64,000 bases of DNA. Source: Oscillospiraceae bacterium. Its GTDB lineage: Bacteria > Bacillota > Clostridia > Oscillospirales > Oscillospiraceae. Numbering within the stretch: the first letter of the stretch is position 1; every line of letters begins with the position of its first letter. The notes under the pieces are model-generated. The model ran no database searches and had not been told where the DNA came from. It saw nothing but the letters and a program-made list of their open reading frames with translations. Below, piece by piece: positions 1 to 64,000 of this stretch. Location of the stretch: the NCBI GenBank assembly GCA_009777775.1, contig WRLE01000007.1, positions 62,001-126,000 on the forward strand, written 5' to 3'. Position numbers and translations under genes: made by a program.

Positions 1-113
1 AGAAACTTCTTTTACCTTATTAATTCAAAGTTAATAAAATTTTAATTCCCATTACAATAAAAGTGTGATAAGATGCACATTAATAAATATCATAAGTACA
101 GGAGTTGAGGGCT

Positions 114-1415
114 TTGCATACAGTCCATACGGACAACATATTTCCCGGTGTTGAACTAACTTGCATCAATACAGATAAATTTAAAACAGGTACATTATCA
201 ATCAACTTAGTTAGCAATCTAAACCGCGAGACTGCTGCACATACCGCCTTACTTCCCCGTGTGCTGCGACGAGGTTCCAAGGACTATCCAGACATGGAAC
301 GCATTTCATCTGCTCTGGATGAGCTATATGGTGCACGGATTGAGCCCACAATCAGAAAGAAAGGCGAACTCCATTGCATCGGTTTCCATGTGGACTTTCC
401 AGACGACCGCTTCATTGGCAGTAGTGGGAATCTATTGGAAGAAACTGCAACTCTAGCGGGTGGGATATTATTAGCACCTGATTTAAGTGGCGGTTTATTA
501 AGGGATGACTATGTGCAAAGCGAAAAAAAGAACCTCATAGATGACATCCGTTCGATTATCAACGATAAACGTGGATATTCCGTGGATCGCCTCTTGGAAG
601 AAATGTGTTCTGGCGAAGCCTACAGCATCAACAGACTGGGCAGTGAAACCGAAGCATTGAAAATCACTCCCCAATCCCTTACGGAATGTTATCTCAATAT
701 GATATCCGAAGCAAAATTGGAGATATATTATTGCGGCACCGCTAAGCCCGAACAAGTGAAGTCCGCCTTGCAAAACGCTCTTGCAAATTTGCCCCAAAGA
801 AATAACTTACCCAAACTAGGTACTGAAATTATTCTTTATCCACCAAGTGATGCGCCAAAAAGAGTGGTGGAAACCCTTGATGTCACCCAGGGCAAGCTGG
901 TGGCAGGTTTTCGACTTGGAAAAGCCATGGAAAACAACCCCGATTATCCTGCGCTTATGCTCTTCAATGCCATATATGGTTCTGGAGTTATGTCAAAACT
1001 ATTTCTCAATGTTAGAGAAAAGTTAGCATTGTGTTATTACGCAAGTTCTTCCCTGGATAAACATAAAGGAATCATGCTTGTCTCTTCAGGTGTGGAATAT
1101 GCTAATTTTGAAGTTGCTTTAAAAGAAATCCTTGCCCAGTTAGATCATGTGAAAAACGGTGATATAAGCGATGTGGAAATGAATGCCGCTAAAGGAACGA
1201 TTACAACTTCCATTAAAGCTTCCATGGATCGTCCCGCTGGATTACTGGAATTATATTTCGATGGCTCAGTATCTGCAATCCAGTACGACCCTGAAAAGCT
1301 CTGCGAAATGATAGAGGCTGTAAGCGTTGATCAAATAGTGAATACAGCCGCTGAGATAAACACTGACACCATATATTTTCTCACAGGGGAAAATGATGAT
1401 GGAACGAGAAACTAG
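114..1415 (+). CDS. yfmF: M16-family peptidase-like protein, YfmF type (inactive partner)
   Basis: This is a 433-residue protein of the M16 (pitrilysin/insulinase) fold. It lacks the zinc-binding HXXEH motif where an active M16 protease would carry it: after the first strands it reads RETAAHTALLPRVLRRGSKD. The next gene does carry HFLEH, so the two look like the inactive/active subunits of a heterodimeric M16 protease. In Bacillus, YfmF and YfmH are linked by neighbourhood to EF-P modification; the substrate here is unknown. I start at TTG 114 rather than the in-frame TTG at 105, because AGGAG at 100-104 would touch the earlier codon but lies 9 nt before 114. Family membership is firm and the YfmF label is inferred from the pair. 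Confidence 0.8.
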   Translation: MHTVHTDNIFPGVELTCINTDKFKTGTLSINLVSNLNRETAAHTALLPRVLRRGSKDYPDMERISSALDELYGARIEPTIRKKGELHCIGFHVDFPDDRFIGSSGNLLEETATLAGGILLAPDLSGGLLRDDYVQSEKKNLIDDIRSIINDKRGYSVDRLLEEMCSGEAYSINRLGSETEALKITPQSLTECYLNMISEAKLEIYYCGTAKPEQVKSALQNALANLPQRNNLPKLGTEIILYPPSDAPKRVVETLDVTQGKLVAGFRLGKAMENNPDYPALMLFNAIYGSGVMSKLFLNVREKLALCYYASSSLDKHKGIMLVSSGVEYANFEVALKEILAQLDHVKNGDISDVEMNAAKGTITTSIKASMDRPAGLLELYFDGSVSAIQYDPEKLCEMIEAVSVDQIVNTAAEINTDTIYFLTGENDDGTRN

Positions 1416-1522
1416 CGCAAATACATTCACTAGCACAGTTTTACTTATATTATAATAAAACAGACTTAATGTTATCATATGAAATCAAGATACGAAGCAT
1501 CAACGATGAAAGGTCGAGATAT

Positions 1523-2791
1523 ATGGAACACAGACAATATCCCCAAATTGGAGAACAGCTATATATTGAAAAACTCGCCAATGGCTTATCGATATTTGCG
1601 GTGCCAAAAGCTGCTTATCACAAAAGCTTTGCATTTTATGCTGTAGATTATGGCGGAGTTGACAGGCGTTTCAATCTTTCTGGGACATGGATCGATACAC
1701 CTCAAGGAGTTGCACATTTTCTCGAACATGAAATGTTTGACATGGAATATGGTGATGCATTGACAAAGCTTTCGTCCAATGGAGCAAATCCCAACGCATT
1801 CACCTCCAGCGATATTACTGCATATTATTTCGAATGCACAGAAAAATTCGATGAGAATCTGGACACATTGCTCAGTTTCGTTTCCACTCCTTATTTTTCC
1901 GATACCAGCGTGGTGAAAGAACAAGGTATTATCGGGCAAGAAATACGCATGGGAGAAGATGATCCCGACTATAATGTATATTACAATTTGATGAAATCTC
2001 TCTTTCGACACAATCCCGTTCGCGATTCCGTTGCTGGGACTATTGAAAGCATTTCTCAAATAACGCCACAAACCCTATATGATTGCCACAAGGTCTTTTA
2101 TCATCCATCAAACATGGCTCTCTGTGTATCCGGTAATGTGGACATTTCACAGGTAATTGAAATAGCGGAGAGGATTTTGCCAAAAGACCCAGGGGAAAAC
2201 CCTGGAAGAGATTATGGACAAGCAGAGGATCTCAAACCAGAAGAGTACAAAGTTATAAAAGCAATGGAAGTAAGTCAACCCATGTTCATTGCAGGATGCA
2301 AGTCTATCCCAGCACCAAAGGGCATAGCGACCCAGCGGCAGGATATAATAAGTGCCATCGCTCTAGACATTCTCGCGGGACATTCCTCCCCCCTATATAT
2401 CAGACTATATGGCGAAGGCTTAGTATATAGCGATTTTTCCGCTTCATATGATGCTTCAGCTGATGTTGCCTACACTCTGTTTGGTGGCGAGTCCAGTGAC
2501 CCGGAAAGAGTTTTCGATGAGGTGAATAAAGAGATAGAAAAGCTATCCGATACTGGTCCTGATAGCGGTTTATTCCAAAGAACACTTAAAGCTTCCATAG
2601 GTAGCTATGTAAGATCTCTAAACTCACTGGAATCAATATGTGTTGGAATAGCCAACGGTCATTTTCTAGGCTTCGACGCTCTAACAGGTCTAGACATACT
2701 CAAATCAATAAAAGAAGAAGAAATAACAAATTTCTACCGCAGCCACCTAAGCCCCCAAAACATGGCAATATCAATAGTAGTACCCAAATAA
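1523..2791 (+). CDS. yfmH: M16-family zinc peptidase, YfmH type (active subunit)
   Basis: This 422-residue M16 metallopeptidase carries HFLEHEMF about 55 residues in, the inverted zinc motif HXXEH of active family members. A downstream Glu of the ENLDTLL type lies about 75 residues later, as expected for the third ligand. The C-terminal half has the second M16 domain (PMFIAGCK, then SSPLYIRLYGEGLVYSDF). The ATG at 1523 has GAAAGG at 1508-1513 with 9-nt spacing and is preferred to an upstream in-frame start at 1469. It follows the YfmF-like gene by about 110 nt and precedes lgt. Proteolytic activity is expected from the motif; the substrate is unknown. Confidence 0.85.
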   Translation: MEHRQYPQIGEQLYIEKLANGLSIFAVPKAAYHKSFAFYAVDYGGVDRRFNLSGTWIDTPQGVAHFLEHEMFDMEYGDALTKLSSNGANPNAFTSSDITAYYFECTEKFDENLDTLLSFVSTPYFSDTSVVKEQGIIGQEIRMGEDDPDYNVYYNLMKSLFRHNPVRDSVAGTIESISQITPQTLYDCHKVFYHPSNMALCVSGNVDISQVIEIAERILPKDPGENPGRDYGQAEDLKPEEYKVIKAMEVSQPMFIAGCKSIPAPKGIATQRQDIISAIALDILAGHSSPLYIRLYGEGLVYSDFSASYDASADVAYTLFGGESSDPERVFDEVNKEIEKLSDTGPDSGLFQRTLKASIGSYVRSLNSLESICVGIANGHFLGFDALTGLDILKSIKEEEITNFYRSHLSPQNMAISIVVPK

Positions 2792-2871
2792 TCCAAGCTA
2801 TAGCAAGTAGTGATTATATACTAATTATTCATTATTAGTATTAATCATTAATTAAAAAAGGGTGTTGTTTT

Positions 2872-3702
2872 TTGAATACGGTCGAAATATCTTTCCCACT
2901 TTTTGGTGAAAACTTCGTGATAAACCCTCCCAGATACTTTACTGTGTTTGGTTTCGACATATACTATTACGGAATCATCATGGCACTGGGCTTCACCTTG
3001 GCTGGGATTTATATGTACAAACGTTGCGAGCTCTTCGGCTTGACCCGGGACAATATCCTCGACATAGTAATTCTCGCTGTGCCCAGTGGCATCATCGGTG
3101 CTCGAATTTATTACATTGTTTTCAATTCTTCCGAATATTTCGGAGCTGGTAAATGGCATAATATTTTTATGATGCGTCATGGAGGGCTTGCCGTATATGG
3201 CGGTATAATCGGCGGCGCTCTCTCATATATGATATATGGTCGAAGAAAAAAGATACCCATGGGCAAGCTTTTTGATGCAGGAAGCTTTGGGCTTTTCATA
3301 GGTCAAGCAGTGGGAAGATGGGGAAATTTCATCAATCGAGAAGCATATGGTGGTATCACAAATTTGCCGTGGAGAATGGGACTCATGGGACCATCGGGTT
3401 TTGTATATGTACATCCGACCTTTTTATACGAGTCTTTATGGAATACCATTGGTTTGATATTGATGCATATTTATTCAAAAAAGCAAAAGAAAAAATACGA
3501 CGGAAAGTATTTTCTGCTTTATGTCGTATGGTACGGCTTTGGGCGATACCTAATCGAAGCAATGAGAACAGATAGTCTTTATATTGCAGGCACCGATATA
3601 CGAGTATCACAATTGCTTGCAGCCATATCATGCATAGCCGCAGCTGCCTTGTTGGCTCGAAATCATATACGCGATTTAGCGAAAACCGTTGACCCAAATT
3701 AA
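2872..3702 (+). CDS. lgt: prolipoprotein diacylglyceryl transferase
   Basis: Lgt transfers diacylglycerol from phosphatidylglycerol to the lipobox cysteine of prelipoproteins at the cytoplasmic membrane. The 276-residue protein is strongly hydrophobic with about seven membrane segments. It contains the family signature AVGRWGNFINREAYGG near residues 148-163, including the invariant Arg-x-Gly-Asn-Phe-x-Asn-x-Glu core, and the usual HPTFLYES motif after it. The start is TTG at 2872 with AAAGGG upstream. At least one lipoprotein substrate, the BtuF-like protein, is encoded in this window. Confidence 0.95.
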   Translation: MNTVEISFPLFGENFVINPPRYFTVFGFDIYYYGIIMALGFTLAGIYMYKRCELFGLTRDNILDIVILAVPSGIIGARIYYIVFNSSEYFGAGKWHNIFMMRHGGLAVYGGIIGGALSYMIYGRRKKIPMGKLFDAGSFGLFIGQAVGRWGNFINREAYGGITNLPWRMGLMGPSGFVYVHPTFLYESLWNTIGLILMHIYSKKQKKKYDGKYFLLYVVWYGFGRYLIEAMRTDSLYIAGTDIRVSQLLAAISCIAAAALLARNHIRDLAKTVDPN

Positions 3703-3838
3703 TCTGCGCAACATTTCATCTATGCAGATGGCGCAAATACTCAGCATATGAAGTACTTTGCAGATGAAAACAAAAAGGGTGAGCGTTAAATAAACAAATG
3801 AAACATATAATACCAACATCTAATTTTGGAGGAAAAAC

Positions 3839-4309
3839 ATGAAAAACTACGACGATTTAAAAGAAAAAGCAAAAAGCGCATTGGAAACAATCGCCGATGT
3901 CTCCGCAGAGGCATATAAAATCGCCGAAGCGAAAGCAAAAGTTCTGGCAAGAAAAGCAAAATTAAATACAGAAATGGCAAAAGAAAGAAATATAATAAGG
4001 CGCAATTACAATGAGATTGGGAAAAAATTCTATGAACTCCATAAGGATACTCCCACAGAGCAATTCACTGAGGATTTCGAAAAACTATCCTTATCTTTTG
4101 AGCGTATCGATGCCATCAAAGCCGAACTTGAAGAATTAAAAAAACCACCTGTGGTGGAAGTGGATGATGATGAATGCTGCGAAGAGGTCACCAGTGAAGA
4201 GAGTTCCCAGGAGCAAGAATCTGCTGACAATGCTGTAGAATCCCCAGAGGATAACAGTGGAGAAAATGAAGAGGAAAACTTCGAAGAAAGCTCTGAAGAC
4301 TACTCATAA
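3839..4309 (+). CDS. small coiled-coil protein with acidic tail, unknown function
   Basis: I do not recognise this 156-residue protein. Residues 1-110 are charged and heptad-like (KEKAKSALETIADVSAEAYKIAEAKAK), predicting a long helix or coiled coil. Residues about 110-156 are almost all Glu, Asp, Ser and Asn and should be disordered. There is no signal peptide or membrane segment. GGAGG at 3828-3832, 6 nt before the ATG, is a strong ribosome-binding site, so expression is likely. It sits alone between lgt and a convergent terminator. Short proteins of this shape are common in Clostridia and are usually annotated as hypothetical. Confidence 0.7.
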   Translation: MKNYDDLKEKAKSALETIADVSAEAYKIAEAKAKVLARKAKLNTEMAKERNIIRRNYNEIGKKFYELHKDTPTEQFTEDFEKLSLSFERIDAIKAELEELKKPPVVEVDDDECCEEVTSEESSQEQESADNAVESPEDNSGENEEENFEESSEDYS

Positions 4310-4420
4310 TTTTGTCTCCTAATATAACTATTTCATCATAATGGCTTTGACTTGCACTCTTCTGACTTATTCAAATGAGCAAGGACAAATCCACATCAAA
4401 AATTATCTATAAAATAATTT

Positions 4421-4460
4421 GGGGTTGTAAAAAACGATTAATATCGTCTATTACAACCCC
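4421..4460. terminator. bidirectional terminator between convergent genes
   Basis: GGGGTTGTAA at 4421-4430 pairs perfectly with TTACAACCCC at 4451-4460, and the loop holds an inner stem ACGAT/ATCGT. It lies between the plus-strand acidic protein and minus-strand trmD. AT-rich sequence flanks both sides, so it probably ends both transcripts. Confidence 0.75.
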
Positions 4461-4481
4461 TTAGCTTTGTATAGAAAAAAG

Positions 4482-5177
4482 CTATGTTAGCTCAAGTTTT
4501 TCATACATATCAGGACGGCGGTCTCGAGTTCTAATTAGTGACTGCTCCTGTCGCCATTTGTTGATATTTTCGTGATGTCCGGAAAGCAGCACATCTGGAA
4601 CAGCCCTATCCATCCATATTGCTGGTCTCGTATAGTGGGGATGTTCCAATAACCCATCCCAATGGCTATCATTTGTATAGCTTTCTTCGTCTGGCAAGAC
4701 TCCTGGTATAAGTCTGCATACTGCATCAGCTACCACCATTGCAGGTATTTCCCCACCTGTGAGCACAAAATCCCCTATTGAGATCTCTTCATCAACACAT
4801 TCATCAATAAATCGTTGGTCAACGCCCTCATATCTCCCACAAACAAGTATAAGCCTATCGTACTCACTGGATAGGCGTTTTGCATCATTTTGCTTAAAAA
4901 CACTACCAGCAGGTGTCATATAAATCGTATGCACCCGCATAGCAGCTTCATCGCAAATATGCTTCCAACAATCATACAAAGGTTGTGCAAGCATTACGCA
5001 ACCACGTCCACCCCCATATGGGTAGTCGTCCACTTGCCTTTGCTTGTTTTTTGTATAATCGCGTATTTGATGACATTCAATGCGAATATAACCCCGTTCT
5101 TGTCCTCGACCAAGTATACTCTCGCAAAGCATATCTAAAACAACATCCGGAAACAAAGTCATTATATCAATTCTCAT
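4482..5177 (-). CDS. trmD: tRNA (guanine-N1)-methyltransferase
   Basis: TrmD methylates G37 of tRNAs that have G36, using SAM bound in a trefoil knot, and so prevents frameshifting. The 231-residue protein has the family motifs: MRIDIMTLFPD at the N-terminus, DDYPYGGGRGCVM, LVCGRYEGVDQRF and the knot segment EISIGDFVLTGGE. It is the last gene of the ylxM-ffh-rpsP-khpA-rimM-trmD operon. The rplS gene that often follows trmD is absent; a terminator follows instead. Confidence 0.97.
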   Translation of the reverse strand: MRIDIMTLFPDVVLDMLCESILGRGQERGYIRIECHQIRDYTKNKQRQVDDYPYGGGRGCVMLAQPLYDCWKHICDEAAMRVHTIYMTPAGSVFKQNDAKRLSSEYDRLILVCGRYEGVDQRFIDECVDEEISIGDFVLTGGEIPAMVVADAVCRLIPGVLPDEESYTNDSHWDGLLEHPHYTRPAIWMDRAVPDVLLSGHHENINKWRQEQSLIRTRDRRPDMYEKLELT

Positions 5178-5263
5178 TATGACACCCTGTCCAACAATTA
5201 TATTGTCTAACGAATTAAGTTCACAGCTAAAGCTCGACGCTCCTAACTCCTCAAGAGCTAAGC

Positions 5264-5305
5264 CCTAATTCCTAATTCCTAACTCCTAATTCCTAACTCC
5301 TAATT
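5264..5305. repeat. heptamer tandem repeat (CCTAATT/CCTAACT, six copies)
   Basis: Six consecutive 7-bp units alternate between CCTAATT and CCTAACT in the trmD-rimM gap. The same heptamer recurs near 9681-9740 and 40780-40807. Confidence 0.85.
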
Positions 5306-5311
5306 CAAGAC

Positions 5312-5800
5312 TCACATTCCTTCTATGAGCCGAACTTTGAGATAACCATCGTTGATATTAGTTTCCATAATAAAATCATCAACAGCAGGGATTAATATTT
5401 CCCTGTCTCCTTTGACAATATACACATTATTCGCAGGACGCGACAAAACCTCATGTAAGATGCCCAACTCCGCACCAGTATCATTGTCCAGCACTCGTAA
5501 ACCAACCAAGTCGGCAATAAAATACTGCCCATTATCTAGAGTAACTTCATCTCTATCGATACTCACAATTTTGTTTTTTAGTTTAATGGCGCTATCCACA
5601 TCATTGACATTTTCCAACGCAACGATGACCATATTTTTGTGAACCCTGGCAGAAACAATGCTAACCGCTTGCTCATCAATATATAACACGTCGAAGCTCG
5701 CCAAAAACCCAGGGGAATCTGCCCAAGGAAGAATACGCACTTCCCCAGAAAGCCCATGGGTATTGACAATTATTCCAGCTTCAAGAAATTTCTTTGCCAT
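5312..5800 (-). CDS. rimM: 16S rRNA processing protein RimM
   Basis: RimM helps maturation of the 30S subunit head, binding ribosomal protein S19. The 162-residue protein begins with the typical FLEAGIIVNTHGLSGEVRILP strand region and has the C-terminal PRC-barrel segment DLVGLRVLDNDTGAELGIL and the end motif EILIPAVDDFI. It lies between khpA and trmD, the standard Firmicutes order. The ribosome-binding site is weak (GGATTGAT), which suggests dependence on translation from the upstream gene 10 nt away. Confidence 0.95.
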   Translation of the reverse strand: MAKKFLEAGIIVNTHGLSGEVRILPWADSPGFLASFDVLYIDEQAVSIVSARVHKNMVIVALENVNDVDSAIKLKNKIVSIDRDEVTLDNGQYFIADLVGLRVLDNDTGAELGILHEVLSRPANNVYIVKGDREILIPAVDDFIMETNINDGYLKVRLIEGM

Positions 5801-5810
5801 GTTATTTTTA

Positions 5811-6041
5811 TCAATCCATTATTTCGACGCTGATGCGCTTTCCCTGTCTTTGGGCAACAGAACGCATCAATGCGCGGATTTCTTTGGCGATTCGACCTTG
5901 TCTGCCAATCACCTTACCAATGTCTGATTGGTTCACATAAAGCTCGAAAACAGTCTCTGTATCAGTTTCACGCTCGGTAACTGACACTTCATCAGGAAAA
6001 TCAACCAGATTCTGAGCAATGTATAGTAGCAATTCTTTCAT
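5811..6041 (-). CDS. khpA: KH-domain RNA-binding protein KhpA
   Basis: This 76-residue protein is a single KH domain (also called YlqC). The GXXG loop is seen as VIGRQGRIAKEIRALM, the signature for single-stranded RNA binding. In other Firmicutes KhpA works with KhpB in RNA regulation and cell-elongation control; that role is known of the family and not shown here. It lies between rpsP and rimM with a good AGAGGAT ribosome-binding site. Confidence 0.94.
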   Translation of the reverse strand: MKELLLYIAQNLVDFPDEVSVTERETDTETVFELYVNQSDIGKVIGRQGRIAKEIRALMRSVAQRQGKRISVEIMD

Positions 6042-6053
6042 ATGATATCCTCT

Positions 6054-6296
6054 TTAATTGATTGCATCGACTTTTTTGAGAAGAGCCCTAACCGTATCCG
6101 TTGGTTGTGCGCCGTTTTTAATCCAATATTGCGCACGTTCAACATCGACTTTAATTTCCGATGGTGATGTTAGCGGGTTATATGTACCAATTTCCTCGAT
6201 GCATTTGCCATCCCTAGGTGACTTTGAATCCGCAACCACAATTCGATAAAAAGGATTCTTCTTAGCACCCATTCTGCGCAGTCTAATTTTAACCAT
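6054..6296 (-). CDS. rpsP: 30S ribosomal protein S16
   Basis: The 80-residue product has the S16 N-terminus [23 protein letters not shown] and the conserved [10 protein letters not shown] segment. It is a small-subunit body protein. GGAGG precedes the ATG. It is followed after 12 nt by khpA, in one operon with ffh upstream. Confidence 0.98.
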
Positions 6297-6318
6297 GATG
6301 TTCCTCCAAAATTTTATA

Positions 6319-6369
6319 ATTAATGATTAATGATTAATAATGAATAATTAATCATTGTTCATTGTTAAT
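6319..6369. repeat. AT-rich heptamer repeat (TTAATGA family)
   Basis: The ffh-rpsP gap holds imperfect 7-bp units (TTAATGA, then ATGAATA and ATTGTTC variants) running to the stop codon of ffh. Similar units occur at 19695-19736 and 40672-40690. Confidence 0.7.
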
Positions 6370-7712
6370 TACCCAAACAAGCCTCTGCCACTTCTGCCTC
6401 CCAGCATTGCTGGCATTTTTCCTTTTGACAGTTGTTTTGACATTGTTTGCATCATTTCAAACTGTTTTAGCAATCTATTGACATCCACAACAGCTGTTCC
6501 GCTACCAGCAGCGATGCGTTTTTTTCTGTTGCTATTTAATATAGAAGGATTCTCCCGCTCGTAGGGAGTCATCGATAATATAATTGCCTCTGTTTTTGAT
6601 AAAACAGACTCATCAATGGACGCTCCAGCAAGAGCCTTCGTATCGACTCCCGGCATCATCCCGGCTATTTCCGACAAGCTCCCCATGGATTTTAGCGATG
6701 CAAGCTGGTCATAATAATCCGATAATGTAAATTTATTGCTCAATAGCTTTGTAGCAAGCTCTTGGGATTTCTTTTCGTCAAAGGCTTGCTCCGCTTTTTC
6801 TATGAGAGTCATAACATCGCCCATACCCAGGATTCTCGATGCCATGCGGTCTGGATGAAAAGGCTCAAATTGATCAAGTTTTTCACCAATACCAGTGAAC
6901 TTAATGGGCTTGCCAATTGTAGCTCTCACCGAAAGGGCGGCGCCACCTCTAGCATCGCCGTCTAGCTTGGTGAGCATTACCGAGTCTATACCCAATGCCT
7001 CATCGAAAGCAGCTGCTGCATTAACTGCGTCTTGACCAGTCATAGCATCAACCACAAGCATGATTTCAGTGGGGTCAATGGCCGCCTTTATTTCTTGTAA
7101 TTCCCCCACAAGCTCTTCATCGACATGAAGCCTTCCTGCTGTATCTAGAAAAATAATATCATAGCCACGCTTTGTTGCATAATCAACCGCAGCTACTGCT
7201 ATATCAACGGGATTGGCTGTTCCCATTTCAAAGACAGGTATATCCAATTGATTTCCCACAGTTTGAAGTTGGCTTATGGCAGCAGGACGGTAAATATCGC
7301 AGGCAACCAGCAATGGGTTTTTGCTATGGTGCTTTCGCATATAGTCGGCTAGCTTAGCACCATTCGTTGTTTTGCCCGCGCCTTGAAGCCCAATTAGCAT
7401 GACGATGGTGGGTGGCTTTGAAGCAATTTCCAACTTCGCATTGGTGGTCCCCATAAGGTTACAAAGCTCTTCGTTGACGATTTTTATTACCATTTGAGCT
7501 GGTGAAAGGCTTTCAAGAACATCAGCTCCAAGGGCACGTTCGCTGGTGGTGTTAATGAAATCGCGAACCACTCTAAAACCAACATCAGCTTCCAGTAGAG
7601 CAAGACGCACCTCTCGCATCGCTTCTTGGATGTCCGCCTCTTTTAGCCTACCCCTGCCTCTAAGTTTTGAAAAAACCGCACTGAGTTTTTCTGTTAAGCT
7701 CTCAAATGCCAT
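6369..7712 (-). CDS. ffh: signal recognition particle GTPase Ffh
   Basis: Ffh binds signal sequences and the SRP RNA and delivers ribosomes to FtsY. The 447-residue protein shows the NG domain with [15 protein letters not shown] (P-loop), [22 protein letters not shown] and [14 protein letters not shown]. The methionine-rich M domain follows ([17 protein letters not shown]). Length and order are normal. A strong AAGGAGGTG ribosome-binding site precedes the ATG. It is cotranscribed with ylxM upstream and rpsP downstream. Confidence 0.98.
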
Positions 7713-7771
7713 ATCAGCACCTCCTTGTTACTTGTTAATACTTTGTGCTGCTATTTATGCTACCAGTAGAG

Positions 7772-8128
7772 TTAATAGTTAATTTCTTCCAGCAATCCCA
7801 ATAGTTTATTAATCAGCATCTCGCTTTTTGTGTCAGGCTCTATTGACTCTGATAATTCATTAGCAACGCTTTTGATATGTTCTAACTGAGTTCGATTGTC
7901 GAGCCACTTTTCTACTACACCTGTTTTTTCTTCCATCATTACAAGGGATTTTTCAGCACGTAAGATATAATAATGTACTCCCTGACGGGTGATGCCTGCA
8001 CTTTCTGCTATTTCTCTCAGAGATAAATTTTCATTATAATACAAATCGAAATATTTATATTGCTTCTCTGGTAACAAATCTCCGAAAAAGTCGAACAGCA
8101 AAGACCTTTGGTAAATCGAATCAATCAT
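7772..8128 (-). CDS. ylxM: YlxM/p13-like helix-turn-helix protein
   Basis: This 118-residue protein has a sigma-70 region-4-like helix-turn-helix at about residues 20-60 (LPEKQYKYFDLYYNENLSL, then EIAESAGITRQGVHYYI). The C-terminal half is helical. YlxM is normally found just upstream of ffh in Firmicutes, as here, and modulates SRP function in some species. It is the first gene of the operon; GGGGTG lies 8 nt before the ATG. Confidence 0.92.
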   Translation of the reverse strand: MIDSIYQRSLLFDFFGDLLPEKQYKYFDLYYNENLSLREIAESAGITRQGVHYYILRAEKSLVMMEEKTGVVEKWLDNRTQLEHIKSVANELSESIEPDTKSEMLINKLLGLLEEINY

Positions 8129-8255
8129 TATTTTAACACCCCGGACTTAAATAGATTCCATAAATCCACAAATAATGCTTATAACACATCTGTAAAGTAT
8201 TTTTATTTGACAGCTCCTATACTACACTATTTCAGCATCTATGTCAATCAAAAAA

Positions 8256-8290
8256 TCACAGGAGTTATGTATAAAACACAACTCCTGTGA
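8256..8290 (-). terminator. rho-independent terminator after the URO-D-like gene
   Basis: TCACAGGAGTT (8256-8266) pairs perfectly with AACTCCTGTGA (8280-8290), an 11-bp stem with a 13-nt loop. Read on the minus strand it is followed by TTTTTTG, so it should end the transcript of the gene at 8478-9575 before the ylxM promoter. Confidence 0.75.
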
Positions 8291-8324
8291 CTGGTCATGT
8301 TGGTATTTCGTAAGCACAAACCCT

Positions 8325-8420
8325 GTCATTTAAGAGGGAGCTTGCGACCGAAGAATCTTACTACGCAGCAACTCCTGTTTATTGAGATTGCTACTTCGCT
8401 TCGCTAACGCTCTTAAATGA
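8325..8420. repeat. palindromic intergenic repeat element, about 96 bp
   Basis: The ends are perfect 12-bp inverted repeats, GTCATTTAAGAG at 8325-8336 and CTCTTAAATGAC at 8409-8420. Between them are GAGCTTGCGACCGAAGAATC and, in the other half, GCTACTTCGCTTCGCTAACG, with an imperfect central hairpin AGCAACTC/GAGATTGCT. This resembles the widespread bacterial intergenic palindromes beginning GTCATT and containing CGAAGAATC. There is no coding capacity. With the terminator it fills most of the 349-bp gap between ylxM and the next gene. Confidence 0.65.
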
Positions 8421-8477
8421 CGCTGTTAGTGTAAAGTAGCAACCCTTGACCAGTAAACTCCTGCGCTTGCAATATTG

Positions 8478-9575
8478 TCACGGATTAAATAGCTTGCGGG
8501 TCTCTTCGTATAAGGTATCCAAGAACGGAATTGGTGCTGCCATTGCGGAACAAAAGACTGGTTTTTGAGCATAATCGACACAATACTTATCAATAAAGCG
8601 TTTCGCCGATGCTTTTGCTTCTGCTTTGTCAACTGGCTCATTGGGAACGACCACTAAATCAGTTTCGATACCAAGGATAATTTGACCACCATATTGCTCA
8701 TAGAGCATTGCCTTGTCATTCATGGGCTGTCCGCTCCAGGAATCGCAACCCATTTCGATGTATGCAGGAACAATCATTTCGTTTTTGCCACAGGAGTGCA
8801 TATCTACAAACACTCCTCTGGAATGGCAATAGTCTACCACCTTTTTGATGTGTGGAACCAGCATTTCGCGTATAGTTGCCAGACTAAAGAAAGGTGAACG
8901 CTGGCTTCCCCAGTCATCATGAAGGTTTAGATTGTCGATTCCATATGCCCATATGTATTTGTCAACCATTTTAATATAAACGTCTGCGAGATAGTCAAAT
9001 AGCTCGTGAACTGCATCTTTTTGATCTTCATCAACTAGGGCAATAGCGGCTTTATCAAAATCCATGAATGCAATCAGTCTTTCAAAAAAACCTGTGAGAA
9101 TGGTAGCTGTGAGTCGCCTATCGGTATTGACGTATTCTGCATTGGCAGCTTTGGTGCCTTCCCAGTCCCAGGAATCCACATCAGGAAACTCTATTGAAGT
9201 TTTCCAATCGTTGGCATCCTCCATTGTTGGGTTGCCTGGTTTAACAATTGAACCTCCCACCATGGGTACGTAAATCCAAGCAACCCCGAATTTATCTTTG
9301 TAGCCCTCTGTGGCTACCATATCCCTTTCTTCTTGACTCAAGGGGTTGGCTTCAGACACAAAAACCCGGGCAATGTTGTCTGCATCGATTCTAGGAGTGA
9401 TGCTAAGGGAATCGCCGCTGCCAGGGAGCCATAGAGGCAGCTCTCGCTTGTATATCATGCGATAATTTTCCTTAGGTGTAATCGGGGTTTGATATCTCTT
9501 TGACACGCGCCCCATGGCTCCAGCGGTTTCTACTGCGTTTTCAATTTCTACCGGATCAAAAGGAACTCTGCTCAT
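8478..9575 (-). CDS. uroporphyrinogen decarboxylase-like methyltransferase (MtaA/URO-D superfamily)
   Basis: The 365-residue protein belongs to the URO-D superfamily, which includes corrinoid:thiol methyltransferases and enzymes of O- and N-demethylation systems. Visible motifs are LNLHDDWGSQRSPFFS and, near the C-terminal third, VFVDMHSCGKNE, the His-x-Cys zinc-binding pattern of methyltransferase members. It is not a haem-pathway HemE, since the Arg-rich N-terminal substrate motif is absent. It is a single-gene unit with its own promoter and terminator. The nearest corrinoid protein is 41 kb away. Substrate unknown; a methyl-transfer role is the best inference. Confidence 0.75.
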   Translation of the reverse strand: MSRVPFDPVEIENAVETAGAMGRVSKRYQTPITPKENYRMIYKRELPLWLPGSGDSLSITPRIDADNIARVFVSEANPLSQEERDMVATEGYKDKFGVAWIYVPMVGGSIVKPGNPTMEDANDWKTSIEFPDVDSWDWEGTKAANAEYVNTDRRLTATILTGFFERLIAFMDFDKAAIALVDEDQKDAVHELFDYLADVYIKMVDKYIWAYGIDNLNLHDDWGSQRSPFFSLATIREMLVPHIKKVVDYCHSRGVFVDMHSCGKNEMIVPAYIEMGCDSWSGQPMNDKAMLYEQYGGQIILGIETDLVVVPNEPVDKAEAKASAKRFIDKYCVDYAQKPVFCSAMAAPIPFLDTLYEETRKLFNP

Positions 9576-9634
9576 TAATATACCCTCCTTACATAATTGT
9601 GCAGTCGTTATTTAATCTATCCTGCATTGCTCTA

Positions 9635-9663
9635 ATTATATACACAGTTATGTAAAAAGTAAA
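9635..9663 (-). promoter_or_regulatory. sigma-A promoter of the URO-D-like gene
   Basis: On the minus strand, TTTACT (9658-9663) and TATAAT (9635-9640) are separated by exactly 17 nt. It lies about 60 nt upstream of the ATG at 9575. Confidence 0.75.
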
Positions 9664-9680
9664 CAAAATAATCACAGTTA

Positions 9681-9740
9681 CCCAATTCCTAATTCCTCAC
9701 TCCCAATTCCTCACTCCTCACTCCTCACTCCTAATTCCTA
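9681..9740. repeat. heptamer tandem repeat (CCTAATT/CCTCACT)
   Basis: About eight 7-bp units (CCTAATT, CCTCACT, CCCAATT) run continuously into the TAG stop codon of hydA at 9738-9740. This is the same family as 5264-5305 and 40780-40807. Confidence 0.85.
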
Positions 9741-11492
9741 CAGGTGTTCTGTATGCAATAAATGATGAGACCTCTCTCCAAGGGGTTTTCCTAGATACTC
9801 TTCATATAGTGCGAGTACATCAGCGTTTTCATGGGAATAGCGTATCGCACTTTCCCTATCGAGGCGCCATAATACCTCTCCCCGCTCCTGTGTGAGACTT
9901 TCATTCATATTGATGGGCTGACCGCCACCGCCAGCACAGCCACCTGGGCAAGCCATCACTTCCACAAAATCATAACTGACTTCGCCTTTTTTAAGTGCCT
10001 CAATAAGACTGCGAGCATTGCCAAGACCTGAGACAACAGCAACACGAACATCGCCAGCACCAGGAACATTGAAAGTAGCTTCTTTCCAGCCCTTAACCCC
10101 TCGCACAGCAGTAAAGGCATCGGGGTCTGGGTTTTCACCAGTCACCAGAAAATATGCACTGCGCAAGGCTGCATCCATGACTCCACCCGATGCACCAAAG
10201 ACCACAGCAGCTCCAGTACCGCTACCCAAAGGACTGTCAAATTCTTCTTCTGGCAAGAGGGGAACAACAACGCTTTGCGAATGTAGCATATTTGAAAGTT
10301 CCCTGGTTGTAATTACCACATCCACATCGGGGTCACCGCAACCATCTATCATTTCTGGTAAGTCACACTCGCTCTTTTTCGCTGTACATGGCATGACAGA
10401 AACACTGAATATGTTTTTCGGATCAACACCAATTTTTTCCGCAAAATACGACTTTGTCAAAGCTCCGAACATTTGTTGTGGGCTTTTAGCAGTCGAGAGA
10501 TTCCCCTTTAGTTCTGGATACTGTGATTTCAAAAAACGCACCCAACCAGGACAGCATGAAGTGAACATGGGCATTTTTCCAGGATGTTTATGCTCAGCTG
10601 ACAAGTCTGCATTTTCATTGACTGAAAGGCTATTGGTGAATCGCTCGATGAACTCTGCTCCCTCTTCCATAATGGTGAGGTCAGCAGCAAAATTCGTGTC
10701 AAAGACATAATCGAAACCTAAGCTGCGTAAAGCTGCTGCCATTCGTTTTGGTGTAGCAAACTCGCGACTTATACCAAATGACTCAGCCCATGCGCTTCTG
10801 ACTGCCGGAGCAACTTGGACGATAGTGATGATGTCGGGGTCTTCCAAAGCTTCGAATACCCTTTCACTATCATCCCTTGCCATTAGAGCTCCCACAGGAC
10901 AATTTGTTATACATTGACCGCACAAAGCGCAAGGAGCTTCTTTAATAGTACGGTTTTCAGAAACATCCACGCTAGTTCGTCCACCGGTTCCGGAAACATC
11001 CCAAACATTTAAGCTTTGAACTTTGTCGCATATTTGGATACAACGCATACATTTTATGCATTTACTCTCAATACGAACCAGTGGAAAACTCGTATCCCAT
11101 TTGTTTTCAGGGACATCATAGGAATAATACACATCCTGTATATTCAACTCCCTTGCCAAATCCTGAAGACTGCAATTACCATTTCTGGAGCAGGTGGGGC
11201 AATTGCAATCATGCTGGGAAAGAATAAACTGCACATTTGTGCGCCGTGCTTTCCTCACCCTTGGGCTATTGGTCAGCACTGACATACCCTCTTCAATCTT
11301 TGTGTTGCAAGCCGCAACCAAGCTATCTATTCCCTCAACTTCCACCACACATACGCGACAAGCACCAATTTCGTTTATTTCAGGCATATAACATAGAAAA
11401 GGAATTGCTATACCAGAAGCATTGGCAGCTTGGAGTATTGTAGTGCCTTCTTTAGCCTCAACCTTTTTTCCATTAATAGTTAATTTCACCAT
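9738..11492 (-). CDS. hydA: [FeFe] hydrogenase catalytic subunit, CpI-like
   Basis: The 584-residue subunit makes or oxidises H2 at the H-cluster. In order: an N-terminal [2Fe-2S] domain (CYMPEINEIGACRVC), a His-ligated [4Fe-4S] site (HDCNCPTCSRNGNC), two ferredoxin clusters (CIKCMRCIQIC and CALCGQCITNCPVG), then H-cluster motifs L1 TSCCPGW, L2 MPCTAKKSE and L3 MACPGGCAGGGGQP. All H-cluster cysteines are present. It has the modular (M3) layout of clostridial CpI without the C-terminal extension of trimeric bifurcating HydA. Its ATG overlaps the stop of the upstream subunit by 7 nt, so translation is probably coupled. Confidence 0.95.
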   Translation of the reverse strand: MVKLTINGKKVEAKEGTTILQAANASGIAIPFLCYMPEINEIGACRVCVVEVEGIDSLVAACNTKIEEGMSVLTNSPRVRKARRTNVQFILSQHDCNCPTCSRNGNCSLQDLARELNIQDVYYSYDVPENKWDTSFPLVRIESKCIKCMRCIQICDKVQSLNVWDVSGTGGRTSVDVSENRTIKEAPCALCGQCITNCPVGALMARDDSERVFEALEDPDIITIVQVAPAVRSAWAESFGISREFATPKRMAAALRSLGFDYVFDTNFAADLTIMEEGAEFIERFTNSLSVNENADLSAEHKHPGKMPMFTSCCPGWVRFLKSQYPELKGNLSTAKSPQQMFGALTKSYFAEKIGVDPKNIFSVSVMPCTAKKSECDLPEMIDGCGDPDVDVVITTRELSNMLHSQSVVVPLLPEEEFDSPLGSGTGAAVVFGASGGVMDAALRSAYFLVTGENPDPDAFTAVRGVKGWKEATFNVPGAGDVRVAVVSGLGNARSLIEALKKGEVSYDFVEVMACPGGCAGGGGQPINMNESLTQERGEVLWRLDRESAIRYSHENADVLALYEEYLGKPLGERSHHLLHTEHL

Positions 11493-13321
11493 TTTTCAAC
11501 CCTCGCTCCCTTTAAGGCACCAAAGCCGTAATGATCGCAGCGTAAGCAGCGTGAACATTCCTTTTCCACACCTTCCTGCGTCAGTCCACATTCAATATAA
11601 TCAAAATCCTTCTTTCTTTCAGAAGCCTCTCGCTCCGTGATGTTTACACGTCCGCGCTTATTTTTATTACGCAAACGAGCAGCGGGAATTTCCACATCCA
11701 CGCTAATTTTGTTATCGAAACCGAGATATTCGTCAATATTTGCTGCTGCAACTTTTCCAGCAGCAATCGCTTGTATAGCTGCTGCCGGTCCTGTGGCGCA
11801 ATCTCCTCCGGCAAATACTTTCCCATTTTGGAAAACTTCTCCACTGGGTAATGTCTTTAGAGCTCCCCATTCCAAAGGAAATCCACCTTCTTCAAAAACC
11901 GCTGTTTCCACCCTTTGACCAATTGCCATTATGATTAGGTCAGCTGAAATTCTCTCTTCCGGAAGATCCGCATCCATTGGAGTTGGTCTACCACCAGAGT
12001 CGATGTCACCAGGTAATTGCGGCTTTATCCATAAAGCGGTAGCATTACCTTGTGCATCCACTTCGATGCGTGCAGGAGCTTTTAAAGTCAAAAGCTCTGC
12101 TCCCTCGGCAATAGCACCCTCGACTTCCTCGGGTAGTGCAGTCATGTCTGTTTGCCTGCGTCTATATACGCAATACACTTTTTTAGCCCCAAGGCGTATG
12201 GAAGTTCTGGTGGCATCCATGGCGACATTGCCTCCGCCCACTACAACAACAGTTTTACCAACGAAACCCGGATGCTCTTCATCGCCAATACCCCGTAGCA
12301 GCTCAACAGCAGACATAACACCATTTGAATCCTCACCTTCGATGCGAGCTTTGCTGTCTGTATGTGCACCAATGGCAACAAAAACGCTGTCATAAGAATC
12401 AATGATTTCATCTAAGGAAATGTCTGTACCTATATTTATACCCAGCTTCACATCGACGCCTGTTTTAAGGATAGCCTCGATGTCTCTATCAAGTAACTCC
12501 CTGGGGAAACGATATGCAGGAATACCATATCGAAGCATTCCGCCAAGCTTCTTTCTACGCTCGTACACGGTGACACTATGACCCATAAGGCTCAGAAAAT
12601 ATGCAGCTGATAATCCTCCTGGACCACCTCCAATGACGGCGACTTTCTTTCCGGTGGAAGCTGCGTTTTGAGGTGGAGGGACTATCCCCGAATGGTCGGC
12701 GATGTATTGCTTAATGCCTCTGATGTTAATTGCACTATCTATCATAGCCCTGCGGCAATGGGTTTCGCAGGGATGCTCACAAACATATGCGCAAGCAATG
12801 GGAAATGGATTGTCCTTGCGAATAAGACGCAAAGCATCAGTTAGACGACCTTCACCAGCAAGTGCTATGTAACCTGGCACATCGACTCCAGCTGGGCAAA
12901 GCTTTACGCATGGAACAGGAGCGCTTGTCCCTGCAAGGCAGCGACCTTTCGTAATATGTTCCATGATGTCGTCTTTGAATGCACGAACACTGTCTCGCAC
13001 CATGCGGGCAGCATCGCTTCCGATTATGCAATCTGCGCTATCGATGATTGCAGCCGCTGTGCTTTCAAGGACTCCTATTGTCTTCTCTGTTGCCTTTCCA
13101 TCAAGGACATCCTTTAACATTTCCACTAACTTTCCAAGACCGATACGGCAGGGAGTGCATTTCCCACATGATTGGGCTTGACAAAGGGACGCAAAGTTCA
13201 GTGCCAAATCAACAGGACAAAGCCCCGGTGGTCCGGAGCCAAGCCTACGCTCCATATCGTTATATAACCCATCCATGTCTTGCTCGGTTCGGCTCTTGGC
13301 TATTAGCTCAAGTCTGCTCAT
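11486..13321 (-). CDS. NuoF Fe-S domain/GltD-type flavoprotein fusion, hydrogenase partner
   Basis: The 611-residue protein has two parts. Residues about 35-125 match the C-terminal [4Fe-4S] domain of NuoF-type subunits (SCGKCTPCRIG at 51-61, fourth Cys at 98). Residues about 130-600 match the small subunit of glutamate synthase (GltD): cysteines CVKLCPAG and CEHPCETHC, an FAD Rossmann motif VIGGGPGGLSAA, and an NAD(P)H motif VVVVGGGNVAMD. A C-terminal CSRCLRC may hold another cluster. The FMN/NADH-binding half of NuoF is missing. I start at ATG 13321 because AGGAGG lies 7 nt before it. It probably carries electrons between NAD(P)H and HydA, to which it is coupled by a 7-nt overlap. Confidence 0.85.
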   Translation of the reverse strand: MSRLELIAKSRTEQDMDGLYNDMERRLGSGPPGLCPVDLALNFASLCQAQSCGKCTPCRIGLGKLVEMLKDVLDGKATEKTIGVLESTAAAIIDSADCIIGSDAARMVRDSVRAFKDDIMEHITKGRCLAGTSAPVPCVKLCPAGVDVPGYIALAGEGRLTDALRLIRKDNPFPIACAYVCEHPCETHCRRAMIDSAINIRGIKQYIADHSGIVPPPQNAASTGKKVAVIGGGPGGLSAAYFLSLMGHSVTVYERRKKLGGMLRYGIPAYRFPRELLDRDIEAILKTGVDVKLGINIGTDISLDEIIDSYDSVFVAIGAHTDSKARIEGEDSNGVMSAVELLRGIGDEEHPGFVGKTVVVVGGGNVAMDATRTSIRLGAKKVYCVYRRRQTDMTALPEEVEGAIAEGAELLTLKAPARIEVDAQGNATALWIKPQLPGDIDSGGRPTPMDADLPEERISADLIIMAIGQRVETAVFEEGGFPLEWGALKTLPSGEVFQNGKVFAGGDCATGPAAAIQAIAAGKVAAANIDEYLGFDNKISVDVEIPAARLRNKNKRGRVNITEREASERKKDFDYIECGLTQEGVEKECSRCLRCDHYGFGALKGARVEKW

Positions 13322-13364
13322 AAATTCGCCTCCTAGCATTTCTAAAAGTTAATTAATCATAATC

Positions 13365-13389
13365 TGCATTATTCAAATTTCATAATGCA
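13365..13389. promoter_or_regulatory. dyad upstream of the hydrogenase operon
   Basis: TGCATTAT (13365-13372) and ATAATGCA (13382-13389) form a perfect 8-bp inverted repeat around 9 AT-rich bases. It sits 44-68 nt before the start of the hydrogenase operon, a typical operator position. The regulator is unknown; it does not match the Rex consensus. Confidence 0.4.
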
Positions 13390-13500
13390 AAAAAATAACC
13401 ATGTTTCATATTCCATTGGCATAACACCATGGATATGAACCAGGATTATTCTAAACCTTCAAGCAACTTTAATGTCAAGGGGTCAATGTGAAAATATTGA

Positions 13501-13531
13501 TTGATATTTACAAAAAAACATGAAATAATAT
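13501..13531 (+). promoter_or_regulatory. weak candidate promoter of the GNAT-methyltransferase gene
   Basis: TTGATA (13501-13506) and TAATAT (13526-13531) are spaced 19 nt apart, longer than ideal. They lie 44 nt before the ATG at 13575. Confidence 0.3.
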
Positions 13532-13574
13532 GGCACAAACTATACATTCTATGCATTATGGGAGGACGATAATC

Positions 13575-14666
13575 ATGCTGGAAATCATAAATATTCGAGA
13601 TCACCCTAAGTGGCTCGACCCTGGAACAGACTATTTTGCATCCAGATGGAATATCGACAAGCAACTATATTACGACAGCATCAAAGACAGCTTGACAACA
13701 CAAAACCCCGTTCCACGTTGGTATCTTTTGCTGCGGGATGAGGAAATAATCGGTGGCTTTGGGCTTATCGAAAACGATTTCATGGTGGGAACAGATCTAT
13801 CTCCCTGGCTTTGTGCATTGTACATTGAGCCCAATGAACGCGGACAGAATCTTGGTGCAAGCCTATTGGATCATGGCGTATACGAAGCTGAAATACTTGG
13901 CTTTACAAAGGTATATCTCAACACCGACCACATAGGTTATTTTGAAAAATACTTTTGGAACTATATTGGCGATTTTCCCCATCAAAGCGGTGTGGATGCC
14001 AGGGTTTACGAGTATGAAATTGATGAATTAGAAGAAATGTCAGCCTTTTTCAACATTCGTGCAGATTCATATGACAGCCATATGCTAGAAGGTCTTGGTT
14101 TAGAGGAATTTTATGAAAAAATAGCTGATTATTTTGAGACACCAATAAAGCGTATACTGGACTTAGGTAGTGGAACGGGACTGGAGCTGGAGAGCTTATT
14201 TGAGCTGTATCCAGAAATGGAAGCTACCTGCATTGATTTGTCGCAAGAAATGTTGAATATACTCGCAGACAAGTTTGCAGGAAAAAAGCTAAATTTGATA
14301 TGCGGTTCGTTCTTTGATGAGGATTTCGGCGGACCATTCGATAATGTGATTTCAACATATGCGCTCCATCATTTCGATGAAAAAGAGAAACTAGAGCTTT
14401 ATACAAAAATCTATAATGCAATGGCTCCAGGAGCTCAGTTTATTTTGGGTGATTACACTGTCAAAACGCTGGAGCGTCAAAAGGAAATCCTAGCTGCATA
14501 TGAAAAAATATTCATCAACCAGGGACTAAATGAAGATACACTATATCATTACGACCTCCCCTTCACAGTGGAAACTGAGATAGGTCTGATGAAGGAAGCC
14601 GGATTCGCATCAACAGAAATCGCAGAGCATACAGAATACAGAGCAATTATTATTGCACGCAAATAA
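13575..14666 (+). CDS. GNAT acetyltransferase/class I SAM methyltransferase fusion
   Basis: The 363-residue protein fuses two domains. Residues about 1-150 look like a GNAT N-acetyltransferase, with the acetyl-CoA loop seen as ALYIEPNERGQNLGASLLDH. Residues about 150-363 are a class I methyltransferase with motif I ILDLGSGTGLELE, an acidic CIDLSQEML and the post-motif NVISTYALHHF. The start at 13575 follows GGAGG at 13561-13565. It is a lone gene, divergent from the hydrogenase operon. The GNAT part resembles those acting on small amines or peptides; the substrate cannot be told. Confidence 0.75.
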   Translation: MLEIINIRDHPKWLDPGTDYFASRWNIDKQLYYDSIKDSLTTQNPVPRWYLLLRDEEIIGGFGLIENDFMVGTDLSPWLCALYIEPNERGQNLGASLLDHGVYEAEILGFTKVYLNTDHIGYFEKYFWNYIGDFPHQSGVDARVYEYEIDELEEMSAFFNIRADSYDSHMLEGLGLEEFYEKIADYFETPIKRILDLGSGTGLELESLFELYPEMEATCIDLSQEMLNILADKFAGKKLNLICGSFFDEDFGGPFDNVISTYALHHFDEKEKLELYTKIYNAMAPGAQFILGDYTVKTLERQKEILAAYEKIFINQGLNEDTLYHYDLPFTVETEIGLMKEAGFASTEIAEHTEYRAIIIARK

Positions 14667-14765
14667 AACTAAATTCATACGTCATGAAAGAATCAATTGG
14701 ACTGAGCAGCGGCTTATTTCCATTGAAAATCATTTACAAAGACGAGTGCGACAATTGTTGGAGCT

Positions 14766-16244
14766 TTAATCTGCAACATACACTAACTTTGCTGCGCTGC
14801 CTTTTGTGCTTTTGATGGACACTCCCGCATTCGATTGATCGATTATATATTCGACTGTTTCGACACTTATCCTCTCCCCTGGTGCTATTATCGGCACTCC
14901 CGGAGGGTATGCCCATATGTATTCCAATGAAACCCTGCCAATGCTTTCTTCCAATGCTACAAAGTTGCCAGTGGCATTGATTGCATCACTGGGAGCTGCT
15001 ACAATCACCGGCATAGGCAGTTGCATACTGACAAAACCATCTGATAATTTGCCATTGCAGCTGTCGCAAGCTTGCACGTCATTATTTAACACCGAACTCT
15101 CCATAGTACCCACACTTTTTAGCTCGTTATCAATCTCTACTAACGCTTTTGATAAACGAATAAACCCCTCATCGCTGTCGCAGATGCTGGTCATGGCTAT
15201 TGCATATTTTGCCGAAGCCATTTCCAGCTCTATTTTATATTTATTTCTGAGTTTTTCAGAAAGCTCAACTCCGCTCATTTGCGTTCCATGTGTCAGCACA
15301 ACTATTTTACCAGGGTCATGGTCAAATATCCCAGGATGATTTCCATAATTACATTTGCGCAGTATAAGCAGCTTCTCCAAAGCCATCACATTATCGTTGA
15401 AGCTTCTCAGCTTTTGCATATAGCCAGAAAAAAGCTCCTCCCTTTGGGTTTCCAGCAGCCTCAAGCAGCTGTCGATGGAAGCCATTAGTATATATGATGG
15501 GCTGGTAGTTTGAAAAACACCCAGCAATCGAGCAACTTCAGCGGTGAAATGATTGTCTTCCCTATGGAGCAGCAAGGCGCATTGAGTCAAAGCAGGGAGT
15601 GTTTTATGTAGGCTTGTAACAACAACATCAGCTCCCGCTTTAATCGAAGCAATTGGGAAATCAATAGAAAAGCCAAAATGGGCACCATGGGCTTCATCAA
15701 CGAACAATGGCACTCCCCTTTTATGGGCGATTTGGGCTATGCTTCCTATGTCACTGACAATGCCCTCATAGGTGGGTGAAGTCAAAACAACCAGCTTTAC
15801 ATCAGGGTTAGACTCCAAAGCTTCCTCCACCGCCGCTGGGTCAATGCTTAGGGCAATCCCGCTATTTTCATCCATTAACGGCATAATATATATGGGTGAT
15901 AACTCGAAAAGAGCGACAGCATTGTATACAGACAAGTGGCAATTTCGCGCCATGATAATTTTTTCACCCTTTTTCGCATATGCCCCAATCGTCGCTAGGA
16001 TTCCAACAGTGGAACCGTTTATCAATGGAAAGGCAATTGAGCTGCCATATAATTTTGCAGCTAATTGTGCAGTTTCTTTCAAAATACCTTCTGGGTCGTG
16101 AAGATTGTCAAAGCCGTTTATTTCGGTAATATCTATATCATAAGGAAGTCCCTTGGGGAGCATTTCAGCATTTCTTTTATGCCCCGGCATATGCATGGGG
16201 TATATTCCACTATTAGAATATTCTTTCAATTCATCGTATAACAT
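14766..16244 (-). CDS. Orn/Lys/Arg decarboxylase family protein (fold type I PLP enzyme)
   Basis: The 492-residue enzyme has the family's N-terminal MHMPGHKRN and ITEINGFDNLHDPEG, the FVDEAHGAHFGF motif with the PLP-pyridine Asp, and the lysine that binds PLP in TSLHKTLPALTQ. It is of the short clostridial and Bacillus type (SpeA/YaaO-like), without the receiver-like wing domain. The product could be agmatine, cadaverine or putrescine; the sequence alone does not decide. AGGTGA precedes the ATG by 9 nt. It stands alone between convergent and divergent neighbours. Confidence 0.88.
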   Translation of the reverse strand: MLYDELKEYSNSGIYPMHMPGHKRNAEMLPKGLPYDIDITEINGFDNLHDPEGILKETAQLAAKLYGSSIAFPLINGSTVGILATIGAYAKKGEKIIMARNCHLSVYNAVALFELSPIYIMPLMDENSGIALSIDPAAVEEALESNPDVKLVVLTSPTYEGIVSDIGSIAQIAHKRGVPLFVDEAHGAHFGFSIDFPIASIKAGADVVVTSLHKTLPALTQCALLLHREDNHFTAEVARLLGVFQTTSPSYILMASIDSCLRLLETQREELFSGYMQKLRSFNDNVMALEKLLILRKCNYGNHPGIFDHDPGKIVVLTHGTQMSGVELSEKLRNKYKIELEMASAKYAIAMTSICDSDEGFIRLSKALVEIDNELKSVGTMESSVLNNDVQACDSCNGKLSDGFVSMQLPMPVIVAAPSDAINATGNFVALEESIGRVSLEYIWAYPPGVPIIAPGERISVETVEYIIDQSNAGVSIKSTKGSAAKLVYVAD

Positions 16245-16326
16245 TATAGTTCATCACCTAATTATAAAATAGTGAATAAAAGCATACTACATATACCTAG
16301 CCATCGCAATAAGAAAATTGGCAAAA

Positions 16327-16366
16327 AGCGGTTCCGATTGCGCCAGCAATGGAACCGCTCTTTTTA
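16327..16366. terminator. strong hairpin terminator, T-runs on both sides
   Basis: AGCGGTTCC (16327-16335) pairs with GGAACCGCT (16351-16359) around an inner stem ATTGC/GCAAT. It is followed by CTTTTT on both strands. It most likely ends the minus-strand small secreted protein at 16445-16684. Confidence 0.8.
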
Positions 16367-16444
16367 ATAATTTGCGCGCATCTTATTGTACAGCCCGTGA
16401 AACCTGTCACCAGTTACGCTACCGAGTCGCAAAGCTGTGTGATT

Positions 16445-16684
16445 TTATTGGAATACATCCCAATTGTTGAAGCTTTCCATGCGGACAAGCTGATCGCCAT
16501 TTGGGTTCTCTCTCCAATGCTCGACCACAAACGTCTCATGAAGCGAGCCGCCTTGCAATGTATATGTTTCGACACGTATGTTTTCGCTATCCATTGCCAT
16601 AGCCATTCCTGGTACTATCGCAAATGCTACCAATATGGCAAGAATGAGTGTAATTGCTGCTGTTTTAGTATGTCTCTTTGTCAT
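16445..16684 (-). CDS. small secreted protein of unknown function
   Basis: The 79-residue product has a clear signal peptide: Lys/Arg start, hydrophobic ITLILAILVAFAIVPGM and a probable cleavage after AMA near residue 30. The mature part is about 50 residues (DSENIRVETYTLQGGSLHET) with no cysteines. An AGAGGT ribosome-binding site lies upstream and a strong terminator downstream, which supports a real gene. I recognise no family. Confidence 0.6.
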   Translation of the reverse strand: MTKRHTKTAAITLILAILVAFAIVPGMAMAMDSENIRVETYTLQGGSLHETFVVEHWRENPNGDQLVRMESFNNWDVFQ

Positions 16685-16845
16685 TGTTCAATACCTCTTT
16701 CATTAGTATAGTTTATTTAATGGAAATCCTTATATTTTTGGTTTCCTGTGTAATCTTTCCTTTCGTTGATTACAATTATATTTTACCAGAAATAAAAATC
16801 GTCACCACACCCAAAAGGGTAAAAATCAACACTGTTTTTAACATA

Positions 16846-16875
16846 TTTACACTATTATGAATCCTGTGATATACT
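16846..16875 (+). promoter_or_regulatory. promoter of thiN
   Basis: TTTACA (16846-16851) and TATACT (16870-16875) are separated by 18 nt. It lies about 90 nt before the thiN ATG. The rest of the 279-bp gap is AT-rich with nothing else clear. Confidence 0.6.
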
Positions 16876-16963
16876 ACATGAAAATCATAGAACACTAAGT
16901 GTAGCAAGACAAACGAACCATAAACGGACCCAATTAAATGAGCAATACAAAAGGATAAATATC

Positions 16964-17593
16964 ATGATAAAACGCTGCTATATCGTTGGAGCTGGCGAGT
17001 ATTCCGCTGTCTACACCCCTGAGGCTGACGACTATATAATTGCTGCGGACGGCGGATACGATAGCCTCATGTCAAGGGGAATTATTCCCGATTTGGTCGT
17101 TGGTGATTTTGATTCCCTTGGGATGATTCCCAATCATCCCAATATATATCGCACAGAGGTGGAAAAGGACGACACTGATATGGTAACGGCTGTTGAAAAA
17201 GGTCTTGCAAACGGTTGCAACGAGTTTTTAATAGATGGCTGTTTAGGTGGCAGGTTAGATCATACATATGCCAATATCCAAACCCTTGTATATCTCGCCC
17301 AAAATGGTGCAAGGGCTTATCTGCTCGGAGATGAATTAATCATTACAGCCATTTTTAAAGAAACCATTTCTTTTAACAGTAAAGCTGCAGGTCGAATATC
17401 AGTATTTTCCTCAGGCAACATTGCTACTGGAGTAACCATAAACGGACTAAAATACAATCTAGACAATGGACAATTAAGTAATGATTACCCCCTGGGTGTG
17501 AGCAATGAATTCATTGGCTCCCCTGCGAATATAACAGTAAAAGATGGAACGCTTATCATAATGTGGGCTGGTGGACTTAATGACATAGTTTAG
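16964..17593 (+). CDS. thiN: thiamine pyrophosphokinase
   Basis: This enzyme makes thiamine diphosphate directly from thiamine and ATP, giving the cofactor needed by the IorA-type oxidoreductase in this window. The 209-residue protein has the family motifs AADGGYDSL, VVGDFDSLG, VEKDDTDMVTAVEKGL and GCLGGRLDHTYANI. The C-terminal beta-sandwich binding domain is present. A HAD phosphatase follows in the same direction after about 90 nt. No TPP riboswitch is seen upstream. Confidence 0.93.
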   Translation: MIKRCYIVGAGEYSAVYTPEADDYIIAADGGYDSLMSRGIIPDLVVGDFDSLGMIPNHPNIYRTEVEKDDTDMVTAVEKGLANGCNEFLIDGCLGGRLDHTYANIQTLVYLAQNGARAYLLGDELIITAIFKETISFNSKAAGRISVFSSGNIATGVTINGLKYNLDNGQLSNDYPLGVSNEFIGSPANITVKDGTLIIMWAGGLNDIV

Positions 17594-17685
17594 CGAATAT
17601 AAATCGCTCAATGAACATAGGTAAACCAATAAATCTATCATATAAATCACAATATAAAAATGAACTATACACAAAGGAAGAAAAT

Positions 17686-18342
17686 ATGCTAAACAATATA
17701 AAAGGCGCGATTTTTGATGCCGATGGAACGATGCTGGATACAATGTACATTTGGCACAATATAGCAGGAGAATACCTAATCAGCAGAGGTAAGACCCCCC
17801 GCCCTGACCTGAATGAAAAGCTACTTGGCATTGGTGGTCACGAAATTCCATTATTTTTCAAATCCGAGTACGGACTAGACGAAACTCTGGCAGAAATAGA
17901 GCTTGGCATTCATCGTATGCTTGAAGTTTTTTATCATTCAAAAGTAGATGTGAAACAAGGCGTATTCGCCGTTTTAGATGCCCTTCAAATGCATGGTTTG
18001 AAAATGTGCGTTGCAACAGCCACAGATAGACACTTAATTGAGCCTGCACTTGAAAACAGCGGACTCCTTGGTTATTTCAATCGTTTGTTCACTTGTGGCG
18101 AGGAAATGACAAGCAAAAGCAGCCCGGATATATTTATCCGAGCCGCTACATATTTAGGTACCAAGGCTTCTGAAACCTTAGTTTTTGAAGATGCCTTATA
18201 CGCTGTGGAATCTGCTAAAAACGCTGGTTTCATCGTTGTCGCAGTATATGACTCTCACTCCGAAGATGACCAAGAGAAAATCAAAGCTTTGAGTGATTAC
18301 TATTTTGTCCACATGGACGAAATGCTGGATTTATTGAAATGA
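17686..18342 (+). CDS. HAD-superfamily phosphatase (phosphoglycolate/beta-phosphoglucomutase-like)
   Basis: The 218-residue protein starts with the HAD nucleophile motif AIFDADGTMLDT (DxD), followed by a helical cap domain, motif II CVATATD and motif III/IV SSPDIFIRAA...LVFEDA. These place it in the beta-phosphoglucomutase/PGP subgroup with a C1 cap. The start at 17686 follows AAAGGA at 17674-17679; an in-frame start 75 nt earlier has no ribosome-binding site. Substrate unknown. It may share the thiN transcript. Confidence 0.85.
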   Translation: MLNNIKGAIFDADGTMLDTMYIWHNIAGEYLISRGKTPRPDLNEKLLGIGGHEIPLFFKSEYGLDETLAEIELGIHRMLEVFYHSKVDVKQGVFAVLDALQMHGLKMCVATATDRHLIEPALENSGLLGYFNRLFTCGEEMTSKSSPDIFIRAATYLGTKASETLVFEDALYAVESAKNAGFIVVAVYDSHSEDDQEKIKALSDYYFVHMDEMLDLLK

Positions 18343-18445
18343 TGGTCATTTGTCCTTAGTTAGATATGTGTTTGCTGTTTCGAACTACATTTTGCAATGA
18401 TATGCAATCTTAATGACAATTCGATTAAACCTATATTAACACTCT

Positions 18446-19552
18446 TTATCCTAGCTTAGAACTTTTCAATATATCTGCTATATACTTTGATGCAAAGCCA
18501 TCTCCGTATGGGTTTGTTGCTTTGCTCATTTTTTCGTAGACCTCTTTATCCGTTAATAAAAGCTTAAAATCGTCGTATACTGCCTTTTCCTCGACACCGG
18601 TGAGCTTCAAAGTCCCCGCTGCGACACCCTCTGGGCGCTCTGTTGTGTCCCTAAGTACAAGCACAGGTTTTCCCAGAGATGGTGCTTCTTCCTGTATTCC
18701 CCCACTATCGGTGAGAATCAAGTGCGAGCGAGCCAGGAAGTTGTGAAAAGGTATCACATCCAAGGGAGCAATCAATCGTATACGGGGATGACCGCCAAAT
18801 TCATCATTGGCAACTTCACCCACAGCAGGGTTTAGATGCACAGGGTAGATGATTTTTACATCGGGAAATTCATCCACCACGCGCCTGATTGCCCTGAAAA
18901 TTCCACGCATGGTATCACCCAGGTTTTCCCGTCTATGAGCAGTCATAATAACCAGTCGGGAATCGGAAGCCCAGTCCAGTTCAGGATGGGAAAAGTTATC
19001 ACTGACAGTCGTTTTCAAAGCATCGATGGCAGTATTTCCAGTGACAAAAACGCTTTCCGGGAGCTTTCCCTCCCGAAGCAGATTGTCCTTTGACGTTTCT
19101 GTGGGAGCGAAATTGAACTGGGAAACTATTCCAACAGCTTGACGGTTGAACTCTTCAGGATATGGTGAATTAATATTATATGTACGCAGTCCCGCCTCCA
19201 CATGACCAACAGGGATTCCAAGATAAAAGCAAGTAAGAGCCGCAGCAAATGTTGTGGAAGTATCACCATGGACTAAAACAACATCAGGTTGCTCCTTCCC
19301 CAGCACCTCCCGTAAACCAGCCATGACTTTTTCAGTAATATCAAACAATGTCTGACCACTACCCATGATGGCAAGGTCATATTCCGGAACAACGCCAAAA
19401 GCCTCCAGCACAGCATCGAGCATCTCCCGATGCTGCCCAGTAACACAAACAACAGTCTCAAAATCCTGCGTCCGACCTTTCAATTCCAAAACAAGCGGAC
19501 ACATCTTAATAGCCTCCGGCCGAGTCCCAAAAACAAGCATGATTTTTTTCAA
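18446..19552 (-). CDS. wecB: UDP-N-acetylglucosamine 2-epimerase (non-hydrolysing)
   Basis: WecB interconverts UDP-GlcNAc and UDP-ManNAc for cell-wall teichoic acid or polysaccharide linkage units. The 368-residue protein shows KKIMLVFGTRPEAIKM at the start, VTGQHREML, VLVHGDTSTTFAAAL, GHVEAGLRT, AHRRENLG and LTDSGGIQEEAPSLGKPVLVLRDTTERPE. I prefer TTG at 19552, which gives the standard N-terminus and has GGGGG 9 nt upstream, over more distal ATGs. A WecA/TagO-type transferase of the same pathway is encoded at 62609. Confidence 0.94.
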   Translation of the reverse strand: MKKIMLVFGTRPEAIKMCPLVLELKGRTQDFETVVCVTGQHREMLDAVLEAFGVVPEYDLAIMGSGQTLFDITEKVMAGLREVLGKEQPDVVLVHGDTSTTFAAALTCFYLGIPVGHVEAGLRTYNINSPYPEEFNRQAVGIVSQFNFAPTETSKDNLLREGKLPESVFVTGNTAIDALKTTVSDNFSHPELDWASDSRLVIMTAHRRENLGDTMRGIFRAIRRVVDEFPDVKIIYPVHLNPAVGEVANDEFGGHPRIRLIAPLDVIPFHNFLARSHLILTDSGGIQEEAPSLGKPVLVLRDTTERPEGVAAGTLKLTGVEEKAVYDDFKLLLTDKEVYEKMSKATNPYGDGFASKYIADILKSSKLG

Positions 19553-19694
19553 TTGCGGATACCCCCAAGTCATAATAGAATGAACAATTAACAATGAACA
19601 ATTAATACTTGTTCGTTGTTAATCGTCGATTGCTAGTCATTCATCAATAATTATCTATTTTTTATCGCATATCGTTGATTGGTTGAAGTTCATC

Positions 19695-19736
19695 GTTCAT
19701 TGTTCATTGTTCATTGTTCATTGTTCATTGTTCATT
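19695..19736. repeat. GTTCATT heptamer tandem repeat, six perfect copies
   Basis: Six identical 7-bp units lie in tandem just downstream of the sahH stop codon. Related but degenerate units sit at 6319-6369. Confidence 0.95.
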
Positions 19737-19741
19737 ATTAA

Positions 19742-21061
19742 TTAGTCCAGTTTCCAGCTGCTTAAATAGACTTTTTGGTCTTCGCTTAGATTGTCTATTG
19801 ATAAGCCGCTGGATTTTAGCTTTTTATTAGCTACATCCATGTCTATTTCCCTTGGGACGGGGATTACATTGGGCGACATGTCTTTGTGATTTTGCGCTAA
19901 ATACCTTGCTGACATTGCTTGAATGGCAAAGGACATATCCATTATTTCCACTGGATGACCATCCCCTGAGGCAAGGTTTACAAGTCTACCTTCTGCTAGA
20001 ACGAAAATTGTGTTGCCATTGTCAAGGGTATAACCCATGATATTCGGCTTTTGCTCTTGCTTTTTTGCGTTTGCCTCCAACCAAGCTACATCCACTTCCA
20101 CATTGAAATGACCAGCATTGCATAAAACAGCTCCATTTTTTATCTTATCGAAATGCTGTGCTGTTATAACATCCTTGCAACCTGTAGCAGTAATGAATAA
20201 ATCACCAATTGAAGCTGCAGCATCCATTGTCATCACTTCAAAACCGTCCATCATCGCTTCCAGAGCCTTCACAGGGTCTATTTCAGTAACAATGATTTTC
20301 GCTCCGAAGCCTTTACCCCTCATGGCGATGCCTTTGCCACACCAACCATAACCGGCAATAACAACGTTTTTACCTGCTACAATAAGGTTGCTTGTTCGAT
20401 TGATACCATCCCAAACGGATTGGCCTGTGCCATATCTATTATCGAAAAGGTATTTGCACTGGGCATCATTGACAGAAACCATAGGAAAAGACAGTGTTCC
20501 ATCAGCTACCATAGAATGTAAACGTTTTATCCCAGTGGTGGTTTCTTCGCAGCCGCCGATGACACCTGGGATAAGGTGCTGCAGCTTGGTGTGTAGTATG
20601 TTCACAAGATCGCCGCCATCATCAATAATGATATTGGGACCAGCTTCAAGAGCCATGGTCAAATGCCTCTCATACTCCTCTCCTGTTGCGCCGTGCCATG
20701 CATATACCTTCATACCCCCAGCAGCTAAAGCAGCGGCAACATCGTCCTGGGTAGACAAGGGATTGCAGCCTGTCGCATACATTATTGCTCCACCAGCTTC
20801 AAGGGTGCGACATAAGCAAGCTGTTTTCGCTTCCATGTGAACGGAAAGGGTTATTTTTATGCCCTCAAAAGGTTTTGTTTTTTCAAATTCCTCTTTCAAA
20901 GCCCGCAACAATGGCATATGTTGCCAAGCCCATGCGATTTTTCTTTCCCCTGAGGGAGCTAATGATATATCTCTTACCAGGCTGTCATGTTCAACAATTT
21001 TTACATCCATAGTAAGCCCGCTCTCAATGGCAGCACTTGCTGATTGTGGATTTCCACTCAT
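19742..21061 (-). CDS. ahcY: S-adenosyl/S-inosyl-homocysteine hydrolase
   Basis: The 439-residue protein is of the SAH hydrolase family, in the short type without the roughly 40-residue insertion of eukaryotic enzymes. Catalytic residues are kept: DDGGDL, EETTTG, the Lys and Asp of KYLFDN, the NAD motif VIAGYGWCGKG, NAGHFNVE and GHP. The adenine-contact segment differs: His75-Met-Glu77-Ala-Lys79, where mammalian enzymes have His55, Thr57 and Glu59. Archaeal-type enzymes with such changes can prefer S-inosylhomocysteine. The start overlaps the stop of the upstream deaminase (ATGA), supporting a deaminase-then-hydrolase route that yields homocysteine plus inosine. Family certain; substrate inferred. 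Confidence 0.9.
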   Translation of the reverse strand: MSGNPQSASAAIESGLTMDVKIVEHDSLVRDISLAPSGERKIAWAWQHMPLLRALKEEFEKTKPFEGIKITLSVHMEAKTACLCRTLEAGGAIMYATGCNPLSTQDDVAAALAAGGMKVYAWHGATGEEYERHLTMALEAGPNIIIDDGGDLVNILHTKLQHLIPGVIGGCEETTTGIKRLHSMVADGTLSFPMVSVNDAQCKYLFDNRYGTGQSVWDGINRTSNLIVAGKNVVIAGYGWCGKGIAMRGKGFGAKIIVTEIDPVKALEAMMDGFEVMTMDAAASIGDLFITATGCKDVITAQHFDKIKNGAVLCNAGHFNVEVDVAWLEANAKKQEQKPNIMGYTLDNGNTIFVLAEGRLVNLASGDGHPVEIMDMSFAIQAMSARYLAQNHKDMSPNVIPVPREIDMDVANKKLKSSGLSIDNLSEDQKVYLSSWKLD

Positions 21062-22335
21062 CTTGTTCCTATCCTTTCGCAGATTTTATCAATCTCATAA
21101 TAAACTCTTTCTTTATCTATGGTGAGAAACTCTCTGTTTTCCATTAGGACTTTACCATCCACTATAACAGTTTCCACCTCGCTGCCGTTTACAGAATATG
21201 CTAGGGCAGCAACGGGGTCGTTCATCGGTTGCATATTTGGCCTGTCCAAATCGATGATAAGCAAATCAGCTATATTTCCCACAGCAATTTCACCAAGATT
21301 ATCATAACCCATCGCTCTAGCTCCGTTTCGTGATGCTATTTCCAATGCTTCTTTTGCAGTGATTACTTGAGCATCGAAATTTATACCCTTTTGCACCAAA
21401 CTCAGCATAGACAATTCACGAAACATGTTAAGCGTATTATTACTTGCAGCACTATCGGTTCCCATGGCAACATTGATACCAGCTTGTAACAGCTTTGGCA
21501 CTGGTGCCACACCATTAGCCAGCTTAAGATTGCTAACAGGATTCGTCGCCACATTGACAGCTCTGGTAGCCAGCAGTTCAATATCGCTTTCAGTAAGGTG
21601 GACACAGTGGGCGGCGACAGTTGTTTCGGAGAGCAATCCCACCTTTTCCGCTTGCTCGATGGGTGTGCGTCCGAATCTTTCTTTTATTGTCTCAATTTCA
21701 TCAGGACTCTCTGCCAAATGGGTATGAATGGGTATGCCCCTCTCTTTAGCAGCAGCGGCAATCTCCCGTTGAAACCACTCGTCGCAGGTATATAGTGCAT
21801 GGGGAGCAAGCATAAAAGTAAGCCTATCTTGGTTCTTATACCTCTCGATTTCCTCCAGCACAATTTTAAGCTTCGACTCCGCTGTCGTTTTGTCTGATAT
21901 ATCTCCTTGCAATCCTCGGGAATAGGCACAGCGGATTCCGCTTTCGCCTAAAGCCCGCATATATTCTTCTGTGAAATAATACATATCGATAAAAGCGGTA
22001 GTCCCTGAACTGAGCATCTCCATCACCGCCAATTGTACCGACCAGTAGACATCCTCCGCCACCAATTTATCTTCCAATGGGAAAATTCTGTTAAAAAGCC
22101 AGTCGTTTAGCAGCATATCATCTGCGCTGTTGCGAAAGAGAGTCATACCCGCATGGGTGTGGGAATTAACAAGCCCAGAGACGAGCATTTTCCCTTTACC
22201 CTCGATTGTTTTATCAGCTATAAAGCCTTCAGGGGGCACCGATATCGAAGCGATAATGCCATCGCTGACATAAACCGAGCGAGTTTCAGCTCCATCGGGC
22301 AAAACTGATAATATGTCCTTTATTAAAATATTCAT
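21058..22335 (-). CDS. mtaD: 5'-methylthioadenosine/S-adenosylhomocysteine (5'-deoxyadenosine) deaminase
   Basis: This 425-residue amidohydrolase has the metal-binding NSHTHAGMT, HTHLAES, AAHCVHL and GTDSAASNN motifs of the MtaD/DadD group. It removes the adenine amino group from SAH, methylthioadenosine or 5'-deoxyadenosine, converting SAH to S-inosylhomocysteine. It overlaps the hydrolase gene downstream by 4 nt. The ribosome-binding site GAGGT is about 12 nt from the ATG, rather far, and a (GTT)6 microsatellite at 22352-22369 sits just upstream. SAM-dependent and radical-SAM chemistry would supply its substrates. Confidence 0.88.
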   Translation of the reverse strand: MNILIKDILSVLPDGAETRSVYVSDGIIASISVPPEGFIADKTIEGKGKMLVSGLVNSHTHAGMTLFRNSADDMLLNDWLFNRIFPLEDKLVAEDVYWSVQLAVMEMLSSGTTAFIDMYYFTEEYMRALGESGIRCAYSRGLQGDISDKTTAESKLKIVLEEIERYKNQDRLTFMLAPHALYTCDEWFQREIAAAAKERGIPIHTHLAESPDEIETIKERFGRTPIEQAEKVGLLSETTVAAHCVHLTESDIELLATRAVNVATNPVSNLKLANGVAPVPKLLQAGINVAMGTDSAASNNTLNMFRELSMLSLVQKGINFDAQVITAKEALEIASRNGARAMGYDNLGEIAVGNIADLLIIDLDRPNMQPMNDPVAALAYSVNGSEVETVIVDGKVLMENREFLTIDKERVYYEIDKICERIGTR

Positions 22336-22437
22336 TTATATGCAATACCTCGTTGTTGTTGTTGTTGTTATTTTCACCACCATGTTAATCATTGACATAA
22401 TTTTATTCTCGATATGAAAGATAAATTCGCTATTAAG

Positions 22438-23094
22438 CTATCTTTTTTTATTCGCTGCGAGTTGCCTATTTATATGGGCTTTTAGCTCTTTAAATGCGCT
22501 TCGGGGGTCAATTTCGTCCAAGGTCTCGATGAGAAGTCTGACACTAGCATCGTCGAGGCTTTCCCTGGTTCTGGCAATTTCTGTGGCGCGGCTCTTCACT
22601 ATAATCTCCACAATCGCATCTGTTTTGGCATTATCGCCTATCATGTTCGAGACGATTTTACTCCTTGATGCAAATTGGATAAAATCCTTATTCATCAGCG
22701 CATAGTTGATCTTACCCTTTTCATCACTGTAACGCTCGACAATGGCTTTGTATTCTGCTGATAATGTCATATCCACTTGCTCTGCCGGAGCTTCTTCTGT
22801 AACGTCATCTGCGAAGTTTTCATCTATTTCCATTACTTTGATGTTGCCTCTTGCCGAATATGGAAGGCTGTTTGTTAGCTCAAAGGCTTCGTCGAATGCT
22901 TCAAAGGGAAAGCTCTCTTCATCATACTTGCCATATGGGACCATTTCGCCTGATCGTTTATCGATGGTGCAAACTGCGCTTGTTCCGTCAATGCGCATGA
23001 TTTTTATGCCGGAACCTCCCGTAGATAGTTTTTGTTTGTAGGCGATAGCGGGTATTGTGGAAAGCTCCACGGCTTTTGTTCTAATGATATTCAT
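22438..23094 (-). CDS. hypothetical protein, unknown family
   Basis: The 218-residue soluble protein has no signal peptide or membrane segment and I recognise no domain. It starts MNIIRTKAVELSTIPAIAYKQKL, has an acidic middle (DENFADDVTEEAPAEQVDM) and a basic helical C-terminus (KELKAHINRQLAANKKR). The ATG at 23094 has AGAAAGG about 8 nt upstream, better than an in-frame start 45 nt earlier. It stands between the SAH-recycling pair and an AAA-ATPase gene, transcribed in the same direction. Confidence 0.6.
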   Translation of the reverse strand: MNIIRTKAVELSTIPAIAYKQKLSTGGSGIKIMRIDGTSAVCTIDKRSGEMVPYGKYDEESFPFEAFDEAFELTNSLPYSARGNIKVMEIDENFADDVTEEAPAEQVDMTLSAEYKAIVERYSDEKGKINYALMNKDFIQFASRSKIVSNMIGDNAKTDAIVEIIVKSRATEIARTRESLDDASVRLLIETLDEIDPRSAFKELKAHINRQLAANKKR

Positions 23095-23170
23095 ATGTTT
23101 AACCTTTCTTATAATAATTCGTGACACACAGCATATCACATTATATTAATCAATGTCATCAATTTTTCAA

Positions 23171-24826
23171 TTATTCCATAACAACTTCGCATGATTTTTT
23201 ATAAAAGGCAATGCCGTATTTGTGTATAGTCGCATACCCTTCGTTGCGAAGGTTGTAGCTATACGCATTATTATTTATCTGCTCTAAGCCTTTTTCCGCT
23301 TCTTCTTTCAGGTTTACAGGTTCCATTCTTAAATGTTTGAATTCCACTATTACTGCAGCTTCGCTCATATCAAATGGTTTTATCATACAATCCGCTCTAC
23401 CTCTACCAGTTTCTTGATTGGAATGAACGGTATAATTACCTGATGCTGCTAGGAGCATCCCATAAATGAACATATGATAGCTATTCTCGCCAGTGAAATC
23501 ATAGCTGCTAGGGTTATTTAGCAGCTCATCATTGAGTATAGTTGACACTCCCTGAGCATTACCGCTAAGTAGATACTCTACGAATTTTTCTATCTGTTCA
23601 GAAATTAAAGTTCGTTCCTCTGAAAGCCATTCTTTTGCAAAGAAAGAAAAGGTATCTTTTACTTCCATGTTCACAAGTTCAGCTTCAAAAATGTTATCTT
23701 TAGCTCCGTTACATGGTTTAAGGTATCCTGCATGAAGGAGTAAAGTCCAAAAAGTGTTTGTGCTTACATACTTAATCGGGTATGTTATATGGTCTGTAAT
23801 TGACATCCTTATCGTTGAACCAGTAAGAAGCCCAGCAAGGGCATCACGCAGCCTGTTATCTCCTTGGTGGAACACATCACGCAGAACCTGAACAGAACCG
23901 GTATTTACCCAATAGTTTTCCAGCTTTTGCCTTTCCAAGTACATCGTAATACTCCATGGGTTATACATATCGCGCCCGCCAATCCTATAACCGTCATACC
24001 ATTTTTTTATATCTTGGTATTTATCGTCTATTTCATACATTTCGCAAGCAGCTTTAACTTCATCTTCTGTGAACCCAAAGCAGCTATTAAATTCCTCGTT
24101 TAAAAGACCACAGATTTTAGGATTATTAAAACTACTAAAAAGCCCTTCCTTAGATACCCTTTGAACTCCTGTCAGCACCCCGAATTCGAGATAATCGTTA
24201 GTTTTAAACACGCTTCCGAGAAAGCCTCGCATAAAGCTTATCATGTCATTATAAAAACCATTTCTTTCCGCATTATCTATTGGTGCATCATATTCATCTA
24301 AAAGGATAATGACTCGTTTTTGGTAGTATACATATAGGCATTCAGTTAAAAAAACTAATGCATATTGCAATTCCTCATCACTTGATCTACGCATGAAATA
24401 TGTATGAAACATTTCTTTTTGTCGTTCAGTGAGAATCTCGCTTTCATATACGAAAAGATATTGCTCAAAAACCGTCGAAATAAGAGTCTTTAGGCGTGCT
24501 ATAGTGCTTTCATATGTATCAAGCTCGACATTTTTTAACGTCATCGATACCACTGGGTACTTGTTCATATATTTTTCGCAGATTTCTTGATAGTCTGTTA
24601 TCGCCAAACCCTCGAAATAAACTTTGCTATCGCTAGTAATATCGAAAAAGCTCCTAAGCATACTCATGTTAAGGGTTTTACCAAAACGTCTTGGTCTCGT
24701 TATGAGGGTGACAGCACCTCTATTATCAAGGAGTTCTTTTATAAAGAGCGTCTTGTCCACATAGAAAAAGTCCTCTTCCCTTATTCTTTCAAATGACTCC
24801 GCTCCAATAAAAATCTTCTTTTTCAC
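23171..24826 (-). CDS. AAA-ATPase-like/PD-(D/E)XK nuclease (DUF1703) protein
   Basis: The 551-residue protein joins an N-terminal AAA-ATPase-like domain (P-loop-like TLITRPRRFGKTLNMSML; Walker B VIILLDEYDAPI) to a C-terminal DUF1703 domain of the PD-(D/E)XK nuclease superfamily, with RGRADCMI and VIVEFKHLR as catalytic segments. The family is often multicopy in anaerobes and its role is not established. The start is GTG 24826, with GGAGG 8 nt upstream. A divergent, truncated paralogue begins 190 bp away, so local duplication is likely. Confidence 0.88.
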   Translation of the reverse strand: MKKKIFIGAESFERIREEDFFYVDKTLFIKELLDNRGAVTLITRPRRFGKTLNMSMLRSFFDITSDSKVYFEGLAITDYQEICEKYMNKYPVVSMTLKNVELDTYESTIARLKTLISTVFEQYLFVYESEILTERQKEMFHTYFMRRSSDEELQYALVFLTECLYVYYQKRVIILLDEYDAPIDNAERNGFYNDMISFMRGFLGSVFKTNDYLEFGVLTGVQRVSKEGLFSSFNNPKICGLLNEEFNSCFGFTEDEVKAACEMYEIDDKYQDIKKWYDGYRIGGRDMYNPWSITMYLERQKLENYWVNTGSVQVLRDVFHQGDNRLRDALAGLLTGSTIRMSITDHITYPIKYVSTNTFWTLLLHAGYLKPCNGAKDNIFEAELVNMEVKDTFSFFAKEWLSEERTLISEQIEKFVEYLLSGNAQGVSTILNDELLNNPSSYDFTGENSYHMFIYGMLLAASGNYTVHSNQETGRGRADCMIKPFDMSEAAVIVEFKHLRMEPVNLKEEAEKGLEQINNNAYSYNLRNEGYATIHKYGIAFYKKSCEVVME

Positions 24827-25016
24827 TACGATGACCTCCAAGAAAACCCATGGTTCTGTTTATAATGACTATACAGCAATTATTATATCATAAGAAAAAA
24901 GTAAAAACCACGGTTTTATCATTATTAGTTAATCATGGCAGATTTCCGAATTATTTATGGTTTTTTTCGACAAAACATGATATGATGCACTCACATATAT
25001 TCGAGGAGGGTTTTTA

Positions 25017-25949
25017 GTGCAAAAACAAATTTACGCAAATTCCATATATTTCCATGAAATCATCGATGATGGTGGCTTCTATGTGGATAAGACACTTTTT
25101 GTGAAGGAATTGCTGGAAAACATAAGTGATACCTCTGGAATTACAACCTTAATAAGCAGACCCAAAGGCTTTGGCAAAACCATGAACATGAGTATGCTCC
25201 GGAGTTTCTTTGACATAAATCGAAATAGCATGGATCTTTTTAAAGGGCTTGCCATTTCGGAGTACAAAGACATCTGCGAAGAGCATATGAACAAACACCC
25301 TTTGATATATCTTACTTTCCAAAACATGGAATTTGATGAATACCCTAAAGCGATAACAAGGATAAAAATCCAAGTATCCGGAGTCTTTAGACAAAACTTG
25401 AGGGTATATGAAAGCGATGTCTTAAGCGAGGAACAAAAGGATAAATTTTACTCATATTATCAACGAAATTCCACCGATGAAGAATTGCAAGTATCTTTGC
25501 AATTTCTCGCCGAGTGCCTATATGCATATCATAAAAAACCCGCTATTATATTATTGGATGCATATGATTGTCCCCTAGAAAGTGCCGAAACTTTCGGTTA
25601 TTATCAGGACTATGCAAAATATTTGGATGGCTTTTTCGCCAGCATATTCAAAGGAAACGAGTATCTCAAATTCGGTGTTCTCGCCGGTGTTCACGATACT
25701 TTTGCCAAGGAGCTTGTCAATAGCTTCGACAATCTTAGAGTCTTTGGCACTTCGGAAAATAGCTTTGCCACTTACTTCGGTTTCACAGAAGATGAAGTCA
25801 AAGCCGCTTGCGAAACATATCAAAAAGATGAAACATTCGATGAAAACAACAACTGGTACGATGTCCATAATATAGGCGGACAAAACATATTCAACCCAAG
25901 CAACATAGCAATGTACCTCGATGGACAGATATACGAAATAGTTGAATAA
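25017..25949 (+). CDS. truncated AAA-ATPase-like paralogue without nuclease domain
   Basis: The 310-residue product aligns with the first half of the neighbouring gene (FYVDKTLFVKELLEN, LISRPKGFGKTMNMSMLRSFFDI, FGFTEDEVKAACE). It ends where the DUF1703 nuclease domain would begin. The Walker B segment reads ILLDAYDCPL, so the catalytic Glu seen as LLDEYD in the neighbour is replaced by Ala. GAGGAGG lies 7 nt before the GTG start, so it may still be translated. It is either a degenerate copy or a deliberate inactive partner. Confidence 0.75.
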   Translation: MQKQIYANSIYFHEIIDDGGFYVDKTLFVKELLENISDTSGITTLISRPKGFGKTMNMSMLRSFFDINRNSMDLFKGLAISEYKDICEEHMNKHPLIYLTFQNMEFDEYPKAITRIKIQVSGVFRQNLRVYESDVLSEEQKDKFYSYYQRNSTDEELQVSLQFLAECLYAYHKKPAIILLDAYDCPLESAETFGYYQDYAKYLDGFFASIFKGNEYLKFGVLAGVHDTFAKELVNSFDNLRVFGTSENSFATYFGFTEDEVKAACETYQKDETFDENNNWYDVHNIGGQNIFNPSNIAMYLDGQIYEIVE

Positions 25950-25971
25950 TACTCAAAGTGGAGATAATTCA

Positions 25972-26667
25972 ATGAATGAAGCTTATGTCAATGATAAGAA
26001 ATACAAATATCTTTCTCTTGCATTTTCCATAATTGGTTTTTTGGCAACAGTAATTGTTTTAATAAATGGATACCATTTCTCAATTGGAATGATAATGTGT
26101 GTGTTTGGTATAACAGCATTTGTCTTTTCAAGACTAAGTAACAAAAAAATTTTAACACTTATCAGCATTCTTGCTATGACAATGTATTTTTCTGTTTTCC
26201 TCATAGCAAGTTATACAGGATGTACAATATGGAAGAACGACATGGATGATTGGAGTGATGAGCCAATTGAAATAGCATACACTCCAGAGTATACGATGTA
26301 TTTACCCGAAGGTCGCATATATTCAATGTTAGAATTGAGTAATTCAAGAGTTCGCTATTTTTTTATTGGCGATAATGACTATGAACTCTGTGATACCTAC
26401 AATAATACACTAGAAAATGTTATGACAAAACTAAATGCATACAGTCCTAATAATACCGACACTGAACGAGATAGATATTATTATTATAATCATTCATATA
26501 TATATTTTTATGATACCAGTGAAATGCCACCAGAGGAAGTGACCGATGTTTTAGAAACCTTAGGTATAGATACAATCCCATGTTTAATAAGAGTAGAAAA
26601 CGGCTCGGTTGTTAGCATAGTTTTAACTACTGATGAACAACAAATGGAAGAGTTGTTTTTGAATTGA
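25972..26667 (+). CDS. hypothetical membrane protein, three TM segments
   Basis: The 231-residue protein has three predicted N-terminal membrane helices (LAFSIIGFLATVIVLINGY; GMIMCVFGITAFVF; ILTLISILAMTMYFSVFLIA). A roughly 140-residue Tyr- and Asp-rich domain follows, probably outside the cell (RDRYYYYNHSYIYFYD). I recognise no family. The ATG 25972 follows GTGGAG with 7-nt spacing. It begins 22 nt after the truncated paralogue and could share its message. A strong terminator follows. Confidence 0.65.
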   Translation: MNEAYVNDKKYKYLSLAFSIIGFLATVIVLINGYHFSIGMIMCVFGITAFVFSRLSNKKILTLISILAMTMYFSVFLIASYTGCTIWKNDMDDWSDEPIEIAYTPEYTMYLPEGRIYSMLELSNSRVRYFFIGDNDYELCDTYNNTLENVMTKLNAYSPNNTDTERDRYYYYNHSYIYFYDTSEMPPEEVTDVLETLGIDTIPCLIRVENGSVVSIVLTTDEQQMEELFLN

Positions 26668-26754
26668 TAATTGTTGGCTTACATTGATTCAGAAACATGA
26701 CTTTTATAGATTGATATTGAAATAGCTAATAGAATAGGTTTTTTAGTAAAACAA

Positions 26755-26785
26755 CAGCGGAGCGAAAATTCGCTCCGCTGCTGTT
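26755..26785. terminator. bidirectional terminator, copy 1 of a shared hairpin
   Basis: CAGCGGAGCGAA (26755-26766) pairs with TTCGCTCCGCTG (26769-26780), followed by CTGTTTTT. It lies between convergent genes. A nearly identical 26-bp hairpin recurs at 32264-32289. Confidence 0.85.
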
Positions 26786-26802
26786 TTTAGTTATACAACA
26801 AT

Positions 26803-28485
26803 TTATTCACTAACCTCGAACTCAAAGTTTGGAGCAAAGGTCCACTCTCCATCGGCTTCTATGACTATGAAACCGTAGGACATTTTACCTATTCCGAAAC
26901 CATAATCTATCGTACCAACGTCATCAACATTGACAATATCCGAATACGCCCCAACTGTATCAACGATTGTAGCTTCAGAAGCTCCAGACCCCGCAGTTCC
27001 AGGTACCCATTTTACTGTAAATGGTCCAGATCCATTATGGCTTATAATGAAGTCGCCGTAAAGAGTAATGCTAGCAAAGACGCTATCCCCATATCCTGAT
27101 CTTATGTGATTGTGCCTGTGCGCCATTAGGGAGTACATGGCTCTGACGCTCCAGTCGCCACTAGCTACGATATCTATGTTTTTCCCAATGGTGACATCCC
27201 TGAGAATCCTGCCGCTATAGGCACCGGTAACTGAAAATAGAACATCATCGTCTATTTTAATAGCAAACTCGCCAGTACCTTCGTGGATTATGTCAAAGGC
27301 AAGAGTGGGTACAAAACGGTTATACACGGAATCGTTTCCACTGCCGCTTTTTTGAAAAAACTCGACGCCGAATATCGAAGGTACGAGGGAGAAATCGACA
27401 TTTGACACATTTTGATTGCTTAATACTATGTTAGCAATGCTTCCATCTGCATTGTATGAGATTTCGAGAAAATATACTGCCTCTTCCAGCTTGTCAGTGG
27501 ATTCGCCAATTGAGTTATAATAATAGGTGGCTGTATCGCGCTGAGGCAACACATTTTCCGTCAATGAGAATTGAAGATTAAACTCATTGGGTTCGCCCAG
27601 TATAGTTGAAACATCCTCGCTAGTGCTGTTGACGGAAATACCATTAAAACTCCAGGGGTTATCGTCTGGTAGTATAGTAGGCGAGCTACTTATCCTAACT
27701 ACCATATTGTTCATAAACCAAATGAGGGAGCCATCAAGATAGTGTGACCAATCGTTTCTGAATGTCTGCCCAAAAGCAGCTTCGAGTATTCTAGTTTCTG
27801 TACCGAGGGACATTTCCACACCATTGCCTTTGTAGCTGACTATTACGCCAGAGTAGTCGATTCTATCGGGATAAACCAGATGCCCATATATGCCAAGGCG
27901 GACGTTGTATAGTTTGTTCATAGCTTGGGCAAATTCATCCTTTGAGATTGTTGCAGATGGTCTAAATAGATTCCCGTTGCTGTTGAGGTATCCATTTGAA
28001 ATGGAAAAGGACATCGCTTCAATTGCCCAAAGGGGTACTTGGGAGTAGTCGGCGAATCCGGCGCCAACAGCTGAACTACTATCTATTCCATCGGTTGCAT
28101 TGAGAAACTCGGTTATAATGCGATGAATGAGCATCGACGCTTCGGCTCTGGTAATTGCCCTTTCTCCATTAAATGCTCTATTTCCGCAGCCCTGAACCAA
28201 ACCCCTTTGTTCAGCCCAAATAACGGCTTCCGCATATGGTTTATCAATCACATCAATAAAATCTGTAGGTTCAGCAGTAATACCATATTCATAGGCTCCG
28301 ACGTATATAGGATCTCCTCCACCAGGGGGTAAGATATCGCTGTAGTAAAAAACGTTGAACAAAAGTTGCAAGGCGGCACCTCTTGTTAAGGGTTCATGCT
28401 GGTTGCTTGCTTGTGCTATTGGTATTGTGAATGTTATTGTGAAGATGCAAATTATAACAATAGCTAATACTCGTGTTTTTTTCAT
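26803..28485 (-). CDS. secreted protein with S-layer homology (SLH) repeats
   Basis: The 560-residue protein has a signal peptide (residues about 1-26, ending IAQAS). Three SLH-like repeats follow in residues about 30-200: PYAEAVIWAEQRGLV...FNGERAITRAEASMLIHRI, then VPLWAIEAMSFSISNGYL...FRPSATISKDEFAQAMNKL. SLH domains anchor proteins to wall polysaccharides. The remaining 350 residues are beta-rich with no domain I recognise. GGGAGGAT precedes the ATG. The ligand or enzymatic role is unknown. Confidence 0.8.
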   Translation of the reverse strand: MKKTRVLAIVIICIFTITFTIPIAQASNQHEPLTRGAALQLLFNVFYYSDILPPGGGDPIYVGAYEYGITAEPTDFIDVIDKPYAEAVIWAEQRGLVQGCGNRAFNGERAITRAEASMLIHRIITEFLNATDGIDSSSAVGAGFADYSQVPLWAIEAMSFSISNGYLNSNGNLFRPSATISKDEFAQAMNKLYNVRLGIYGHLVYPDRIDYSGVIVSYKGNGVEMSLGTETRILEAAFGQTFRNDWSHYLDGSLIWFMNNMVVRISSSPTILPDDNPWSFNGISVNSTSEDVSTILGEPNEFNLQFSLTENVLPQRDTATYYYNSIGESTDKLEEAVYFLEISYNADGSIANIVLSNQNVSNVDFSLVPSIFGVEFFQKSGSGNDSVYNRFVPTLAFDIIHEGTGEFAIKIDDDVLFSVTGAYSGRILRDVTIGKNIDIVASGDWSVRAMYSLMAHRHNHIRSGYGDSVFASITLYGDFIISHNGSGPFTVKWVPGTAGSGASEATIVDTVGAYSDIVNVDDVGTIDYGFGIGKMSYGFIVIEADGEWTFAPNFEFEVSE

Positions 28486-28516
28486 AATATCCTCCCAGTT
28501 TAATAAAATCTACACA

Positions 28517-28546
28517 TTGGGGTGAGAGCATTCACTCCCACCCCAA
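28517..28546 (-). terminator. hairpin after the small secreted protein
   Basis: TTGGGGTG with GAG on the left pairs with CTC and CACCCCAA on the right, about 12 bp with one mismatch. The following minus-strand sequence has only a weak T-run (GATTTTATT). Confidence 0.5.
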
Positions 28547-28593
28547 CATCCTTCACAGAAAATCGAATTCTGATACTATTGTATGGTGTATTA

Positions 28594-28908
28594 TCAACCG
28601 TATTGACATGACCAATTCCCTATTTTCATAGTACACTTACCATTTGAATTAAGAGTGTGTGGATTAGTATATTGTTGGATTGTGAGGACTACATAATTTC
28701 CATCATAATCCCAACCCCATGTTTTTATCACAGTATAGAAACAATAAGATGAGGTTGGTGTCCCATAATTTGGTACTAATTCTGTTTCTATGTGATCTTC
28801 TTCTTCCTCAAAATCCTCATGAGCAATTGCTGTACCAAACGGTAAAAGAAATGATGTCATGATTGCTAAGACAAGGATAAGCGATAATAGTTTAGTTTTT
28901 TTTGTCAT
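28594..28908 (-). CDS. small secreted protein of unknown function
   Basis: The 104-residue product has a signal peptide (LLSLILVLAIMTSFLLPFGTAIA, cleavage near residue 29). An acidic stretch HEDFEEEEDHIETE follows, then a Tyr/Trp-rich domain with three cysteines (SSYCFYTV, GKCTMKIGNWSCQYG). Two of these could form a disulfide outside the cell. AAGGGGT precedes the ATG. A 16-bp motif upstream at 28995-29010 is shared with the next minus-strand gene. No family recognised. Confidence 0.6.
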   Translation of the reverse strand: MTKKTKLLSLILVLAIMTSFLLPFGTAIAHEDFEEEEDHIETELVPNYGTPTSSYCFYTVIKTWGWDYDGNYVVLTIQQYTNPHTLNSNGKCTMKIGNWSCQYG

Positions 28909-28994
28909 AATTGTACCCCTTAGATAAAAATTTTATGAGTTAACTCTGAATGAATTGTATCAAAGTTTAACATATAAAGCAATAGTATACTTGT

Positions 28995-29010
28995 AAACAA
29001 AGTGTGAATA
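28995..29010. promoter_or_regulatory. shared 16-bp upstream motif, copy 1
   Basis: AAACAAAGTGTGAATA, about 90 nt upstream of the small secreted protein, matches 15 of 16 bases at 30488-30503 upstream of the solute-binding protein. A 10-bp CACTAACAGT at 29030-29039 is also repeated (inverted) ahead of blaI. Confidence 0.4.
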
Positions 29011-29105
29011 GTTCAACAATAAGTGTAACCACTAACAGTAAGCGTAGAAATGCGATAAATATGTATTACATTTTGTCATGTCATATCAATTCATTACAAA
29101 CAAGC

Positions 29106-30410
29106 TCAATACTCATTAGTTAAGTATTCCTGTGCCCTTCTTTGTATTATAGCAGCAGTTTCTTCAGCAGTCCTCGTACCAGAGAAATATAGTTCGGTTT
29201 CTGTTGAAATAATCGTCCACAAACCTACATCAATACGTATCAAACTTGAAGTGTCTATCATTTCTAAAAGACAATCAGTTTCTTCTTCAGTAAGCGCATA
29301 TCGATATTTGTATATTCCAGAGTAAGCAAAGGCATGCCATTTATTGTTCAATTCTAATCTATCGTAGAATGTATGTCTGTTAGTAGATAGTGTCAATGTA
29401 GCGGCTTCATGCGTCAATGATGGATCGACATACATTAGGTTCGTTTGTTTTATATACTCCCAAGCAGCATCTTTGTCGTTGCAAGTAGCGGTCATAGCAA
29501 AGATATCAACAAGTATCAGTTTCCCTCCGAAACAATTATTGTTTGGAAACCCAACAAAGTTAATACCTGTTTCATAAGATAATTTGTAAATTCCGATATG
29601 GTGTATGTATGGAATCGAGACTTTGGTTAAAAGCAAGCTGTCTTCTTCAAACATATTTTCAATAGTAGCTGCGATATATAAAGGTTCGTTATAATATTTG
29701 TCATTTTCGAAACTGGCTCTCGGAACAGTCTTTATAAATTGAAGTAATTCTATAAACTCGTCACTATCGAAATCACATATCAACTCCTCTAAGTCCCAAA
29801 AAACATTGTAATGCAAAGCTTCATATAGAATATCATTAGGCTTCATTTTAGCAAAAACATATGAATTATCTCCAAGGTTATCAAGAGCGATATACATATC
29901 ACCAAGACTTAAGCCTAATTGACTGTTTACATGGTTAGATTTTGCCATAAAAGTTTCAATTCGAAAACAATTTGCTGCGTATATAAATTGGTTTTGATAC
30001 TCCATTGCTTCCAGTGCTTTTGGCATGAAATCTTCGCGGCTGAGTTCAGGGTCATTATCAAGATAATAGTACAAGTCTTCAAAAATTCCATCTTTTGCTA
30101 AAGTATCATATATAGGATTAACGTATCGAAAGTATATAATGTCTGGAATATTTCCAGCTTCGACATCTAACAAAAATTTTTCTATGTGTGCAGTAGAATT
30201 TAATTCGTTATAATAACTTACTAATTCAATGTGGATGTTGGCATTACGACGATTAAAATGATTTATCCTTGACTCCCAATAGCTTGGATGTGTGTCAAAA
30301 ACAGCTAGTGTCAGCACAGTTTTTTCGACAGGTTTCACTGAAAATGCCACTAAAATGAATAATGAAATAAGCAAAACCAGTAATATATACAATATCTTAT
30401 GCGTTTTCAT
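29106..30410 (-). CDS. extracellular solute-binding protein (family 1-like), orphan
   Basis: The 434-residue protein has an N-terminal membrane anchor (ILYILLVLLISLFILVAF) and the general shape of ABC sugar-type binding proteins: LTLAVFDTHPSYWESRINHFNRR, then VEAGNIPDIIYF and AAWEYIKQ. There is no lipobox cysteine, unlike most Gram-positive binding proteins, so it would stay tethered by the hydrophobic segment. No permease or ATPase gene is nearby. It may serve as a sensor or work with a transporter elsewhere. It is divergent from the blaI/blaR1-like pair. Confidence 0.7.
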   Translation of the reverse strand: MKTHKILYILLVLLISLFILVAFSVKPVEKTVLTLAVFDTHPSYWESRINHFNRRNANIHIELVSYYNELNSTAHIEKFLLDVEAGNIPDIIYFRYVNPIYDTLAKDGIFEDLYYYLDNDPELSREDFMPKALEAMEYQNQFIYAANCFRIETFMAKSNHVNSQLGLSLGDMYIALDNLGDNSYVFAKMKPNDILYEALHYNVFWDLEELICDFDSDEFIELLQFIKTVPRASFENDKYYNEPLYIAATIENMFEEDSLLLTKVSIPYIHHIGIYKLSYETGINFVGFPNNNCFGGKLILVDIFAMTATCNDKDAAWEYIKQTNLMYVDPSLTHEAATLTLSTNRHTFYDRLELNNKWHAFAYSGIYKYRYALTEEETDCLLEMIDTSSLIRIDVGLWTIISTETELYFSGTRTAEETAAIIQRRAQEYLTNEY

Positions 30411-30487
30411 CAGTTATCAATCCTTTCTTTTTGCCTGTGTGTAGGCATATTATCATGCATTTTAGTAATAATCAATGGATAAGTTGA

Positions 30488-30503
30488 AAACAAAATGTGA
30501 ATA
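30488..30503. promoter_or_regulatory. shared 16-bp upstream motif, copy 2
   Basis: AAACAAAATGTGAATA differs from the copy at 28995-29010 by one base. It lies about 80-90 nt before the ATG of the solute-binding protein. Confidence 0.4.
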
Positions 30504-30584
30504 CACCAACGAAAGGTTGTAATATACAAGTGAGAACTAGTATATTATTGTTTGTAATTATCTATAAAATTAGTATTAAATACA

Positions 30585-30612
30585 TTGACATTTATTATTT
30601 GTGTGGTATTAT
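30585..30612 (+). promoter_or_regulatory. promoter of the blaI-blaR1-like operon
   Basis: TTGACA (30585-30590) and TATTAT (30607-30612) are 16 nt apart, 56 nt before the blaI-like ATG. Confidence 0.65.
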
Positions 30613-30623
30613 AGGTTATACAA

Positions 30624-30633
30624 ACTGTTAGTG
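30624..30633. promoter_or_regulatory. candidate operator overlapping the blaI-like leader
   Basis: ACTGTTAGTG just after the promoter is the exact reverse complement of CACTAACAGT at 29030-29039. Its position between promoter and gene suits autorepression. It does not match the classical TACAnnTGTA BlaI/MecI operator. Confidence 0.3.
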
Positions 30634-30667
30634 TTCACCATAACGGTATCAAAAGGAGGTAATTATT

Positions 30668-31054
30668 ATGGACTTGACACCAAATGAGTTGCAAATTATG
30701 AGTGTATTATGGAAATTAAATAACCCGCTTACGGGATCTGAAATACTAAAGCATTCTGTCAACAAGACTTGGAAAGACACATCACTGCATACTCTTTTAA
30801 AAAGCTTACTTGCAAAAAAAGCCATAGCAGAACACGGTTTTCACAAAGATGGCAAAGCTATATCACGCACATTCATTGCGAAACTATCAAGCGAAGACTA
30901 TTATACAAATTTTTTTACTAGCTACCCCACAGAGGAAATCCCGCAACTTTTTTCCATGTTAATGCGCCGAGATGATATTAACACCGAAACGATAGAGAGA
31001 ATGGAAGAGATAATTCAAAAGCTACGCAAGGAGTTGGAAAGCCTTGATAAGTGA
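30668..31054 (+). CDS. BlaI/MecI-family transcriptional repressor
   Basis: The 128-residue protein matches the Penicillinase_R family. It has a winged helix-turn-helix (LTPNELQIMSVLWKLNNPLTGSEIL...WKDTSLHTLLKSLLAKKAI) and a C-terminal dimerisation helix. Such repressors are inactivated when a BlaR1-type protease is triggered. AAAGGAGGT at 30652-30660 is a near-perfect ribosome-binding site. The next gene, a BlaR1-like M56 protease, overlaps its end by 11 nt. No beta-lactamase is encoded nearby, so the signal is probably not a beta-lactam. Confidence 0.9.
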   Translation: MDLTPNELQIMSVLWKLNNPLTGSEILKHSVNKTWKDTSLHTLLKSLLAKKAIAEHGFHKDGKAISRTFIAKLSSEDYYTNFFTSYPTEEIPQLFSMLMRRDDINTETIERMEEIIQKLRKELESLDK

Positions 31055-32201
31055 AAAATCGTTTATTATAGCATTTATATTCATCAATGTGGCGATGTTT
31101 ATCATTACATTGCTTATGCGAAAGACAAATTACTTAATAAAAGCAAGCACAATCGCATTGGTGTTCCTTGCTTTATTAAGTGTGTTGCGTTTAATTGTTC
31201 CACTAGATTTGCCTTTCGCTTATATCGTGAATTCATATAGAATAATACCATCTATAAAGACAATATTGTGGAATGACTTGGGAGGAGAATCTATGTATGA
31301 TGGAAGATTAGGTTTTGCTCTTCCTCTTTTATGGATTACGTATTTTGTATTCTTATTTTGTGCAACTGTTCATAAATTCTACATTTATCGTAAAAACAGA
31401 ATTAACTATGAAATTATAGATAGTGTACAAGTCAATCGTGTGCTAGAGCGTTTGCAATTGAAAAAGTTGAATGTGTATGTTTCACCAAATGTTGGTATAC
31501 CTTATGTTACTGGTTTACGGAATGCATATGTCTATTTGCCAGACATGGAATTATCAGATGATATGCTGGAAATGATTATCATGCACGAATACCAGCACTT
31601 CAAGTCACGAGACATTTTAATCAAATCCATATATCTGTTGCTTCGTATTGTATTCTGGTGGAATCCTTTTATGTATTTATTCCAGCGCGAGCTAGATAAA
31701 CTGCTGGAAATCCGCTGCGATACCAATGTGACAAAGCATATGAGCGAAAAGGAAAGGGTTCATTATTTAGATACGATGCTATCATTTGCAAAACTTATTA
31801 ACACCGATGAACCAAAGAAGCTGCTTGTTGCCCCTGCCTTTTTTCATTCCGACAAATATGGATTCATGGAACAACGGCTGAGTGTAGTGGCAAATAATGG
31901 CAAAAATAAATCAAGGTTATTACAGTTTATATCAATCGTATTGGTCATGTTTCTGTTCTTTGGTTCATATTCATTTGTGTTACAACCTGCATATAATCCA
32001 CCAAAGAGGGACTTATCAGATGCATTCGCTATAAACACTGACTTTGACATACAGTTACCAGACAACAGCATACTAGCAAATATTGAACATCGTAACATTA
32101 CCGAATGGTATTGTAGGTTTAAGGATGGAATACTTGAAATGCGTCTATGGTCGGTTTCGCAAGGAAAATGGCTAACTAGATGGATGCTTGCTCCGGTATG
32201 A
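31044..32201 (+). CDS. BlaR1-like M56 membrane metalloprotease without penicillin-sensor domain
   Basis: The 385-residue protein has four or so membrane helices, the M56 zinc motif MHEYQHFKSRD (HExxH) and a second ligand region LLEIRCDTN. After the last helix (FISIVLVMFLFFGSYSFVL) only about 70 residues remain. BlaR1 carries about 250 residues of penicillin-binding sensor there, which are missing. The start is TTG 31044 with AAGGAG upstream, overlapping the repressor gene. It should cleave the BlaI-like repressor in response to an unknown signal. Confidence 0.85.
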   Translation: MISEKSFIIAFIFINVAMFIITLLMRKTNYLIKASTIALVFLALLSVLRLIVPLDLPFAYIVNSYRIIPSIKTILWNDLGGESMYDGRLGFALPLLWITYFVFLFCATVHKFYIYRKNRINYEIIDSVQVNRVLERLQLKKLNVYVSPNVGIPYVTGLRNAYVYLPDMELSDDMLEMIIMHEYQHFKSRDILIKSIYLLLRIVFWWNPFMYLFQRELDKLLEIRCDTNVTKHMSEKERVHYLDTMLSFAKLINTDEPKKLLVAPAFFHSDKYGFMEQRLSVVANNGKNKSRLLQFISIVLVMFLFFGSYSFVLQPAYNPPKRDLSDAFAINTDFDIQLPDNSILANIEHRNITEWYCRFKDGILEMRLWSVSQGKWLTRWMLAPV

Positions 32202-32263
32202 CTGTATTGATGATATTGAGTATTAAACCAGTTTTTAATTCTGATGCTAAATAATAAAACTAC

Positions 32264-32289
32264 CAGCGGAGCGAATTTTCGCTCCGCTG
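32264..32289. terminator. terminator hairpin, copy 2
   Basis: CAGCGGAGCG pairs with CGCTCCGCTG around AATTTT. This is the same hairpin as at 26755-26780 apart from the loop. It follows the BlaR1-like gene by about 60 nt. Confidence 0.75.
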
Positions 32290-32334
32290 ATTTATTAATA
32301 CCGGCTATTGTTACAAGTCACGGGGTAACAATCC

Positions 32335-32426
32335 AGTGGTATTGCGAGCAGCGTTGCGACGTGGCAATATCACTAAACAGCAATTTCGGTGTAATAAGAT
32401 CCTTCACTTCGTTCAGGATAACACGG
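32335..32426. repeat. degenerate intergenic repeat of the ATTGCGAG...CTTCGTTCAGGAT type
   Basis: ATTGCGAGCAGCGTTGCGAC, then GTGGCAAT, later GATCCTTCACTTCGTTCAGG, resembles the common bacterial intergenic palindrome that starts GTCATTGCGAG and ends CAGGATGACA. Here it has decayed ends. ATTGC (32341-32345) still pairs with GCAAT (32364-32368). It occupies part of the 881-bp gap before cobT. Confidence 0.5.
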
Positions 32427-32530
32427 TTAGTGCGTACTGTGTATTCAATTAATAACAAGATATAGGATTCAAGCACCCCATTGTCAGTAACCTGCTATAT
32501 TCAAGAGACATAAAAATTCCTTTATAATCC

Positions 32531-32560
32531 TTGACAGTTTTGCGGGGCTTGTGGTATAGT
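32531..32560 (+). promoter_or_regulatory. promoter of the cobalamin salvage operon
   Basis: TTGACA (32531-32536) and TATAGT (32555-32560) are 18 nt apart, placing the transcript start just ahead of the riboswitch. Confidence 0.75.
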
Positions 32561-32589
32561 CTGTTTCAGCAAAGTTCAATTAAATATCT

Positions 32590-32820
32590 ACAAAACGAAG
32601 GTGTGCGATGACTGCGCTTTTTATAGCGAAATTGTCTGTGCAAGAATAGGGAATCAGGTTTGAATCCTGAGCAGTCCTGCTGCCGTGTTGGCTGCTGGTT
32701 TCGTGTCCTTTTGCGGAGTAATCTGCAATAGTACAACCATTGAGCAAAGACGCTTGAGAAGGTGAAACTAAAGCATAAGCCTTAGCCGGAAGACCTGCCT
32801 CGTTTTCGTACCAGCGAGTA
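32590..32820 (+). ncRNA. adenosylcobalamin riboswitch
   Basis: The aptamer core shows GGGAATCAGGTTTGAATCCT followed by GAGCAGTCCTGCTGCCGTG (32649-32686), the conserved GGGAA...GGUG...CCGC region. The B12 box TTAGCCGGAAGACCTGCCT lies at 32782-32800. It lies directly upstream of cobT-cobU-cobS, the usual targets. A candidate regulated terminator follows at 32915-32945. Boundaries are approximate. Confidence 0.93.
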
Positions 32821-32914
32821 AACAATAACTGGTACAGCGGCTTGCGCCGTTCCGTAGTGGCTTCACAGTGTATGGGGACAATATGGATTGTTATGGATTT
32901 GGATTCATTGTGCG

Positions 32915-32945
32915 AGCGGTATTATATGCCGCTTTTGCGTTTTTC
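32915..32945 (+). terminator. candidate riboswitch-controlled terminator
   Basis: AGCGGT (32915-32920) pairs with GCCGCT (32928-32933), followed by TTTGCGTTTTT. It sits between the cobalamin aptamer and cobT, where ligand-dependent termination would act. Confidence 0.5.
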
Positions 32946-33082
32946 TATCCAGCATACCCATAAGCTTCTATACCCAGGCTTCCAGCGAGACGACGCATCG
33001 TTGAAAGACTGGGTTTTCATTTCTATTGTAACTTTACAAATCCAGCAGTTTTATCTACTTATAAGAAAAGGGAGCCAATAAT

Positions 33083-34186
33083 ATGTCAAAGGAAAAACTA
33101 AAGGAATACATCTCTCAAATCAAAGGTCTCGATGACGAGGCAGCACAGAGGGCGCAGGAAAGATTGGACTCCCTGGCAAAGCCTCCTGGCAGCCTTGGCA
33201 AGCTCGAGGACATCGCCAAGCATTTGTCAGGTATCAGCGGGCAGATATATTATAATAGTGAAAAACGCTGTGTAATCGTCATGTCCTCTGATAATGGAGT
33301 CGTTGAAGAAGGCGTGTCCTCCACTCCCCAATCTGTGACCTTGGCTCAAACAATAAATTTTGTACGAGGTTTAACCGGAGTTGCTGTTATAGCAAAGCAG
33401 TTCGATACTGATTTAATCGTTGTGGATGTGGGCATCAACGCAGATGTGGATTATCCTGGTATCATTAACAAAAAAATCCGCAAGTCCACTTGGAATCTGG
33501 CGAAACAACATGCAATGACATATGACGAGGCTCTTCAAGCGGTGCTCATTGGCATAGAAACAGCAATTGATGCTGTCAATAATGGCTATACCCTTCTAGG
33601 TGCAGGGGAAATGGGAATCGGAAACACCACCACATCGGCAGCAGTGCTTTGCGCTTTGACGGGTTTTCCAGCAGAGGATGTGGTGGGCAAAGGCGGCGGC
33701 TTGTTGGAAGATGCATATAGGCATAAAATCGATGTGGTGAAAAACGCTGTGAGAGACCACGAGCCAGACCCAGCTGACCCCATTGATGTTTTGGCTAAGG
33801 TTGGCGGTTTCGACCTTGCTGCCATGGCTGGTGTTTTTCTTGGTGGTGCCATAATGCGGGTACCTGTGGTTATAGATGGTTTTATATCAATGGTGGCTGC
33901 CCTTGCTGCCGCCCGTATATCGCCGATAGCAAAAGAATTTATGATTGCTTCCCATGCTTCCTTTGAACAAGGTTTCATCCATGCTGCGGAAGCCTTAGGT
34001 GTCGAGCCATGCTTGATGATGAGTATGCGCCTAGGAGAAGGGAGCGGCTGTCCCATTATGTTTGCTGTGATAGATGCCGCTTGCGGAATGATGAGGGATA
34101 TGGCGACTTTTGCGGAAGCTGACATTAATGATGATTATTTAGATGAGTTGAGAAAGGGCGACCATTTTACAATTAACAAAGACTGA
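33083..34186 (+). CDS. cobT: nicotinate-nucleotide-dimethylbenzimidazole phosphoribosyltransferase
   Basis: CobT activates the lower-ligand base as alpha-ribazole phosphate for cobalamin nucleotide-loop assembly. The 367-residue protein has the N-terminal SLAKPPGSLGKLEDIA, the GAGEMGIGNTTTSAA loop, VGKGGGL and the C-terminal RLGEGSGCP with the catalytic Glu. It is the first gene after the riboswitch; AAAAGGGAG precedes the ATG. cobU and cobS follow. Confidence 0.96.
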   Translation: MSKEKLKEYISQIKGLDDEAAQRAQERLDSLAKPPGSLGKLEDIAKHLSGISGQIYYNSEKRCVIVMSSDNGVVEEGVSSTPQSVTLAQTINFVRGLTGVAVIAKQFDTDLIVVDVGINADVDYPGIINKKIRKSTWNLAKQHAMTYDEALQAVLIGIETAIDAVNNGYTLLGAGEMGIGNTTTSAAVLCALTGFPAEDVVGKGGGLLEDAYRHKIDVVKNAVRDHEPDPADPIDVLAKVGGFDLAAMAGVFLGGAIMRVPVVIDGFISMVAALAAARISPIAKEFMIASHASFEQGFIHAAEALGVEPCLMMSMRLGEGSGCPIMFAVIDAACGMMRDMATFAEADINDDYLDELRKGDHFTINKD

Positions 34187-34229
34187 TTGTGTTGGTAAAA
34201 ATGAAATCATATTGGAGACAAATCAAAAA

Positions 34230-34796
34230 ATGAAAGTTTTCATATCAGGTGGTTGCAAAAACGGTAAGTCATATTATGCCCAACATTTAGCAAAAAGGCA
34301 GCAAAATGATAAGCTTTATTATATAGCTACGATGAGTTCTGTGGACAGCGAAGATGACCAGCGCATCGCCAGGCACCAAGATGAGCGAGAAGGTTGGGGT
34401 TTTGAAACAATTGAGCAAGCAGTCAATATTGAAGACATACTGAATGTCTGCGACTCGACTGGCTCCTTTCTCCTCGATAGTGTAACAGCACTTCTCGCCA
34501 ACGAAATGTTCAAAAGTGATGGAAGTGTGGATTTCGATGCATCTTCACGAATCATCGATGGTATAAATGTGTTATTGGAAAAAGTGGAAAACATAGTCAT
34601 TGTCTCCGATTATATCTACAGTGATGCCATGGAATATGACGAACTCACCGAACAATACCGTAAGGCTCTTGCCCAAATCGACAGAGCCACTGTGAAAATG
34701 TGCGATGTGGTACTGGAAGTTGCATATTCCACCGTCACCCTTCACCGCTCAACGGAAGATGGGCGCTGGGAGTCTCTTTCAGAAGGTTTGCGATGA
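34230..34796 (+). CDS. cobU: adenosylcobinamide kinase/guanylyltransferase (CobU family)
   Basis: The 188-residue protein phosphorylates and then guanylylates adenosylcobinamide. The P-loop is MKVFISGGCKNGKSYYAQ, and RIARHQDERE holds the histidine that is guanylylated in CobU. The C-terminal region is atypical: SDYIYSDAMEYDELTEQYR replaces the usual SNEVG...GIVP segment. The ATG at 34230 follows GGAGA. Its end overlaps cobS by 4 nt (ATGA). A second, shorter CobU-like gene lies 870 bp downstream. Confidence 0.88.
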   Translation: MKVFISGGCKNGKSYYAQHLAKRQQNDKLYYIATMSSVDSEDDQRIARHQDEREGWGFETIEQAVNIEDILNVCDSTGSFLLDSVTALLANEMFKSDGSVDFDASSRIIDGINVLLEKVENIVIVSDYIYSDAMEYDELTEQYRKALAQIDRATVKMCDVVLEVAYSTVTLHRSTEDGRWESLSEGLR

Positions 34797-35551
34797 AAAG
34801 GATATTTAGAGCTTTCTACATGACCCTAGGAATGTTTTGCGCTATTCCCCTACCCTGGCTTATATGGGATGACGATTGCGTTATCCTTATGATGCCTTGC
34901 TTCCCCTTTGTGGGTTTGGTCATCGGCGGAATTTGGTGGCTAGCTGCAAAGCTTTTGCTTCTGTCAACAATCCACACCGCTCTATCAGCAGCGATTCTGA
35001 CTTTGGTTATGCTCTCTGCTGCTGGGTTTATTCACCTAGATGGTTATATGGATACCAGCGATGCTGTTTTATCCCGCAGAGACCACGAGGAAAAAATCCG
35101 CATATTAAAAGACCCCCATACAGGCTCCTTTTCTGTGATAATGGTTGCATTGCTATTTCTTTTCCAATATGCTGCAACATTTGCGTTCCTCGACAAGGGT
35201 ACCCATGCGCTTCTTCTGATATTAATTGCCGTTATTTCCCGTTGCGGCTCTGCATATACGACCCTGGTTCTCACCCCCGCTCCCCACAGCAGCAATGTGA
35301 ATATGTATAGGAAAGTAAGCATAAAACTATTATATAAATCCATTGGACCCTTAATAACTATATTATCAACTGTCATAGCTTTTTATATCGCAGGAATCGG
35401 TGGAGTAATAGTTTGCGCAGCAGCTGTCCTGGGATATGGTGCGGCAATGGCATATGTTTACATCGATTTAAAAGGAGTCTCAGGCGACTTGGCAGGATTT
35501 GCTCTGGTCATCAGCGAACTATGCGGTTTGATAGCTTTGGCTATAATATAG
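34793..35551 (+). CDS. cobS: adenosylcobinamide-GDP ribazoletransferase (cobalamin synthase)
   Basis: CobS joins adenosylcobinamide-GDP and alpha-ribazole(-phosphate) in the membrane. The 252-residue protein has about six membrane segments and the signature HLDGYMDTSDAVLSRR...ILKDPHTGSFSV. The ATG overlaps the cobU stop, so the two are translationally coupled. No cbi genes for corrin-ring synthesis are present in the window, consistent with salvage. Confidence 0.95.
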   Translation: MKRIFRAFYMTLGMFCAIPLPWLIWDDDCVILMMPCFPFVGLVIGGIWWLAAKLLLLSTIHTALSAAILTLVMLSAAGFIHLDGYMDTSDAVLSRRDHEEKIRILKDPHTGSFSVIMVALLFLFQYAATFAFLDKGTHALLLILIAVISRCGSAYTTLVLTPAPHSSNVNMYRKVSIKLLYKSIGPLITILSTVIAFYIAGIGGVIVCAAAVLGYGAAMAYVYIDLKGVSGDLAGFALVISELCGLIALAII

Positions 35552-35662
35552 CGGCGTTATATACGAAATTTTTTTAAATGACCACTATGTAAAAATGCCA
35601 CTGAATATAATACTTGTGTATTGTCTGCTAACAAAACATCTTAAAAGAAAGAGGTATCCATT

Positions 35663-36043
35663 ATGAAATTAGTTTTCGGTGGAGCATATCAGGGAAAGCT
35701 GGAGTATGCCATGGAAGCATATGAAGTATCGGAAACTGATATATACCGCTGCAGTGAGGATAATACTGACTTTCCCCAGGCTGCGAAAATTGTCTACGAG
35801 CTGGATAAATGGATACTCGCCCTTATTAAAGCTGGCATTGATACTGATACTGCTATTTCTGATTTCATGAAAAATAATACAGACACTTGTATCATAGCAA
35901 ATGATATATCAAGCGGTATCGTCCCCTATGAACCCCAATTGAGACAGTGGCGCGAAGCGGTGGGAAGAGCACTGGCTGCTATTGCAAAAGAATCTGACGA
36001 GGTTGTGCGTCTCTTTTGTGGCATCCCCACGAGACTTGTTTAA
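35663..36043 (+). CDS. short CobU-like protein lacking the guanylylation-site segment
   Basis: The 126-residue protein begins with a CobU-type P-loop (MKLVFGGAYQGKLEYAMEAY) and ends with the conserved CobU C-terminus (CIIANDISSGIVPYEPQLRQ, then WREAVGRALAAIAKESDEVV). The middle third is missing, including the RH motif with the guanylylated histidine. CobU proteins are usually about 180 residues. It complements the upstream CobU, which has the His but a divergent C-terminus. It abuts the cobC-like gene (stop TAA then ATG with no gap). It may be a subunit, a kinase-only form or a relic. Confidence 0.75.
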   Translation: MKLVFGGAYQGKLEYAMEAYEVSETDIYRCSEDNTDFPQAAKIVYELDKWILALIKAGIDTDTAISDFMKNNTDTCIIANDISSGIVPYEPQLRQWREAVGRALAAIAKESDEVVRLFCGIPTRLV

Positions 36044-36625
36044 ATGATTATTCACTTGTTGCGCCATGGCAGAACTGCTCCCAATATTGAAGGTCTATTT
36101 TGCGGAAGTACCGATGTTCCCCTTTCCTCTGAGGGAATCGCAGAGTTGGAAGAACTCATCTCACAGGATATTTACCCAAAAGCGCAAATTTATTTCACCA
36201 GTGGCTTGCTTCGAGCAAAGCAAACAGCAAATATTATATACGGCGATATACCCATGCTGGCTCTTGATGATTTAGATGAATACAACTTTGGTATATATGA
36301 GATGAAAAGCTTTGATGAAATCAAAGAAGATGATGATTTGAAGCTTTGGGTCAACGATGAAACTGGTGTAATAAAATGTCCCGGTGGCGAAAGCCAACAA
36401 GAATTTGTCCAGCGAGTATTAAGAGGCTATGAATCTGTGCTTACTCTGACGAATGAAGAGAGTATAAAATCTGCCATGCTTGTGTTCCACGGAGGTCCGA
36501 TTGTCCGTATAATGCAGCATCTATTTCCCGAAGAAGGCATCTTCTTCAATTGGCAACCTGATAATGGGCATGGATACTCCATTGATATTTCATCGGACAG
36601 CCCAGTAATATTACAGAAGTTTTGA
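36044..36625 (+). CDS. cobC: histidine phosphatase, alpha-ribazole phosphatase-like
   Basis: The 193-residue protein has the phosphoglycerate-mutase-fold motif IIHLLRHGRTAPN with the phosphohistidine, then YFTSGLLRAKQTANII, and the second catalytic His in AMLVFHGGPIVRIM. In a cobalamin operon such enzymes remove the phosphate from alpha-ribazole phosphate (or cobalamin phosphate). Assignment to CobC rests on this context. It begins immediately after the short CobU-like gene. Confidence 0.85.
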   Translation: MIIHLLRHGRTAPNIEGLFCGSTDVPLSSEGIAELEELISQDIYPKAQIYFTSGLLRAKQTANIIYGDIPMLALDDLDEYNFGIYEMKSFDEIKEDDDLKLWVNDETGVIKCPGGESQQEFVQRVLRGYESVLTLTNEESIKSAMLVFHGGPIVRIMQHLFPEEGIFFNWQPDNGHGYSIDISSDSPVILQKF

Positions 36626-36752
36626 CCCATATACCCTGCAAAGATATGGGCAAACGATATTAAAGGCAAATGTAACTATATAAAGGGTATGATGCGAGGT
36701 ATTATCCCTTGTATGGAAACAGGCAAATTATATTATAAGGAGAATACATGAA

Positions 36753-37706
36753 ATGAAAAAACTATCAAAAACAATCGCTCTGATCCTCACTATTGCCGCG
36801 CTTTTTGCATTGGCTGCTTGTGACAACAGCTCACCTGCAACAAGCTCCACAGAACCCGATGATGTCACCGTAGAACGCATTGATTATGACAGGGATGGAA
36901 ACACCATCACACTACCAGATGAAATAAATAAAATCATATCAATTGGTCCATCAAATACCGAGGTTTTAGTTGCCTTGGGCTATGGGGACAAGATAATCGC
37001 AACAGATGCTTATTCCAGCAACGTCCCTGGAATCAAAGAAGGTATATCCGATTTTTCCATGATGGCAAACGATGGCGAATTAATTATCGAAATGGACCCT
37101 GATGTGATTTTTGTCACAGGAATGAGCAGAGCTGGTGGAGACGACCCTTATGCAGTAATCGCCCAGGCAGGTATTTGTCTAATATATATGCCATCCAGCG
37201 TTAGCATAGAGGGTATAAAAGAAGACATACGCTATATGGCAGCAGTCTTATCCGTTGAAGAAACTGGAGAAGAAATAATCGCCAATATGGAAGCCGAAAT
37301 AGAAAGAATCTTGGAAATTACAAGCGCAGCTAGCGAAACAAAAAGAGTCTATTTTGAAATCGCCGCTGCACCTAATATGTATAGTTTCGGCAGTGGTACC
37401 TTTTTGCATGAAATGATTGAAATGCTGGGTGGCGAAAACATATTTGGTGAAACCATCAGCTGGGCTTCTGTTTCCGATGAAGCGATCCTCGATGCAGACC
37501 CTGAAGTTATTTTAACCACAGTGAACTATATCGACAATCCCATAGATGAAATAAAATCAAGGGATGGTTGGAATAATGTTACTGCGATTGCCAACGATGC
37601 TGTTTACTACATCAGCACCGATGCCAGTAATCGCCCAAGCCACAACATTGTTATTGCAATGGAGCAAATAGCCCGCGCCATTCACCCTGAACTCTTCGAA
37701 GGGTAA
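36753..37706 (+). CDS. btuF: cobalamin (or corrinoid) ABC transporter substrate-binding lipoprotein
   Basis: The 317-residue lipoprotein has a signal peptide with lipobox LAAC (Cys23), then a Ser/Thr linker and a class III periplasmic-binding fold (ISIGPSNTEVLVALGYGDKI, VIFVTG, GGENIFG). It belongs to the BtuF/FepB family; cobalamin rather than iron is inferred from the riboswitch-led operon. AAGGAG lies 10 nt upstream of the ATG. Lgt at 2872 would modify it. Confidence 0.85.
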   Translation: MKKLSKTIALILTIAALFALAACDNSSPATSSTEPDDVTVERIDYDRDGNTITLPDEINKIISIGPSNTEVLVALGYGDKIIATDAYSSNVPGIKEGISDFSMMANDGELIIEMDPDVIFVTGMSRAGGDDPYAVIAQAGICLIYMPSSVSIEGIKEDIRYMAAVLSVEETGEEIIANMEAEIERILEITSAASETKRVYFEIAAAPNMYSFGSGTFLHEMIEMLGGENIFGETISWASVSDEAILDADPEVILTTVNYIDNPIDEIKSRDGWNNVTAIANDAVYYISTDASNRPSHNIVIAMEQIARAIHPELFEG

Positions 37707-37750
37707 GTTATTAGATCACTTAACAACTGTTTTGTCATTGTTGGCTTGAC

Positions 37751-37785
37751 CCGCAATCCCATTCGGGTATTGGGTGGGATTGCGG
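37751..37785 (+). other. hairpin in the btuF-btuC gap
   Basis: CCGCAATCCCA (37751-37761) pairs perfectly with TGGGATTGCGG (37775-37785). No T-run follows, so it is more likely an mRNA stability or processing hairpin that favours btuF abundance over the permease. Confidence 0.5.
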
Positions 37786-37881
37786 TTCGGAGCCACAAAG
37801 ACGAAAGCTTGAAGTTTTACTGAATAGTGGTCTATTCTCGAAATAATAAAACTACGAGATTGCTAAAAGGATGAGATTAAG

Positions 37882-38898
37882 TTGAAAGCAAAGGTTATAG
37901 TCACAATAGTTTTATCACTTGTTATTATTGTGATAGGCGTAACATTTGGTAGCGTTTGGGTCCCCCCTGATACAGTATGGCACATTATACGCAACAAAGT
38001 GTTTAGCGTTCCCCTACCCGAATCCGTCAGTCAAACATCCGTTGCAATTGTGTGGAATCTCAGATTGCCTCGAGCCTTGCTTGCCTTTATCGTAGGTGCT
38101 TGCCTATCTATCAGTGGAGCTGTGATGCAGTCTGTTTTAAGAAATCCCCTTGCCTCATCGTATACTTTGGGTGTTTCCTCAGGTGCTTCTTTAGGAGCTT
38201 GCATTGTCATCATGTTTGGTGTTACCCTGCCCTTTCTCCCTTTGATGACCCTCCCGCTCATTGGCTTTGCCTTTGGCTTGGGAACGATACTCTTGGCAGT
38301 TGCATTTGCCTCTCGCCTTGACGGACAAATGGAGAACAACACAATCATACTAACTGGTATGGTATTTTCCCTCTTTGTCAATGCCCTAACCACCCTATTA
38401 TCTGCAATATCAAGGGAACACTTGCAACGATTGGTATTCTGGCAGATGGGAAGCTTTTCCGCTCGTGGTTGGACTCCTGTTGCCATTCTCGCGCCAATAA
38501 TAGTCGCTGGATTGCTTTATGTCCTGCACTATAACCGCGAGCTGGATATGATGACCTTCGGCGAAGAACAAGCAAAAACAATGGGTGTAAACATCAAGCG
38601 CATCAAATGGATTTTGCTCGTAACTTCCGCTGCTCTCACAGGGAGCGCAATCGCTTTCGTTGGTGTAATAGGCTTTGTGGATTTGGTTGCTCCCCATATA
38701 ATTCGCAGAATCTTTGGCTCATCCCACAGGTATGTGCTGCCAATGTCCGCCTTTTTCGGCGGAGCTTTCATGGTAATATGCGACTTAGTTGCTCGAACAG
38801 TGGTTTCACCAGCAGAACTACCAGTGGGTGCCGTAACAGCAATGATAGGAGCTCCCTTCTTTGCATATATATATTTTGGAAGAAAAAATAAAGCTTAA
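37882..38898 (+). CDS. btuC: FecCD/BtuC-family ABC transporter permease
   Basis: The 338-residue membrane protein has about nine or ten helices and family motifs LRLPRALLAFIVGACLSISG, MQSVLRNPLASSYTLGVSSG, and the ATPase-contact region GVIGFVDLVAPHIIRR. The start is TTG 37882. It lies between btuF and btuD and forms the channel of the corrinoid importer. Confidence 0.9.
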   Translation: MKAKVIVTIVLSLVIIVIGVTFGSVWVPPDTVWHIIRNKVFSVPLPESVSQTSVAIVWNLRLPRALLAFIVGACLSISGAVMQSVLRNPLASSYTLGVSSGASLGACIVIMFGVTLPFLPLMTLPLIGFAFGLGTILLAVAFASRLDGQMENNTIILTGMVFSLFVNALTTLLSAISREHLQRLVFWQMGSFSARGWTPVAILAPIIVAGLLYVLHYNRELDMMTFGEEQAKTMGVNIKRIKWILLVTSAALTGSAIAFVGVIGFVDLVAPHIIRRIFGSSHRYVLPMSAFFGGAFMVICDLVARTVVSPAELPVGAVTAMIGAPFFAYIYFGRKNKA

Positions 38899-38950
38899 AT
38901 TAACAATCGCCACAAGCCTAAAAGATCTGTTATATGGAGGTAAAGATAAA

Positions 38951-39754
38951 ATGTTGACATTATCAAATGTATCGGTGGGATACAACGGTATAAATGTGAT
39001 AAAAAATGTAAATATGCATGTGAATTATAATGAAAACCTCTCCATCATCGGACCAAACGGCTGTGGAAAAACCACATTGCTAAAAGCAGTCGCCAACATA
39101 CTCCCATATAGCGGCGAGATTGAAATCGCAGGTACTTCCATAAAAAAAATGAAGCACAAAGAAATCTCCTTGCGTATAGCCATGCTTACACAAATGTCTG
39201 GTATATATTTTTCATATACGGTATTCGATACTGTGATGATGGGACGGTATTTACACATAAAAGACAAGCTTTTGGGTCTCCCCTCAGAAGCGGATAAAGA
39301 GGCAGTATTAACTTGCCTCGATGCAGTTGACCTTCTGGAACAAAAGGATAGAATGATAACCACTCTATCTGGTGGGCAATTGCAAAGGGTGTTTTTAGCA
39401 AGGACATTGGTGCAAGAGCCTGAAGTTATACTCCTTGATGAACCTACAAACCACTTGGATTTGAAATATCAAATCGAATTGGTGGAATACTTGAAGAAAT
39501 GGGCATCTGAGGGCAGCCGTGTCGTGGTGGGCGTGATGCACGACATCAATCTGGCTATGAGACTCAGTGATGACATTTTGGTGCTAAAAGACGGCGAGAT
39601 TCAAGTCCAAGGAAAAGCCGACGAGGTTATAACAGACAGCCTACTGGAATATGTATACGATATTGATGTTGCCGAATATATGCGCGAATCCCTCCAACGC
39701 TGGCAGTGTATCGGTGAAAATAATAAAAATCTCAGCGTACCATCTGCTATTTAG
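38951..39754 (+). CDS. btuD: ABC transporter ATP-binding protein (BtuD/FepC type)
   Basis: The 267-residue ATPase has Walker A IIGPNGCGKTTLL, Q-loop MLTQMSGIYF, signature LSGGQLQRVFLARTLVQEP, Walker B VILLDEPTNHLD and switch His in VVGVMHDINLAM. GGAGG at 38936-38940 marks the ATG at 38951. It completes the btuFCD importer. Confidence 0.92.
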   Translation: MLTLSNVSVGYNGINVIKNVNMHVNYNENLSIIGPNGCGKTTLLKAVANILPYSGEIEIAGTSIKKMKHKEISLRIAMLTQMSGIYFSYTVFDTVMMGRYLHIKDKLLGLPSEADKEAVLTCLDAVDLLEQKDRMITTLSGGQLQRVFLARTLVQEPEVILLDEPTNHLDLKYQIELVEYLKKWASEGSRVVVGVMHDINLAMRLSDDILVLKDGEIQVQGKADEVITDSLLEYVYDIDVAEYMRESLQRWQCIGENNKNLSVPSAI

Positions 39755-39826
39755 CAAGCTCATTGTAGGGTCCAGATACTCTCAGTAATAATTCATATTC
39801 TTTGTATATTCGGAGGTTTCAAAATA

Positions 39827-40684
39827 ATGGCTAAAAAAATAATGCTTCAAGGTACATCATCCGGTGCTGGAAAAACCACCATTGCCCTTGCTCTTTGTCG
39901 AATCTTTCACCAAGACGGTTTCAAAGTAGCACCCTTTAAATCGCAAAATGTTACCTCCAACACTTCAAAGACAAAAAATGGTGATGAAATCGCCATTTCC
40001 CAGCTCCTACAAGCATATGCCGCAGGAGCCGAACCCAGCGCGCAAATGAACCCTGTTGTGTTGAATATGTCTGGTGGTGAAGGCACCCAAGTCATTCTCA
40101 ATGGCAAGCCATATGGGAGAGTAAATTCCCAAGAATTGAGTGAAATGAAAATACCAGTGCTCCTGCCTGAAATTTTAAAAGCATACGAAAGCCTTGATGA
40201 ACAGTATGATATTATTGTAATCGAAGGCGCAGGAAGCCCTGTGGAATTAAATCTAAACACCAATGATATTGTCAACATGGGTATTGCCACCCGATTGGAT
40301 GCTCCCGTTCTTCTCATTGGCGACATCGACAGAGGTGGAGTATTCGCTTCACTCTATGGTACCATTGCCCTGTATACCGATGAAGAACGCGCTCTGGTAA
40401 AAGGCACCATCGTGAATCGTTTCAAAGGCGATCTCCAACGCTTTGAAGATGGCAAAGCACTCTTGGAGTCTATTTGCAAAATCCCAGTAGCTGGAGTTAT
40501 TCCCTATATAGATATAGATTTGCCAGAAGAGGACGATTTGGTAGCAAGACCAGCAGGACCCGTCCTCCAAAACACCGCCTTAACAGACAGCACCCCCTTC
40601 GCCCCCGAGTTCGACCGAATAGCAGAAATAATCAGACAAGCCCTTGATATGGAACTGATATATAGGATAATTAATAATGAATAA
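39827..40684 (+). CDS. cobyric acid synthase (CbiP/CobQ) lacking the glutamine amidotransferase domain
   Basis: CbiP normally amidates four corrin carboxylates with ATP and glutamine and is about 500 residues. This 285-residue version has the complete N-terminal dethiobiotin-synthetase-like kinase domain: MLQGTSSGAGKTTIALALCR, PFKSQNVTSNTS, VIEGAGSPVELNL, LLIGDIDRGGVFASL, GTIVNRFKGD. The roughly 200-residue class I glutaminase domain is absent. The tail FAPEFDRIAEIIRQALDMEL resembles the very C-terminus of full CbiP. The stop lies in an AT-rich repeat. A DUF71 enzyme, possibly an amide ligase, follows. It could use ammonia or a partner glutaminase, or be a decayed gene. Confidence 0.8.
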   Translation: MAKKIMLQGTSSGAGKTTIALALCRIFHQDGFKVAPFKSQNVTSNTSKTKNGDEIAISQLLQAYAAGAEPSAQMNPVVLNMSGGEGTQVILNGKPYGRVNSQELSEMKIPVLLPEILKAYESLDEQYDIIVIEGAGSPVELNLNTNDIVNMGIATRLDAPVLLIGDIDRGGVFASLYGTIALYTDEERALVKGTIVNRFKGDLQRFEDGKALLESICKIPVAGVIPYIDIDLPEEDDLVARPAGPVLQNTALTDSTPFAPEFDRIAEIIRQALDMELIYRIINNE

Positions 40685-40723
40685 TGAATAATTATCCAAA
40701 ACGCAACACAATACAATGACATT

Positions 40724-40751
40724 CGTAGGGCGCGGCATCCCTGACGCGCCG
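40724..40751. repeat. REP-like element CGTAGGGCGCGGC...GACGCGCCG
   Basis: A 28-bp element with self-complementary GGCGCG/CGCGCC arms. The same sequence with two changes ends the tandem array at 62390-62464. Confidence 0.65.
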
Positions 40752-40779
40752 CTTAGGAAACAATTAACAACGAACAACT

Positions 40780-40807
40780 CCTAATTCCTAATTCCTAATT
40801 CCTAATT
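40780..40807. repeat. CCTAATT heptamer tandem repeat, four copies
   Basis: Four perfect 7-bp units just before the DUF71 gene, the same unit as at 5264-5305 and 9681-9740. Confidence 0.9.
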
Positions 40808-40828
40808 AACTTTGGAGGTTTATTTTAC

Positions 40829-41494
40829 ATGGAAAATCTAGTTGGTAAAAAATTCGTGGCTTCTTTTAGTGGCGGTAAGGACAGTACTTTGTCTTTGTAT
40901 CGGGCTATCAATGCGGGGTTGGTACCTGCGGGCTTGATAACGACGTATAATGTCGATTCCAAACGAACTTGGTTTCACGGGACAAGTGAAGTTTTGCTTG
41001 GTAAGGTTGCTGAGTCCTTGGGTATTCCTTTGAATTTCATACGGACAATAGGTGATGAGTATACCGATAACTTTGAAAAAGCTCTCCTGGAGGCAAAGGA
41101 AAATGGCGTGGAAGTCTGCGTTTTCGGCGACATCGATCTTCAAGTACATTTCGATTGGTGTGAGGAACGCTGTGAAAACACCGGAATGATTGCCTATTTC
41201 CCCTTGAAACACGAAGATAGAAAATCCGTTGTTTACGATTTCATCGATTCTGGCTTTTCAACTATCATTACCATTGTGGATACCACAAGAGTATCTGACG
41301 AGTTTCTTGGCAAGACATTGACCAGAGAAGTGGTGGATGCCATAGAAGCAGCTGGTGCTGATATTTGCGGAGAAAATGGTGAATACCATACCTTTGTCTA
41401 CGATGGACCCCTCTTCAAAAACAAAATCGATTTCACCATCAAAGAAAGGCTTACCCAAGATAAATACGCTCTCTTGCATATTGACGTTCAATAA
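40829..41494 (+). CDS. DUF71 (diphthine-ammonia ligase-like) ATP pyrophosphatase
   Basis: The 221-residue protein has the PP-loop FSGGKDSTLSLYRA at residues about 12-25, FGDIDLQVHFDWCEERCENT, and the C-terminal GENGEYHTFVYDGPLF motif diagnostic of DUF71/COG2102. Bacteria make no diphthamide; a bacterial subgroup has been predicted to act in B12 salvage from its genomic neighbours. Its place after cbiP and btuFCD fits that subgroup. A strong ribosome-binding site precedes the ATG. The reaction is unproven; ATP-dependent amide formation is plausible. Confidence 0.85.
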   Translation: MENLVGKKFVASFSGGKDSTLSLYRAINAGLVPAGLITTYNVDSKRTWFHGTSEVLLGKVAESLGIPLNFIRTIGDEYTDNFEKALLEAKENGVEVCVFGDIDLQVHFDWCEERCENTGMIAYFPLKHEDRKSVVYDFIDSGFSTIITIVDTTRVSDEFLGKTLTREVVDAIEAAGADICGENGEYHTFVYDGPLFKNKIDFTIKERLTQDKYALLHIDVQ

Positions 41495-41496
41495 TA

Positions 41497-41525
41497 TTGA
41501 CAAGAGTGCTCCTTTCTGCTAATAT
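41497..41525 (+). promoter_or_regulatory. promoter of the acyl-CoA ligase/iorAB operon
   Basis: TTGACA (41497-41502) and TAATAT (41520-41525) are exactly 17 nt apart, starting right after the DUF71 stop codon. Confidence 0.75.
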
Positions 41526-41535
41526 TCATCTTATA

Positions 41536-41566
41536 ATTACGGTCATACATTATGCATGACCGTAAT
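41536..41566 (+). other. leader hairpin of the iorAB operon
   Basis: ATTACGGTCAT (41536-41546) pairs perfectly with ATGACCGTAAT (41556-41566). It begins about 10 nt after the -10 box, so it would form the 5' end of the message. No T-run follows. It could be an operator dyad or an mRNA-stabilising stem. Confidence 0.5.
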
Positions 41567-41633
41567 ATGCTTCTCATAGTTTCTAACTTTAAAGTGCTAA
41601 AGCAAAATTATCTACCTGGAAGGATGCATATGG

Positions 41634-43271
41634 ATGCCGATTACCGAAATATTGGAAAAAAATGCACAACTGTACGGTCCCCAAGTCTGCCTCGTGGAAA
41701 TTAACCCTGATATGCCAGATACTGGCAAGAAGACTTGGAGGGAATACAGCCTGATTGAGCCTGCCCATGCACCATATTACAGACGGGAAATCACCTGGGA
41801 TGTGTTCAACGAAAAAGCAAATCGATTTGCCAATCTGCTTCTGTCCCGTGGTATAAAGAAAGGCGATAAAGTCGCAATTTTATTGACCAATTGCCTAGAA
41901 TGGCTACCGATTTATTTCGGCATACTAAAAAGCGGAGCAATAGCCGTTCCACTTAATTTTAGATATACAGCAGATGAAATCGAGTATTGCGTTAAACTCG
42001 CCGAAGTGGATGTTTTGCTATTTGGTCCAGAGTTCATTGGTCGCGTTGAAGAAATCGCAGAATATATCGACAAAAACAGAACCCTCCTTTTTTGCGGCAG
42101 CGGCGAATGCCCCACCTTTGCCGAGAGCTACAATGAGCTCACCGCCAACTGTTCTAGCCTATCTCCCGATGTGACGATAGTCGATGATGATTTTGCTGCA
42201 ATATACTTTTCCTCAGGTACGACAGGTTTCCCCAAAGCTATACTCCATAAACATAGGAGCTTAATGCATTCTTGCGAAATGGAACAAAATCACCATAGGC
42301 AAACTAAAGAAGACATTTTTTTATGTATCCCGCCCTTGTACCATACCGGTGCAAAAATGCATTGGTTTGGCAGCTTCCTAGTGGGTTCAAAGGGTATATT
42401 GCTCAAAGGCACTGAACCAAAGCATATTTTTGAAGCCATTTCCGCTGAAAAATGCACAATATTATGGCTATTAGTACCTTGGGCTCAAGATATACTCAGT
42501 GCTCTAGACAGCGGTGAGTTGAAAATCGATGACTATACCCTAGACCAATGGCGACTTATGCACATGGGTGCTCAGCCCATACCCCAAAGCCTTGTGAGAC
42601 GCTGGAAAGAGTATTTTCCGAACCATGAATATGATACAAACTACGGTTTAAGCGAATCCACTGGTCCTGGTTGCGTCCATCTGGGTATTGAAAACCTTGA
42701 TAAAGTAGGCGCTATTGGGATTGCCGGATATGGCTACGAAACCAAAATCGTTGATGAAAACGGTGCAACTGTTGACAGAGGTATTGTTGGAGAGCTATGC
42801 GTAAAAGGTCCCAGCCTCATGGAATGTTATTACAACGACCCAGAAGCTACTTCGGAAGTGCTTGTTGACGGATGGTTATTCACCGGAGACATGGCACAAG
42901 AAGATGATGACGGCTTTATATTCCTAGTAGATCGAAAAAAGGATGTTATTATTTCAGGCGGAGAAAATATCTATCCTGTTCAAATCGAAAACTATTTATC
43001 CGCCCATCCCGATGTGAAGGATGTAGCAGTAATAGGCTTACCAGATAAGCGTTTGGGCGAGATTTCTGCAGCTATCATTGAAATCGAAAAAGGTCACGAA
43101 TGTGACGAAGAAAGCATAAATAATTTTTGCCTCGATCTCCCCCGCTACAAACGCCCTCACCGCATAATATTCGCCGATGTGCCTCGAAACGCCACAGGCA
43201 AAATAGAAAAGCCTAAGCTCAGGCGGGAATATGGCGCAGATAGCATCGTTGCCACACAAACACGAGAATAA
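41634..43271 (+). CDS. AMP-forming acyl-CoA ligase
   Basis: The 545-residue enzyme belongs to the adenylate-forming (ANL) family. It has the P-loop YFSSGTTGFPKAILHKH, NYGLSESTGPG, GWLFTGDMAQEDDDGF and the C-terminal GGENIYPVQIENYL...ATGKIEKPKLR with the catalytic Lys. GGAAGG is 10 nt before the ATG. It leads the operon with iorAB and a second, phenylacetate-type ligase, so an aryl or branched-chain acid is the likely substrate. Confidence 0.88.
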   Translation: MPITEILEKNAQLYGPQVCLVEINPDMPDTGKKTWREYSLIEPAHAPYYRREITWDVFNEKANRFANLLLSRGIKKGDKVAILLTNCLEWLPIYFGILKSGAIAVPLNFRYTADEIEYCVKLAEVDVLLFGPEFIGRVEEIAEYIDKNRTLLFCGSGECPTFAESYNELTANCSSLSPDVTIVDDDFAAIYFSSGTTGFPKAILHKHRSLMHSCEMEQNHHRQTKEDIFLCIPPLYHTGAKMHWFGSFLVGSKGILLKGTEPKHIFEAISAEKCTILWLLVPWAQDILSALDSGELKIDDYTLDQWRLMHMGAQPIPQSLVRRWKEYFPNHEYDTNYGLSESTGPGCVHLGIENLDKVGAIGIAGYGYETKIVDENGATVDRGIVGELCVKGPSLMECYYNDPEATSEVLVDGWLFTGDMAQEDDDGFIFLVDRKKDVIISGGENIYPVQIENYLSAHPDVKDVAVIGLPDKRLGEISAAIIEIEKGHECDEESINNFCLDLPRYKRPHRIIFADVPRNATGKIEKPKLRREYGADSIVATQTRE

Positions 43272-43327
43272 AATTCATACTATATAGTATTAAACTAATA
43301 TCAACCAAAATAGACAAGGGGAATTTT

Positions 43328-45052
43328 ATGAAAGAGTTATTGCTAGGAAACGCAGCAATCGCACGGGGTTTATACGAAGCCGGTTGCTCTGTTGTTTCAA
43401 GTTATCCAGGTACGCCCAGCACGGAAATCACCGAAACCGCTTCGGAATACGATGAAATTTACTCCGAATGGGCTCCAAACGAAAAAGTTGCCATGGAAGT
43501 TGCCTTTGGTGCTTCCCTTGCAGGAGTTCGTAGTTTCACAGCCATGAAGCATGTGGGCTTAAATGTCGCCGCAGACCCCTTGTTTACCATTGCATATACA
43601 GGAGTTAATGCTGGAATGGTCATCGTAGTCGCAGACGACCCAGGACTACATTCTTCACAAAACGAGCAGGACTCCCGTAATTATGCCATAGCAGCAAAGC
43701 TTCCCATGCTGGAACCAGCCGATTCCGAGGAATGTCTAAGCTATACAAAATATGCTTATGAGCTTTCGGAATTGTTTGATGTTCCCGTCATGATACGCAC
43801 AAGCACTCGCATCGCCCACTCCCAGAGCATTGTGGAAACATCTGATCGTGTTGTTCCTGATACTAAAGAGTATAAAAAAGACGTAGCAAAATACGTCATG
43901 ATGCCTGCAGCAGCTAAAGCTCGCCATAGAATCGTGGAAGAAAGACTCGAGAAACTTCGTCAATTAGCTGAGGACTCCTTTTTAAATCGCATTGAAATGG
44001 GCGATACAAAAATGGGAATTATCACATCTGGAGCATCATATCAATATGTAAAAGATATATTTGGAGAGAGCGTAAGCGTCTTAAAGCTTGGTATGGTTAA
44101 TCCTTTACCCATTAAATTAATTCAAGACTTTGCTTCTCGCGTCGATAAGTTGATTGTTGTCGAAGAATTGGACAGTATAATCGAGAACCATTGCAGAAAA
44201 CTTTATCTTGAAGTTACCGGCAAGGATGTTTTCCCCTTAGTGGACGAGTTTTCACCGAATCTCATAGCCAACTTGCTCGGTCTTGAAGTTAATGAGGGAA
44301 TAAGCATGGAGGAGCCTCTCCCCCAACGCCCACCTGTCATGTGTGCCGGCTGTCCCCACCGTGGAATGTTTTATACTTTAAACAAAAAGGGTGTTACAGT
44401 CTTGGGTGACATTGGCTGTTACACCTTGGGCTCCATGGCTCCTTTATCAGCAATGGATATGACGATTTGCATGGGTGCTTCAGTATCGAGTCTTCACGGC
44501 TTTAATCGCGCCGGCGGTAAAAACAGCGTTGCCGTCATCGGCGATTCCACTTTTGTCCACACAGGAATCAATGGACTCATCGACATTGCATACAATGGCT
44601 CCGATTCCACGGTAATCATTGTGGATAACTCCACCACAGGTATGACGGGTCATCAAGATAATCCAACGACAGGTTATGATATTAAAGGCGAACCAGCTGG
44701 TAAAATCGACCTTGAAGCCTTATGTAAAGCCTTGGGGATTCAGCGTGTTCGAGTTGTAGACCCCTATGACCTCGACCAATGTTCCAGGGTTCTCGATGAA
44801 GAAATGGATGCCCTGGAACCCTCTGTAATTATATCGAGAAGACCCTGCGTCCTCTTACGTTCGGTTTCAGCGAAACCCCCAATCAGTGCCGATGAAGATA
44901 AATGCTCTGGCTGTCAACTATGCATGGACATCGGTTGCCCTGCAATCAGCATGAAAGACAACAAAACGCGCATTGATGCCACCTTGTGTACAGGTTGCAA
45001 GGTTTGTATTCAATTATGCAACTTCGATGCGCTTGTTTCAAATGAGGTGTGA
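43328..45052 (+). CDS. iorA: indolepyruvate:ferredoxin oxidoreductase, alpha subunit
   Basis: IorA with IorB oxidatively decarboxylates aryl (or branched) 2-oxoacids to acyl-CoA, reducing ferredoxin. The 574-residue subunit has SSYPGTPSTEI at the N-terminus, the TPP/Mg region GDIGCYTLG...GASVSSLHG and GDSTFVHTGINGLIDIAYN, and a C-terminal ferredoxin domain with CSGCQLCMDIGCP and CTGCKVCIQLC. It is followed one base later by iorB. Reduced ferredoxin could feed the [FeFe] hydrogenase. Confidence 0.95.
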   Translation: MKELLLGNAAIARGLYEAGCSVVSSYPGTPSTEITETASEYDEIYSEWAPNEKVAMEVAFGASLAGVRSFTAMKHVGLNVAADPLFTIAYTGVNAGMVIVVADDPGLHSSQNEQDSRNYAIAAKLPMLEPADSEECLSYTKYAYELSELFDVPVMIRTSTRIAHSQSIVETSDRVVPDTKEYKKDVAKYVMMPAAAKARHRIVEERLEKLRQLAEDSFLNRIEMGDTKMGIITSGASYQYVKDIFGESVSVLKLGMVNPLPIKLIQDFASRVDKLIVVEELDSIIENHCRKLYLEVTGKDVFPLVDEFSPNLIANLLGLEVNEGISMEEPLPQRPPVMCAGCPHRGMFYTLNKKGVTVLGDIGCYTLGSMAPLSAMDMTICMGASVSSLHGFNRAGGKNSVAVIGDSTFVHTGINGLIDIAYNGSDSTVIIVDNSTTGMTGHQDNPTTGYDIKGEPAGKIDLEALCKALGIQRVRVVDPYDLDQCSRVLDEEMDALEPSVIISRRPCVLLRSVSAKPPISADEDKCSGCQLCMDIGCPAISMKDNKTRIDATLCTGCKVCIQLCNFDALVSNEV

Positions 45053-45053
45053 T

Positions 45054-45626
45054 ATGAGTACAAAAAACATCATGGTCGTCGGAGTCGGCGGACAAGGCAA
45101 TGTCTTAGCTAGCAAGCTTCTCGGGAGACTCCTCATGAACGAAGGTTTTGACACAAAGGTTTCCGAGGTTCATGGAATGAGCCAACGTGGAGGATCCGTT
45201 GTCACCTATGTTCGTTTTGGAGAGAAAGTCTATTCTCCAGTCATTGATAAAGGACAAGCCGATTTTATCGTCGCTTTTGAGCTCCTTGAAGCATCTCGCT
45301 GGCTCAACCATTTGGCGGAAAACGGCCAAATATTAACCAACACCCAGCGCATAGACCCCATGCCTGTCATCACAGGTGCGATGGAGTATCCTGAGAATTT
45401 AGTTGAGAAAATGCAAAATGCAGGAGCAAAAGTAGATGCCATTGACGCACTCTCTCTGGCTGAAGAAGCTGGTTCTTCCAGAGCCGTGAATATTGTGATG
45501 ATGGGTCGTTTATCGAATTATTTTGACTTTAGCGAAGCTTCTTGGAACGAAGCATTACTAAGCACCATTCCCGAAAGATACATGGATATGAACTTCAAAG
45601 CCTTTGCCCTTGGCAAAAATGCTTAA
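45054..45626 (+). CDS. iorB: indolepyruvate:ferredoxin oxidoreductase, beta subunit
   Basis: The 190-residue gamma/beta-type subunit starts NIMVVGVGGQGNVLASKLLG and has VSEVHGMSQRGGSVVTYVRFG, the family's conserved CoA-proximal segment. The start at ATG 45054, 1 nt after the iorA stop and after GAGGTG, gives the normal N-terminus. It forms a complex with IorA. Confidence 0.94.
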   Translation: MSTKNIMVVGVGGQGNVLASKLLGRLLMNEGFDTKVSEVHGMSQRGGSVVTYVRFGEKVYSPVIDKGQADFIVAFELLEASRWLNHLAENGQILTNTQRIDPMPVITGAMEYPENLVEKMQNAGAKVDAIDALSLAEEAGSSRAVNIVMMGRLSNYFDFSEASWNEALLSTIPERYMDMNFKAFALGKNA

Positions 45627-45670
45627 ATTATAGTAATAAAAGATAATCCAAATAGGAAAGGGTTTTTAAC

Positions 45671-46969
45671 TTGGAATTGTACTACCAACCAGATATAGAG
45701 CGTATGTCTCGCACTCAGATGAGGGATCTTCAAAGTAAACGGCTTGTGTCCCAAGTAAATCATGTATATACAAATGTCCCATATTATAAAAAACTCATGG
45801 ACGATAAAGGTGTAAAGCCATCGGATATAGCCTCCATCGATGACCTGCACAAATTACCATTTCTCACAAAGGAAGATTTGCGACAAGCCTATCCCTATGG
45901 TCTGTTGGCAAAACCTTTGGACGATTGTGTCCGCATTCAATCCACCAGCGGAACAACCGGAACTAGAGTTGTAGCTTTTTACACGCAAAACGATATAGAA
46001 CTCTGGGAAGAAAGCTGCGCTCGTGCCCTCACTGCTGCTGGTGGAACAAAAAGCGATGTGGTGCAAGTTGCCTATGGATATGGCTTGTTTACTGGAGGAC
46101 CAGGGTTAAACGGCGGTTCCCATAAAATCGGCTCATTGACTCTGCCCATGTCTTCCGGCAATACAGAAAGGCAAATACAATTCATGTGCGACTTGGGTAC
46201 AACGATAATTTGCTGCACCCCATCATATGCAGAGTATCTTGCCGAAACCATTGAAGAAATGGGTATGCGGGACAAAATCCAGCTAAAAGCCGGCATATTC
46301 GGCGCAGAAGCTTGGAGTCAGGAAATGCGATTGCGTCTTGAGGCAAACCTGGGCATCAAAGCTTTTGACATATATGGTCTAACCGAAATTTCAGGTCCTG
46401 GCGTTTCCTTTGAGTGTTCTGAGCAAACGGGAATGCACATCAACGAAGACCATTTTATCCCTGAACTAATCGATCCTGAGACCGGTGAAGTATTACCAAT
46501 GGGAGAAAAAGGTGAATTAGTGTTCACCTGTGTTTCCAAAGAAGCTTTCCCCCTTCTTCGCTACAGAACTCGCGACATCTGTATCCTTAACCAAGATGAA
46601 TGTTCATGTGGAAGAACTTTGACAAAAATGTCGAAAATCTTGGGACGTAGCGATGATATGCTTATTATCAAAGGAGTCAACGTTTTCCCATCACAGATTG
46701 AGACAGTACTCATCGGATATGGTCTTTCAGCCAATTACCAACTCATAGTTGACAGGGTGAATCACTCTGATACCTTGGAAATTAAAGTTGAACTGACCCC
46801 TGAAATGTTTTCAGATACAGTTAGGGGTATAGAAGGCAAAGAAAGAGAAATACACAATAAAATCGCAAATATTCTTGGCATCACTTCTAAGGTGACCCTT
46901 GTTGCTCCGAAATCCATCACCCGCAGCGAAGGAAAAGCAGTACGTGTCATCGACAATCGCAAAATCTAA
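45671..46969 (+). CDS. paaK: phenylacetate-CoA ligase family protein
   Basis: The 432-residue adenylate-forming enzyme has RIQSTSGTTGTRVVAFYT, YGLTEISGPGVSFEC, RYRTRDICIL and the C-terminal GRSDDMLIIKGVNVFPSQIE typical of PaaK. A zinc-type cysteine region (CSCGRTL) is present. PaaK homologues are regularly found beside iorAB in anaerobes and archaea, handling the aryl-CoA made by IorAB. It starts at TTG 45671 after AGGAAAGGG. Confidence 0.92.
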   Translation: MELYYQPDIERMSRTQMRDLQSKRLVSQVNHVYTNVPYYKKLMDDKGVKPSDIASIDDLHKLPFLTKEDLRQAYPYGLLAKPLDDCVRIQSTSGTTGTRVVAFYTQNDIELWEESCARALTAAGGTKSDVVQVAYGYGLFTGGPGLNGGSHKIGSLTLPMSSGNTERQIQFMCDLGTTIICCTPSYAEYLAETIEEMGMRDKIQLKAGIFGAEAWSQEMRLRLEANLGIKAFDIYGLTEISGPGVSFECSEQTGMHINEDHFIPELIDPETGEVLPMGEKGELVFTCVSKEAFPLLRYRTRDICILNQDECSCGRTLTKMSKILGRSDDMLIIKGVNVFPSQIETVLIGYGLSANYQLIVDRVNHSDTLEIKVELTPEMFSDTVRGIEGKEREIHNKIANILGITSKVTLVAPKSITRSEGKAVRVIDNRKI

Positions 46970-46992
46970 ATGAAATTATTGGAGTCAATATC

Positions 46993-47421
46993 ATGACCAT
47001 AGAACAACTATCGGTATTTATAGAAAACAAGCCTGGAAAGCTAGTGGAAGCCTTGGAACTCCTATCCCAAGCTGGTATTGATTTGCGCGCCTTATCCCTT
47101 GCTGACACCGCTGACTTTGGCATTTTGAGGATAATCGTTGACCAGCCATCCCTTGCCTTGGAAAGACTCCAAGCAGAGGGTTACCTCGTGCGGACAAATC
47201 AAGTCGTTCCCGTTTCCGTTGGAGACAAACCAGGAGGTCTCGCCGCAGTCCTACGCATTTTAGCTAACAATGGAATCGATGTGGAATACACATACGCCTT
47301 TGTCGCCCATGCGTCCGATATGGCTTACGTAATCCTCAGGGTTGCCGACAATGATGTGGCTGTCAATGTACTAAAAGAAAACGGCATCGCTCTACTAACA
47401 CCAGCAGAAATGTTTGGATGA
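46993..47421 (+). CDS. tandem ACT-domain protein
   Basis: The 142-residue protein is two ACT domains: residues about 1-66 (QLSVFIENKPGKLVEALELL) and 70-140 (VVPVSVGDKPGGLAAVLRIL). ACT domains bind amino acids. Such proteins commonly accompany paaK and iorAB and may sense aromatic or branched amino acids. It ends the operon 24 nt after paaK. Confidence 0.88.
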   Translation: MTIEQLSVFIENKPGKLVEALELLSQAGIDLRALSLADTADFGILRIIVDQPSLALERLQAEGYLVRTNQVVPVSVGDKPGGLAAVLRILANNGIDVEYTYAFVAHASDMAYVILRVADNDVAVNVLKENGIALLTPAEMFG

Positions 47422-47467
47422 CCAGTAACAGTAAGGTCATTTTACAAAAACACCACAAGCATTTTAC

Positions 47468-47496
47468 TTTACTTTTACCTACAAATTTGGTAAGAT
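47468..47496 (+). promoter_or_regulatory. promoter of the FMN riboswitch-ribU unit
   Basis: TTTACT (47468-47473) and TAAGAT (47491-47496) are 17 nt apart, about 20 nt upstream of the aptamer. Confidence 0.6.
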
Positions 47497-47516
47497 GAAT
47501 CCATAAGTAAATATTT

Positions 47517-47652
47517 GCGTCTTCGGGGCAGGGTGAAATTCCTTACCGGCGGTTATAGTCCGCGAACGCAGAGATTAAGTTAAATTTCTTTGCGTGGAAT
47601 TGGTGAAATTCCAATACCGACAGTTAAAGTCTGGATGGGAGAAGATGATGAT
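47517..47652 (+). ncRNA. FMN riboswitch (RFN element)
   Basis: The RFN consensus is clear: TCGGGGCAGGGTGAAATTCC, then TACCGGCGGTTATAGTCCGC, and later TTGGTGAAATTCCAATACCG with ACAGTTAAAGTCTGGATGGG. A terminator at 47698-47727 and ribU follow. With FMN bound, transcription should stop before ribU. Confidence 0.97.
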
Positions 47653-47697
47653 TTATAGTGCGAAAATGCATATGTATTTTCCATGTTTATCATATTG

Positions 47698-47727
47698 CAC
47701 CCGAAGGAACTCCCTTTGGGTGTTTTT
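47698..47727 (+). terminator. FMN-controlled intrinsic terminator
   Basis: CACCCGAAGG (47698-47707) pairs with CCTTTGGGTG (47713-47722) with one G-U, followed by TTTTT. It is the expression platform of the FMN riboswitch. Confidence 0.88.
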
Positions 47728-47776
47728 CTATCTTATATCGCAAAGCCAAAAATACTATTATTCGGAGGTATTAACA

Positions 47777-48451
47777 ATGTCACCAACAACCACATCACGT
47801 ACAGCTCGTACAAAAAAACTCGTTACCCTCGCTGTCCTCAGCACAATTGCCTATGTTGTTATGATCATCCTAAAATTTCCAGTGGTGCTCTTTCTCAGCT
47901 ATGAGCCCAAGGATGCCATCATCGCTTTAGGGGGATTTTTATACGGACCCCTTGCTGCCATGGTTATGTCCATAATCGTCGCTTTTGTGGAAATGGTTAC
48001 CGTCAGTACAACATGGATCTACGGAGCCGTTATGAACGCTCTATCATCTTGCACCTTTGCTTGCACAGCCGCTTTTGTATATAGTAAAAAACGCACAATC
48101 CCAGGAGCTGCAATCGGCTTAGTTGCTGGAGTTGCGGTTACTGTACCTGTAATGTTACTCTGGAACTATACCATGGTACCTCTTTATATGGGAGTACCAA
48201 GGGCTGTTGTAAAAGATATGCTAGTACCCACTTTTCTCCCATATAACCTGCTGAAATACAGCATAAGCGGTGCGATTACTGTGCTCTTGTTTAAGCCCAT
48301 CAGCCTTGCTTTGGAAAAAGCGAAGTTAATGCCACAATATAATACAACAGAGACATCAAGCAAAAGACTCAACACAGGCACCATCATCGTATCAACCTTA
48401 GTACTAGTTTCTTGTATCCTTTTCATATTATCCTGGCGTGGAATTATATAA
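47777..48451 (+). CDS. ribU: riboflavin ECF transporter S component
   Basis: The 224-residue membrane protein has about six helices and the RibU pattern LVTLAVLSTIAYVVMIILKF, YEPKDAIIALGGFLYGP and WNYTMVPLYMGVPR. It captures riboflavin for the ECF energy-coupling module, which is encoded elsewhere. CGGAGG at 47763-47768 fixes the ATG at 47777. Control by the FMN riboswitch supports the assignment. Confidence 0.94.
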   Translation: MSPTTTSRTARTKKLVTLAVLSTIAYVVMIILKFPVVLFLSYEPKDAIIALGGFLYGPLAAMVMSIIVAFVEMVTVSTTWIYGAVMNALSSCTFACTAAFVYSKKRTIPGAAIGLVAGVAVTVPVMLLWNYTMVPLYMGVPRAVVKDMLVPTFLPYNLLKYSISGAITVLLFKPISLALEKAKLMPQYNTTETSSKRLNTGTIIVSTLVLVSCILFILSWRGII

Positions 48452-48457
48452 ACTAAA

Positions 48458-48486
48458 ACAAAATGATTGCTATGCAATCATTTTGT
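48458..48486. terminator. perfect 13-bp hairpin after ribU
   Basis: ACAAAATGATTGC (48458-48470) pairs with GCAATCATTTTGT (48474-48486) around TAT. The T-run after it is weak, but the T-rich right arm could still act in termination. Confidence 0.6.
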
Positions 48487-48487
48487 C

Positions 48488-48516
48488 TTGATATTGGATT
48501 TAAAATAAAGTATAAT
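48488..48516 (+). promoter_or_regulatory. promoter of the aminotransferase at 48545
   Basis: TTGATA (48488-48493) and TATAAT (48511-48516) are 17 nt apart, 29 nt before the ATG. Confidence 0.75.
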
Positions 48517-48544
48517 TGGCAAAAATTGTAAAGGAGCATTTTAC

Positions 48545-49732
48545 ATGAAAGAGATATCGCGAATCGCTGCGGCTGTTCAAGCATCCACAACGCTAAAAGT
48601 CGATGCGCTATTTAAGCAAATGAAAGCCGACGGGTTGGATGTCGTGGGTTTTGGAGCTGGAGAACCGGATTTTGACACCCCGGACAATATAAAGGAAGTT
48701 GCATATAATGCGATACGCGATGGTCAAACTAAATACACCCCCTCAAACGGTACTCTTGAACTGAGGGAAGCCGTTGCAAAGAGGCTTTTCGCCGATTGCA
48801 ATGTACAGTATTCGTCTAACCAAATTGTAGTCGCCAGTGGAGCAAAGCACAGCATTTATATAGCTTTACAGACACTAATAAATCCTGGCGATGAAGTACT
48901 CCTCCCTGCTCCATATTGGGTGACCTATGAAGAAGCAATAAAAATGTCTGGGGGAGTACCAGTGATAATTAATGCACCAGAATCGCAGGATTTCAAAATA
49001 ACAAGCCAACAGCTGGAAAACGCTGTCACTGATAAAACAAAACTCTTTATATTAAATAATCCATCGAATCCCACGGGAATGTTATATAGCGAAACTGAGC
49101 TAAAAGCCCTAGCTGATGTTTGCGTTGCCCATGATTTATATATACTTTCAGACGAAATATATTATAAGCTCCTATATGATGGCAAAACCTTCACCAGCAT
49201 GGCAGCCCTGGGAGAGGAAATAAAAGCGAGAACAATCCTTGTTAATGGCGTATCCAAGAGTTATGCAATGACAGGTTGGAGAATCGGCTACACTGCCTCA
49301 GACGCAAAAATAGCCGAGGTGATGTCAAATTACCTCAGCCATTCCACAAGCTCCCCCAGCACAATATCTCAAATCGCTGCAGTTGAAGCATTAAACGGTC
49401 CTCAGGAAGGCATCGATGCGATGCGCGATGTGTTTGAGCAGCGTCGAAATTACATAACTGAGCGAGTAAACTCCATAGATGGCATCAGCTGCCGCATCCC
49501 CGAAGGCGCATTTTATATAATGATAAACATCGAAAAACTAATCGGTAGAACCCTTGGCGGGAAAATAATCAATAACAGCGATGACTTTTCCCTCGCATTT
49601 TTAGAAAGCGGTTTGGTCGCTGTTGTCTCCTGTACTGGTTTCGGCTGCGATAACTTTGTGCGACTGACCTACGCAGCCTCCATGGAATCCATTAAAGAAG
49701 GTCTTGACCGCCTAGAAACCTTCGTCAAATAA
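48545..49732 (+). CDS. class I aminotransferase, aspartate aminotransferase-like
   Basis: The 395-residue PLP enzyme has FGAGEPDFDTPDNIK, ASGAKHSIY, LNNPSNPTGMLYS, LSDEIYYKLLYD and the PLP lysine in GVSKSYAMTGWRIGY. It is of the Ib aspartate/aromatic type. Its position after the iorAB module suggests it could supply 2-oxoacids from amino acids, but it has its own promoter. Substrate not determined. Confidence 0.9.
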   Translation: MKEISRIAAAVQASTTLKVDALFKQMKADGLDVVGFGAGEPDFDTPDNIKEVAYNAIRDGQTKYTPSNGTLELREAVAKRLFADCNVQYSSNQIVVASGAKHSIYIALQTLINPGDEVLLPAPYWVTYEEAIKMSGGVPVIINAPESQDFKITSQQLENAVTDKTKLFILNNPSNPTGMLYSETELKALADVCVAHDLYILSDEIYYKLLYDGKTFTSMAALGEEIKARTILVNGVSKSYAMTGWRIGYTASDAKIAEVMSNYLSHSTSSPSTISQIAAVEALNGPQEGIDAMRDVFEQRRNYITERVNSIDGISCRIPEGAFYIMINIEKLIGRTLGGKIINNSDDFSLAFLESGLVAVVSCTGFGCDNFVRLTYAASMESIKEGLDRLETFVK

Positions 49733-49778
49733 TTATTATTACAAGCTTACTTGAATAACTACCCCATATGAGGCATTA

Positions 49779-50048
49779 TTATTTGTCGTGTCTGGGTCTA
49801 TTGGTTACTTTAATTATAGCTGCACCCATTGCCGTTACTAAGTCAGCCTTGTATTGTGGGTCAAAGTCACTCAATTGGGCAAAGAGAGCACCCTGATCAG
49901 TTACCACATAATTCGGCTCTAGTGTGTTGAGCATTATAGCTGTCACATCCAGTTTACATATGTCGCATTGACATACCTCCATATCTGGGTATACTCTATC
50001 AACATACACCTTCACGGCTTCTTCCGTATAATTTCTAAGTTGTCTCAT
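49779..50048 (-). CDS. ComFB-family protein
   Basis: The 89-residue protein matches the late competence ComFB domain: QLRNYTEEAVKVYVDRVYPD, then CQCDICKLDVTAIMLNTLEP and YVVTDQGALFAQL. The three cysteines CxCxxC may bind metal. ComFB is found in the comF operon of Bacillus, but its role is unclear and the rest of the operon is not here. GGAGG is 8 nt before the ATG at 50048. It is a single-gene unit. Confidence 0.88.
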   Translation of the reverse strand: MRQLRNYTEEAVKVYVDRVYPDMEVCQCDICKLDVTAIMLNTLEPNYVVTDQGALFAQLSDFDPQYKADLVTAMGAAIIKVTNRPRHDK

Positions 50049-50130
50049 GCCCATAACCTCCATAATAGCTTTAATAATATTATTTATCGGAATAATTTAA
50101 GTAAAACCTTACCCTGTAATACTAGAAAAA

Positions 50131-50160
50131 AGAACACCCCCGCCCTATTGGGCGGGGGCG
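50131..50160 (-). terminator. strong terminator of the fhs-corrinoid operon
   Basis: CCCCCGCCC (50137-50145) pairs with GGGCGGGGG (50150-50158) with a 4-nt loop. On the minus strand it is followed by TTCTTTTTT, 35 nt after the corrinoid-protein stop codon. Confidence 0.9.
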
Positions 50161-50193
50161 CTTTGCTATGATAAAGTTTTTGCTTAAACTAGA

Positions 50194-50829
50194 TTAGGAA
50201 ACCAATGATACAGCTTTAACAGCGGCTGCGCCGGCGTCTACTGTATATGCATCTCCACCGATTTCGTCACAGAACTCTTGAGTAATCGGTGCACCGCCGA
50301 CCATGATTTTAGCAGTGTTTTTAACACCAGCATCGATCAAGGCTTTGACAGTGTTTCTCATGGAATCCATTGTGGTGGTGAGAAGAGCTGAGCAAGCAAC
50401 AATCTTGGTATCGGGATTCTCTTTGAAGGTCTCAACGAACTTCTCTGCAGGTACGTCGACTCCGAGGTCAATGACTTCAAAGCCAGCGGACTCGATCATC
50501 AGCGCAACGAGGTTCTTGCCGATGTCATGGAGGTCACCGGCGACTGTGCCGATGATGCATTTGCCAAGCGCGCCAACTGCGCCGGCGGAGAGGTTTGGAC
50601 GAAGTACTTCGACGCCCAGTTTCATTGTTTTTGCCGCTACGAGCATCTCAGGAACGAAAACTTCGTTCGCTTGGAATTTCGCGCCGACAACGCCCATGGC
50701 TGCGATCATGCCATCGTTGAGGATTGCATTGGGATCGTCACCCTCTGCAAGGGCCTCTTTGATGAGATCCTCGATGAGCTTTACTTTGCCGTTTTCTACG
50801 GCCGCTGAGATTTCTGCGATTTTGGACAT
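50194..50829 (-). CDS. methyltransferase corrinoid protein (MtaC/MtbC type)
   Basis: The 211-residue protein has an N-terminal four-helix cap (residues about 1-90) and a B12-binding Rossmann domain with the lower-ligand histidine motif GDLHDIGKNLVALM, then SALLTTTMDSM and VGGAP. It carries the methyl group on cobalt between a methyl donor system and tetrahydrofolate. GGAGGAGAT fixes the ATG at 50829. It is the last gene of the operon after the DHPS-like methyltransferase, its likely partner. Confidence 0.93.
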   Translation of the reverse strand: MSKIAEISAAVENGKVKLIEDLIKEALAEGDDPNAILNDGMIAAMGVVGAKFQANEVFVPEMLVAAKTMKLGVEVLRPNLSAGAVGALGKCIIGTVAGDLHDIGKNLVALMIESAGFEVIDLGVDVPAEKFVETFKENPDTKIVACSALLTTTMDSMRNTVKALIDAGVKNTAKIMVGGAPITQEFCDEIGGDAYTVDAGAAAVKAVSLVS

Positions 50830-50893
50830 GGTATCTCCTCCTGTTAAAAAAATAAAATATAAATTGGGAAACTCAAAATAATTGGTTGTGGTG

Positions 50894-51703
50894 TTATGCT
50901 GTAAAAATACCCTCGCGGAAAGCAGTTGTATACTCGGAACAATAGTCATCGAGACCCATCATAGCTTCTGCTGCAAGAATCACACCACGTAAATCCTTGC
51001 TCAAAGGATCCAGAACTCCACTATTCATACCAGCGCTGATTGCCAGAGCTGCGAATGCTTGGTTTACAAGCCTGCGTACGGGAAGGTTAAATGAAATATT
51101 TGAAATTGCGCCGGAAATGTAAACTGTAGGATAATTTGTTTTGATATATGTCATGACTTCGATGAGCATTGAAATGCCTTCGCCTTCATCGGTTGTACAT
51201 AGCATTTCGATGAGGGGGTCGATGTGTATGCGACTCTCATCTATACCATAACTCTTCGCTTTTTCCATGACTGTTTCGAAAATCTCTATGCGCTTTGCTG
51301 CTGTCTTGGGTATGCCAGTATCATCGCAAAGTAGAGCCATGACTTGCCATTGGCTATATTCGGGTTTTGCAAGCACTGGGAATGCAATGTCGAACTTGCC
51401 GCCTTCTCCGGATACTGAATTGAAAAGACCAGGTCTATTGCAATAGTCCAGAGCATTTATAATGACATTAACATCAGGGGAGTCAACGGATATTGGTAAA
51501 TCTGTAACGCTTTGTACTAAATCTATCATCCATTTGAGGGTTTCCAATTCCCCTTCGTTGACTGAGGCGCAAACATCGATGAAGCTGGAACCGGCATTTG
51601 CCTGTTGCCTTGCTATTCTTTTTATGTATGCTTCATCCCTGGCAGCTATGGCTTTTCCACATGCTGGAATTGATCCATTAAGTTTCTCGGCGATTATTAT
51701 CAT
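50894..51703 (-). CDS. methyltetrahydrofolate:corrinoid methyltransferase (AcsE/MtgA type)
   Basis: The 269-residue TIM-barrel protein belongs to the pterin-binding (DHPS-like) methyltransferases: IIIAEKLNGSIP, SSFIDVCASVNEGELE, LPISVDSPDVNVI, RIHIDPLIEML and ISNISFNLP. It moves a methyl group between methyl-THF and a corrinoid protein, here presumably the next gene. Direction is not determined by sequence. It follows folD by 18 nt in the C1 operon. Confidence 0.9.
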   Translation of the reverse strand: MIIIAEKLNGSIPACGKAIAARDEAYIKRIARQQANAGSSFIDVCASVNEGELETLKWMIDLVQSVTDLPISVDSPDVNVIINALDYCNRPGLFNSVSGEGGKFDIAFPVLAKPEYSQWQVMALLCDDTGIPKTAAKRIEIFETVMEKAKSYGIDESRIHIDPLIEMLCTTDEGEGISMLIEVMTYIKTNYPTVYISGAISNISFNLPVRRLVNQAFAALAISAGMNSGVLDPLSKDLRGVILAAEAMMGLDDYCSEYTTAFREGIFTA

Positions 51704-51721
51704 AGCATGAACGCTCCTTTA

Positions 51722-52573
51722 TTACAATAGTTTTTTTGCCGCCTTGACGACATGGGAGACGAGAACAGAAGTTGTAACTGTTCCAACTCCGCCTGGTACT
51801 GGTGTAATTGCGGCAACTATGGGCTCGGCATCATCATACTTGACATCGCCGACAAGCTTACCTTTTTCATCATCCCAGTTTATTCCAACATCGATGACAA
51901 TTTGACCAGGGCTAAAGTATTCTGCTGTGATTCCTTCTTGTACGCCGGCGGCGACAATTACGATTTCAGCATTTTTAGCAACTGAAGCCATGTCAACGGT
52001 TCTTGTGTGACAAACAGTAACTGTGGCATTTTTACCCATGAGCATAATAGCAGCGGGTTTGCCCACAACTAGGCTACGTCCAATGACAACAGCTCTTTTT
52101 CCCGTGCAATCGATTTCAAAGAAATCTAGTATTTCCATGCAGGCTTGAGCTGTGCATGGCGGAAAACCAATGCCTGTACCCATGAATACGCCAGCAAGGG
52201 AACCTTCAGTGATGCCATCGATATCTTTTTCGGGTTTTAGAGCAGCGCAAATAGCATTTTCGTCGAGGTGCTTTGGAAGCGGGCGGAAAATAAGCACACC
52301 GTGAACGGAATCATCATCATTGAGCGCATATACATTGCTCAGAAGCACATCTTGTGTGACATCCTCTGGAAGAACAACACTCTTTACTTCAACGCCAACG
52401 GTTTTGCAGCGAGACATTGCGCCTCTTTCATATGAGAGGTCATCGTCTCTCTCGCCAACGCGCAGGATAGCCAGTGTGGGAACTATATTCTTTGCAGCGA
52501 GCTCCTCCACATCGGCTTTCATTCTTTCTCCAAGCGCCGCAACAACATCGGCACCTTTAAGTACATCTGCCAT
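51722..52573 (-). CDS. folD: methylenetetrahydrofolate dehydrogenase/methenyl-THF cyclohydrolase
   Basis: The 283-residue FolD-family protein has LSYERGAMSRCKTVGVEV, VHGVLIFRPLPKHLDE, PEKDIDGITEGSLAG, the nucleotide loop VVIGRSLVVGKPAAIML and the C-terminal PVPGGVGTVTTSVL. The usual catalytic Lys (in YxxxK) is replaced by Cys-Lys spacing SYERGAMSRCK, which deserves a look. A separate cyclohydrolase (fchA) is encoded next door, so this protein may act mainly as the dehydrogenase. Confidence 0.93.
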   Translation of the reverse strand: MADVLKGADVVAALGERMKADVEELAAKNIVPTLAILRVGERDDDLSYERGAMSRCKTVGVEVKSVVLPEDVTQDVLLSNVYALNDDDSVHGVLIFRPLPKHLDENAICAALKPEKDIDGITEGSLAGVFMGTGIGFPPCTAQACMEILDFFEIDCTGKRAVVIGRSLVVGKPAAIMLMGKNATVTVCHTRTVDMASVAKNAEIVIVAAGVQEGITAEYFSPGQIVIDVGINWDDEKGKLVGDVKYDDAEPIVAAITPVPGGVGTVTTSVLVSHVVKAAKKLL

Positions 52574-52582
52574 ACATAACTC

Positions 52583-53200
52583 CTATCTCAATTTTGCGAC
52601 AACGGATGCAAAAATCGTATCCGCTAGCGCACAATATTTTTCCAACAAAGCATCTGCTTCTTTTTCAACATTTGCAGCGTATTCTTTGTCAGCCATGGAC
52701 TTTGTGTTGATATATACATTGAGGCTAGCGCCTTGCATGGCTGCTTTGCAGAATATGACTCCGACACCTGCGTCTGAAATAGCCAACGAAGACCCTTTTG
52801 CTGCAAATTCCTCGATTATATCAATGGCTTTCGCACAGGCGCGCATAATATCAATGGGTGTGGATGTAGCAACGCGTAATGCGTCTTCCATTATTTGATC
52901 GCGATTAGGATCGTCCCTGGGAATGCTGTACGCCTTGGAAAGGGGCTCGAAAGCGACTGCATCTTCATCCACAAGACGTAAAAACTCGTCTTGTAGTTCA
53001 TATGAAGCTTTTTGCAGCCGAGCGATGTCTTCTTCCACATCGGCGTATCTCTTTTTCCCTGTGGTTAGGGAACCAACCATATTTCCAAGAGCTGTTCCAA
53101 CAGCACCAACGAGAGCGGAAGCTCCGCCGCCGCCAGGAACAGGATCACTTGATGATAAAACTCTTATGAATTCTACTGCATCAACTTTGATAAAGGACAT
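52583..53200 (-). CDS. fchA: methenyltetrahydrofolate cyclohydrolase (FTCD-C family)
   Basis: The 205-residue helical protein matches the cyclodeaminase/cyclohydrolase family: DPVPGGGGASALVGAVGTAL near the N-terminus, then TTGKKRYADVEEDI and ISDAGVGVIFCKAAMQGA. It interconverts 10-formyl-THF and methenyl-THF. AGGAGGTAT precedes the ATG. Lying between fhs and folD, it completes the formyl-to-methylene branch. Confidence 0.92.
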   Translation of the reverse strand: MSFIKVDAVEFIRVLSSSDPVPGGGGASALVGAVGTALGNMVGSLTTGKKRYADVEEDIARLQKASYELQDEFLRLVDEDAVAFEPLSKAYSIPRDDPNRDQIMEDALRVATSTPIDIMRACAKAIDIIEEFAAKGSSLAISDAGVGVIFCKAAMQGASLNVYINTKSMADKEYAANVEKEADALLEKYCALADTIFASVVAKLR

Positions 53201-53307
53201 AAATCGATACCTCCTGTTTTTTCATTGTGCGAAGCGGAGTCGGTATATAACCGTTTGGGGAAGCATATAGCCGACTCCACATTGCATTTCGGAAAGATAC
53301 CGGCGGC

Positions 53308-55068
53308 TTAGAACAATCCTGATACCGCTCCGGTTTCAGTATCGACATCTATGCGACGATATGCTGGGTCTGAGCCTGTGCCAGGCATCATGCTGATGGT
53401 ACCTGCCATCGGGCAAAGGAATTTAGCTCCACCATAGACGAGGATGTCTCGAATTGGAAGTCTCCACCCAGTCGGTACGCCTTTGAGGGTTGGGTCGTAG
53501 GTGAGAGATAGGTGAGTCTTAACCATCATGGTGCTGAAATCAGCGAAATATGGGTCATTCTCAAAGCGCTCCGCTTTTTCAGTTGCCAGAGGTGACCAAT
53601 CGACGCCATCGGCTCCATAGACTTCTTTAGCAATGAGCTCTACGCGCTCGCGCAAAGGCATTGAGAGGTCATAGAGATAGTTGATTTCGCCTTCTTCTTC
53701 GCAGGCTTCAACAACGAGTTCTGCCAATTCTTTGGCGCCTTCGCCGCCGTACATCCAATGCTCGGACATGGCGCAGCGAACGCCTTTTTCTGCACAGAGA
53801 CGTCTGATGAGGGCAATTTCCTCGTCTGTGTCAGTGGCGAATTTGTTGATGCAGACAACGGGTTTGATGCCTGATTTGAGGATTGTATTGACATGGTGGA
53901 AGAGGTTACCGGTTCCTTTTTCAAGAAGGTCAAGGTTTTGTTCCACATATTCACTTGGAAGCGGGCGTCCTGCGACAACTGCTGGTCCACCACCGTGCAT
54001 CTTGAGAGCGCGGATTGTGGCAACCAAAACAGAAACATGCGGCTTGAGACCGGACAAGCGAGCTTTAACATTCCAAAACTTCTCGAATCCGATATCTGCC
54101 GCAAAGCCAGATTCCGTAACATGATAATCAAATAGTTTAAGTGCGAGGCGATCGCCGATGATGGATGATTGACCGATTGCGATATTGGCAAATGGACCTG
54201 CATGGACAAGGCAGGGTTGATGCTCAACAGTGTAGCAAAGGGTCGGGTTGATTGTGTTGCGCATCCACGCGGTCATTGCGCCATCGACTTCAAGATCGGC
54301 GGTTGTGACAGGATCACCGCTCTTGTTATAGGCAACGATAATATTACCAATACGATCGCGGAGGTCTTTAAGGTCTGTGGCAACAGAAAGAATGGCCATC
54401 AGCTCACTACCAACAGCGATACCGAATTTGGAATCCATTTCAAAACCTTCTGTTTTGCCTTCGCCTCTGCCTATGCGGATATTGCGCAAGCCTTGGGCGC
54501 AAAAGTCGAGAACCCATCCCATTTCAACGCGCTCAGGATCGATGTCAAGACGTTTGAGACCGATTTTTTCAAGTTGCTTGTCGCTGTAGTTGCGCTCATG
54601 CTGCATGCGGGCGTTCAGCGCGACCATTGCTAGATTGTGTGCATTCATGATATCGTTGATATCACCGGTAAGACCGAGGGAGAATTCGGTCATGGGAATA
54701 AGTAGTGCGTTTCCGCCGCCAGCCGCAGTACCCTTAACATTCATTGTGGGACCGCCGGAAGGTTGACGCAAAACTCCACCAACATTAAGGCCTAACTTGC
54801 CGAGGCCTTGAATCAAGCCAAGGGAAGTTGTGGACTTGCCTTCCCCAAGGGGAGTTGGCGTAATAGCTGTGACTTCGATGAATTTGCCATCGGGTTTATC
54901 TTTCAGGCGATTCATGATTTTGATGAAATCAAGTTTCGGTGTTTTGCCAAAGGGGATAATTTCGTCTGGCAAAAGTCCCATTTTCTCCCGGAACTCTTCT
55001 ACGCTGGGGAGTGTTCTTTCTGCATCCTCAGCAATTTCCCAGTCTTTAAATTTGGTCGGGTCTAGCAT
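53308..55068 (-). CDS. fhs: formate-tetrahydrofolate ligase
   Basis: The 586-residue enzyme joins formate to THF with ATP. It shows [20 protein letters not shown] (ATP site), [46 protein letters not shown] and the C-terminal [28 protein letters not shown] 9 nt upstream fixes the start at 55068, since longer in-frame extensions have no homology. It leads the C1 operon and is a hallmark of acetogens and other purine- or glycine-fermenting anaerobes. Confidence 0.97.
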
Positions 55069-55130
55069 TAATAGTAGCCTCCTTGATATGTTTTGATATG
55101 TTTTGTATTCCTGTGGTTTTAGATGCCACG

Positions 55131-55159
55131 ATTTTAACACCTGAAAACGATTAAGTAAA
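55131..55159 (-). promoter_or_regulatory. promoter of the fhs operon
   Basis: On the minus strand TTTACT (55154-55159) and TAAAAT (55131-55136) are 17 nt apart, about 60 nt before the fhs ATG. Confidence 0.6.
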
Positions 55160-55340
55160 CAGGAATTTTCACGAAAATTAGATTTTTCCACATGATTCAA
55201 ACAAATAGCCAAAAACGCAGCATTAAATTACAAAATGTGGAAATTGGTAATATTGTATTTATTATTGGTAATTTTTTTATCGCAATCCACTCACAAACAA
55301 CTCGCAGCAAGTTCGCAGACCAATAAAAAAACTATGGTGC

Positions 55341-56657
55341 TTATCCAACGCAAAGGGTGTTACCGGTTACGACTTCGCTATTTATACCATTTACTCTATT
55401 ATATGCATCCCTAAGGCTTGGTGATAAATAGAGCGAACCGAATGTGCATACAACACCATCAATTCCTGCTAGTTGCACAGAATGGTTTATTGCTTCATCA
55501 AAACTATTGGCAACGAGAACAGGTACCGTATAAGCAGATAGCTTTTCTGCCAGGGTTTTCGCTTCCATCGCCCGCCCCTCATAATCGGGTGTGCAAGCGA
55601 CAAAGGCTTTTGTAATAGGAGCGATATAGGAAATCATAGCATCCACATCTTTGTCTGCCATTACCCCCATCAATATAACGATTTTTTTATCGGGGAAGAT
55701 TTTTATAAGGCTTTCTGCAGTTACTTCAGCAGCTTCCGGATTATGGGAACCATCGAGAATGAACACTGGATTATGACCAAGGACTTCCATACGCCCAGGC
55801 CAATAAACTCCTGCTAAACCTGATTTTATATCATCATCGCTAATGTTATAGCCTTTTTCTCGCAATACTTCTAAAGCCGTAATAACAACAGTGGCATTAT
55901 TTATTTGATATGTACCGGTAAGAGCAACTGTAATCTCTCCATATGGCTCGAAATCAAATTTGTTTCCCTCCAACAAAACTTGCACATTTGTAATGCGAGA
56001 ATAATCTGCTTTGTGTAATTTCGCATTTTTTTCCACACAAACTTCCTCGAAAACCGCTTCCACCTCATCGGTTCCGCCATATATAACCACATCGCCGCCT
56101 TTTATTATCCCAGCTTTGGCTGATGCAATGTCCGCCAATGTGGGACCCAGCTCCTCCACATGGTCATATCCGATGGTGGTGATAACAGCCACCTCTGGTA
56201 GGTCTATTATATTGGTGGCATCCAGTTCTCCACCCATACCAACCTCCAGCACCACAATGTCACACTCACGTCTGGCAAAAAACATAAATCCCAAAGCGGT
56301 TGTTATTTCATATACAGTTGGCGGTTCTTCCATTGCATCTGCATATACTCGAAGCTCCTCAGTATATGCGATTAATTCCTCGTCTGTTATATATTCACCA
56401 TTACATTGCATACGTTCGTTATAGCGAATGACATAAGGTGAAATAAACAAACCCGTTTTATAACCAGCTTTTTTTAATACAGAAGCTAGACAGGCACTTG
56501 TGGAGCCCTTCCCATTTGTTCCGGCGACGTGAACATACTTCGTCTTCAAATGGGGGTCTCCCACAGCAGCTAAAAGCTCGCGAATCCTGTCAAGACCTGG
56601 CTTTCTTTCTCTCCATTGAACTTTAGTTATGTATTCTAGGGTTTCTTCTATAGTCAT
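55341..56657 (-). CDS. folC: folylpolyglutamate synthase/dihydrofolate synthase
   Basis: The 438-residue Mur-ligase-type enzyme adds glutamate to (dihydro)pteroate and folates. It has VHVAGTNGKGSTSACLASVL (P-loop), GLFISPYVIRYNERMQ, VLEVGMGGELDATN and VFILDGSHNPEAAE. GGAGG 8 nt before ATG 56657 decides the start. It is the last gene of the folate synthesis operon, which fits the neighbouring folate-dependent C1 genes. Confidence 0.95.
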   Translation of the reverse strand: MTIEETLEYITKVQWRERKPGLDRIRELLAAVGDPHLKTKYVHVAGTNGKGSTSACLASVLKKAGYKTGLFISPYVIRYNERMQCNGEYITDEELIAYTEELRVYADAMEEPPTVYEITTALGFMFFARRECDIVVLEVGMGGELDATNIIDLPEVAVITTIGYDHVEELGPTLADIASAKAGIIKGGDVVIYGGTDEVEAVFEEVCVEKNAKLHKADYSRITNVQVLLEGNKFDFEPYGEITVALTGTYQINNATVVITALEVLREKGYNISDDDIKSGLAGVYWPGRMEVLGHNPVFILDGSHNPEAAEVTAESLIKIFPDKKIVILMGVMADKDVDAMISYIAPITKAFVACTPDYEGRAMEAKTLAEKLSAYTVPVLVANSFDEAINHSVQLAGIDGVVCTFGSLYLSPSLRDAYNRVNGINSEVVTGNTLCVG

Positions 56658-56698
56658 CGTAATTACCTCCAAGTAGTATTCGTATCCCACGATATGAC

Positions 56699-57547
56699 TT
56701 ATGATTCGTTGTTATTGTTGTTGCCAAGCTCTTCTTTATTCAGTTCATCGAGAAGCTCGCTAACGGTTTTAGATAGCAAAGGATGCATAAAGTTTGGTGA
56801 TAATTTCACAAGGGGCTCTAATACAAATCCTCTCATATGCGCCTGTGCATGGGGAATCCTTAAATTATCTTCAGACAAAACAATATCATCATAAAAGATG
56901 ATATCAAGATCCAGGGTTCGAGGACCCCAGCGCACCGTTCGCACTCTATCGGCTTTGTTTTCTATCTCCTGGACAAGCTCCAACAATTCATATGGAGATA
57001 AAAGGGTCTCCATAATTAAAACTGCATTTAAAAAGTCATCCTGTTCTACATCTCCATATGGCTCTGTATTTATAAATTCCGAAACCTTCATAACACGACA
57101 ATGGGGAGTTTTATTTAGCTCATCGATTGCAAATCCCAGATAAGCTTCCCTGTCACCCATATTGGACCCAAGGGCAATGTATGCGATGTGCTTTTTACGT
57201 AGAATTTCTACAGAAACTGTTTCAAGATGCGCAGCCACAGGTGCCCAAGGTTTCTTCACCTCAACCCATACCTGCTTTAACATTTCATTTTCTTCCAGAA
57301 GCCCATCGGCAATACTTTGAGCTACCGTTTCTATCAGCTTATATACATTGTTTTCCACAATTTCTTTAATGCTCGTAATTATTTGTCCATAATCAAGGGA
57401 TTTTTCCAATTCATCTTTTAATCCAGCACTGCGCAAGTCAGTATATAAAGTACAGGAAATGATAAATTTTTGTCCCAAGACATTTTCCTCGGAATATACT
57501 CCATGTTTAGCAAAAATTTCCAAGTTTTTAATGTTGATTTTATCCAT
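56699..57547 (-). CDS. folKB: bifunctional dihydroneopterin aldolase/HPPK
   Basis: The 282-residue protein fuses FolB (residues about 1-117: IKNLEIFAKHGVYSEENVLGQ, LDYGQIITSIKEIVE, VEVKKPWAP) to FolK (about 120-275: AYIALGSNMGDREAYLGFAI, RWGPRTLDLDIIFYDD, IPHAQAHMRGFVLEPL). It cleaves dihydroneopterin and pyrophosphorylates the resulting hydroxymethyl-pterin. It lies between folP and folC. AGGTGA precedes the ATG. Confidence 0.95.
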   Translation of the reverse strand: MDKINIKNLEIFAKHGVYSEENVLGQKFIISCTLYTDLRSAGLKDELEKSLDYGQIITSIKEIVENNVYKLIETVAQSIADGLLEENEMLKQVWVEVKKPWAPVAAHLETVSVEILRKKHIAYIALGSNMGDREAYLGFAIDELNKTPHCRVMKVSEFINTEPYGDVEQDDFLNAVLIMETLLSPYELLELVQEIENKADRVRTVRWGPRTLDLDIIFYDDIVLSEDNLRIPHAQAHMRGFVLEPLVKLSPNFMHPLLSKTVSELLDELNKEELGNNNNNES

Positions 57548-57567
57548 AAACTTCACCTAATACTATA

Positions 57568-58374
57568 CTAGCTATATATAATAGCTTCCGTCATCATTAT
57601 AACCCGCTTAGACTCTCTCACATCATGCACACGAACAAAGGTACAACCCCGCATAACTGCTATAACCGTTGTTGCCAAAGTACCTTCAAGTCGATCCGAA
57701 ACATGGGAATCCAACACTTTCCCGATGACGCTTTTTCGAGAAGCACCCAAAAGCACCGGGTATCCAAGTTTTTTTATCATATCGAGCTTATTTATAGCCA
57801 TAAGGTTCATTTCATGGCTGAAGGCAAAGCCGACACCCGGGTCTAAAATAATTTTGTCTTTGGCTATATTCGCATGAAGCGCAATCTGGACAGACTCCTT
57901 TAAATCATCGAGTAAATCAGGTATAAAATCCCTATAGTCTATTTCAACTCTATTTTGCATCAAGCAGCAGGCAACCCCGCTCTTTGCTATTAGTGGTGCC
58001 ATCCTTGGGTCTCGTTTCAATCCCCATATATCGTTTATCATGTCAGCACCCGCACTAAGCGCTGCTTCTGCTACCCTGCTTTTGTATGTATCTATGGAAA
58101 TAGGAATGTTAAATCTCTCTTTAACCGCTTCGATTATAGGCACTACCCTCTCGATTTCCTCGGCTTCTGAAATAGATCGATAACCAGGTCTGGTTGACTC
58201 TCCGCCAATATCGATTATATCGGCACCTTCGCTCACCATTTTGTCCACATGACTTAGTGCATCATCAATTTCCATCCATTTACCCCCATCTGAAAAGGAG
58301 TCAGGTGTCAAATTTAAAATCCCCATTATATAACACTTGTCTTTGGTGGAAAACTCACGATTACCAATAATCAT
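57568..58374 (-). CDS. folP: dihydropteroate synthase
   Basis: The 268-residue enzyme condenses hydroxymethyl-dihydropterin pyrophosphate with p-aminobenzoate and is the sulfonamide target. Motifs are GILNLTPDSFSDGG, IIDIGGESTRPG, ISIDTYKSRVAEAAL, INDIWGL, ILDPGVGFAFSHEMN and GASRKSVIG. GGAGA 9 nt upstream supports ATG 58374 over a TTG 9 nt earlier. It sits in the folE-HD-folP-folKB-folC operon. Confidence 0.96.
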   Translation of the reverse strand: MIIGNREFSTKDKCYIMGILNLTPDSFSDGGKWMEIDDALSHVDKMVSEGADIIDIGGESTRPGYRSISEAEEIERVVPIIEAVKERFNIPISIDTYKSRVAEAALSAGADMINDIWGLKRDPRMAPLIAKSGVACCLMQNRVEIDYRDFIPDLLDDLKESVQIALHANIAKDKIILDPGVGFAFSHEMNLMAINKLDMIKKLGYPVLLGASRKSVIGKVLDSHVSDRLEGTLATTVIAVMRGCTFVRVHDVRESKRVIMMTEAIIYS

Positions 58375-58398
58375 ACAAATCAATCTCCAGATGAACCC

Positions 58399-58971
58399 CT
58401 AATACCTTAGAGTTTCGTTTTTAACTTCCCAATTGCATTTCTCTTTCGCAGAGCAAACAAAGCATAGTCGAGAGAGCTTGTCTGCACGATAGAGTAATGG
58501 GGCAAGATTAAAACTTTCGCTTTCATATTCCCTGTGGGTTAATATCAATTCAAGTATTTCTTTTATTTCGGAGTCATTAAATCCACATTCGGGCAATATC
58601 AGTTCCGCAATCCTTGCACTTTCCTCTTCATGGGGGGTTCCGTCGTCATATTGCTTCCATCGTCCTGTATCATGGAGCAAGGCTGCTGCATATATGATTT
58701 CTTTATTATCTCTGTTTTCATCGTCAAAATCATCGTTTGTATCAGTAAAATCAATATTTGAAGTAGATTGAATTTCGGATTGCTCTTTTAACAAACCATG
58801 ATTCTTTGTATCGTATAGCTCGCCATAAAATAATATATTTGCAATTCTAGCTACGGCAAGAAAATGCTCCAAATCATGTTTGCAAAATTCTCTATCCCTC
58901 TCAGCTATTTCAATGTGTCTAAGGGAGTCAGTAAACAGTGGATGGGATAATATAGCATTGATGCGATCCAT
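58399..58971 (-). CDS. HD-domain metal-dependent phosphohydrolase in the folate operon
   Basis: The 190-residue protein is a compact HD-domain hydrolase: CKHDLEHFLAVARIA supplies an early His, AALLHDTGRWKQYDDG is the HD pair, and LTHREY and YRADKLSR supply later ligands. An acidic insert (TDTNDDFDDENRDNKE) separates the motifs. It starts 2 nt after the folE stop codon and precedes folP. The pathway step between FolE and FolB, removal of phosphates from dihydroneopterin triphosphate, has no other candidate here, so this protein may do it. Function inferred from position only. Confidence 0.8.
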   Translation of the reverse strand: MDRINAILSHPLFTDSLRHIEIAERDREFCKHDLEHFLAVARIANILFYGELYDTKNHGLLKEQSEIQSTSNIDFTDTNDDFDDENRDNKEIIYAAALLHDTGRWKQYDDGTPHEEESARIAELILPECGFNDSEIKEILELILTHREYESESFNLAPLLYRADKLSRLCFVCSAKEKCNWEVKNETLRY

Positions 58972-58972
58972 C

Positions 58973-59527
58973 TTACTTTATTGCCTCAAAAAAGAGTCTC
59001 TGTCGCTGGAAATCATCTTTATATAGCCCCCTGGTGGCTGTGGTTATTGTTTTAACTCCAGGTTTTTGAACTCCTCGCATGGTCATACAAGTGTGTTCCG
59101 CTTCTATAACAACCATTACGCCCTTCGGCTTGAGAAGCCTCTCGATGGCATCGGCAATTTGTCCATTCATTTGTTCTTGGATTTGTGGTCTGCGAGCGAA
59201 AACCTCAACAGTTCGTGGAAGCTTGCTTAATCCAGCTACTTTTCCATCAGGAATATAGGCAATATGAACTTTGCCAAAAAATGGCAACAAATGATGTTCA
59301 CAGGTGGAATAGAAAACGATGTCTTTTTCAATAACAAGCTCGCTGTCTGGAGCTGTGAATTGCTTCGACAGATGGACATCCGGCTCTTCGTCCAGTCCAC
59401 CAAATATCTCCATGCACATTTTCGCCACCCTTTCAGGTGTCTCAAGCAAACCCTCTCGCTCGGGGTTCTCTCCGATTCCTTCAATGAACATTCTGACTGC
59501 AGCCATTACTTTATCTTTATCTACCAT
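58973..59527 (-). CDS. folE: GTP cyclohydrolase I
   Basis: FolE converts GTP to dihydroneopterin triphosphate, the first folate step. The 184-residue protein has [43 protein letters not shown] (zinc Cys and His), [20 protein letters not shown] and [16 protein letters not shown] (second zinc Cys). AAAGGA 8 nt upstream supports ATG 59527. It leads the operon behind a structured leader. Confidence 0.97.
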
Positions 59528-59624
59528 TTCACTTGTCCTTTCAAGCTCAAATAAAAACTCATATTGCGTCAGCGAAATATGCACCAATCAGTAAAAGCTG
59601 AAAGATTTTCACTCGCAATATGAG

Positions 59625-59785
59625 ATTGTGGGCAGCTGGTGTTGCACAATGTCATTTTCACCAGTAACGCAGAAAAGCTGCCTCGCTCATGCAACGGGTG
59701 CGGGGTCATATCGCAAGTCCGACTGCCACTTTGATTTATCACAGTGACGCCAGCTTTTCGTTTCCCGGCAACTCCCCATCCGGAG
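59625..59785 (-). ncRNA. structured leader RNA upstream of folE, class not identified
   Basis: Three stems can be drawn in the minus-strand transcript. One is a compound stem of GGCAG/CTGCC (59631-59635 with 59678-59682) stacked on CTGGTG/CACCAG (59636-59641 with 59659-59664). The second is a hairpin at 59725-59748 with GTCACT/AGTGGC and TGAT/ATCA. The third is GCCGG/CTGGC (59769-59765 with 59753-59749). In the last two, one pair is G-U in minus-strand RNA but would be an A-C mismatch in plus-strand RNA, so the minus strand is the likely RNA. It lies between a promoter and folE and may be a riboswitch. I could not match it to the THF, ZTP or cobalamin classes. Confidence 0.55.
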
Positions 59786-59861
59786 AACACTTTACGTATG
59801 AATCCCTATTTTGCACATTTTCGTTTATCGGTATTTGCTCTTTGCTGAGTATCAATTACAT

Positions 59862-59889
59862 ATAATAACACAAAAATCTACAATAGCAA
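59862..59889 (-). promoter_or_regulatory. promoter of the folE operon
   Basis: On the minus strand TTGCTA (59884-59889) and TATTAT (59862-59867) are 16 nt apart. This gives a leader of about 330 nt that contains the structured RNA. Confidence 0.55.
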
Positions 59890-59935
59890 GCATTAGTTTT
59901 TTCTGCTTAATATTTGCTAATTTTTTCAAAGAAAG

Positions 59936-59964
59936 TAGACATTTGAGTAAAATGCGTGTATGAT
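59936..59964 (+). promoter_or_regulatory. promoter of the aminotransferase at 60068
   Basis: TAGACA (59936-59941) and TATGAT (59959-59964) are 17 nt apart, about 100 nt before the ATG. It is divergent from the folE promoter. Confidence 0.6.
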
Positions 59965-60067
59965 ACATCTTTGATGGGAGTTCATAGTAAACTACCAACG
60001 AGAATTTGTCAACACTTGCGAAATAATATGTAACTCGAAACTATTTGAAAGGTGAGAGCGAGACAAG

Positions 60068-61258
60068 ATGATATCTGAAAAAATGATCGGTCTAACCCAA
60101 AACAACAGCGTCATACGCGCAATGTTTGAAGAGGGCAATAGACTCGCCGCATTACATGGTCGTGAAAATGTATTTGACTTCAGCTTAGGCAATCCAAACT
60201 TTCCAGCACCCCAAGCCGTTAAAAAGGCAATAATTGATATTGTCAACGAAGAAGACCCCGTTGCTCTCCATGGATATATGTCTAATATCGGCTTTGCCGA
60301 TGTGCGTCAAGCAATCGCCGATTCGTTAAACAAGAAATTTAGCACAAATTTCGATATGGCAAACATAATCATGTCTGTGGGTGCAGCTGGAGGACTTAAT
60401 GTTGTTTTCAAAACCCTCTTAAACCCTGGTGATGAAGTTATTGCTATTTCGCCATATTTTGTAGAATACGGTAACTATGTGGGTAATTTTGATGGCAAGC
60501 TTGTGGTTGTCCCCGCTAATTCCGAAGACTTCCAACCCGACCCAGAAGCAATTGGAAAGGCAATTAGCGCAAAAACAAAAGCAGTACTGGTCAATTCTCC
60601 AAACAACCCCACAGGAGTTATTTACTCTGAAGATACGATAAAAAGAATAGCCAAAGTCCTGGAAGAAAAATCTCAGGAGTTTGGCTCTCCCATATATTTA
60701 GTATCCGATGAACCCTATCGGGAGCTTGCATATGATGGAATTGACGTTCCATATCTCACAAAATATTATAAGAACACGATAGTGTGCTACTCTTGGTCGA
60801 AATCATTGTCACTCCCTGGAGAGCGAATCGGTTACATTGTCATTCCCCAGGAAGTTGACGACTATCAGCTTATTTTTGATGCAGCAGGAATAGCAACGCG
60901 TATTTTAGGCTTTGTGAACGCACCAGCATTAATCCAAAAGGTGGTAGCGAGATGTCTCGATGAAATGACTGATATAACCTCCTATGATGACAATAGAAAG
61001 CTCCTATTTTCCCTCTTGACTGAATGCGGCTTTGAGCCTGTCTTCCCACAAGGAGCTTTTTATATGTGGGTCAAGACACCCGGGAGCGACCAAGACTTTG
61101 CCGAGGCAGCAAAGAAACATAATATCTTACTGGTACCCGGTACATCCTTCGCTTGTGCGGGCTACGTTAGAATTGCATATTGCGTGGCAAAAAGCACCAT
61201 TGAAAACTCCAAAGAAGGCTTTGTGAAACTAGCATCAGATTTAGGTATAACTCCCTAA
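60068..61258 (+). CDS. class I/II PLP-dependent aminotransferase
   Basis: The 396-residue enzyme has FSLGNPNFPAPQAVKK, VGAAGGLNVVFKTLLNPGDEV, VNSPNNPTGVIYS, VSDEPYRELAYD and the PLP lysine region CYSWSKSLSLPGERIGYI. It belongs to the AspC/AvtA-like group but differs from the one at 48545 (about a third identical by eye). The amino donor cannot be assigned. A GGTGAGAG region precedes the ATG. Confidence 0.88.
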   Translation: MISEKMIGLTQNNSVIRAMFEEGNRLAALHGRENVFDFSLGNPNFPAPQAVKKAIIDIVNEEDPVALHGYMSNIGFADVRQAIADSLNKKFSTNFDMANIIMSVGAAGGLNVVFKTLLNPGDEVIAISPYFVEYGNYVGNFDGKLVVVPANSEDFQPDPEAIGKAISAKTKAVLVNSPNNPTGVIYSEDTIKRIAKVLEEKSQEFGSPIYLVSDEPYRELAYDGIDVPYLTKYYKNTIVCYSWSKSLSLPGERIGYIVIPQEVDDYQLIFDAAGIATRILGFVNAPALIQKVVARCLDEMTDITSYDDNRKLLFSLLTECGFEPVFPQGAFYMWVKTPGSDQDFAEAAKKHNILLVPGTSFACAGYVRIAYCVAKSTIENSKEGFVKLASDLGITP

Positions 61259-61299
61259 GCAAAGCCAAGGCATATAAGCTTTTGTTACACCTAGTGATT

Positions 61300-61320
61300 C
61301 CATAATTCCAACAATTATGG
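61300..61320. terminator. small hairpin between the aminotransferase and trpS
   Basis: CCATAATT (61300-61307) pairs with AATTATGG (61313-61320) with a 5-nt loop. It is AT-rich and lacks a T-run; a weak terminator at best. Confidence 0.35.
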
Positions 61321-61374
61321 TAAAATAATATGTTGTAACTTATACAAATACATAACACGGAAAAGGTGTCCATT

Positions 61375-62382
61375 ATGGAAGAAAAGAAAACAATACTATC
61401 AGGAATCCAACCCAGCGGCGAGCTTACCCTCGGCAGCTACCTTGGTGCGTTAAAAAACTGGGCTCTACTTTCCAATGAATTTGATTGCTTCTATACCATT
61501 GTCGATATGCATGCAATTACTTCACGGCAAGATCCAAAGGAGCTCAGGGAAAGAACCTTAGCGCAGCTCGCCCAATACATTGCTTGCGGAATCGACCCAA
61601 TATCAAATACCCTGTTTATTCAAAGCCATGTTCCCGCCCACGCCCAGCTCAGTTGGGTACTCAATTGCTACGCCATGTTTGGCGAATTGTCTCGTATGAC
61701 CCAATTTAAAGACAAATCTGCAAAAAACGAAGACAACATCAATGCAGGCTTATTTACATACCCTGCACTAATGGCTGCCGATATACTTTTGTATCAAGCG
61801 GATTTAGTACCTGTGGGTGATGACCAAAGACAGCATGTGGAGCTAACCCGAAATATCGCCATTCGTTTCAATGGTATTTATGGCGATGTATTCAAAATCC
61901 CGGAGCATTATATCCCGAAGTTCGGAGCTAGAATCATGGACTTGCAAAATCCAACTGATAAAATGTCAAAGTCTGCAATTGCAGCAGGTGGTTGTATACT
62001 ATTGCTCGACACTCCCGATGATATCATAAAGGCTTTCAGGCGCGCTGTGACAGACAGTGAAACACAAATTGTATATGATGTAGCTAATAAACCTGGCGTG
62101 TCAAACCTCATCGAGATATACTCCGTTTGCACAGACAAGAGCATTAGCGATGTTGAAGCACAATTTGCGGGGCTTGGTTATGGTTCTCTGAAACAGGAGG
62201 TTGGCGATGCAGTCGTGGAAACCCTCAGACCCATAAGGGAAGAAGCATTGCGTCTCATGGAAGACAAAGCATATTTGGAAAGCATCTACAAAGAAGGAGC
62301 TTCTAAGGCTGCTCTCACAGCAAACAAAACACTAAACGATGTCTACGACAAAATAGGCTTTATTCCTGCACCTATCAGCTAA
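61375..62382 (+). CDS. trpS: tryptophanyl-tRNA synthetase
   Basis: The 335-residue class I synthetase has ILSGIQPSGELTLGSYLGAL (HIGH-equivalent), FCxTIVDMHAIT-type strand seen as CFYTIVDMHAITSRQD, VGDDQRQHVELTR and DKMSKS. ATG 61375 is preferred since AAAAGGTG lies 7 nt upstream. No T-box leader is present in the 116-bp gap. Confidence 0.96.
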   Translation: MEEKKTILSGIQPSGELTLGSYLGALKNWALLSNEFDCFYTIVDMHAITSRQDPKELRERTLAQLAQYIACGIDPISNTLFIQSHVPAHAQLSWVLNCYAMFGELSRMTQFKDKSAKNEDNINAGLFTYPALMAADILLYQADLVPVGDDQRQHVELTRNIAIRFNGIYGDVFKIPEHYIPKFGARIMDLQNPTDKMSKSAIAAGGCILLLDTPDDIIKAFRRAVTDSETQIVYDVANKPGVSNLIEIYSVCTDKSISDVEAQFAGLGYGSLKQEVGDAVVETLRPIREEALRLMEDKAYLESIYKEGASKAALTANKTLNDVYDKIGFIPAPIS

Positions 62383-62389
62383 CAGCTCA

Positions 62390-62464
62390 CGTAGGGTGCG
62401 GCTTCGTAGGACGCGGCTTCGTAGAGCGCGGCTTCGTAGGGCGCGGCTTCGTAGGGCGCGGCTT
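62390..62464. repeat. 15-bp tandem repeat CGTAGGGCGCGGCTT, five copies
   Basis: Five 15-bp units with 0-2 changes each run from 62390 to 62464, followed by CCCAGACGCGCCG. The last unit plus this end matches the REP-like element at 40724-40751, so the array is an expanded left half of that element. Confidence 0.9.
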
Positions 62465-62608
62465 CCCAGACGCGCCGAAAATCATGCAAATATCCACTAG
62501 ATATACATCACGAACTCCGCGCACCCAGCACAACGACACAAAACAGATTAGCAATAAAATGAAAATAATTGACAAACACCACTATATCAAATAAGGGGCG
62601 ATAACTTT

Positions 62609-63742
62609 ATGTCGATGAATCTAAGAATTGGACTTTCAGTGATAGCGGCATTTATCCTGAGCTTCTCACTGACACCTGCAGTAAAATGGCTAGCCCATCG
62701 CGTGGGCGCAATTGACGTTCCCAAAGATGATCGAAGGATGCATTCAATACCAATACCCAGGCTCGGAGGTCTTGCTATTTACATTGGTTTTATCGTCAGC
62801 GTCTTACTACTAGCAGACATTACAAGGCAAATACGAGGAATACTGCTAGGCTCCATACTAATCGTAGCAATAGGCTTCATAGACGACATCAAACCACTCC
62901 CTGCATTGCCAAAACTCATTGTCCAGATAATGGCAGCAATGATTGCAGTTTCACACGGGGTCGTCATCGAAGCCTTTTCCAATCCCTTTGTTTTCAGCAC
63001 TTCAAAGTATATTTTCCTTAACAATCTATCTATTCCCATCACAATATTTTGGATTGTTGGCATAACAAATTCTGTTAATTTCATTGATGGACTCGATGGA
63101 CTCGCAGTAGGCTTTTCGACGATATGTGCTATTTCGATGCTGGTAATATCTTTAATGGTATCTGACCCAAATATAGCCCTTATCATGGCAGCTCTCACCG
63201 GAGCTTCCCTCGGGTTTATTCCATATAATTTCAACCCAGCTAAAATCTTCATGGGCGATACCGGTGCTTTGCTACTTGGCTTTATACTGGCAAACATATC
63301 TGTACATGGCTTATTTAAGTTTTATGCAGCCATATCATTAGTTGCTCCATTTTTAGTCCTTGCTCTACCACTTTTCGACACAGCTTTCGCCTTTTTGCGG
63401 CGGCTTCTAAAAGGTCAAAAACCCTGGACTCCAGACAGGGGACATCTTCATCATAGACTCATTGATATGGGTCTGAACCAAAGGCAGGCAGTGGGTGTCC
63501 TCTACGCAGTGAGTGGAATTTCCGGTATTGCAGCGATAATAGCAGCCGCCATCGACAATCTTGGCGTGCTAATCCTTATGATAGTACTAATTATATGCGT
63601 TCCAATCGTATTTATTATTTCAAGAGGGAAGCTACGAGTTTGGGCAGCCAGGAGAAACAACAACACTGGAAAAATCGATGGAATCCCTGCAACAAGCAAA
63701 TCAGGACCAACTGGAAACATTGAGGGGCGCGATGAGCAGTAA
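62609..63742 (+). CDS. undecaprenyl-phosphate N-acetylglucosamine-1-phosphate transferase (WecA/TagO family)
   Basis: The 377-residue membrane enzyme has about ten helices and the family motifs DVPKDDRRMHSIPIPRLGG, GFIDDIKPLP, NSVNFIDGLDGLAVG, FMGDTGALLLGF and PDRGHLHHRLID. It links GlcNAc-1-P to undecaprenyl phosphate, starting wall teichoic acid or polysaccharide assembly; WecB at 18446 could serve the same pathway. AAGGGG precedes the ATG. The C-terminal 35 residues are hydrophilic. Confidence 0.93.
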   Translation: MSMNLRIGLSVIAAFILSFSLTPAVKWLAHRVGAIDVPKDDRRMHSIPIPRLGGLAIYIGFIVSVLLLADITRQIRGILLGSILIVAIGFIDDIKPLPALPKLIVQIMAAMIAVSHGVVIEAFSNPFVFSTSKYIFLNNLSIPITIFWIVGITNSVNFIDGLDGLAVGFSTICAISMLVISLMVSDPNIALIMAALTGASLGFIPYNFNPAKIFMGDTGALLLGFILANISVHGLFKFYAAISLVAPFLVLALPLFDTAFAFLRRLLKGQKPWTPDRGHLHHRLIDMGLNQRQAVGVLYAVSGISGIAAIIAAAIDNLGVLILMIVLIICVPIVFIISRGKLRVWAARRNNNTGKIDGIPATSKSGPTGNIEGRDEQ

Positions 63743-64000
63743 GCGCATTGTAACTATAACGATTATCGGCATATTGTTTATAGCTGCATTGATTGGTTTC
63801 ATGTATCTCCGATCCTTTTTTGCACAAGACTCCACAGTTATATCTTTACCATCTCCTTCAAATACTCCTGAAAGAAACGATGAAGTTGAAATACTCCCAT
63901 TGGATAAAGTTGAAATATCTCAAAGTACAATACAGGATGTTGTATCTCAAACAATAGAGCGTCCTGATACATATTCGCGTGTTGTCAGGGTTGAAAAATT
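63732..64000 (+). CDS. membrane-anchored protein, N-terminal part only (runs off the window)
   Basis: An open frame starts at ATG 63732, overlapping the end of the WecA/TagO gene by 11 nt, with GAGGGG just upstream. The first 89 residues show a membrane helix (IVTITIIGILFIAALIGFMY) and then a Ser/Pro/Glu-rich extracellular stretch. The reading frame continues past position 64000 without a stop. Too little is present to name a family. Confidence 0.7.
   Translation, partial: MSSKRIVTITIIGILFIAALIGFMYLRSFFAQDSTVISLPSPSNTPERNDEVEILPLDKVEISQSTIQDVVSQTIERPDTYSRVVRVEK

Follow-up and report, generated by a model that had tools for sequence, protein, structure and literature searches.

The cbiP gene of the window, by which we mean the whole 64,000-nucleotide stretch of Oscillospiraceae DNA that was analysed, encodes a kinase-only cobyric acid synthase, a form maintained by selection in several lineages; as a description of the gene product this is well supported. 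CbiP (CobQ) amidates the four remaining side chains of the corrinoid to give cobyric acid. Our main reading, to which we assign a probability of about 0.62, is that the window protein is a functional cobyric acid synthase without a glutaminase domain, putatively using free ammonia, and that the DUF71 gene beside it is a separate gene. Both genes lie in the following cluster.

32582..32816, + strand: cobalamin riboswitch ahead of the cluster (Rfam RF00174 at 69.3 bits, gathering score 31.5)
33083..34186, + strand: cobT (Pfam DBI_PRT 9e-124; TIGR03160 above cut-off)
34212..34796, + strand: cobU (Pfam CobU 1.1e-28)
34700..35551, + strand: cobS (Pfam CobS 1.6e-37; coordinates are those of the ORF, the true start being probably later)
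35663..36043, + strand: short CobU-like protein of 126 aa (PF02283 matched only at its C-terminal positions 105-168 of 168)
36044..36625, + strand: cobC-like phosphatase (histidine-phosphatase-type sequence, read by eye from the ORF)
36753..37706, + strand: btuF-like binding protein (Pfam Peripla_BP_2 5.3e-31; NCBIfam BtuF PRK03379.1 75.5 bits, below cut-off)
37882..38898, + strand: btuC-like permease (Pfam FecCD 1.6e-98; best NCBIfam match BtuC PRK09535.1, below cut-off)
38861..39754, + strand: btuD-like ATPase (Pfam ABC_tran 7.3e-32; true start probably later; named from its neighbours)
39827..40684, + strand: kinase-only cbiP, 285 aa (BioD-like ATP domain, short linker and C-terminal two-helix tail; no glutaminase domain)
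40685..40828, + strand: intergenic gap of 144 bases with TCCTAAT repeats
40829..41494, + strand: DUF71-B12 ATP-pyrophosphatase, 221 aa (PF01902 2.5e-38; ENGEYH motif)

The run behind the riboswitch thus reads cobT-cobU-cobS-cobU-like-cobC-btuF-btuC-btuD-cbiP-DUF71, with cbiP and DUF71 at its end, and from gene order and strand it probably forms a single transcript. The riboswitch is flanked by a promoter-like site (32531-32560, 11/12 matches) and a terminator-like hairpin (32914-32934), terminator-like sites being no more frequent in the window scan than in shuffles. The transporter genes are named by Pfam type and context, as none of their NCBIfam matches reaches its curated cut-off; for the ATPase the best of these were haem and iron-dicitrate ATPases, followed by the corrinoid ATPase PRK09536.1, all below cut-off. 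The cluster of G014 holds a gene similar to the short CobU-like one (L015:149-796), with a repeated GVNDTFQ-type stretch. The gap between cbiP and DUF71 holds four TCCTAAT copies (40779-40807) and one CGTAGGGCGCGGC, which recurs in the window at 62435 and 62450; heptamer arrays of the CTCCTAA, TCCTAAT and GTTCATT types occur throughout the window (5240-5306, 9681-9740, 19688-19743 and 40779-40807). One gene resembling corrinoid-binding proteins and one resembling methyltetrahydrofolate methyltransferases were seen by eye at 50194-51703 and are possible users of the cofactor.

The window protein matched the CbiP family NF001989 over positions 1-237 of 480 only, with 322.7 bits against a cut-off of 273, and scored 282.4 bits against TIGR00313, below the cut-off of 309.9. 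A Pfam scan of the protein gave no match to GATase_3 (PF07685), and the bioD equivalog TIGR00347 reached 26.2 bits against a cut-off of 83.3. The sequence-only reading, which had described a gene that keeps the ATP-binding domain and the C-terminal tail and has lost the glutaminase domain, is therefore confirmed in this respect. It had also named a full-length cbiP elsewhere in the genome as one part of what would speak against it; an NF001989 search of the same genome found no second cbiP. The short form shares the ATP-binding motifs, the C-terminal tail and the B12 gene context of the full-length enzymes (NF001989, TIGR00313), but lacks their glutaminase domain and is changed at A43, L44 and R57, which are nearly invariant in them.

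In a predicted model of the short CbiP, dethiobiotin synthetase (1dbs, residues 1-224) aligned to residues 2-278, a BioD fold over the whole length of the protein; these ranges give the first and last aligned residues only. BioD and the kinase-only CbiP share 18% identity; BioD carboxylates diaminopelargonate and does not amidate corrinoids. Sequence searches turned up no solved CbiP structure. The predicted structures suggest that full-length CbiP has a dethiobiotin-synthetase-like fold into which the glutaminase is set before the last helices, and this would explain why the kinase-only forms keep a recognisable C-terminal tail in 19/19 cases. In the alignment, the region equivalent to residues 270-465 of the full-length F_L014 was absent from more than 90% of 18 short forms.

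The same architecture recurs outside the window, as the sequence-only reading had expected, and was found at 19 loci, the window's own among them, from the genus to the phylum. Within the genus a CbiP match was obtained in 4/19 genomes, in each case to a kinase-only form. In the family, 128/300 genomes have a match; the strong matches outside the genus lie in frames of 465-861 aa, with the exceptions of G080 (339), G197 (407), G196 (two pieces, 214 + 341) and G327 (223 aa). On inspection the frames of G080 and G197 had reached the glutaminase part where the fetched sequence stops; G196 and G327 are given by frame length. In a survey of the phylum a CbiP match was present in 350/398 genomes, in 222 of them above the cut-off. 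Nineteen genomes with half-size or odd scores, picked by eye, were re-searched; 14 proved to be kinase-only, their open frames being 280-357 aa long, and with the window's own genome, itself among the 398, the total is 15/222. The five excluded were G685, which lacks the N-terminus, and the fragments G493, G547, G383 and G587, which lie at a contig end or have internal stops. The cbiP remains of G383 (C1:187192-188615) and G587 (C132:2034-3319) are in pieces, some with internal stops, and look like real decay, in contrast to the intact short forms. Among the best 80 of 594 confirmed loci a CbiP frame was present in 79, and 76 of these 79 have a GATase motif; L174, on a contig as long as that of G014, and L252 are kinase-only, and L218 breaks off where its stretch ends. 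In a plasmid collection, an Acetoanaerobium match with near-full query coverage, among the 5 listed of 183, proved to be a full-length CbiP of 506 aa.

One named strain, Peptostreptococcus canis DSM 27025, also has a kinase-only cbiP, in a cluster that reads by eye cobT-cobU-cobS-cobC-cbiP-cbiA-cbiB-cobD-...-cbiC-cbiD. Read by eye, 18/19 short-cbiP loci lie among B12 or tetrapyrrole genes; at the remaining one, that of G617, none were seen in the stretch around the gene. Two genomes, G585 (L152:1490-2296) and G416 (L153:9109-9918), have a second, divergent kinase-only CbiP-like gene in tandem after the first, in which by eye other residues stand at the positions of the P-loop lysine, the FK lysine and the EGAG glutamate; from its sequence this second copy could be a partner subunit without activity. 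The open-access PubMed Central literature searched gave no account of a CbiP lacking its glutaminase.

We built a maximum-likelihood tree from shared columns of 18 short and 60 full-length forms; the truncated row F_L068 was dropped and three loci had no usable frame. In this tree several short forms group with full-length enzymes from their own family: the four short forms of family f51 stand beside f51 full-length enzymes (99/100), G617 stands beside F_L162 of family f125 (98/96), and G011 and G017 stand beside F_L012 (97/84). With weaker support the pairs G591+G424 and G471+G506, and the group of G399, G643, G711, G585 and G416, lie near full-length enzymes, and the window form (G000) and G014 make up a long branch of their own. 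A single origin of the short forms was rejected on these 78 taxa (AU p=6.7e-9), and Fitch parsimony gave 7 label changes against a mean of 16.4 and a minimum of 11 for shuffled labels. A second tree of 72 taxa, from which 16 full-length rows were thinned out and to which P. canis and nine full-length rows were added, placed P. canis beside Romboutsia at 87%, required 8 Fitch label changes and again rejected a single origin (AU p=6.0e-5). The constrained trees came from fast searches for the 78 taxa and a full search for the 72. For the four congeners taken by themselves monophyly was not rejected (p=0.067), so there may have been one loss or two within the genus. The figure of about eight losses is an estimate, since Fitch parsimony counts changes irrespective of direction and the deep nodes are weak; that these were losses of the glutaminase rather than gains is the direction we infer.

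The kinase part that remains has changed at the same places in different lineages. The comparison used 83 kinase columns with at least 95% conservation among the 60 full-length enzymes, which lean to the window's own family. The short forms keep 87% of these columns on average, and the EGAGSP and N150-M151 motifs are invariant in all 18. However, A43 is kept in none of the 18, L44 and R57 in one each and Q88 in five, and each of N45, S46, G56 and A58 survives in 8 or 9. Of the full-length enzymes 57/60 have A43, 59/60 have L44, and 60/60 have R57 and Q88; a further sample of 45 full-length enzymes, partly separate from these, shows no variation at L44, R57 and Q88 and carries A43 in at least 90%. 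The exceptions to the signature are the window protein, which keeps Q88, G711, which keeps L44, and G471, which keeps R57. Over seven lineages defined by hand, A43 has changed in seven and L44 and R57 in six. None of 20,000 random placements reached the observed sharing (mean maximum 2.9; placement was uniform and ignores rate differences between sites). P. canis, which lay outside the set in which the signature was found, differs at A43, L44, R57 and Q88 as well.

A clue to the role of the changed loop comes from CTP synthase, a relative of the CbiP kinase fold that has a glutaminase. In the Drosophila enzyme, residues 50-58 are described as part of the ammonia tunnel (PMC8325340), and R57 of CbiP lies at a similar distance past the active-site lysine, a comparison based on spacing and not on residue alignment. 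Read in this light, the changed loop would be the ammonia entrance or the surface at which the glutaminase makes contact and docks. Loss of the same domain, together with changes at the same spots in unrelated lineages, suggests that the short enzyme works and uses ammonia.

We propose the following mechanism. The glutaminase would have been excised from its insertion site, which on the predicted structures would leave a complete one-domain enzyme. The short CbiP would still activate corrinoid carboxylates with ATP and would then take free ammonia in place of ammonia derived from glutamine, free ammonia being its most likely predicted nitrogen source. A43, L44, R57 and often Q88 would belong to the former glutaminase docking surface or ammonia entrance, and DUF71 would be a separate DUF71-B12 gene of the riboswitch-headed cluster and not a substitute for the lost domain. 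The system MurT/GatD likewise performs ATP-dependent amidation with an unfused glutaminase, although there the glutaminase is a separate subunit and the synthetase is of the Mur-ligase type. As reported in PMC3266927, MurT with an inactive GatD amidates in vitro with free ammonia; the same source still calls the interaction with the glutaminase subunit crucial for overall activity, which counts against our proposal. A more specific version, in which the kinase-only CbiPs are glutamine-independent ammonia users that arose by about eight clean excisions with the same ammonia-entry loop remodelled each time, has in our estimate only a small chance of being right in full.

The alternative that survives best, although we consider it unlikely, is that a glutaminase is recruited in trans, either the domain of CbiA or another amidotransferase, much as MurT works with GatD. 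In P. canis the gene next to the short cbiP is cbiA with intact glutaminase motifs, and in G011 a CbiA-like GATase is present as well, truncated at the contig end. However, in the window's own genome GATase_3 (PF07685) matched at two places only; by eye one is GatD, with a MurT-like gene as its neighbour, and the other HisH, and with neither CbiA nor an unassigned GATase_3 protein found a partner glutaminase was rejected there. In G399, G507, G595, G615 and G643 the inspected GATase_3-like locus, one per genome, is likewise GatD beside a MurT-like gene, with weak further matches existing in G399, G643 and G617. The loss of residues that are nearly fixed in glutaminase-linked enzymes also points away from a kept interface.

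That CbiA was not found in the assembly bears on the pathway as a whole. By eye, except for CbiB (PF03186) and the methylases (PF00590), L254 of this genome carries cbiX/K, hemL, hemB, cobA-hemD, hemC, cbiJ, cbiH, hemA, cbiG, cbiF, cbiL and cbiD, and L080 carries cobD, cbiB, cobalt-transport genes, cbiC and cbiET, so that the anaerobic corrin pathway appears nearly complete apart from CbiA. The de novo route may be incomplete in this assembly, possibly because of an assembly gap, as a transposase-like ORF stands next to the end of the contig that carries cbiET. If the de novo pathway is working, no enzyme other than the short CbiP was found that could carry out the late amidations.

A second alternative, proposed in the sequence-only reading and slightly less probable than a glutaminase in trans, is that the substrate has changed and the enzyme re-amidates damaged corrinoids during salvage. 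Many of the loci are salvage-type clusters with btuFCD, cobU, cobS, cobC, cbiB or cobD, and the changed loop follows the active-site lysine, so that its changes could alter the choice of substrate instead of the route of ammonia. Against this, in G615, G634 and G595 (three of the four f51 genomes), P. canis and G011 the short cbiP is embedded in de novo cbi or hem genes or adjoins them, and the invariance of EGAGSP and N150-M151 in all 18 short forms also argues against a new substrate.

It had further been suggested that DUF71 and the kinase-only CbiP act as one functional pair that replaces full-length CbiP, which we now regard as very improbable. The two genes are adjacent in the window and in G014 (2/19 loci) and lie in the same cluster in G471, but DUF71 was not found at the other 16/19 loci (stretches of 3.9 to 64 kb). 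Among 20 genomes searched whole, DUF71 was present only in G000, G014 and G018; the congeners G011 and G017 have a short CbiP and no DUF71 match genome-wide, whereas G018, another congener, has DUF71 and no CbiP match. The DUF71 gene of G018 (L082:7180-7881) carries ENGEYH; that genome has no CbiB match, and no B12 genes were seen on the 8.1-kb contig. The window protein also carries ENGEYH, the form of ENGE(F/Y)H found in place of the Dph6 motif and given in PMC3541065 as the motif of the DUF71-B12 subgroup, and its context of btuFCD-like and cob genes behind a cobalamin riboswitch fits the same subgroup. According to that source 75/102 DUF71-B12 genes adjoin B12 transporter genes, a neighbourhood thus expected irrespective of CbiP, and the proposed role resembles that of bacterial CbiZ. 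The window gene shares its motif and B12 transport context with the DUF71-B12 proteins outlined in PMC3541065; DUF71-B12 is not generally linked to kinase-only CbiP. The pairing is better explained by a shared salvage cluster than by a functional pair.

Finally, the suggestion that cbiP is decaying is rejected. Its stop lies in an AT-rich repeat and CbiA was not found in the assembly, yet the protein ends at the natural end of full-length CbiPs, and the same architecture recurs with intact catalytic motifs in a congener at 63% identity as well as in other families. Of eight short-form pairs, six gave dN/dS ratios (NG86), namely 0.06, 0.14, 0.09, 0.09, 0.17 and 0.15; G634 is a member of three pairs. 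All six ratios come from short forms other than the window gene, because dS was saturated in both pairs that contain it (G000/G014 and G000/G011).

The main reading, an ammonia-using cobyric acid synthase formed by loss of a domain, makes the kinase-only CbiPs a natural, replicated experiment on the coupling of glutaminase and synthetase, in which a domain was lost by excision of an insertion and not by truncation. The positions that changed in parallel may mark the ammonia path or the docking surface of CbiP. Genomes that carry only the kinase form may be misjudged where B12 capacity is annotated on the expectation of a full-length CbiP, and P. canis DSM 27025 is a named strain in which ammonia-dependent corrinoid amidation could be tested.
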